Part shown: positions 1 to 27,550 of the stretch, piece after piece
Layout: every line of letters starts with the position of its first letter
Numbering within the stretch: position 1 is the first letter of the stretch
IMG/VR virus record: IMGVR_UViG_3300042991_001047
Span: 1 to 27,550 of that record
Reading direction: 5' to 3' (one strand)
Length of the DNA stretch: 27,550 nucleotides
From: a virus
Notes under the pieces: generated by a model
Database searches by the model: none
Told to the model about the DNA's origin: nothing
What the model saw: the letters and a program-made list of their open reading frames with translations, nothing else
Program-made: the position numbers and the translations under genes

Positions 1-26
1 AGCCGCCAATCTCTGGGGTCAAGCTC

Positions 27-374
27 ATGCGGCACCGCGTAATCCCTAACGAGAAGGACGGCCGCGTGTACCTCCTGCGCGGCGAGAACGGGTACCCGGT
101 ACCGGTCGCGGAGATCTACCTGCCCATGATGGGCGCCATCCCCGCGGTGGCCGCCAACTTTGTGCAGGTACAGAAGGACATCGCGGCCGCGATAGAACTC
201 TACTGCGCCCATGTGGAGGAACTTGAGGAGCAGGGGCTTCTCAAGCCACCCGAGGACCGGCGCTTCTCCACCGCTGCCAGGAAACTCCGAGGTACGCAGC
301 CGGTTCCTGTCGACGAGGTCATAGAGACAGCCGGAAAGCGCGGCCGCGGTCGGCCAAGAAAGGAAGTCGTATGA
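27..374 (+). CDS. Hypothetical protein with C-terminal AT-hook
   Basis: This 115-residue protein has no family that I recognise. The middle (about residues 35-75) looks helical and acidic. The C-terminus carries a GRGRPRK core, the classic AT-hook that binds the minor groove of AT-rich DNA. A DNA-bound early role (replication, transposition or regulation) is an inference from that motif and from its position in the early region. A ggggt stretch precedes the ATG. The stop overlaps the next start (ATGA at 371-374), which indicates translational coupling. Confidence 0.7.
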   Translation: MRHRVIPNEKDGRVYLLRGENGYPVPVAEIYLPMMGAIPAVAANFVQVQKDIAAAIELYCAHVEELEEQGLLKPPEDRRFSTAARKLRGTQPVPVDEVIETAGKRGRGRPRKEVV

Positions 375-577
375 AGACAATCTCCATGGAACCGGATGGA
401 TACGCGGTTCTCGAGGCGGGCATCACCCGCGTGCAGGCTGCCGTAGACGAGGGGTTTGCAACGCCGGTACAGGCTCTTGCGGCACTCCGCAAGGCAAGGA
501 CGGAGCTATTCAATCTGCGCACGACGCTCAGGGACAAGGTAGTAATCACGGCCCCGGACGATCCGGACGCCGCATAG
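371..577 (+). CDS. Small hypothetical early protein
   Basis: A 68-residue protein of unknown function. Its start overlaps the stop of the AT-hook gene (ATGA) and an aaaggaag Shine-Dalgarno-like stretch lies upstream. It appears mostly helical, with Ala, Leu and Arg repeats around residues 25-55 and an acidic DDPDAA tail. No membrane segment or metal motif is visible. It is kept because of start coupling, operon position and a coding-like composition. Confidence 0.6.
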   Translation: MKTISMEPDGYAVLEAGITRVQAAVDEGFATPVQALAALRKARTELFNLRTTLRDKVVITAPDDPDAA

Positions 578-589
578 GAAGGAGATACC

Positions 590-1183
590 ATGGAAGGATA
601 CATGAAGGACGCGAAGGGCCGGATGGTTCCGATCGATCTCGTAAAGCCGGTCGACCTCGCCAGGGACCAGCTGGTACATGAGATTGTCGGCAGGAGCCTT
701 GAGCTATCGCGCATCCTTGGCGATTTCAAGCGGCATTCTCTTGAGGATCTCCGTGCGTTCATCGAACTGTCGGCGGAGCAATACGGCGTGAAAATCGGGG
801 GCAGGAAGGGGAACGTTACACTCACGTCTTATGACGGGGAGTTCCGGGTCCTGATTGCCATTGACGAGCGCATAACCTTCGATGAACGGCTGCAGGCCGC
901 CAAGGCGCTCATCGACGAGTGCATCAAGTCCTGGACGGTCGGTGCCCGCGGAGAACTCAAGGTTCTCGTCGATGACGCGTTCGCCGTGGACAAGCAGGGA
1001 AAGATCAATACCAACCGGGTGCTCGGCCTCCGCAGGCTCGAGATAACGGATCCAACCTGGCTTCGGGCCATGGATGCCATCTCCGATTCGGTCATGGTCA
1101 CCGAATCCAAGGAGTACATCCGCGTGTACCGCCGCAACGAGAGGGGCGAGTACGACCTCGTCAGCCTCGATATCGCGGCATAG
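590..1183 (+). CDS. DUF3164 family protein
   Basis: This 197-residue protein matches the DUF3164 family of Mu-like phages. It opens with a short MKDAKGRMVP segment and continues with a helical region. It then has the family signature around residues 69-82 (YGVKIGGRKGNVTL), an FDERLQAAKALIDECI segment, and a C-terminal GLRRLEI...YIRVY region. The family sits in the early region between transposition genes and GemA in many Mu relatives; its biochemical role is not established. The ATG has a strong aaggag Shine-Dalgarno sequence. Family assignment is from remembered sequence features and would be confirmed by a profile search. Confidence 0.85.
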   Translation: MEGYMKDAKGRMVPIDLVKPVDLARDQLVHEIVGRSLELSRILGDFKRHSLEDLRAFIELSAEQYGVKIGGRKGNVTLTSYDGEFRVLIAIDERITFDERLQAAKALIDECIKSWTVGARGELKVLVDDAFAVDKQGKINTNRVLGLRRLEITDPTWLRAMDAISDSVMVTESKEYIRVYRRNERGEYDLVSLDIAA

Positions 1184-1198
1184 GAAAGGAGAACTATC

Positions 1199-1378
1199 GT
1201 GTACTGCAAGCCCATGACGCAAGCGTATTGCCGCAAGCATCAGGCGCTCGTCGAGGCCATGGCGGACTATGCCATGGATCGCGCCCGTGTCCAGGCCGGC
1301 CAGTGGCTGTACCTGCCACGGATGCTCTTTCGACTCGCGCTCTATGTACGGCAAAGAGGTGATCCAGCTCTTGTATGA
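1199..1378 (+). CDS. Small hypothetical protein, GTG start
   Basis: A 59-residue reading frame starting with GTG seven bases after a clear GGAG in aaaggag. It fills the gap after the DUF3164 gene. The N-terminus contains two cysteines and a histidine (C3, C10, H13), followed by an Ala/Met/Arg-rich helix and a hydrophobic segment near residues 36-50. No family is recognised. The stop overlaps a following ATG (ATGA at 1375-1378). The strong ribosome-binding site and the exact fit between neighbours support it. Confidence 0.5.
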   Translation: MYCKPMTQAYCRKHQALVEAMADYAMDRARVQAGQWLYLPRMLFRLALYVRQRGDPALV

Positions 1379-1530
1379 ACACCATTACGGCCGTTCTGGA
1401 CGTCCGGCCGGATGATTCGATCAACCGGAGGTTCCCGACTGGCGGGAACCTCCATCCATGGGACCGGTACTGGCCGCCGCGCGTACCAAAATTGACACGG
1501 CTGGAGGTTCGACTCCTCCCGGATCCCTGA
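1375..1530 (+). CDS. Possible small protein, translationally coupled
   Basis: A 51-residue frame starting inside the stop of the preceding small gene (ATGA). It has no Shine-Dalgarno sequence of its own, so it would depend on coupling. The product is basic and rich in Pro, Arg and Trp, with no recognised family. The frame contains two strong hairpins (1427-1453 and 1503-1519), so the stretch may instead be a structured non-coding leader ahead of the GemA gene. Confidence 0.35.
   Translation: MNTITAVLDVRPDDSINRRFPTGGNLHPWDRYWPPRVPKLTRLEVRLLPDP
1427..1453. repeat. Perfect 10-bp inverted repeat (hairpin)
   Basis: GGAGGTTCCC at 1427-1436 is followed after seven bases by its exact reverse complement GGGAACCTCC at 1444-1453. 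No T-tract follows, so it is not a standard terminator. It lies inside the possible small gene upstream of GemA and could be an RNA processing or attenuation hairpin. Confidence 0.6.
1503..1519 (+). other. tRNA T-arm-like hairpin
   Basis: A 5-bp stem GGAGG/CCTCC closes a seven-base TTCGACT loop, the consensus geometry of a tRNA T-arm, and CACCA follows at 1531-1535. I could not find a matching acceptor 5' strand, D-arm or anticodon arm upstream, so this is not called a tRNA. It is either a chance mimic or a remnant. Confidence 0.35.
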
Positions 1531-1549
1531 CACCAAAAGGAGTGGCGCG

Positions 1550-2023
1550 ATGGACACGATGCAAGTCCAGGACCGCAGGCGATGGATCGCGGTCATACAC
1601 GTTGCCCGTAAAGGCCTGGCTCTCGATGAGGCGGCATACCGGGCCTTGCTTGAAGGGTCGGCCGGAGTCAGCTCGGCTTCAGGCATCGAGACCGCCTCCC
1701 AGTTTGACGCCGTGATGACAGCGTTCAAGGCGCTTGGCTTCCGCTTCAAGCCATCGGCGCGCAAGCGCCTTCCTGTGGCCGACTTAGAGCGGAACAACCT
1801 CTGTACAGAACGCCAGCGCTACTACATCAAGGGCCTGTGGGAGCTCGCCAGCCGCGCACGCGACGAGCGGTCGCTCCGGGCCATGCTCAAGCGCATCGGT
1901 GGCGTTGATGACATGCGGTTCCTTACGAAGAAGGCGGCGAGCGCGCTGATACTCGCCCTGAGGTCTATTGCCTGGAAGGCCGGGTATGATCCTGACCGGG
2001 CGACCGGAAGGGGCCAGACATGA
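1550..2023 (+). CDS. gemA: Mu gp16/GemA-like regulatory protein
   Basis: A 157-residue protein of the GemA (Mu gp16, DUF1018) family. Its visible hallmarks are the N-terminal RRRWIAVIHVARKGLALDE segment, a central GFRFKP region, the TERQRYYIKGLWELASRARDE segment near residues 86-106 and a C-terminal helical region around FLTKKAASALILALRSI. In Mu, GemA influences host gene expression and DNA supercoiling in the lytic cycle; the exact activity here is inferred from family only. AAGGAG lies seven bases before the ATG. The stop overlaps the next start (ATGA). Confidence 0.85.
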   Translation: MDTMQVQDRRRWIAVIHVARKGLALDEAAYRALLEGSAGVSSASGIETASQFDAVMTAFKALGFRFKPSARKRLPVADLERNNLCTERQRYYIKGLWELASRARDERSLRAMLKRIGGVDDMRFLTKKAASALILALRSIAWKAGYDPDRATGRGQT

Positions 2024-2427
2024 ACCTCGTCACGGTCAAGCGCGCAGCGCTGCGCATTGCGGAGCTCGAGCGCCGCGCATGCCCTCCGGCCCGCGTGTAC
2101 TACCTCGTCCGGTTCTGTCAGATAGAGGCGCTCAAGATCCGGTGGAGCCTCAGGATCAACATGGATTCAGTGGAGGAGTATGTTAGAAAGAGAAACGGAT
2201 GCCCTGCTCAGGCGGGAGCTGCCCGCGATCCTGGACGTGACGGACATGGCCGCGTTTCTGGAAGTCTCCCGCTTGACGGTCTTGAGGGAGATAGCTGCCG
2301 GACGCATTCAGGCGTACAAGCTGGACGGAGCGTGGAACGCGAGCCGCGACGACTTCCTGTCGTATCTGGATGCCGCTGGAAACCAGTAGTCCAGCTTGAG
2401 TTTCCATTCTCCGAAGGCGCGGCATGA
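2020..2427 (+). CDS. Small DNA-binding-like protein with dual-coded C-terminal half
   Basis: The start is coupled to the GemA stop (ATGA) and has a ggaagggg Shine-Dalgarno-like stretch. About the first 57 residues look like a genuine small helix-turn-helix or excisionase-like domain (helices around LRIAELERR and QIEALKIRW, then MDSVEEYVRKR). Beyond that the composition becomes Arg/Gly/Pro/Ser/Cys-rich, typical of an out-of-frame read, exactly where the nested +1-frame gene 2180-2389 runs. The frame nevertheless stays open to 2427, where its TGA overlaps the next ATG. The original gene may have lost its stop, or both frames may be used. Confidence 0.5.
   Translation: MNLVTVKRAALRIAELERRACPPARVYYLVRFCQIEALKIRWSLRINMDSVEEYVRKRNGCPAQAGAARDPGRDGHGRVSGSLPLDGLEGDSCRTHSGVQAGRSVEREPRRLPVVSGCRWKPVVQLEFPFSEGAA
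2180..2389 (+). CDS. Helix-turn-helix (excisionase/MerR-like) protein, nested frame
   Basis: A 69-residue frame, +1 relative to the surrounding one. It contains a typical helix-turn-helix DNA-binding core: ILDVTDMAAFLEVSRLTVLREIAAGRI followed by a wing-like AYKLDGAWNASRDDFLSYL. This is the pattern of HTH_17/excisionase-type domains. A ggaggag stretch ends two bases before the ATG, closer than usual. Given its coding-like composition this is more likely the functional frame in this interval. A role in phage regulation is inferred. Confidence 0.6.
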   Translation: MLERETDALLRRELPAILDVTDMAAFLEVSRLTVLREIAAGRIQAYKLDGAWNASRDDFLSYLDAAGNQ

Positions 2428-2633
2428 TCGAACATAGCACCATCCAGCCGACAGCGGTGCGCATCGGACTTGAACTTGATGACCTGCGGCGCACGATCTT
2501 CCAGCTGAACGTCAAGGCTGCCTGCATCGATGAGCGCTGCGCCGAACTTCACGAATCGCTGGCAGCAGCGCTGGCAGACATCCGATCGATGGAAGCTGAA
2601 GTTCTGCAGGGAGATCTCTTCTTCCTTCAATAG
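2424..2633 (+). CDS. Small hypothetical helical protein
   Basis: A 69-residue protein of unknown function. Its ATG overlaps the TGA of the upstream frame (2424-2427) and its own Shine-Dalgarno sequence is weak, so coupling is likely. The middle forms one long helix with heptad-like hydrophobics (residues 15-60), suggesting a short coiled coil. It is the last gene before the intergenic element that precedes the lysis genes. Confidence 0.55.
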   Translation: MIEHSTIQPTAVRIGLELDDLRRTIFQLNVKAACIDERCAELHESLAAALADIRSMEAEVLQGDLFFLQ

Positions 2634-2641
2634 AAGGCCTG

Positions 2642-2671
2642 TCATATCCGGTTTAGAGCATGGCCCGCCTC
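2642..2671 (+). promoter_or_regulatory. Candidate late-promoter element, copy 1 (upstream of lysis operon)
   Basis: This intergenic stretch matches 11094-11123 at 24 of 30 bases, with the shared cores tcatatcc and tttagagc at identical spacing, then t-gcc and cctc. Both copies lie just upstream of an operon start: the lysis peptidase here and the protease/scaffold gene there. In Mu, the activator-dependent late promoters Plys and PI occupy these positions. No good -35 box is conserved, consistent with activator dependence. The function is inferred. Confidence 0.55.
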
Positions 2672-2706
2672 GGCGCGCGTAGGATGAACGCGATGGAGGC
2701 GAGAGC

Positions 2707-3354
2707 ATGCTCTATAAACTTGAAAACGACTATCATACCCAACGCAACAACGCCATAGAACCGACTCGGACATGCAACGTCACATCCATGATCATGGCAC
2801 TCAAGGCTACAGGCATCCAGTTTGAGAGCCCCGAGGGCATGCAGCCGGAAGACTATCTGGCAAGCCTGCTTGATACTCCCGCCGCCTTCGCCAAACGGGA
2901 TCAGGAATTTCCGTGGGCCACCCGTGCGAAGATACATCCGCGCGAGGTACACGAGATCCTGTCGTGGGCCATCAACGAACTCCTGGTAAAGAAGCGGTGT
3001 ACCACGTTCACAACCCGCGCTTCCACCCAGGAGCTGCTCTTCCGGATATCAGCACACCAGTCTGCCAGCGTGGTTTCAGGCCGGTTCACCAAAGAGGGCC
3101 ACATGGTGACCCTGGTGGGCTTCGAATGCTCCGGGCCGGGCCCGTCGATGGCGAAGTCTCCTGACCGCGTAGACCTCGCGGCTGTCTCCCGGATCATCAT
3201 CGATGACCCGTGGGGCGATGTCCACTCGGGCTACCGTGATGTATCCGGCGATGACGTATCGCTCTCCGTGGCGGAGTTCGACCACTACACCCGTGAGTAC
3301 TACAGTGCCGGCCGCAAGTGGGCTCACCTGTTCACCCGCACCGGCATCATCTAA
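2707..3354 (+). CDS. C39-like cysteine peptidase, putative phage endolysin
   Basis: A 215-residue protein with the layout of a C39-like/papain-fold peptidase. A Gln (Q12) lies upstream of the probable catalytic C23 in TCNVTSM. The catalytic His is probably H132 in GHMVTLVGFE, and the third residue lies in IIIDDPWGD (D166/D167). Its place directly before holin- and spanin-like genes suggests that it cuts peptidoglycan cross-links at lysis. No signal peptide is visible, so export would need the holin. GGAGG sits seven bases before the ATG, and a candidate late promoter lies just upstream. Confidence 0.75.
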   Translation: MLYKLENDYHTQRNNAIEPTRTCNVTSMIMALKATGIQFESPEGMQPEDYLASLLDTPAAFAKRDQEFPWATRAKIHPREVHEILSWAINELLVKKRCTTFTTRASTQELLFRISAHQSASVVSGRFTKEGHMVTLVGFECSGPGPSMAKSPDRVDLAAVSRIIIDDPWGDVHSGYRDVSGDDVSLSVAEFDHYTREYYSAGRKWAHLFTRTGII

Positions 3355-3367
3355 GGAGAAGAGAAAC

Positions 3368-3586
3368 ATGGAGCTCAAAGGAAAACCGCTATCGCTCGGA
3401 GCCAAGGCACTGGGCGCCATCATCGTACTTGGCGGGCTCGGCCTCAAGGCCGTGTATCCTGGCCTCGCCCTCTCCATGGACGACATCATCAAGGCGGCTG
3501 CCTTCGTCGTCCTGATCTTCGCACCCATCGATGTTTCGATCTGGCTTGAGAAGATCTTTGCCCGGAACCAGGGCGGCGCGGCATGA
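3368..3586 (+). CDS. Holin-like small membrane protein
   Basis: A 72-residue protein with two hydrophobic segments (about residues 10-28 and 38-58) separated by a short turn, and a short polar C-terminus. This is the size and topology of a class II holin. ATG 3368 is chosen over upstream in-frame starts because AAGGAG lies at normal spacing just after the endolysin stop. The stop overlaps the next gene (ATGA at 3583-3586). The holin role is inferred from topology and neighbours. Confidence 0.65.
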   Translation: MELKGKPLSLGAKALGAIIVLGGLGLKAVYPGLALSMDDIIKAAAFVVLIFAPIDVSIWLEKIFARNQGGAA

Positions 3587-3882
3587 GCACGTTCATCATC
3601 ATCCTGCTCCTGGTATTCATGGGCGCCTTCTGCGCCGCCGCCGTCATTGCCAACAAAGGCCGCCACGATTTCGACGCCAGAGAGCGCGCGGCTGAGGCCG
3701 CAGCCGGAACCGTCAAGGAGACTACCCATGAACAGATTCAAGCCATTCCCGCTCCTGCCCTTGTTGCTCTTGATCCTGATCCAGCCGCTCGCCGCGCAGA
3801 TGTCGACTCCATTACCGAACGATTCAGGAAGCGATTACGGGATCGATCCATCGGCATCGTATCAGGGAATAATCGTGATTGA
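3583..3882 (+). CDS. Spanin-like membrane protein (i-spanin candidate)
   Basis: A 99-residue protein with an N-terminal membrane anchor (about residues 3-24) followed by a polar, charged, mostly helical domain. This resembles an Rz-type inner-membrane spanin. Its second half overlaps another gene in the +1 frame (3728-3882), as Rz and Rz1 often do. The start is coupled to the holin-like gene (ATGA). The identity rests on topology, lysis-cassette position and overlap; no sequence family is recognised. Confidence 0.55.
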   Translation: MSTFIIILLLVFMGAFCAAAVIANKGRHDFDARERAAEAAAGTVKETTHEQIQAIPAPALVALDPDPAARRADVDSITERFRKRLRDRSIGIVSGNNRD

Positions 3883-4123
3883 ACTGCTCGCCGCCTCGGA
3901 GGACGAAGCCGTCATCTCGATTGCCGAGGCATACGCTAAAGGCTATAAAGCCGGACTTCTTGTTTCGGCCCCGGACGCCGCATATTGGAAATCTCTCGCC
4001 GAGAACTGGAAGGCCAGGGCCATCACCGAATTGTCTCGTCCACGTTTGTCCTGGTGGTGCATCCCGGTATCGGTTGCCGGTGGCCTTGGCATTGGATTCC
4101 TTGCCTCCGTGATGGCGAGGTAG
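3728..4123 (+). CDS. Exported membrane protein overlapping the spanin-like gene
   Basis: A 131-residue protein read in the +1 frame relative to the gene it overlaps by 155 bases. ATG 3728 is chosen because AAGGAG lies six bases upstream and translation then begins with a Sec signal sequence (residues 1-24, a leucine-rich core ending LAAQ). There is no lipobox cysteine. A soluble, mildly acidic domain follows and the C-terminus is a second hydrophobic segment (about residues 108-130). The layout resembles an outer spanin partner, but the terminal membrane segment is atypical and the function is uncertain. Confidence 0.55.
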   Translation: MNRFKPFPLLPLLLLILIQPLAAQMSTPLPNDSGSDYGIDPSASYQGIIVIELLAASEDEAVISIAEAYAKGYKAGLLVSAPDAAYWKSLAENWKARAITELSRPRLSWWCIPVSVAGGLGIGFLASVMAR

Positions 4124-4126
4124 AAC

Positions 4127-4501
4127 ATGGAAGCACTGCTTGCCAAGCTGTCGTCCTATGGGACCGGTCCAGTACTCCTGGTTGTCGCCGCGCTCCTGGG
4201 ATGGATACTCAGGAAACTTGACGAAAACAACAGGAAGGACGAGGAGCGCACGGCCAGTGATGAAGCCAGGGCGGAGAAGCTCAAGGCAGCCATAACCTCG
4301 CAGATGAACGCCATGGAAGACCGTTTCGAAGAGCGCTTTGCCAGCGCTGACAAGCGCATCGAAGCCCTTGCGAACCGGGTGTCGTACGTAGAGCGTGACT
4401 ATCTCCCGCGTGATGAGCACTACAAGGAATTTTCTGGATGGAGGGCAGAGATCAACCGCCTGTCGGACCTCATAATCAACATTTTCAAGGAGAAGAAATG
4501 A
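4127..4501 (+). CDS. Membrane-anchored coiled-coil protein
   Basis: A 124-residue protein with one N-terminal transmembrane helix (about residues 12-30) followed by a long charged coiled coil (about 33-95) and a final amphipathic helix. The shape is that of BhlA/UviB-type holin-like proteins or of DUF2730-type proteins in Mu relatives. It closes the lysis region. The start lies only a few bases after the preceding stop, and its own stop overlaps the next start (ATGA). Confidence 0.55.
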   Translation: MEALLAKLSSYGTGPVLLVVAALLGWILRKLDENNRKDEERTASDEARAEKLKAAITSQMNAMEDRFEERFASADKRIEALANRVSYVERDYLPRDEHYKEFSGWRAEINRLSDLIINIFKEKK

Positions 4502-4791
4502 AGCCAATAATGCTGCGCGGCAAGATCCTCGAGTTCCTCCGCGATGTCTATCCCGAGGGCGCCGACGAACGCACGATTGTCGGAATCTTCTATGAATACC
4601 ACGACTATGACGACATTGTGGAGGCGGTCAGCTACCTCGCCGACAAGGGCTATGCCAGGCTTACCGAGGTGCCGCATCCATACAGGTCGGCCGAGAAGAT
4701 ACGCCTGTACAAGATCGCTCCTTCAGGCATCGACCTGATTGATGGCACGACGGTTGATCCTGCTGTGACCATCATCCCCGAGGGGAGGTAG
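4498..4791 (+). CDS. Winged-helix-like protein
   Basis: A 97-residue protein whose first 70 residues look like a winged helix: LRGKILEFLRDVYPEGADERTIVGIFYEY, then a helix DIVEAVSYLADKGYARLTEV, then a strand IRLYKIAPSGIDLIDG. Such proteins lie just upstream of the terminase genes in many Mu-like phages, and their role is not established. ATG 4498 is chosen because of aaggag at good spacing and the ATGA overlap; a longer in-frame extension upstream would overlap the previous gene. Confidence 0.65.
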   Translation: MKPIMLRGKILEFLRDVYPEGADERTIVGIFYEYHDYDDIVEAVSYLADKGYARLTEVPHPYRSAEKIRLYKIAPSGIDLIDGTTVDPAVTIIPEGR

Positions 4792-4795
4792 CGCG

Positions 4796-5320
4796 ATGGG
4801 CCGTCGCTCCAAGGCTGATCTGTACGATGTCGTCGACCGTATCCTCGAGCTGTATACCCGCGACAAACTGACGATCAAGGAGATCGCCTTCCAGCTCAAG
4901 GGCGACGGCTATGACATCAGCAGGGAAGCCGTCAGGCGATCGCTCAAGTCGTCGAAGGAACTTGCTGGTGAACTGCTCAAGACCATCGAGGAAGCCCGCG
5001 TGATGATCGACGTAGTCAGGGCCAATCCAAATACGGACGTGGCCGAGGCCGTCGTCACGCGGCTGGGCGGACTCCTGTTGAGGGAGACTGCGGCGCTCGA
5101 CGAGCTGTCCTTCGATGATCCTGGCGAGACTGTCCTTGCGGCAGGACGACTCGCCAATGCCCAGGCCAAGCTCGCGGGGGTCCGGCTCAAATACCAGACA
5201 GGCTTCGAGGCCGCCAAGCGTGCCGTCATCGACGCGCTCAAGGTCGAACTTGCATCGGATCCTGATCTTGCAGACCGACTCGCCGTCCGCGTGTCGGGAC
5301 TCAGTCCGGAGGATCGATGA
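4796..5320 (+). CDS. Mu gp27-like small terminase subunit (DUF3486)
   Basis: A 174-residue protein with the opening MGRRSKADLYDVVDRILELY and a helix-turn-helix (about residues 25-50, LTIKEIAFQLKGDGYDISREAVRRSLK), typical of DUF3486/Mu gp27 proteins. The rest is helical and probably oligomerises. It would recognise DNA for packaging and feed the large terminase encoded next, whose start overlaps this stop (ATGA at 5317-5320). The family call is from sequence pattern and synteny. Confidence 0.8.
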   Translation: MGRRSKADLYDVVDRILELYTRDKLTIKEIAFQLKGDGYDISREAVRRSLKSSKELAGELLKTIEEARVMIDVVRANPNTDVAEAVVTRLGGLLLRETAALDELSFDDPGETVLAAGRLANAQAKLAGVRLKYQTGFEAAKRAVIDALKVELASDPDLADRLAVRVSGLSPEDR

Positions 5321-6873
5321 GCCTTTCAATCGTCGCCGAACTTGTCGGAGACAGGGAATCCATCGCGGCCGACGCCGCGCGGAAGGCCAGACGTGATCTT
5401 TGCGAAGATGACTTCTTTCTCTTCTGCCAGACATACTTCCCGCACTATTTCGGAGCCGAACCCGCGCCGTACCACCGCGTGCTCATGGATATCGTTTCCA
5501 CGGGCCGACTCGGTCAGGAGCACATCGCGGCCCTGTCGCCCCTCATCAAGGAGAAGTACCACCGCTACATGGTGCCGAGCGGCGCTGTCGCCGGCATCAT
5601 CGACGTGGAGCCGCGCGGGTTCTCCAAATCAACACGCTTCAGCCTGGCGTTTCCAATTTGGGTCACGTTTTACAGGAAGCGGAATTTCCCTATTCTATTC
5701 GCTTCCAGCCAACGGCAGGCAGCCGAAAACCTTGAATCGATCAAGGACGAGATCGCGCAGAATGAGCGACTCTTTTCCGACTTCGGCGAGATGAAGGGCA
5801 AGATCTGGAAGGCTGACAAGATAACGCTGGCCAACGGCACTGCCATCGTGGCGCGCGGCGCCGGTGCGTCGACCAGAGGCATCAAGAACGGCCCGAACCG
5901 GCCGGACGTGGCCATCTGCGACGACATCATGACCGACGAGATCGCCGCGTCCAAGGTGCAGCGCGACAAGCGCTACCGGTGGTTCAAGCGCGTCGTGCTG
6001 CCCCTCGGGAAGGATCTCTTTCCCATTCTTATCAACACGATCTTCCACGAAGACGATATCGTCTGCAGGCTCTTGAAGGAACTGACCGATGGGCAGCTCT
6101 CAGGCTGGGTCGGATTCCGCTTCGCCGCGCGCACCCCGTCCGGTGCCTCGCTGTGGCCGGCGTACTGGACCGAAGAAAAACTGCAGAAGAAAGAAGACGA
6201 ATCCGGTTCAGCCGCCTGGTCGACCGAGTTCATGAACGAGCCGCTGTCCAGCGAAGACGCGATCATCAAGAAGTTCACCTACTACGAGCTCCGCGATGTG
6301 AACGTCTCGACGATGCGCAAGTTTGGCGGAATCGATCCAGCAACAGGAGTCCACGACAAGTGCGCGTTCGATACCCTTGGCGATGGCAACAACGGAGTCC
6401 TGTATGTCCTCGATACGTGGGGTGAACGCCTTGCGGAGGCTGGATTCCTGGAACGGATCATCGACACATACCTTGTCTGGAAGCATGCCTCGATCGGCTT
6501 CGAGGATGTGGCATTCCAGGGTATTTACAAGAACAACCTGGTGGAGAAGGCTGCGGTCCGCAAAGTCTGGCTGCCAATCGTCGGCCGCAAGACCGGCGGA
6601 CTGTCCAAGGTGCAGCGGATAAAGAAGATGGCGCCCCTTATCGAGGCCGGGTTCATCCGGTTCCGATCAGACCAGAAGGAGCTCGTCGAGCAGCTCTCCA
6701 TGTTCACGCCCGACGGCCCCAAGTCAGCCTACGACGACGAGGCCGACGCGCTCTGGTATGCCTTCGAGGAAGTCCAGGGCGGCAAGGGCGAAGGCAAGCC
6801 GACCATCGTCCCCTTCGAGCAGTTCGGCCTGCGCCGCACCGTCAAGACCATCATGAGAGGATTCAAACGATGA
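5317..6873 (+). CDS. Mu gp28-like terminase large subunit
   Basis: A 518-residue packaging motor. The ATPase half has a Walker A-like loop in EPRGFSKST (residues 98-106), a coupling segment RGAGASTRGIK (about 180-190), and Walker B with catalytic acids in DVAICDDI (197-204). The RNase-H-like nuclease half begins at GGIDPATG (D340) and continues with FEDVAF (about 395-400) and YDDEADAL (472-479), which supply the metal-binding acids. It would pump phage DNA into the procapsid through the portal encoded next. Both ends are coupled by ATGA overlaps. Confidence 0.9.
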   Translation: MSLSIVAELVGDRESIAADAARKARRDLCEDDFFLFCQTYFPHYFGAEPAPYHRVLMDIVSTGRLGQEHIAALSPLIKEKYHRYMVPSGAVAGIIDVEPRGFSKSTRFSLAFPIWVTFYRKRNFPILFASSQRQAAENLESIKDEIAQNERLFSDFGEMKGKIWKADKITLANGTAIVARGAGASTRGIKNGPNRPDVAICDDIMTDEIAASKVQRDKRYRWFKRVVLPLGKDLFPILINTIFHEDDIVCRLLKELTDGQLSGWVGFRFAARTPSGASLWPAYWTEEKLQKKEDESGSAAWSTEFMNEPLSSEDAIIKKFTYYELRDVNVSTMRKFGGIDPATGVHDKCAFDTLGDGNNGVLYVLDTWGERLAEAGFLERIIDTYLVWKHASIGFEDVAFQGIYKNNLVEKAAVRKVWLPIVGRKTGGLSKVQRIKKMAPLIEAGFIRFRSDQKELVEQLSMFTPDGPKSAYDDEADALWYAFEEVQGGKGEGKPTIVPFEQFGLRRTVKTIMRGFKR

Positions 6874-8153
6874 GCAGGAAACATCGAACCAGCCGGTCGA
6901 TTCAGCTCGCAGACGCGTCACGGACCGTCAAGCCGGACGCGGCCGTCCTGACCGCGCGCGTCATCAAGCCCGATGAGCTGTCGGCTTTCCTCGGGTACTT
7001 CCCCAACCCGGACGAAGTCCTGACCAACGCCGGTGAAGCGATCAGCATCTACCGGGAGATGAAGACCGATTCCAGGATCAAGAGCCTCCTCCGTGTCGCC
7101 AAGGCCGCCGTGCTCAATTACCCCATACAGCTGGAGCAGGGCGACGCCACCGATGCGGTCATGAATCTGGTCAAGGAAGCGATGGCTGATTTCTCGCTGT
7201 ATGGAGCCGCCAAGAGGCTCGTATCCGGCGGCATGGATTACGGCTACGCCGCCGTCGAGGTCGTATGGAAAAACGATGGGTACTGGCGCCCGATTGATGC
7301 CGTCGCGCGCAAGCCGGAGCGCTTCCGCTTTGATGTCGATGGCCGCCTCAAGTACCTGCTTTCAGGAGAACTCATCGACCTCTATGCCCAGGCATACAAA
7401 TGGCTCGTCTGGCGCCATGACAAGGACGCTGAGAACCCCTATGGTACAAGCGTTCTCAAGTCGTGTTATTGGCCCTGGAAGTTCAAGAAAGCGGGTCTCG
7501 AGTTCTGGCTCATGGCTGCCGAGAAGTTCGCGGTCCCGTCCATCCTCGCGCTCTTCGAGTCGTCTGGATCCGATGATCAGATCCGCGAGCGCGCCGTCGA
7601 GCTGTCCTCGATGCTCTCTTCTGTACAGTCAGGATCAGGCGCCGCGCTGGCGAACATAAAGGACGTGAAGGCTCTCGAAGTCTCCGGTGCTCTGTCAGAG
7701 TTCAGAACCCTCATGGACTGGTGTGATACGCAGATAGCCTATGGCATCGTGTCGCAGAGCCTCGCCGTACAGGAGGCCCAGAACGGGACGCGCGCCCAGG
7801 CGGAGGTACACGAGGATACCTTCCTCCAGACCATGAAGGACAACGCCCGCGAGCTCCAGCCTGTATTGCAGCAGGTGCTCGACTGGATCGTCGAACTGAA
7901 CGTCGGCCCCGGCGAGACCGCCCCGCGCGTCGTCTTCGACCTCTCCGATTACGCCAGCTGGGATACTGTCCGCGACGCCATCGATCGTGGCGTTCCGGTA
8001 TCGCGCTCCGCCCTCTATGACCGCTATGGCCTGCCCGAACCAGCGGGCACCGATGACGCGTTTGTACAGGCTTCTTCCACTCCATCGGCGCTCTTCGCTG
8101 ACAGTGTAAAAAAAAAGCGCCAACAGCTCGTGATCCTCGGGCACAGGCACTAG
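6870..8153 (+). CDS. DUF935 portal protein (Mu gp29-like), ends after a -1 slippery site
   Basis: A 427-residue protein of the DUF935/Mu gp29 portal family. Visible features are the YREMKTDSRIKSLLRVAKAAVLNYP opening, SGGMDYGYAAVEVVW (about 115-130), the WLVWRHDKDAENPYGTSVLKSCYWPW signature, and a C-terminal region with NGTRAQAEVHEDTF. It would form the dodecameric DNA gate. The zero-frame product is shorter than Mu gp29 (about 512 residues). The missing C-terminal segment appears in the -1 frame after A AAA AAG at 8111-8117, so a portal-MuF fusion, join(6870..8117,8117..9901), of about 1010 residues is likely made. Confidence 0.88.
   Translation: MSRKHRTSRSIQLADASRTVKPDAAVLTARVIKPDELSAFLGYFPNPDEVLTNAGEAISIYREMKTDSRIKSLLRVAKAAVLNYPIQLEQGDATDAVMNLVKEAMADFSLYGAAKRLVSGGMDYGYAAVEVVWKNDGYWRPIDAVARKPERFRFDVDGRLKYLLSGELIDLYAQAYKWLVWRHDKDAENPYGTSVLKSCYWPWKFKKAGLEFWLMAAEKFAVPSILALFESSGSDDQIRERAVELSSMLSSVQSGSGAALANIKDVKALEVSGALSEFRTLMDWCDTQIAYGIVSQSLAVQEAQNGTRAQAEVHEDTFLQTMKDNARELQPVLQQVLDWIVELNVGPGETAPRVVFDLSDYASWDTVRDAIDRGVPVSRSALYDRYGLPEPAGTDDAFVQASSTPSALFADSVKKKRQQLVILGHRH
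8111..8117 (+). promoter_or_regulatory. Putative -1 frameshift site A AAA AAG (portal to MuF)
   Basis: Nine consecutive A (8108-8116) then G form, in the portal reading frame, the heptamer A AAA AAG, the slippery sequence known from dnaX. A -1 shift enters the downstream MuF frame, which is closed upstream by TGA at 8099 and has no start codon until 8249, where no Shine-Dalgarno sequence exists. I see no strong downstream stem or upstream stimulatory Shine-Dalgarno. Polymerase slippage on A9 or a sequencing error are alternatives. Confidence 0.6.
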
Positions 8154-8248
8154 CGTCGGAACTCGACAATGCCAGGGAACTCGACGACATCGCGGCCGCA
8201 GCTGGAGCGCGCATCGTCCCGCTCCTGTGCGAGCCGATCGCTGCGTGG

Positions 8249-9901
8249 ATGGCCGCTGTCGACGCAGCCGGAGGCCCGACAAAAGACACCATTGAAAGCA
8301 TCCACGCTCCGGACCCTTCGGCCGATCTCGCCGTCGAGACCGAGCGGCTCCTCTTCGTCTCGTACCTCCTTGGCTCCGACCATCTGTCAACGCGCCTTGA
8401 ACTGGCAGACGAACCGGAGGCCATACCCTTCGATGATGCGGCCGCCTTCCTCCGCGCCCGCGTGCCGCTGACCAAGGACGAGTGGACCGACCTCGAACCC
8501 AAGCTTCGCTTCCGTGCCTTCACGACGGCCGCGCTGTCCACGCCTGACGCTGTCGACCGCGTCAGGCGCATGGCTGTTGCTGCAATCGACAAGGGCACGC
8601 CGTTCTCCGAGTTCTGGACCGCCGCCAAGGCAGAGTCGGCCGCCGGACTTGGCGACTCGCCCTGGTACTGGGAGACGGTATACCGCACCAACGTCCAGAC
8701 CGCGTACAACGCCGGACGCGCCGCCGAAGTCATGCGACTCAATCCTCCGTACCTTGAATTTGTTGGCATTGAGGACAGCAGGCAGACCAGTATCTGTCAG
8801 GAGCGTTCCGGCACCATTCTCCCGTCCAGCCATCCGTTCTGGCAGTCCAACTGGCCCCCTCTTCACTTCAACTGCCGATCCACTGTCCGCGCGGTATTCG
8901 CGGAAGAGGTCGACGCAATGCGGGAGAATGGTACATGGTCGCCAACCCCAGGCGATGTCACTCCACCCAGCGATGCAGCCACTGGCTTTGGCGGCAACCC
9001 CATCGAGACGGGCAGCTTCTACAGGATGACCCCGGGCATGGTGGAGCGGGCCGAGAAGTATGGCCTGCGCTCGGAAATCGAAAAGTTCGCGAGGGCGGCT
9101 GGAATCAAGGATTACGCGCTTGCCGCGGTGGCACCGAAAGTGTCAGTTGTCACGCCCGCAGCTCAGGTCGCCATGAATGCAGGGGTGCCACAATTCAAAA
9201 CCGTGAAGGAAGCCGAAGCATACATACTCAAGAACGACCTTGCCGATGATGTGTCCTTCAAGGGCTGCGACCTTCGTGTTGTTCAGGATTGGACGTATGC
9301 TTGGGCGGAGACTCTTGAAGAATATCCAGAAGCTCGGAAAGGAATGCAATTCTTTGGGACGATACAAGAACGGAACAATCGCCTGAAGGCGATATTGGAA
9401 CAGCGATATGAACAGGCTTTTATTGAGAGGAATATTGATGCAGTCACCGCCCAGGCATTGGCCAAAAAATTCGCGGGGCGGGATATCAGGAGTTGGCGTC
9501 CCGCCAGTGGAACGATCGCGGAGTTTACGTGGACCGATCAGATTACCGGCATATCCGTAAACAAGAGCGTGGGGAGTGACTGGGACCTGTTCAAGCAGCA
9601 CCGTGAATATGACGTTTCCGCGGGATGGAAACCAAAGGGCACCGCAACGGTGGAATCCAGCCTTCATCATGAAGTTGGACATCTACTTGACTGGTTGACT
9701 GGACTATCCAATACTCATGAAATAGACTCGTTGTATACCGCTCTCGGGAGCGAGGGCGTCGCTGACGGGCTTTCTTGGTATGCTGCTGAAAACAAAAAGG
9801 AATTCATCGCGGAAGCATGGTCTGAATATCAAAGCTCGGAGAGACCAAGATCGCTGTCCATGAGGATCGCCAATGAGCTGCAGAGGAGGTTGCGACCATG
9901 A
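8249..9901 (+). CDS. MuF/gp30-like head protein with C-terminal zinc metallopeptidase domain
   Basis: The first start codon in this frame is ATG 8249 (550 residues), but it has no ribosome-binding site. Coding sequence extends back to about 8117 and is probably reached by -1 frameshifting from the portal gene. The N-terminal part looks like the tail of a gp29-type portal. Residues about 140-212 carry the MuF/SPP1 gp7 signature (YRTNVQTAYNAGRAAE, then PFWQSNWPPLHFNCRSTV). The C-terminal module has an HEVGH zincin site (H474, E475, H478) and EFIAEAWSEY (E518/E522) as a likely third ligand. Such C-terminal enzymes on MuF proteins are known as phage-borne polymorphic toxins; substrate and target are unknown. 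From about 9190 the base composition is more AT-rich than upstream. Confidence 0.8.
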   Translation: MAAVDAAGGPTKDTIESIHAPDPSADLAVETERLLFVSYLLGSDHLSTRLELADEPEAIPFDDAAAFLRARVPLTKDEWTDLEPKLRFRAFTTAALSTPDAVDRVRRMAVAAIDKGTPFSEFWTAAKAESAAGLGDSPWYWETVYRTNVQTAYNAGRAAEVMRLNPPYLEFVGIEDSRQTSICQERSGTILPSSHPFWQSNWPPLHFNCRSTVRAVFAEEVDAMRENGTWSPTPGDVTPPSDAATGFGGNPIETGSFYRMTPGMVERAEKYGLRSEIEKFARAAGIKDYALAAVAPKVSVVTPAAQVAMNAGVPQFKTVKEAEAYILKNDLADDVSFKGCDLRVVQDWTYAWAETLEEYPEARKGMQFFGTIQERNNRLKAILEQRYEQAFIERNIDAVTAQALAKKFAGRDIRSWRPASGTIAEFTWTDQITGISVNKSVGSDWDLFKQHREYDVSAGWKPKGTATVESSLHHEVGHLLDWLTGLSNTHEIDSLYTALGSEGVADGLSWYAAENKKEFIAEAWSEYQSSERPRSLSMRIANELQRRLRP

Positions 9902-10056
9902 CCAAAGAACAGGAAGCTGCTGTCAGTGCTATCGCCGAGGAAGGCGAGAAGACAAATAAAAAAATGCTCAGTCAACGCTTCCCGCCTCAGGTATCGGTTC
10001 CGGTCGCGAGGGGACGGAAAGAGAACCCAGGCTCACCCCAACCGCGGTCCAAATAG
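9898..10056 (+). CDS. Small protein coupled to the MuF metallopeptidase gene, candidate immunity protein
   Basis: A 52-residue frame that starts inside the MuF stop (ATGA at 9898-9901) with GGAGG eight bases upstream. The first 25 residues are an acidic helix (MTKEQEAAVSAIAEEGEKTNKKM) and the remainder is Pro/Arg-rich and probably disordered. No family is recognised. MuF toxins are often followed by a cognate immunity gene, so that role is inferred from position only. The protein is short for an immunity protein and could be a remnant. A strong terminator follows. Confidence 0.55.
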   Translation: MTKEQEAAVSAIAEEGEKTNKKMLSQRFPPQVSVPVARGRKENPGSPQPRSK

Positions 10057-10076
10057 GCCGCCGATCACGGAAACCA

Positions 10077-10104
10077 CGCCCCGCACTACAGCGGGGCGTT
10101 TTTT
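10077..10104 (+). terminator. Rho-independent terminator
   Basis: A perfect 8-bp stem, CGCCCCGC (10077-10084) and GCGGGGCG (10091-10098), with a six-base loop, followed by six T (10099-10104). It ends the portal/MuF transcription unit and isolates the downstream radical-SAM gene. Confidence 0.9.
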
Positions 10105-10244
10105 CACCCGGACAACAGGCCCATTACCCCAATTCGAACGAAATTCTAACGGCAAGGCCGCATCATACCTGTGTTGCCCGTACCTTTTCACGTTTTTTGC
10201 CGAGCAGGGGCCTTCTTGGCGTGTTTTGGCAAAATCGGCCGTTA

Positions 10245-10273
10245 TGGAACAAGCCTGAAGAAAGGCCTATACT
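10245..10273 (+). promoter_or_regulatory. Candidate promoter for the radical-SAM gene
   Basis: TATACT at 10268-10273 is a good -10 hexamer. A weak -35 match, TGGAAC at 10245-10250, lies 17 bases upstream. The 190-base gap 10105-10294 holds no convincing gene, and its upstream part holds nothing else that I can identify. Being bounded by terminators on both sides, the gene needs its own promoter, which supports the call. Confidence 0.5.
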
Positions 10274-10294
10274 CTACGAAGCCAAGGGGCTTAT

Positions 10295-11011
10295 ATGAGA
10301 GTTATCTACGAACCAAAAGGCCGCGCCCGCGAGTATTCAGACCTCGCCTGCAATCTGTATAACGGGTGCACGTATTGCTATGCGCCAGCGTGTATGCGGA
10401 CTACAAAAGAGAAATGGCATGGTTCTGTCGCTCCCAGGAATAATGTCATAGCTCAGTTTGAACTGGACGCCAAAAAGCTCCAAGGTGATCTGCGACCGAT
10501 CCTGTTCTGTTTTCTTACTGATCCTTATCAGCCGATAGAACAGAAGGAGAGGCTCACCCGCCAGGCACTGGAAATCGTCGGGAAATACAAGCTCAAGAGC
10601 AAGATACTGACCAAGGGATCCAATGGGATAATTGGCGAAGACCTGGATCTAATGGCAGACATCGGTACCGAGCTTGGTCTGACGATCAGTTTCATGGATG
10701 ACGAGAAACGCAAAGCATGGGAGCCGTTTGCTGCTCCCATACAGGACCGATTGAAGACGTTGACAGAGGCTTTTGAAAAAGGCATCTGCACTTGGGTAAG
10801 CCTTGAACCTGTGATAGATCCCGATGAGGCACTAGCCTTGATAGAAAAGTATAGCAAGTACGTTAAACTCTGGAAAATAGGAAAACTCAACCACATGAAG
10901 GCTGTCGAAGACACAGTTGACTGGACCAAGTTCTTGCATGCTGCGGAATCATTACTCAAATCCAGTGGGGCGACGTACTATATCAAGAATGATCTCCTTA
11001 AATACAACTAG
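10295..11011 (+). CDS. Radical SAM protein, spore-photoproduct-lyase-like (moron)
   Basis: A 238-residue protein with an N-terminal cysteine cluster C19-x5-C25-x2-C28 in ACNLYNGCTYCYAP, where the last two cysteines are in the usual radical-SAM arrangement. TDPYQPIE (75-82), ILTKGSN (104-110) and VSLEPVIDP (168-176) match the core of SplB-like radical SAM proteins. The CX5CX2C spacing differs from the usual CX3CX2C. It would bind a [4Fe-4S] cluster and SAM in the cytoplasm; the substrate is unknown (DNA repair or modification, or RNA modification, are possible). It has its own promoter and flanking terminators and is more AT-rich than neighbouring phage genes, so it looks like independently acquired cargo. 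AAGGGG lies five bases before the ATG. Confidence 0.75.
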   Translation: MRVIYEPKGRAREYSDLACNLYNGCTYCYAPACMRTTKEKWHGSVAPRNNVIAQFELDAKKLQGDLRPILFCFLTDPYQPIEQKERLTRQALEIVGKYKLKSKILTKGSNGIIGEDLDLMADIGTELGLTISFMDDEKRKAWEPFAAPIQDRLKTLTEAFEKGICTWVSLEPVIDPDEALALIEKYSKYVKLWKIGKLNHMKAVEDTVDWTKFLHAAESLLKSSGATYYIKNDLLKYN

Positions 11012-11057
11012 CCTGTTCAACGCTCCTGCAAAATAACTCCACCCGCACACTATGATT

Positions 11058-11095
11058 CGGCTCCTTGGTAACCCTGCCAGGAGCCGCTCTTTCTC
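11058..11095 (+). terminator. Terminator-like hairpin after the radical-SAM gene
   Basis: CGGCTCCT (11058-11065) pairs perfectly with AGGAGCCG (11079-11086), followed by a mixed pyrimidine tract ctctttctc (11087-11095). The stem is strong and the T-tract imperfect. It closes the cargo unit just before the second copy of the repeated promoter-like element. Confidence 0.6.
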
Positions 11096-11123
11096 ATATC
11101 CACTTTAGAGCGTAGCCACCCTC
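11094..11123 (+). promoter_or_regulatory. Candidate late-promoter element, copy 2 (upstream of protease/scaffold operon)
   Basis: This copy matches 2642-2671 at 24 of 30 bases: tcatatcc, two variable bases, tttagagc, one variable, t, one variable, gcc, two variable, cctc. It lies 21 bases before the ATG of the protease gene, the position of the Mu PI promoter. Sequence outside the element is unrelated between the two loci, so the conservation looks functional. The activator is not in the window. Confidence 0.55.
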
Positions 11124-11143
11124 ACAATCGTATCATCGTCCTC

Positions 11144-12157
11144 ATGAAGACCATCAAGCGCGAACTGGCACACGTCGGGATGTTCGGACAGGACGGCAGC
11201 GGTGTCCTGGTCACCAGGCAGGATCTCGCCGAAGTCGCTGAGACCTTTGACGGCGTAAGCCCGATCACCCTCGGGCATGAGCTGGCTGACTGGATGCCGA
11301 AGTTTGGCGACGTCAAGAAAATCGAATTATCTGCCGACGGCAACAGCCTGTCCGGGGAACTCGATATCAACGACGTACTGGCTGACGCAGTCGACGAGAA
11401 GTTCTATGACCACATCTCCGTCGGCCTGCCGCGCCGCGCATCGGATCGCAAGCGCTACCTCCATCACGTGGCGTTCCTTGGCGCCGTACCACCCAAGATC
11501 CGCGACCTCAAGATGTTCGCCGACCTCGGGGTTCTGAACTTCAGTGACGAGAAGAGCTTCGACTGTTTCGCGGATGCGCAACCGGCTCCAGCACCGGCAT
11601 CCGATGATATCGCCGTGGCAATACAACGCATCGCCGACAAGGGCCGTGCCGCCTGGCCGCTCGAGGAGACGGTGAAGGCGCTCTCGGAACTCACCTCTCT
11701 GGCTACCGAGATGATTATTGGTGGCGCGACCATCCCGGCGGCGCTCAGGGATCAGATGCAGACATTCGCCGACCGGATCAAGCATGTCGCCGGCACGGCC
11801 GGCAAGGAGGAAGATGTGGAAGTGAAAGAGGAGAACGACAACCTCAAGAAGGAACTCGCCGACCTCAGGGCGTCAGGGCTCGCGGTTGCCAAGGAAGGCA
11901 TCAAGGCAGCGATGGAAGGCAGGATCCCCAAGGCAAAGCATGGCCTCGTTCTGGAACTTGCCGATCGCCTCGGAGGGGCCGAAACCATCGAGCTCTCCGA
12001 TGAAGATGGATCCAAAGAGAAAGTGTCGAGCATCGAGGTCCTGCGCCGAGTGCTCGAATCCATTCCAAAACCTGTTGCGGAAGGCCGCCAGGATTTCGGC
12101 GACCAGGCAGAACCCGACAAGCCGCTTGACGCGTCGAAGATCGCCAACAAGTACTAA
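11144..12157 (+). CDS. Mu I-like prohead protease/scaffold protein
   Basis: A 337-residue protein. The N-terminal half resembles the Mu gpI prohead protease: KRELAHVGMFGQDGSG, SPITLGHELADWMPKFGDVKKIEL, FYDHISVGLPRR and YLHHVAFLGAVPP. The His in the GHE segment and the Ser in the HISVGLP segment are plausible catalytic residues. The C-terminal half (about 220-300) is a charged coiled coil typical of scaffolds. It would shape the procapsid and then cleave scaffold and itself. No Shine-Dalgarno sequence precedes the ATG, which is unusual here; the leader is short and follows the candidate late promoter. Confidence 0.82.
   Translation: MKTIKRELAHVGMFGQDGSGVLVTRQDLAEVAETFDGVSPITLGHELADWMPKFGDVKKIELSADGNSLSGELDINDVLADAVDEKFYDHISVGLPRRASDRKRYLHHVAFLGAVPPKIRDLKMFADLGVLNFSDEKSFDCFADAQPAPAPASDDIAVAIQRIADKGRAAWPLEETVKALSELTSLATEMIIGGATIPAALRDQMQTFADRIKHVAGTAGKEEDVEVKEENDNLKKELADLRASGLAVAKEGIKAAMEGRIPKAKHGLVLELADRLGGAETIELSDEDGSKEKVSSIEVLRRVLESIPKPVAEGRQDFGDQAEPDKPLDASKIANKY
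11816..12157 (+). CDS. Internal in-frame scaffold protein (Mu Z-like) from GTG
   Basis: Inside the protease gene, AAGGAGG (11804-11810) sits five bases before an in-frame GTG (11816), a better initiation site than the gene's own start. Translation would give a 113-residue product containing just the coiled-coil scaffold (NDNLKKELADLR onward) and the C-terminus. Mu makes its scaffold from such an internal start within gene I, and lambda does the same with Nu3 in C. A second in-frame GTG follows at 11822. Confidence 0.6.
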   Translation: MEVKEENDNLKKELADLRASGLAVAKEGIKAAMEGRIPKAKHGLVLELADRLGGAETIELSDEDGSKEKVSSIEVLRRVLESIPKPVAEGRQDFGDQAEPDKPLDASKIANKY

Positions 12158-12166
12158 GGAGGGCAC

Positions 12167-12502
12167 ATGAACGCCGTAATAGGAACCATCGATACCGCGC
12201 CTTCCCGCGTGGTCAGCGCCGCACACCCGCCGATCGTGGTGAGCATGGAAGTTCTCGCCGCCTCCGGCATCATCGCCGATGGTCAGCTTGTGGCACTCGA
12301 CGCCGGAGGCAAGGTCATTGCCCACACCGCGTTGGCCCAAGCTGTCGGTGTCAATATCAACGCCTGCGACACCGCCGAGAGCGACACCGCGCTCGTCATC
12401 AAGCACGGCACCGTCAATCGGGACCTCTTGCTCACCGGCGCTGACGCCGCCAGTGACGCCGACATCGCGGCCCTCGAGGCCCGCGGCATCTTCGCGGTTT
12501 AA
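12167..12502 (+). CDS. Capsid decoration-like protein
   Basis: A 111-residue protein between the protease/scaffold and the major capsid gene, where lambda D-type decoration proteins or their analogues usually lie. Strand-rich segments (RVVSAAHPPIVVSMEVLAASG, DGQLVALDAGGKVIAHT, SDTALVIKHGTVNRDLLL) fit small beta-rich capsid-associated proteins that stabilise the shell. AAGGAGG is well placed before the ATG. The family call is from position and fold impression. Confidence 0.65.
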   Translation: MNAVIGTIDTAPSRVVSAAHPPIVVSMEVLAASGIIADGQLVALDAGGKVIAHTALAQAVGVNINACDTAESDTALVIKHGTVNRDLLLTGADAASDADIAALEARGIFAV

Positions 12503-12516
12503 GGAGCCGTAAAATC

Positions 12517-13500
12517 ATGGAACTGGACCTCAGGAAATTCTTTACCGTAGACGCGATCGTCAACTCACTTTCGCGGCTGCCGGAACTCAAGACTCCGGTC
12601 ATGGACCTTTTGTTCTCTGACCGCCGCAACATTCCGCGCCCGGTCGTTGGCACCAGGGATCTTGGTCTCAACCCTGGCAACCTGCCGGTTGTCCGCCGCG
12701 GGTCCCAGTCGTACCCCATGTCGGCGACTGATGGCGCTGTCACCCTCATTGAACCCCAGCCGGTAAATCCATCGGAGTTCCTGTCCGGGGCGGACCTCAA
12801 CAACCTGCGATCGCTCAACTCGTCGAGCGTCCAGCAGGAGATCGACAACATCATCGATCGCCTGCGCAGGGGATGCAGGGCGACCGCCGAAGCCCTGGCC
12901 ATCCAGGCGCTCACCGGCAAGATCAACTACTACATGCGGGAAGGCGGCGGCAACCTCGTCCCGTACGTCGTCGATTACGGCACGATCGGTGACGCCTCGG
13001 CCAAGGTAACCACGAAGTTCGATGCCGTTGGTGCCAAGATCTCCACCGTCATAAAGGCCATCTCGGAGATTCTCGACGTGCTCAAGAAGAAGGTCGACGG
13101 CAACGACGTTGCCATTTTTGCCGGGTTCGATGTGTTCTCAGTGCTCTGCGACCTCGCCGGAGCCCAGGCCAACGCGTCAGTCGCCCAGGCAACGGCCTCG
13201 GGCATCTCCATTGGAGGCGGGTTCACGATCCAGCTTTTCGGCGCGTCGTATACCAACCTCACCACCAAGGCCCCGGTTCCTGCGATACCCGCCAAGCATC
13301 TGCTCGTCGTCGACAAGCAGGCCGGCCACAAGATGCTGTATGCCGCGCTCGACTCCATGGACGCCGGCCAGCAGGCCCTTCCGTTCTTCGCCACGTACGA
13401 GAACCTCAAGGACCCATCGGGCGTCAAGGTCATCGGCGAGTCCAAGCCGCTTCCCGTCGTCAACGTGGCCGGCATCGTCAAGGCTCAGGTACTCGCGTAG
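12517..13500 (+). CDS. Major capsid protein
   Basis: A 327-residue protein immediately after the decoration gene. The sequence looks like the lambda E-type branch of HK97-fold major capsid proteins: an N-terminal FFTVDAIVNSLSRLPELKTPVMDLLF, a central helix with QQEIDNIIDRLRRGCRATAEALAIQALTG, an IFAGFDVFSVLCDLAG segment, and a C-terminal HKMLYAALD...PFFATYENLKDPSGVKVIGESKPLPVV. The last segment is characteristic of that family. AAGGAG lies ten bases before the ATG. A strong hairpin follows the stop. Confidence 0.85.
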   Translation: MELDLRKFFTVDAIVNSLSRLPELKTPVMDLLFSDRRNIPRPVVGTRDLGLNPGNLPVVRRGSQSYPMSATDGAVTLIEPQPVNPSEFLSGADLNNLRSLNSSSVQQEIDNIIDRLRRGCRATAEALAIQALTGKINYYMREGGGNLVPYVVDYGTIGDASAKVTTKFDAVGAKISTVIKAISEILDVLKKKVDGNDVAIFAGFDVFSVLCDLAGAQANASVAQATASGISIGGGFTIQLFGASYTNLTTKAPVPAIPAKHLLVVDKQAGHKMLYAALDSMDAGQQALPFFATYENLKDPSGVKVIGESKPLPVVNVAGIVKAQVLA

Positions 13501-13528
13501 TCTGGTGCCATACACATCACCGCAATAC

Positions 13529-13555
13529 AAGGCGGCTGGATGGGCCAGCCGCCTT
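13529..13555 (+). terminator. 11-bp hairpin after the capsid gene
   Basis: AAGGCGGCTGG (13529-13539) and CCAGCCGCCTT (13545-13555) form a perfect 11-bp stem with a five-base loop. Only ttcttg follows, so termination would be partial at best; it may also protect the capsid mRNA 3' end. Confidence 0.6.
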
Positions 13556-13578
13556 CTTGAAAGAAGGAGACGAATACC

Positions 13579-13950
13579 ATGAAAAAGATTACCGTCCTGG
13601 TCCTGATCATTCTCGCCACGTTGTCGATGCCACTCATGGCCAGCGATGGGATCGCCACGGCAATACCCGTGGCCGTGAGCGCGGATGTCGCTCCGCTCGT
13701 CGATGCGGTCAAGTCGCAGACTACCACCATAGGTGTCGGGTTCACATTCCTGATTGCGACGATGCTTGGCCTGGCGTTCAGAATCACCCACCCCGATTCA
13801 TTGTCCGGGTTCTTGCCAAATACACGTGCCCCAGCAAAGCAAGGCAGATCAGCGGCAAAGACTCCGGAAGCAAAACCCGCAATCTCCGGCGTTCAGAAGA
13901 AACCGCGAAAGCCTGCGATAAAGAATCGGTCCGCCGCGTCTGTAACCTGA
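13579..13950 (+). CDS. Exported single-pass membrane protein of unknown function
   Basis: A 123-residue protein with a Sec signal peptide (residues 1-21, likely cut after MPLMA), a short extracytoplasmic segment, one transmembrane helix (about residues 48-68) and a basic Lys/Pro/Ala-rich tail of about 50 residues. The topology recalls inovirus coat proteins or small phage membrane effectors, but no family is recognised. Its position between the capsid and connector genes, under late control, is odd for a membrane protein. AAGGAG precedes the ATG. Confidence 0.65.
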   Translation: MKKITVLVLIILATLSMPLMASDGIATAIPVAVSADVAPLVDAVKSQTTTIGVGFTFLIATMLGLAFRITHPDSLSGFLPNTRAPAKQGRSAAKTPEAKPAISGVQKKPRKPAIKNRSAASVT

Positions 13951-13978
13951 CCTTGGCCGAAAGACGGGAGAACACATC

Positions 13979-14434
13979 ATGCCCATGACCGACTTCGACG
14001 ATCTTCTGGAACAAAAGGGAACGGCTGTTGTCAGCTCCAGTTCCATTTTCCCGATGGTATCAGGTGTTCCAATATCGCCGGACGAAGTCCGCTCCCGCCT
14101 TTCGGTGCAGCTTTATGACCAGCTTTCCGATGGCGCGGATGAGTCTGTTGTCCGTGCGTCGGAGCGGGCCGTCATCCATGTATCGGCCATCTTTGGCCGG
14201 CTCGGGCAGGCGCTCGACCTCGACCAGCCGGTGGCCCGCGAAGTCGCCCTTCTCTTCACCGTGTACGAGCTACACATGGCGCTCGGCAACGAAGAAGCCG
14301 GCCGTGAATACCGGATCAAGGCCAAGGACCTGATCGTGTCGAGCCTCGGCGACTATCCCGAAGCTGCCAACCCCACGGCCGACAAGCCAGCCGTCGGAGC
14401 CATCACCGTGCCCGCCAGGAGGACGTACCCGTGA
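13979..14434 (+). CDS. Head-tail connector, gp36/DUF1320-like
   Basis: A 151-residue protein with a helical core: SVVRASERAVIHVSAIFGRL, then PVAREVALLFTVYELHMALG, then AGREYRIKAKDLIVSSLGD. This is the pattern of Mu gp36/DUF1320 head-completion proteins, which form the first ring under the portal. It lies after the capsid gene as expected. The N-terminal 35 residues are low complexity (SSSS) and atypical. GGGAG lies upstream and the stop overlaps the next start (ATGA). Confidence 0.6.
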   Translation: MPMTDFDDLLEQKGTAVVSSSSIFPMVSGVPISPDEVRSRLSVQLYDQLSDGADESVVRASERAVIHVSAIFGRLGQALDLDQPVAREVALLFTVYELHMALGNEEAGREYRIKAKDLIVSSLGDYPEAANPTADKPAVGAITVPARRTYP

Positions 14435-15000
14435 CCATCCAGATCCTGGACGCCCTCGAACGCCGCCTCCGTGACCCGAGCCTCCTTGATTACGTAGGTG
14501 CCCTGGGAACCAGCCTCGTACAGAAGAACATTGAGCAAAGTTCGTGGGCTCCCAACGCACCGCTTACGCAGGCCGTGAAGGGCAACAACAAGCCGCTTCG
14601 AGATTCGGGGAAGCTGCTGTCTTCCATTACGCATACCGTCCAGGGCGAGCGGGCCATCATCGGCACGAACCATGTGGCGGCCGTGATCCTCCACAACGGC
14701 GGAACGATCACGCCAAAGACTTCGCGCTATCTGGCCATTCCGCTCGGCGCCGAGACGCGTCGATTCATGCGGACGTACGGAGCAACACCGCGGGCATGTC
14801 TCGACGCCATGGAGGCTGACGGTTACAAGGTCTGGGTGGCCAAGGGTTGCATCCTCGTCCAGAAGGGCAAGACTGGCCGGATCCGCGCGCTTTTTGTCCT
14901 GAAGCGGAGCGTGAAGATACCAGCCCGTCCGTTCATGCGTCTGCCTGAAGCGTCGGTACGCGTCATCGAGACGGCCGTACGGAGGAGGGTGTTTGGATGA
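14431..15000 (+). CDS. Phage virion morphogenesis (tail completion) protein, Mu gpG-like
   Basis: A 189-residue protein resembling the phage virion morphogenesis/tail completion family. It has an N-terminal helix, KPLRDSGKLLSSITHTVQGERAIIGTNHVAAVILHNGGTI (a typical RDTGxLxxSI...Y/AxxHxxGG pattern) and a C-terminal IPARPFMRLPEA motif that is highly characteristic. It would help complete the head-tail joint. It is coupled at both ends by four-base overlaps. Confidence 0.8.
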   Translation: MTIQILDALERRLRDPSLLDYVGALGTSLVQKNIEQSSWAPNAPLTQAVKGNNKPLRDSGKLLSSITHTVQGERAIIGTNHVAAVILHNGGTITPKTSRYLAIPLGAETRRFMRTYGATPRACLDAMEADGYKVWVAKGCILVQKGKTGRIRALFVLKRSVKIPARPFMRLPEASVRVIETAVRRRVFG

Positions 15001-15446
15001 GCGGTCTCAGTGCGTGGAACCAGGTCCAGCTCCTCGTCGCGCAGATCGGGCGGCATACGGGACTCAAGGCCTTGCTGCTCCCGCTCGCGATCAAGGAGCC
15101 GGGGCTCTGCGTGAAGGTCGCCGCCCGCAAAGTGTCGACCAGCAGGGATCTGTTCACGGACCGCAGACCGGTATCAGGAACCGTTGTCCAGGTGGCCGTA
15201 TCCATCGAGTCGCGAGTCGAGAGCCATACCGCGCTAAAAAACGCCGTAGACGCGTGCGAGGCTTTGGCCCGGTACGCGGTCGGAGCTGACCGGCTTGAAG
15301 CCCAGGACGGCAAACCCATACCCAATCTCCGCCTGGAGATAAAACCGCATGATGACGACGGCCTGCTCGAAGATCCCGACAACGACAAGGTCGCCTGGGT
15401 ACGGGTCGAGTACCTGGTCACCATTACCCAGCCCGCAATCAGGTAA
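14997..15446 (+). CDS. Tail terminator/connector-like protein (DUF1834 position)
   Basis: A 149-residue protein whose start overlaps the stop of the gpG-like gene. The order (gp36-like, gpG-like, then this gene, then the tail tube) matches the slot of Mu gp37/DUF1834 or of a tail terminator. Mixed alpha/beta features, including a terminal WVRVEYLVTITQPA strand, fit such small ring proteins. I do not recognise the family directly from sequence. Confidence 0.45.
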   Translation: MSGLSAWNQVQLLVAQIGRHTGLKALLLPLAIKEPGLCVKVAARKVSTSRDLFTDRRPVSGTVVQVAVSIESRVESHTALKNAVDACEALARYAVGADRLEAQDGKPIPNLRLEIKPHDDDGLLEDPDNDKVAWVRVEYLVTITQPAIR

Positions 15447-15457
15447 GGAACGAATCG

Positions 15458-15751
15458 ATGAATGAACAGAAGACCCTGCGGCTGATCCAGGCCGCGCCCG
15501 ACGCCGTCGTACGGCAGGGCTACGTCAGGGAGAACGGGCGCAAGCGACTCGATCACGTCGTGTGGTCCAGCGCGCTGCTCGGGCTCGAATCGCGGATAGA
15601 CATAGCGCACATCGCACCCGTGGCGAGCCATGAGGCGCCGGAAGAACAGCTCTACATGGAACATGCGTCGGACGCACCAGAAGGAACGGCCTCCGACGAA
15701 TCGATCACAGCACAAGCCGCTCCGCGCGGCCGGCGAGAAAGGAAGGAATAA
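15458..15751 (+). CDS. Small hypothetical tail-region protein
   Basis: A 97-residue protein with a basic, strand-rich first half (TLRLIQAAPDAVVRQGYVRENGRKRLDHVVW) and an acidic then basic low-complexity tail ending RGRRERKE. It sits immediately before the tail tube gene, where Mu relatives often have a small gp38-like or DUF2635-like gene; the match is positional only. Aaggaa lies upstream of the ATG. Confidence 0.5.
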   Translation: MNEQKTLRLIQAAPDAVVRQGYVRENGRKRLDHVVWSSALLGLESRIDIAHIAPVASHEAPEEQLYMEHASDAPEGTASDESITAQAAPRGRRERKE

Positions 15752-15754
15752 GAC

Positions 15755-16453
15755 ATGGCTGAAAAAGAAGTCATCACCCTGATCGGAGACGACGCTACCA
15801 TAGAAGCGCTCGAGTTCGGGGCCGAAGTGGTCGGCGACGCGGTCAAGACCCTAGACATTCTGGCAGGCGGGCTTGCGGCGTCTGGCGCGGGCAAGGGCGA
15901 ATGGATAGTCACGGCCAAAGCGGCTGCCGCGAGCATCTTCGGAGCGCTCGATGTGGGAGACCTCTTCCCGTCGGACGGCGATGAAGTACCGGCGATAGGC
16001 GACAAGTGCAAACTCGCGACCGGAACGGAATTCATGGATGCCTCGTCCTGGAAGGCGTCCTTCTCCGCGAGCGAGGTAGACACGACGCTCCTGCGGCACA
16101 AGGTCAAGAAATACCGCAAGGGCAAGGCAGACGCGGAAGGCACGCTCGCCGGCATCTTCACCGTCGGCGTCACCGGAGAGTCGGGCGGACTCCTCAACCA
16201 GTTCCTCAAAGTAGTCCACCGCGATGAACTTGGCGCCATCACGGTCAGCCAGGTCAATTCAAGGCCCATCTACATCAGGGGCGTCATCAGGAATACGACC
16301 TACGCGGGTGAAGTCTACGCCTTCATGTTCGCGCAGATCGAACTGTTCGGTGTCAACCTTGGAGCCGACTCCGGAGCCAAGCAGGAGTATTCCTCCAAGT
16401 TCAGGTTCACCGGCAACGATCCGGTCTACTACGAGCGGGTCATAACGGCATAA
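15755..16453 (+). CDS. Major tail tube protein
   Basis: A 232-residue protein directly upstream of the tail-assembly chaperone pair and the tape measure, the standard place for the tail tube subunit. It is rich in beta strands and small residues, with a central SWKASFSASEVDTTLLRHK and a C-terminal YAFMFAQIELFGVNL...FRFTGNDPVYYERV resembling tube-type folds. No sheath gene lies upstream, so the tail is probably non-contractile. Agaaaggaa lies upstream of the ATG, and a strong hairpin follows the stop. Confidence 0.7.
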   Translation: MAEKEVITLIGDDATIEALEFGAEVVGDAVKTLDILAGGLAASGAGKGEWIVTAKAAAASIFGALDVGDLFPSDGDEVPAIGDKCKLATGTEFMDASSWKASFSASEVDTTLLRHKVKKYRKGKADAEGTLAGIFTVGVTGESGGLLNQFLKVVHRDELGAITVSQVNSRPIYIRGVIRNTTYAGEVYAFMFAQIELFGVNLGADSGAKQEYSSKFRFTGNDPVYYERVITA

Positions 16454-16461
16454 CCATCATG

Positions 16462-16487
16462 GCCGGCCGTGAACAGGAACGGCCGGC
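16462..16487 (+). terminator. 9-bp hairpin after the tail tube gene
   Basis: GCCGGCCGT (16462-16470) pairs perfectly with ACGGCCGGC (16479-16487) across an eight-base loop. No T-tract follows. It parallels the hairpin after the capsid gene and may lower expression of the low-copy genes downstream or stabilise the tube mRNA. Confidence 0.55.
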
Positions 16488-16508
16488 TTACGTCAGAAAG
16501 GAAACAGC

Positions 16509-16901
16509 ATGGAACTCGACTTCTCTTCCAGGATGACCTACACCCCGAAGTTCAACGGCAACCGCGAAGCCCCGGAATCGGAACGATTCACGGTGACATA
16601 CAAGAATCCTACCCCGACCATGAAGAACCGGCTGATAAGTCATCCGGAACTCCGTTTCCATTATGACTCCGAAGGCCGCGTTGAAGGCGGCGAGACGGTT
16701 GTCCCGAATGACCGCAAGGCCATTGTTGATACCATGATCATCCGCATCGATGGTCTTGCATACACAATCGACGGGGAAAAGAAGACCATCTCCGACGCGA
16801 AGACGTTATGGGAAGCACCCGTCCAATTCGATGGCCTTATCACCGAGCTCGCCGACGAATTCAGGGTCGCGCTCGAGAAGAAGGTTGAAGAAAAAAACTG
16901 A
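16509..16901 (+). CDS. Tail assembly chaperone (G-type)
   Basis: A 130-residue acidic protein between the tail tube and tape measure genes, the position of lambda G. The strands SRMTYTPKFNG and ERFTVTYKNPT are followed by helical regions. The last codons are GAA AAA AAC TGA, so the stop comes immediately after an A AAA AAC slippery heptamer. Most ribosomes would stop here; a minority shift to -1 and make a G-T fusion, join(16509..16898,16898..17305), of about 265 residues. G and GT coat the tape measure during tail assembly in lambda. Confidence 0.8.
   Translation: MELDFSSRMTYTPKFNGNREAPESERFTVTYKNPTPTMKNRLISHPELRFHYDSEGRVEGGETVVPNDRKAIVDTMIIRIDGLAYTIDGEKKTISDAKTLWEAPVQFDGLITELADEFRVALEKKVEEKN
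16892..16898 (+). promoter_or_regulatory. Programmed -1 frameshift site A AAA AAC (tail chaperones G/GT)
   Basis: In the zero frame the codons read GAA AAA AAC TGA, giving A AAA AAC directly before the stop. The -1 frame is open from here to 17305 and has no start with a good ribosome-binding site. This matches the conserved tail-gene frameshift of long-tailed phages. Confidence 0.8.
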
Positions 16902-17305
16902 AAATCGCTTACCGTCTATGGCGGGACGGCAAGCACCTCGCTCGAGTTCGTCCCGGTCGGGAAGACCTGGAAATTCCGAGCGGAGTATTGGATGCGTCCG
17001 GGGCGCCCGTCTGGGTCGCGTACCGGGACATACCGAAGTACGTCAACAATGAGTTCTTCCATGCGTACGAATGGTTCGCCTTCGGGGAACTCCTGGAGAT
17101 ACCGCCATACGATGGTGGATGGATGGATTGGCCGGCCGTGGCGCTCGACGTCATGGCGGCATTCAAGATAGCCAGACAGGACTGGGAACGGGAGCACAAG
17201 AGCGATGACCTCGGAGCAGATACGACTGGAAATACAGCTCGAGGTAAAACGGGCGCTCGCGGATCTCGGGACCATGTCCGAGGAGCTGAAGCGACTCGCA
17301 GCTGA
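16898..17305 (+). CDS. Tail assembly chaperone T-part, expressed by -1 frameshift
   Basis: This frame continues the G gene after a -1 shift (KIAYRLWRDGKHLARVRPGREDLEI onward). It then contains aromatic-rich GAPVWVAYRDIPKYVNNEFFHAYEWFAFGELLEIPPYDGGWMDWP and an acidic helical end. Its first potential independent start is a TTG at 16988 without a convincing ribosome-binding site. The last 100 bases overlap the tape measure start, where its composition turns into an out-of-frame read. In lambda, the T domain of GT recruits the tail tube subunits. Confidence 0.7.
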   Translation: MKIAYRLWRDGKHLARVRPGREDLEIPSGVLDASGAPVWVAYRDIPKYVNNEFFHAYEWFAFGELLEIPPYDGGWMDWPAVALDVMAAFKIARQDWEREHKSDDLGADTTGNTARGKTGARGSRDHVRGAEATRS

Positions 17306-20300
17306 AGCCAGGAAATTCATCCCTCCAGCCAACGACATGAAAGCCATCATGGGCCGCCTCGGCCAGGACCTCAAGACCTCGGCCAAGGCGGCCTCCCTTT
17401 TCGGTGACGAATTGGGCGGGCTCCGCCAACAGCAGGCATCGCTCAAGACGGCAATGGTGCAGCTCCTCGAGCAAGGGCTGGAGCCTCAATCTGACGAAAT
17501 CCGCAAGCTAAAGGCCCAGTATGACCAGCTCGGGGAAGAATCGAAAAGCCTCGCGGGTCAGTCGAGCCTGGCATCCGGATCGATTGGCGACCTCACGGCG
17601 GCACTCGGTCAGGTAGCAGCGGTCAAAGTGCTCGCCGATGTCGCTGGCAAGATCATCGCCATTGGAGACGCATCGCTCGAGACTGCCAAACAATGGGAGA
17701 AACAAGAGGCCAATTTCGGCGTGTTGCTTGGTTCCGCCGAAGCCGGCCGGGCGGTCTTCCGTGAACTCCAGGACTTCAATGTCTGGACCCCGTTCGACCT
17801 CGACAACATCACCAACACGGCCCAGGTGCTCATGGGCGCGAATGTCGAGGTCGGTGACCTGACGGACAAGATGACCATGTTCGGCGACCTCTCCCTGGGC
17901 AACGCGGAGAAGTTCAGCTCATTCGCCAACGAGTTCGCCAAGGTTGCCGTCAAGGGCAAGGTTGATATGGGCAACCTTAATATCTATCTCGAACGTGGCA
18001 TCCCGATCCTGTCTACCCTTGCCGATCAGTTCGGAGTCACCGGCGACAAGGTCCAGGACATGGTGTCCAAGGGTCAGGTATCGGCACAGGATTTCGAACG
18101 GGCACTCGTAAAGTTGACATCCCAAGGCGGACTCTATTACCAGGGCATGGTCACCGGCTCGCAGTCCCTTGAGGCCATACAGATAGGTCTCAAGGAAGCC
18201 CAGGACGCGCTCGGCGCGGCGTTCATGTCCGGCCTTATTCCCGCGCTCAAGATGGGCACCCGGTTCTTCACCGACATCACCAACGCCATCAACGACAGCC
18301 CGCTTCTCAAGGGCCTGCTGGCTGGTGCTGTCGTCATGGCCACCGGCTATCTTGCCGCCATGGCAATCAAGACGGCGGCGCTGACCATCAAGACCTGGCT
18401 GCAGTACGCCGCGCAGATGGGCCTCAACGCATCGCTTGCCGTGACCAATCCGCTGCTCATCGCCGGCATCATTGCCGTTGGCGTCGCCACGGCCGCAGCC
18501 GTCATCTATGCATCCAGGCAAGCCAAAGCGGCCGAAGAAACCGACCGCCAGGCACTGGCATCCGTCGCGGCCGCCAGAAGCATGAGCACGGCGGCCAAGG
18601 CAGCCAAGGAATATGCCGCGGCAATCGATTCAATGAGCGATGCGGAACTACGGTCTGCGAGGGCAGCGATATTGGCGTCCATGCAACGCTCCAGTGGAAT
18701 GGACGCCCTCACGGTGGCGGCGGCAAAAATCAAGGAGCTTGACAAGGAACTCGACTCGCGCCCAGCCGCGGCGCCGGCGACATCCATCGCTGACGCGGAG
18801 AAAAAGGCCGCTGCATTCAAGGCTTCATGGGCCGACTTCATGGCCAAGACCGCCGCCGATTCCTCGCTGGATCCTTTCGCCGGGATCGACTACGAGCGTG
18901 CCAAGAAACTCGCCGAGGCGGCTGCCAACGGCATCGGCGTCAAGAACAAGGCCGTCATCGACGAGATCAACGCGTACTATGATGCCAGGCGCCGTGAGGT
19001 GGCCGATACACTGGCCGCTGACGAAGCCGCGCGCATGGTCAAGCTCTCCGCCACCAGGGTAGACGACCTGGAATCGGAGAAGGCCGCCGCCCTGTCATCG
19101 CTCGCGCAACTGGAAGCCAAGCGGCTCGCGACCGCCAGCACAACAGAAGAAGCGCGGGCCGAGATCGCCGACCGGTATGCTGCTATGAGGGCAAGCGTGC
19201 AGGCCGGATACGACAAACAGATTGCAGCCACAAGCATCGCCGAGGCGAGGGCTGCCGCGGAGGCTGTCTGGAACGAGACCAACGCCGCCGCGGTCGCAGC
19301 CGCCAAGCTCACCGCCACGCGCGCGGACGACCTTGCCCTGGAGCGTGACCAGGCATTGACCCTCTTTGAAGGAACCGAGCAGCAGAAGCTCACGCTTGCT
19401 CAGGACTATGCCCGCCAGATCGCCGACGCCAGCATAGCCGAGGACAAGCGCGCCTTTGAGGAGTCGCTCCGGCTCGCGGCCGAGAACAAGGACTACGGCG
19501 CGTATGCCGGCCTGGCCGCGGATAAAGCCGCTTCCGGTACGGAAGTCGGACAGACGCTCGGATTCGGTGGAGCCGCCGCGGTCGATCCGATGATGATGCT
19601 CATCCAGTCACTCGTCGAATTTGCCATGTCAATCGAGAACGTCCAGAAGGTTCTTAACCCGTTTAGCACCATACTGGAAGGAGCTCGGGCACTCCTCGAA
19701 CCCCTGACGAACGATGCGTTGCAGCCCCTCGTGGACATCCTTATGGACATCGGCGGCGTACTCGCCCAGACGTTGGCTCCATTCATCACCCTCATTGCGA
19801 TCAACCTGAGAGTCCTGTCGGCTGTAATTCAGATCGCTATGATTCCGATACGTCTTCTCGGAAACGCGTTCGCCTGGTTCAACAACAAGGTCATCGTCCC
19901 CATCGGCAACGCGATCATCAACATGATAAACGGCGTCATAAAGGCGCTCAACAAAATACCGTTCGTGAATATCAAGCTGCTTGAAACCCTGAAGACAACC
20001 GACCAGATAATCGAAGCCGAGAAGCAGATCGCCAGCAAGACGCAAGCCGTTTCCGACGAGATGGACCGTGTGCGCCAGGTCTTCGCCGATCGCCGCAAGG
20101 ACATCGAGGATGCCTACCGCAAGAACGTCGCGAGTCTCCAGAAGCTGCTGGAGCTCGGCGCCATGAGCGAGTCTGAATATGACCAGCGCATCGTTGCGGC
20201 AAACGTTGCCAAGGATGTTTCCCTGGCCATGCTGCAATCTGCGGAGGAGCGTCAGATTGATGCCCTTGATGCCATTCTCGACCAACTCAAGCAAGGGCTG

Positions 20301-20612
20301 AATGTCTCGGTCCAGGTGCTCAGGGATGCCGGTGTTCCGGGCTTCGCCTCCGGGGCGGTGACTATACCCGCCGATACCAGAGCGACGGTGCACAAAGGCG
20401 AGATGATTGTACCGGCACCGTTTGCCCAGGGTGTCAGATCCGGAGAAATCACCATTGGTGCCGGTGCTGCAAGCGGATCTGTAGAGATCTACAACATCGC
20501 GCTCACCGTCAATGGCTCTGTGTTGACTAAAGACGACCTCGTCAACGGTATCCTTGACAGCATCCAGACCAAGCGCAAACGCGGCACCTTTCCGGCGGGA
20601 GTTGTCGCATGA
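17205..20612 (+). CDS. Tape measure protein
   Basis: An 1135-residue tape measure protein, the largest in the window. The N-terminal 100 residues are coiled coil. Residues about 160-330 contain the tape measure core (WEKQEANFGVLLGSAEAGR, NITNTAQVLMGANVEVGDL, EFAKVAVKGKVDMGNLNIYLERGIPIL, GQVSAQDFERALVKLT). Hydrophobic segments follow at about 365-395, 415-438 and 842-893, separated by long Ala-rich helices. It would set tail length and help DNA pass the membrane. The ATG has a moderate GGGAG upstream and lies within the T frame; the stop overlaps the next start (ATGA). Confidence 0.88.
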   Translation: MTSEQIRLEIQLEVKRALADLGTMSEELKRLAAEARKFIPPANDMKAIMGRLGQDLKTSAKAASLFGDELGGLRQQQASLKTAMVQLLEQGLEPQSDEIRKLKAQYDQLGEESKSLAGQSSLASGSIGDLTAALGQVAAVKVLADVAGKIIAIGDASLETAKQWEKQEANFGVLLGSAEAGRAVFRELQDFNVWTPFDLDNITNTAQVLMGANVEVGDLTDKMTMFGDLSLGNAEKFSSFANEFAKVAVKGKVDMGNLNIYLERGIPILSTLADQFGVTGDKVQDMVSKGQVSAQDFERALVKLTSQGGLYYQGMVTGSQSLEAIQIGLKEAQDALGAAFMSGLIPALKMGTRFFTDITNAINDSPLLKGLLAGAVVMATGYLAAMAIKTAALTIKTWLQYAAQMGLNASLAVTNPLLIAGIIAVGVATAAAVIYASRQAKAAEETDRQALASVAAARSMSTAAKAAKEYAAAIDSMSDAELRSARAAILASMQRSSGMDALTVAAAKIKELDKELDSRPAAAPATSIADAEKKAAAFKASWADFMAKTAADSSLDPFAGIDYERAKKLAEAAANGIGVKNKAVIDEINAYYDARRREVADTLAADEAARMVKLSATRVDDLESEKAAALSSLAQLEAKRLATASTTEEARAEIADRYAAMRASVQAGYDKQIAATSIAEARAAAEAVWNETNAAAVAAAKLTATRADDLALERDQALTLFEGTEQQKLTLAQDYARQIADASIAEDKRAFEESLRLAAENKDYGAYAGLAADKAASGTEVGQTLGFGGAAAVDPMMMLIQSLVEFAMSIENVQKVLNPFSTILEGARALLEPLTNDALQPLVDILMDIGGVLAQTLAPFITLIAINLRVLSAVIQIAMIPIRLLGNAFAWFNNKVIVPIGNAIINMINGVIKALNKIPFVNIKLLETLKTTDQIIEAEKQIASKTQAVSDEMDRVRQVFADRRKDIEDAYRKNVASLQKLLELGAMSESEYDQRIVAANVAKDVSLAMLQSAEERQIDALDAILDQLKQGLNVSVQVLRDAGVPGFASGAVTIPADTRATVHKGEMIVPAPFAQGVRSGEITIGAGAASGSVEIYNIALTVNGSVLTKDDLVNGILDSIQTKRKRGTFPAGVVA

Positions 20613-23600
20613 CCATCCCGACCCTTGTACTTACCATGATCTTCGACGGCACCAGCATGGACGTCTCGGACCTCGTGCGCACTTACGAGCCTACCGATAG
20701 AGCTATGAGCGAAGACTTCGGACACGCGATCAGTTCACGGTCGATAGTTCTTATCTACAGCTCGCACGTGGCTGCCTTGCTCGCGTCATCAGTCGAGATT
20801 CGCGTCATTGCCACACTGGACGGCATCAGGGATTTTACAGGTCGCGTCACACCGAGCGCCTCGATAACCTCGCGTGGGGCTGCCCTGTCAGACACTCCGG
20901 ATATCGACGATATACCGATCGTAGCCGAAGACCTGTCCAGCCTCCTTGATCGAGAAATAACCAGCGACGACAACATTGCCCTTGAGAACTTCACCGTGTG
21001 CGACCCGGCCAACCCGGCGAGCAGCCTCGTGCATTACCTCTGCGCCTTGTCCGGTGCTTCAACCGCCATCATCGATGGCATCAACGTGACGTTGCGCGGC
21101 TTTGCCATAGAATCCGGAACCGTGGGCAGCCACCTGTCCACCCTACTTGGAGAATACGGCTACGAATGGCGCATGGACGAATACTCCCGGGTAGTCCTCG
21201 TTCGATGGCTCTTCACGGCCCCTTCGCCGACCGCTACGCTTGACGAAAACACCATCATCGGAGATCTGCGGGCCGAACGGCTAGCGATAGAAACCGACGC
21301 TGTTGAAGTCTCGTGGACCGCGCTCAAAGACAGATCAGGCGCGCTCGTCTACATGGCCGATCTGCCCTTCGGAGACGACAACCGACGCTCGGGCTGGCCT
21401 ATCCAGCCCGGTTACCTCTACCCCGAAGAAGCGAACACAGCGGAGACCTGGTGGACCTATGACGATGTCGCGCTTGCCAGCCGAATCGACGCGCGCGGCA
21501 GCGTCATAAAGGAATCAGACTTCACTGGCCTCGTGCTTACGAAGAACCATACAGTCGAACAGAAGATCGACGCGGGCATTGCGCTGGAGTTCGCGGAATT
21601 CCAGAACAAGCGCGCCCGTATCGGCTACCAGTGCACAGCCGCCGAACCGGCGTTGATCTTCTACTGCAACATCCTGGCCGACGTCGTGTACCGCGGCGCG
21701 CAGACCGTGGAACGCGCCGAGATCGCACCAAATCCAAAATCCGTTGAACGCTACGACTCGCTGTACATCAACGACCAGTCTCATGCTCAGGCGCTCTGCA
21801 TGGCCCGTGCGGGCCGCCTGCGCTCCGCCGCCTGGCGCTACACTTGCCGCTCTGAAATCCAGTATCCCATAGGCTCGATCACCTCCATTACCGACCCCTA
21901 CTCAGGCGTCAGTGCGATAGCAATCATCATCGAACTTTGCCGAGATCTTGAAACCGGAATCATTACCTACAAAGCGGTCGGGTTGCCGAATGTCGGTATT
22001 GCGGTCGGGACAATGGAGACTCAAATCCTTGTTGCGCCGGCCAGCTCCGGCAGCGTCCCTGAAATTCAACTTGAACGATGTCCAACCTTCACTCAGATCC
22101 AGACCGGCTACAACGTCTCAGGAGGCACCACTACTCCTGCGGTGCCGACACTCAAGACAGGCCCCGGCCCGCAAGCTGTATACATTACCATCGACCGGCA
22201 GTCAAACCTGACCAATTACTCGCACGACGAGCTGCAGGTCACCGACAATCCGGCTGCAGACTGGTACGCCCTGCGGATGGACGGAGGCGACTGGAAGGGC
22301 GGCGTCGGAGCCGTGACCGCTGCTCCGTCGCTGTTCACCGTGCACGCCAACGTGCCCCTTGTCGCAACAGTAGACCCTGCCAGTGGCGAGACAACGTATT
22401 CCGCCCGCCAGTTATGGTACCGCGCAAGGCGTTGCACCAGAGCTGGCGTCAGAAGCGAGTGGTGCCAGGCGGTCGAAGGCGTGGCCGCACCGTCAGACGG
22501 GTCATCCATCGCGGAGGCGTCCATTTCCGCCAGCAAGCTGCAGACTGGCGTGTTTGAGGCTGTAGTGGCCGCAATTCGTGACTCACTCACCATCGATGCC
22601 GATCTGGGGTTTGCCGCGGAAAACGAAGACGGTAACGAGCGCACGCAGTTCAACGAATTGTCAATGTCTTTCCAGCGTCTGGTTGGAAGCATCTGGCAGA
22701 ACATAGTCAGGATCGGGCTTGACGGACTGCAATCGCAGATTGTGCACAGCTCTGGCGCTCTGGTGCTGACAAACAACGGCATGTCCGGGGCTACGGGGCG
22801 TCGCGCAAACGGCACAGACATTGGCATACCTTTTCCGTCGGCGGGAGCAAGGATTTTCCATCTGGATGGAGATATCCTTGACCAGTCCGGGGCATCATGG
22901 TGGGCAGTGTCAGGGGCCGCGCCATCGTACGACACGGCTGACGTTGCCATTGCCGCCACAAGCCCGTTCAGCACCGAAGCAGGGGCTTTGGCTGGTGGCG
23001 TATCACTGTCAAAATCTGCTGGCAGCTATTTGCTCGGACACTGGTGGGTTGACCTGTGGGTGCGTACGACCGGCCTGGATGAAGCGTATGACATAGTTGC
23101 CGTCGGCAATGCGACAACAAACCTTGGTGTAAGGCGCGTTCTGGCTCCGTCGTTCTGGGCGCAGTACAACCGGCCAAAGGCGTATGCGGACAGCGGTTAT
23201 TTCGGTCCGGAAACTGACATTGCGAACATCGAGGCAACATGGGCCATCGACGGTACCAACTTCAGCCAGCCAGTCGATATTGATGAGTCGGGGTGGGTCC
23301 ACGTAGCGCTGGGGCACAGCCAGGTTGCCAACGCGGCGTATGTCGTCGTCGGCGGATATCTGCTTGTCATCCCGGGGTGGGCCGGCATTTTCGGTGCTGC
23401 CGTCATGGATATTGTCATCAATCCCGATCTGCGCGGCATGAAGATTGATGAAATCATGGTAGATACCACAACAGCCATCGACACCACGGCCGTCTTTGCC
23501 AGCAACAATAACCGCATACCATGGGCGGCGCTTGACTATGCCGACAAGCCGTTTGTTCTGGATATAGCAAATCCCGATGGTGTCAGCCAGAACCTCGTCC

Positions 23601-23704
23601 GTTCGTCGTGGGACGGTAGTAAATGGATCTGCAAATTGCCGGATGGTACGCAGCTGGAATGGGCCGCCGACGGCCAGCCGGTATACGCCCGACGATGGAA
23701 ATAA
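20609..23704 (+). CDS. Tail-tip/central fibre protein with C-terminal lectin-like domain
   Basis: A 1031-residue protein coupled to the tape measure gene. The first 460 or so residues look like a baseplate hub or tail-tip protein (FDGTSMDVSDLVRTYEP opening, a GYEWRMDEYSRVVLVRW segment, an IGSITSITDPYSG segment). About 480-640 resembles a fibronectin-type or linker region. About 747-930 resembles a concanavalin/LamG-like jelly roll (IFHLDGDILDQSGASWW, HWWVDLWVRTTG, GWVHVALGHSQV). A short C-terminal region follows with SWDGSKWICKLPDGTQLEW. It probably closes the tail tip and touches the host surface. Domain limits are by eye. Confidence 0.72.
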   Translation: MTIPTLVLTMIFDGTSMDVSDLVRTYEPTDRAMSEDFGHAISSRSIVLIYSSHVAALLASSVEIRVIATLDGIRDFTGRVTPSASITSRGAALSDTPDIDDIPIVAEDLSSLLDREITSDDNIALENFTVCDPANPASSLVHYLCALSGASTAIIDGINVTLRGFAIESGTVGSHLSTLLGEYGYEWRMDEYSRVVLVRWLFTAPSPTATLDENTIIGDLRAERLAIETDAVEVSWTALKDRSGALVYMADLPFGDDNRRSGWPIQPGYLYPEEANTAETWWTYDDVALASRIDARGSVIKESDFTGLVLTKNHTVEQKIDAGIALEFAEFQNKRARIGYQCTAAEPALIFYCNILADVVYRGAQTVERAEIAPNPKSVERYDSLYINDQSHAQALCMARAGRLRSAAWRYTCRSEIQYPIGSITSITDPYSGVSAIAIIIELCRDLETGIITYKAVGLPNVGIAVGTMETQILVAPASSGSVPEIQLERCPTFTQIQTGYNVSGGTTTPAVPTLKTGPGPQAVYITIDRQSNLTNYSHDELQVTDNPAADWYALRMDGGDWKGGVGAVTAAPSLFTVHANVPLVATVDPASGETTYSARQLWYRARRCTRAGVRSEWCQAVEGVAAPSDGSSIAEASISASKLQTGVFEAVVAAIRDSLTIDADLGFAAENEDGNERTQFNELSMSFQRLVGSIWQNIVRIGLDGLQSQIVHSSGALVLTNNGMSGATGRRANGTDIGIPFPSAGARIFHLDGDILDQSGASWWAVSGAAPSYDTADVAIAATSPFSTEAGALAGGVSLSKSAGSYLLGHWWVDLWVRTTGLDEAYDIVAVGNATTNLGVRRVLAPSFWAQYNRPKAYADSGYFGPETDIANIEATWAIDGTNFSQPVDIDESGWVHVALGHSQVANAAYVVVGGYLLVIPGWAGIFGAAVMDIVINPDLRGMKIDEIMVDTTTAIDTTAVFASNNNRIPWAALDYADKPFVLDIANPDGVSQNLVRSSWDGSKWICKLPDGTQLEWAADGQPVYARRWK

Positions 23705-23716
23705 GGAGCGCGAGCA

Positions 23717-24286
23717 ATGTTTGATTTTACTGCCATCAAGAAGCCACAAGACTACGGCGACGGCAAGGGCACCATACTTGGGCGCCCGCTGTCCCCCGCA
23801 GAAGTGCACGGAAACTTTGTCGTATGTGGTCAGGGTGTTGTGGATCATGAAGGGCAAAACATAACGGCTGAAAACTCCGTGCATGGTATCCTGCAGGCGC
23901 ACGGCGGTGGCTTTGACGCCGACACACTGGACGGCCTTCACGCGTCAGAACTTACCCGTGCGGCAATAGCCGAGGAAATATCCACTGCGTCCTTGACGCT
24001 GTCGGCGGCCGTAACAACAGCGTCGTGGGCTTCGCTCGGCGTCGCCGACGGGACGTTCCGTGCGCTGTGCCAGCCGCGCGGCGGCAACACGCGCCATCTT
24101 GCCCACATCGCGCTCGAGCCGGGACCCGCGTCGCTCGCCGCCAGAGTGTACAGCTTTCCCCCCAACGGTGGCCTGCCGGAACCGGGAGTACCGGTCGCAA
24201 AACTGGGTAGCAACCAGCTTGGAGCAGCTCATCTTGGAGCGCCGGAAAGCATCGTCATCGATCTATTTTTAAGGAGGTTGCCATGA
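23717..24286 (+). CDS. Tail fibre protein
   Basis: A 189-residue protein after the tail-tip gene. It contains GGGFDADTLDGLHASEL (about residues 56-72), a motif seen repeatedly in phage tail fibres and fibre-associated proteins. The N-terminus (FTAIKKPQDYGDGKGTILGRPLSPAEVHGNF) may attach to the tail tip. An aaggag sequence lies upstream of the ATG. Its stop overlaps the next start (ATGA). Confidence 0.65.
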   Translation: MFDFTAIKKPQDYGDGKGTILGRPLSPAEVHGNFVVCGQGVVDHEGQNITAENSVHGILQAHGGGFDADTLDGLHASELTRAAIAEEISTASLTLSAAVTTASWASLGVADGTFRALCQPRGGNTRHLAHIALEPGPASLAARVYSFPPNGGLPEPGVPVAKLGSNQLGAAHLGAPESIVIDLFLRRLP

Positions 24287-24555
24287 TAGGCATACCATCG
24301 AACCTGCAGTCCCGTGCCGACTGGCTCAACGCGTACCAGTACGCGCAGGACCATCCGCAAGCCAGGCCAACACTCAAGGCAAGACTTGAAGCCCTCAAGG
24401 CGTCTGGCACCATGAAGGTGTTGCGCCCGGGTGTCGCAAAACCGCCGGAGGAACAGACGCCTGATGATTATGAAGACGTTCTGGACCCCGCGTCCCCGCT
24501 GGTTCTGTCGGGCCTCTTGCTGACAGAAATCGAAACCATGATCAGGGCGCTGTAA
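24283..24555 (+). CDS. Small hypothetical protein of the fibre region
   Basis: A 90-residue protein with an excellent aaggagg and an ATGA overlap with the fibre gene. The first 45 residues are helical and basic (ADWLNAYQYAQDHPQARPTLKARLEALKAS). A Pro-rich linker follows, then a hydrophobic helix (SGLLLTEIETMIRAL). It lies directly before the DGR target gene and could be an adaptor or chaperone for fibre assembly; that is inferred. Confidence 0.55.
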   Translation: MIGIPSNLQSRADWLNAYQYAQDHPQARPTLKARLEALKASGTMKVLRPGVAKPPEEQTPDDYEDVLDPASPLVLSGLLLTEIETMIRAL

Positions 24556-24564
24556 GGAGAACTC

Positions 24565-25755
24565 ATGCTGTACAGAGTAAAAGACGCCATCGACGACGCA
24601 TCCGCGGCCACCCTTGCCAGGCTGGCCGACATCAAAGCGTCGGATCAGACCATACTGGCAAAGAAAAACCCGTTTGCGTATGCGGAAGACATTCTTACCG
24701 TCGCGGCCGGGACCATGATCCCGCTGGAGAACGGAACGTGGAAGCCGTTCGTGGTCCCCGCCGGCATCGAACTGACCGTAGAGCATCTGGATACGGCCGG
24801 AGCTTTCGCGGTCGGCAAGGACTACTATGTCTACGTCTGTGACGACGGGCTTGATGGTGTTTTGCTGATCAGCGAGAACGCCACGTATCCAGCCGGCTAC
24901 ACCGCCGTCAGCTCGCGCAAAATCGGCGGCTTCCACTTCGGCTACATCCGCAAGGTCAGCAGCGATGGCCTGTGGGTTCCCATCGACTCCGAGGGCACCA
25001 GGTTCGGCGCCGGACCGGTCGGCTGGAAGGACAACGTGACCACCGGGATCGTTCCGAACTCCGTGTGGGATCTCGTGAACCGGCCCAAGTGCAGCCCCGA
25101 GGGTATGGTCAAGGTCGGCCACATCTGGGTGGACATCTACATGGCCAGCGCGGCCGAGTCCATCACCATGGAGGGCGGAACGAACGGACTTCACGTCGCG
25201 TCCGGCCGCTTGCAGTCGAAGTACGGCCAGGTCCCGGTTTCCGGCTCGGAAGGCCTGAACTGGTACGGCTTCAACGAGCTGGCCACCCGCTCGAACAAGC
25301 GGCTCCTGTCCTACGGCGAATGGGTCAAGTCGGCCTACGGCAACCCGCAGGGCCTCGACGGAGCCGACACCTACGGGTGGACGAAGACGACCAACTCCGC
25401 GCGCGCGCGCACCGGATGCCGAGTCAACGCGTCCACCGGAGAGCACGACGCGGCCGCCGGGATCAAGCCCGCCGCCATCAGCGCCTTCAACATCGTCGAC
25501 GCGGTCGGGAATCTCTACGAGTGGCTGGACGAGCTGTCCAACCGGCACGACTCCACGGCGTTCGCCTGGCAGGACGTTCTCGGCTCCGGGAAGGGGCAGG
25601 CGTACCTCCCCAACAACGTCGGCATGGTCGCGTATATCGCTGGCGCGCACTGCAATGAGGGCGTCCACGCGGGTCCCCGTGCCGTCGGCGTGGTCAACTG
25701 CCCGTGGAGCGTGGGCGCGCTCATCGGGTCGCGCCTGGCCTGTGACAATCTGTAA
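24565..25755 (+). CDS. DGR variable protein: receptor-binding tail fibre with C-type-lectin-like fold
   Basis: A 396-residue protein with aaggag before the ATG. Residues 1-160 are an N-terminal fibre/attachment part. From about residue 165 the sequence has the formylglycine-generating-enzyme/C-type-lectin look of DGR targets: MVKVGHIWVDIYMAS, LNWYGFNELATRSNKRLLSYGEWVKSAYG, SAFNIVDAVGNLYEWLDEL. It ends in the variable region GAHCNEGVHAGPRAV...SRLACDNL. Residues 362, 363, 375, 377, 379, 382, 384, 385, 386 and 394 differ from the template-encoded ones. It would sit at the tail tip and bind the host receptor, with binding specificity diversified by the retroelement downstream, like Mtd of BPP-1. 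Confidence 0.9.
   Translation: MLYRVKDAIDDASAATLARLADIKASDQTILAKKNPFAYAEDILTVAAGTMIPLENGTWKPFVVPAGIELTVEHLDTAGAFAVGKDYYVYVCDDGLDGVLLISENATYPAGYTAVSSRKIGGFHFGYIRKVSSDGLWVPIDSEGTRFGAGPVGWKDNVTTGIVPNSVWDLVNRPKCSPEGMVKVGHIWVDIYMASAAESITMEGGTNGLHVASGRLQSKYGQVPVSGSEGLNWYGFNELATRSNKRLLSYGEWVKSAYGNPQGLDGADTYGWTKTTNSARARTGCRVNASTGEHDAAAGIKPAAISAFNIVDAVGNLYEWLDELSNRHDSTAFAWQDVLGSGKGQAYLPNNVGMVAYIAGAHCNEGVHAGPRAVGVVNCPWSVGALIGSRLACDNL
25639..25750 (+). repeat. DGR variable repeat (VR)
   Basis: 112 bases at the 3' end of the variable protein gene align without gaps to the TR at 26121-26232: 98 identical, 14 different. Twelve of the differences are at TR adenines (25648, 25687, 25688, 25693, 25694, 25700, 25709, 25714, 25715, 25717, 25720, 25721). 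Two are G to C (25653, 25746). The 22 bases from 25724 to 25745 are identical to TR and free of changes, the expected initiation-of-mutagenic-homing segment; the G/C difference at 25746 fits an IMH/IMH* mismatch. Confidence 0.95.
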
Positions 25756-25766
25756 TCTGTAATCTG
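25747..25766 (+). repeat. Tandem 7-bp repeat at the VR 3' boundary
   Basis: The unit aatctgt occurs twice (25747-25753, 25754-25760), followed by aatctg (25761-25766). It starts inside the VR end, includes the stop codon of the variable protein and runs into the ribosome-binding site of avd. It may reflect slippage during repair at the homing end, or chance. Confidence 0.6.
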
Positions 25767-25776
25767 GAGATCTGTC

Positions 25777-26115
25777 TTGTCTGGTACACGTGGATTTGTC
25801 TTGTGGCAAAAGGCCGAGGATTTTACTGAATATCTGTTCCCGATAATCGACCGATTCCCGAAGCATGAGAAATTTGCTCTGTGCAGTCAGATCAAAAACA
25901 CGTGCTACGAGATCCTTAAGCTGATCATCCGGACGAACAAGTCGAGGCAAAAAGCTCCGGGGCTGTACGAGATCGACACTCAGCTGGAAATGCTGCGGTG
26001 GCTGATCCGGCACAGCCTCCGGAGGAAATATCTCAGCCACCAAAGCTATGAAACAGCTGCGAAGATGGTGGATGAGCTGGGCCGCATCATAGGCGGTCTA
26101 CTAAAAGGAGTGTGA
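25777..26115 (+). CDS. avd: DGR accessory variability determinant (Avd)
   Basis: A 112-residue basic, all-helical protein between VR and TR, the standard location for avd. The segments FPKHEKFALCSQIKNTCYEILKLIIRTNK and IDTQLEMLRWLIRHSLRRKYLSHQSYETAAKMVDELGRIIGGLLK match the Avd/four-helix-bundle (S23-like) pattern. In BPP-1, Avd forms a pentamer that binds the reverse transcriptase and the template RNA and is essential for mutagenic cDNA synthesis. It starts with TTG at 25777, with GGAG seven bases upstream. It ends five bases before TR, so its 3' end is probably part of the template RNA. Confidence 0.9.
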   Translation: MSGTRGFVLWQKAEDFTEYLFPIIDRFPKHEKFALCSQIKNTCYEILKLIIRTNKSRQKAPGLYEIDTQLEMLRWLIRHSLRRKYLSHQSYETAAKMVDELGRIIGGLLKGV

Positions 26116-26120
26116 TGCAA

Positions 26121-26232
26121 GCTGGCGCGAACTGGAATGAGGGCGTCCACGCGGGTCCCCGTGCCGTCAACGTGAACAACTACCCGTGGAACGTGAACAC
26201 GAACATCGGGTCGCGCCTGGCCTGTGAGAATC
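26121..26232 (+). repeat. DGR template repeat (TR)
   Basis: This 112-base template is non-coding here but matches VR. It contains 24 adenines, mostly clustered in AAC codon-equivalents (seven AAC aligned to codons of VR), the usual design that lets A-mutagenesis sample many amino acids without making stops. Twelve of the 24 adenines are substituted in the present VR. It lies between avd and the reverse transcriptase and would be transcribed as part of the avd-TR-spacer RNA. Confidence 0.95.
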
Positions 26233-26354
26233 GATTAAAACCAGACGACATGGCATTACGGTGCCGGTCGCAGTGACAGATTGTCAGATCATTACTCCTT
26301 GCCGTAAGGCAGAACTATGTTGGCGCCCCGCCTGCGGGCTGGGCGCTCTTTTTT
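26233..26354 (+). ncRNA. Structured TR-RT spacer of the DGR RNA, ending in a terminator-like hairpin
   Basis: The spacer after TR contains TGACA-GAT-TGTCA (26274-26286), TGCC-GTAA-GGCA with a GNRA-type loop (26300-26311), and a larger hairpin with outer stem GCGCCC/GGGCGC (26323-26328 and 26341-26346) and inner GCC/GGC, followed by a T-run (26349-26354). In BPP-1 the spacer downstream of TR is structured and needed for cDNA priming. The last hairpin looks like an intrinsic terminator that could define the RNA 3' end. Confidence 0.55.
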
Positions 26355-26373
26355 CATCAAGGGGGTGTTTCTC

Positions 26374-27372
26374 GTGTTCGAGCGGGTATACGACTACCGC
26401 AATCTCTATGAGGCGTACATCAAGGCCAGGAAGCAAAAGCGCTACCGTGGCGAGGTCCTACAGTTCTCGTATGCCCTTGAAGAAAACCTCATCGCGCTAC
26501 AGAACGAACTGATATGGAAGACGTACAAGGTTGGCGCCTATCGCCCCTTCGTGATCTACGAGCCGAAGAAAAGGCAGATCGTAGCGCTTCCCTTCCGCGA
26601 CCGCGTCGTCCAGCACGCGTTGAACGCTGTCATTGAGCCGATATTCGAGCGGCGCATGATCCATGATTCCTACGCCTGCAGGTTGGGCAAGGGCACGCAT
26701 CAAGCGGCCCGGCGCGTGGCTTATTTCCTTGGCAAACCAGGGAATTACTACTATCTGAAGGCGGACGTGAAGTCCTTTTTCGCCTCGGTTAACCGAACTA
26801 TCCTCCGGTCGATCCTCGCGAAGCGAATCGGGGATGAAGGCCTCATGTGGCTTATAGACGAGGTTCTGAACAGCACGCCAGGGGCAGGGCTTCCAATTGG
26901 AAACCTTATGAGCCAGCTTTTCGCCAACGTCTACCTGCACGAGCTTGACCACTACATCAAGAACGTTCGCGGGGTGAAGTTCTATGTTCGCTATATGGAC
27001 GATTTCCTCATCCTGCACGAGAGCAAGACCTTTCTTTGGAGTCTTCTGGCCGACATCGAGGAGCTTCTGCGGACGCGCCTGGCTCTCACGCTGAACGCGA
27101 AGACTAGGATCGGAAAGACATCGGAGGGGATCGAGTTCGTCGGCTATCGAATATGGAGCAGGAACAAGCTCATCAAGAAGCAGTCCCTGGATCGTATGCG
27201 CAAAAAGGCGCGCGCATGGCGCCATGGAAAGATCAGCGACGGCCGCTTTCTGGCTTCGCTCGGCTCATGGATTGGCCACTCCGCAGACACCGCAAGTCAC
27301 CAGGCCGTCGAGAAGATCATGCTGGACAGCCTGCACCATCTGGCGCAATCACGGCATTCTATCGACACGTAA
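26374..27372 (+). CDS. DGR reverse transcriptase
   Basis: A 332-residue reverse transcriptase. The catalytic Asp of motif A is D131 in LKADVKSFF. GLPIGNLMSQ (residues 172-181) is the DGR-type domain-4 motif ending in SQ. YMDD (207-210) supplies the other two catalytic acids. FVGYRIW near 265 is the domain-7 element. There is no endonuclease or maturase domain. Of the in-frame starts, GTG 26374 is preferred: AAGGGG lies nine bases upstream and the protein then begins at the conserved FERVYDYRNLYEAY. ATG 26317 falls within the terminator-like hairpin. It would copy TR RNA with errors at adenines, together with Avd. Confidence 0.93.
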   Translation: MFERVYDYRNLYEAYIKARKQKRYRGEVLQFSYALEENLIALQNELIWKTYKVGAYRPFVIYEPKKRQIVALPFRDRVVQHALNAVIEPIFERRMIHDSYACRLGKGTHQAARRVAYFLGKPGNYYYLKADVKSFFASVNRTILRSILAKRIGDEGLMWLIDEVLNSTPGAGLPIGNLMSQLFANVYLHELDHYIKNVRGVKFYVRYMDDFLILHESKTFLWSLLADIEELLRTRLALTLNAKTRIGKTSEGIEFVGYRIWSRNKLIKKQSLDRMRKKARAWRHGKISDGRFLASLGSWIGHSADTASHQAVEKIMLDSLHHLAQSRHSIDT

Positions 27373-27380
27373 AACCACTG

Positions 27381-27406
27381 AAAACCCTGGTAAAACACGG
27401 TTTTTT
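27381..27406 (+). terminator. Weak terminator-like hairpin after the reverse transcriptase
   Basis: AAAACC (27381-27386) can pair with GGTTTT (27399-27404) and the T-run continues to 27406. The stem is AU-rich and weak. Runs of A recur at about ten-base intervals just upstream (27371, 27381, 27392), which may bend the DNA instead, as expected near a transposon end. Confidence 0.35.
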
Positions 27407-27432
27407 CTCAATTTAGATGATTTATTTTCTCA
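27401..27432 (+). mobile_element. Candidate right end of the Mu-like element with two transposase-site-like repeats
   Basis: TNTTTTCTCAA occurs at 27401-27411 and 27423-27433, exactly 22 bases apart, the spacing of tandem MuA sites at Mu ends. The second copy gives a terminal CA at 27431-27432, as for TG...CA ended Mu-like elements. Phage genes stop just before and an unrelated coding fragment begins just after. The left end is not available for comparison. Confidence 0.4.
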
Positions 27433-27433
27433 A

Positions 27434-27550
27434 AATTGGCGCCAGGTTACAGCGCCGCACATCACCATCAACGATCCTGGCACCGACCTGAACGGTACCG
27501 TGACCTTCAGGGGATCCGTTGCCGACGGTTCCGGCGATGCGTTCATCACC
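27434..27550 (+). pseudogene. 5'-truncated fragment of a probable host surface protein gene (Ig-like domain), continues beyond the window
   Basis: One frame reads NWRQVTAPHITINDP, then GTDLNGTVTFRGSVADGSGDAFIT to the window edge, without any ATG, GTG or TTG start with a ribosome-binding site. The pattern P-x-I-T-I-x-x-P...L-x-G-T-V-T-F-x-G-x-V-A-D-G-x-G resembles bacterial Ig-like domains of extracellular proteins. It abuts the proposed phage end, so phage insertion may have cut this host gene. It could instead be a phage gene whose start I cannot see. Confidence 0.4.

Follow-up and report, generated by a model that had tools for sequence, protein, structure and literature searches.

A complete Mtd-type diversity-generating retroelement in a Mu-like phage probably linked to spirochaetes

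The window that we analyzed is a whole viral record of 27,550 nucleotides (IMGVR_UViG_3300042991_001047). Toward its right-hand end, and all on the plus strand, lie the gene for a variable protein (24565–25755, 396 aa), whose 3′ end holds a variable repeat (VR, 25639–25750); avd, the accessory variability determinant (25777–26115, 112 aa, with a TTG start); a template repeat (TR, 26121–26232), located 5 bases past the avd stop codon; a spacer RNA region (Sp, 26233–26373); and a reverse transcriptase (RT) gene that ends at 27372. The open reading frames of the variable protein, Avd and the RT are each intact. The RT more likely starts at a GTG (26374–27372, 332 aa) than at the ATG at 26317, because the latter is not kept in two relatives, L005 and L071.

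The variable protein matches the Pfam family mtd_2nd (E = 1e-23) and the tail protein family PHROG 11262 (E = 6.5e-59), and its match to the solved structure of Mtd (PDB 1yu4) improves from an E value of 2e-15 with the single sequence to one of 6e-44 once 19 relatives are combined in a profile. This homology covers the C-terminal part of the protein, VR included, and the lectin-like FGE-sulfatase family of Pfam matches slightly under its cutoff; the gene therefore has the C-type-lectin-like variable domain, with VR at the 3′ end of the target gene, by which diversity-generating retroelements (DGRs) are recognized. An AlphaFold model built from 19 sequences was of moderate quality (mean pLDDT 58) and was used for comparison by Foldseek only, with no variable residues placed from it; in this fold prediction, which an earlier note on this DNA had proposed as a check, Mtd accounts for all five of the top matches. 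(A model from 7 sequences, with a pLDDT of 32, was set aside.) The ‘tail fibre’ of that note is better named an Mtd-like receptor-binding protein.

The opposite end of this protein has a history of its own. Comparison of 24565–24750 of the window with L066–L068 reveals an N-terminal part that is not uniform among close relatives; in the window, the beginning of the protein resembles those of L005, L071 and L115. As judged from these sequences, the N-terminal part is exchanged between subgroups in a mosaic fashion, and it is probably the end by which the protein attaches to the virion.

Avd is recognized by Pfam (bAvd, E = 9e-31), by NCBIfam (DivGenRetAVD, 113.7 bits, above the cutoff of 80) and by similarity to the Bbp7/Avd structure in PDB (4dwl, E = 3.8e-5). 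The RT, whose catalytic motifs had been described as looking intact, retains the YMDD and IGNLMSQ motifs. It belongs to PHROG 1423 (E = 2e-127), and among solved structures its best match is the bRT of Bordetella phage BPP-1 (8ub7, E = 4e-56), the runner-up being of the retron/group II type (E = 9e-18); by the solved-structure match and the PHROG assignment, what adjoins TR appears to be an RT of the DGR class. The start signals, also described earlier as intact, are so overall, with the small qualification that the Shine-Dalgarno sequence of the RT is AAGGGGG in the window vs. AAGGAGG in all but one of the five relatives that have the cassette.

VR and TR are collinear over 112 bases without gaps and differ at 14 positions, 12 of which coincide with adenines in TR (12 of 24 adenines changed; hypergeometric p = 4e-8), exactly reproducing the coordinates and counts of the earlier note. 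In the direction from TR to VR, these substitutions comprise eight A to G, two A to C and two A to T, and all 12 are at the first or second position of a codon. The two differences at other bases are at 25653 and 25746. The former, a G to C change that replaces Trp with Cys, is the sole non-A difference inside the repeat. At the latter, VR has C and TR (26228) has G; this C/G pair is constant across all six VR/TR pairs of the clade, and behaves like the marker of the IMH/IMH* boundary in BPP-1. Among ungapped self-matches of the region, the best has a score of 70 (30 Markov shuffles reach 15 at most), and a repeat search of the entire window found no third copy of TR or VR.

To follow VR and TR beyond the window, we used other IMG/VR contigs (L003, L004, L005 and L006) and a phage region in a Gracilinema caldarium MAG (L071), letting variation between strains stand in for variation within one population. 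(The last 40 bases of L003 look like Illumina adapter, presumably an assembly artefact.) The TRs of L003, L004 and L006 have 0–1 differences from that of the window, to which those of L004 and L006 are identical, whereas their VRs have 10–16 pairwise differences, nearly all at TR adenines. When the four close relatives are compared, only 1 of the 112 TR columns is variable; in VR, by contrast, 18 of the 24 columns corresponding to TR adenines vary as opposed to 2 of the 88 others (Fisher test, 8e-14), and one of the two non-A columns reflects a C-to-T change shared by the TR and the VR of L003. The variability at non-A sites is also lower than that of the 600 bases upstream (2/88 vs. 70/600; p = 0.004), as expected if VR is overwritten by TR.

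Among the more distant relatives, the TRs themselves have diverged. Each of the non-A changes in the TRs of L005 and L071 is present in the corresponding VR, such that there are no non-A mismatches over 107 positions when each VR is compared with its own TR, but 12–14 non-A differences when it is compared with the TR of the window. Because the changes in diverged TRs have been copied into the matching VRs, homing recurs in each lineage. The pattern across relatives is what repeated homing predicts: At the level of strains, TR is constant and VR is variable, and the adenine-specific divergence from which homing was originally proposed for the window recurs in the six VR/TR pairs of the clade. 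VR variation beyond the TR adenines, which had been named as evidence against the proposal, was looked for in these related contigs, and the counts given above offer no refutation. The system had also been called ‘probably active’: the differences among VRs and near-constancy of TRs support this for the recent past, but the support does not extend to the present. Signs of recent activity have been reported for 50–75% of DGRs, with the highest values in viral ones (PMC8144416).

There is also a natural loss of the cassette. A sister prophage on contig C13 of the same Gracilinema caldarium MAG, G006 (L115, 8544–9841), has a 65% identical variable protein, together with its VR, but is without avd, TR and RT: The start of avd is joined without a break to the DNA found after the RT in L005. 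Read from this junction, the cassette can be lost as a unit and leave its target gene behind, and L115 marks its borders. The VR of L115 has three non-A mismatches to the nearest TR (that of L005) vs. 0–1 in pairs with a cassette and, though these numbers are small, such mismatches are expected of a VR that is no longer rewritten. (A TR-like match in this MAG, on a contig other than that of L071, belongs to the VR of a second prophage, one that lacks the cassette.)

The VR/TR pattern, the Avd, RT and Mtd homologies, the VRs of relatives and the conserved, covarying hairpins of Sp all agree with the earlier identification of a DGR, and we have very little doubt that the locus is a phage-borne retroelement of the BPP-1/Mtd type, in which homing rewrites the VR of a receptor-binding protein. 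Its anatomy, its homologies and the adenine-specific divergence of VR beside a near-constant TR across relatives identify a real, complete and recently active DGR, of a type already known. By analogy with BPP-1, a complex of RT and Avd would bind an RNA spanning the end of avd, TR and Sp, and this RNA would be copied into cDNA, with random bases entering at template adenines. The cDNA would then be exchanged for VR at the 3′ terminus of the variable gene, with the identical 5′ part on one side and the 3′ boundary marked by the G/C difference on the other. Surface residues of the Mtd-like protein would change as a result, which could allow the phage to follow changes in the surface of its host. 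Both the biochemical steps and receptor binding are thus extrapolated from BPP-1, and two features count against the DGR explanation: the missing hairpin of the BPP-1 type (see below) and the one non-A change in VR, at 25653.

It is conceivable that this phage carries a DGR that worked in the past but no longer does, because the RT or the signal for its translation has decayed, and that VR is now frozen. The altered Shine-Dalgarno sequence of the RT, the non-A change in VR and the loss of the whole cassette from the sister prophage could each be viewed in this way; however, the three reading frames are intact and their motifs kept, TR is the same as in L004 and L006, and a single non-A difference amounts to little decay, making inactivation distinctly improbable. 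We give hardly any credence to the view that VR and TR arose by ordinary duplication of part of a gene, with positive selection but without retrohoming: Either copy is readable in the frame of the receptor-binding gene, as a duplication would have it, but this leaves the concentration of differences at TR adenines in six VR/TR pairs, the mirroring of non-A TR changes by VR and the adjoining RT and Avd genes unaccounted for. Nor does an RT of another class (from a group II intron, retron or defence system) seem at all credible as a chance neighbor of the repeats, since the group II, Drt and retron models listed by NCBIfam all score far under their cutoffs, whereas the bRT of BPP-1 leads the other solved matches by ~126 bits, most related RTs have DGR-type VR/TR pairs upstream, and IGNLMSQ agrees with the SQ form of DGR RTs.

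The target side of the locus differs from that of BPP-1. Efficient homing of BPP-1 depends on a GC-rich hairpin, closed by a GRNA loop, that lies downstream of VR (PMC3240598). Scanning for such a hairpin at 4–34 bp downstream of VR (as specified in PMC3240598) detected none in the window or its clade. The same scan recovers the hairpin in 38 of 71 loci, BPP-1 among them, vs. 4 of 71 shuffled, though it is crude and absence at other loci is uncertain; being common yet missing from some related loci, the hairpin was not taken as defining. A stem of GACAATCT with AGATCTGTC after VR was rejected as the target hairpin: it is weak and bulged, and is not kept in L005 or L071. What does lie between VR and avd (25751–25776) is a stretch with short direct repeats (ATCTGTA) that is nearly invariant in the clade. 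Because the VRs of the clade clearly diversify, either another element, perhaps this stretch, serves in place of the hairpin or none is needed.

Sp is conserved in the clade as a structured RNA with four hairpins, two covarying and two invariant. Five of its pairs have changed on both sides, compared to a mean of 1.5 in shuffles and 0–1 in slid controls (from six sequences only), and an Rfam search of the window returned no family. Three pairs changed on both sides occur in a terminator-like structure inside Sp (26322–26355), consisting of a GC-rich hairpin followed by a T-run, 20–26 bases upstream of the RT start. Of 75 related loci, 15 have a terminator-like hairpin before the RT, vs. 2 of 75 shuffled. 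In BPP-1, the folded spacer recruits bRT-Avd and serves to prime cDNA synthesis (PMC12875486), and the hairpin at 26322–26355 may have this spacer role, act as a terminator, or both. One tentative idea, which we regard as possible though rather doubtful, is that the clade represents a DGR variant able to home with no DNA hairpin on the target side. In this variant, the 3′ end of the template RNA would be set by an intrinsic terminator closing Sp, and the RT would be expressed only from transcripts that read past this terminator.

As had been noted, the phage is Mu-like: the window contains matches to GemA, DUF3164, Portal_Mu, Phage_Mu_F and Phage_tail_S. On the left the window seems to be truncated, and it yielded neither a left end nor a transposase gene. 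Between the head genes is a gene for a radical SAM protein (10295–11011), whose match to PF04055 is slightly under the cutoff and which weakly resembles the PA0069-like family of NCBIfam. On the right, two TTTTCTCA repeats, 22 bp apart and ending at 27410 and 27432, lie within 27401–27432, which terminates in CA. When aligned, the right ends of L115 and L071 have TTTTCTCA repeats with the same 22-bp spacing, followed in L115 by host genes, and from this recurrence we infer that the phage probably ends at 27432. The remaining bases (27433–27550) are probably host flank within a long surface-protein-like reading frame: their 36 aa have 67–69% identity to long reading frames, of 1705 and 2897 aa, from two Treponematales genomes (the order to which G006 belongs), and the host is, by this identity, probably a spirochaete. 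The GC content of the window is 59%, whereas that of the Gracilinema loci is 45–50%, suggesting a host other than Gracilinema itself.

The locus is a full instance of a Mu-like phage, linked to spirochaetes, that hypervaries its receptor-binding protein; among its relatives, homing is evident in several lineages and the cassette has been lost naturally in one case. The clade is also suited to the question of how a DGR locates its target when the hairpin of BPP-1 is missing.

Among known systems, BPP-1 (mtd, avd, TR, brt) has the same order of target, VR, avd, TR, Sp and RT, and the earlier note's reading of variable protein, VR, avd, TR and RT as arranged identically was correct. In both, TR comes directly after avd and a spacer of ~140 bases precedes the RT; Mtd, Avd and the RT are homologous (~37% identity for the RT), and VR differences are adenine-specific. 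The two differ in that BPP-1 has a GCGGGGCC-GAAA-GGCCCCGC hairpin after VR, where the window has no GC-rich hairpin with a GAAA loop, and in that the spacer of the window, unlike that of BPP-1, ends in a hairpin and T-run. In L003, L004, L005, L006 and L071, the elements from VR through avd, TR and Sp to the RT are ordered and spaced as in the window; TR identity is 84–100%, and the VRs differ at TR adenines. L004 and L006 have an extra gene directly after the RT that the window does not, which, judged by eye, is probably a DNA adenine methylase. Bacillus phage BalMu-1 is also Mu-like, with a VR/TR pair and an RT near the right end that is 44% identical to that of the window, and like the window clade it has no target hairpin in the same scan; however, its surrounding genes differ, and a holin and an amidase follow the RT. 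Phage attachment proteins are among the main targets in a catalogue of more than 30,000 DGRs (PMC8144416): The system itself was already known, and what is new is a further phage DGR of the Mtd type.
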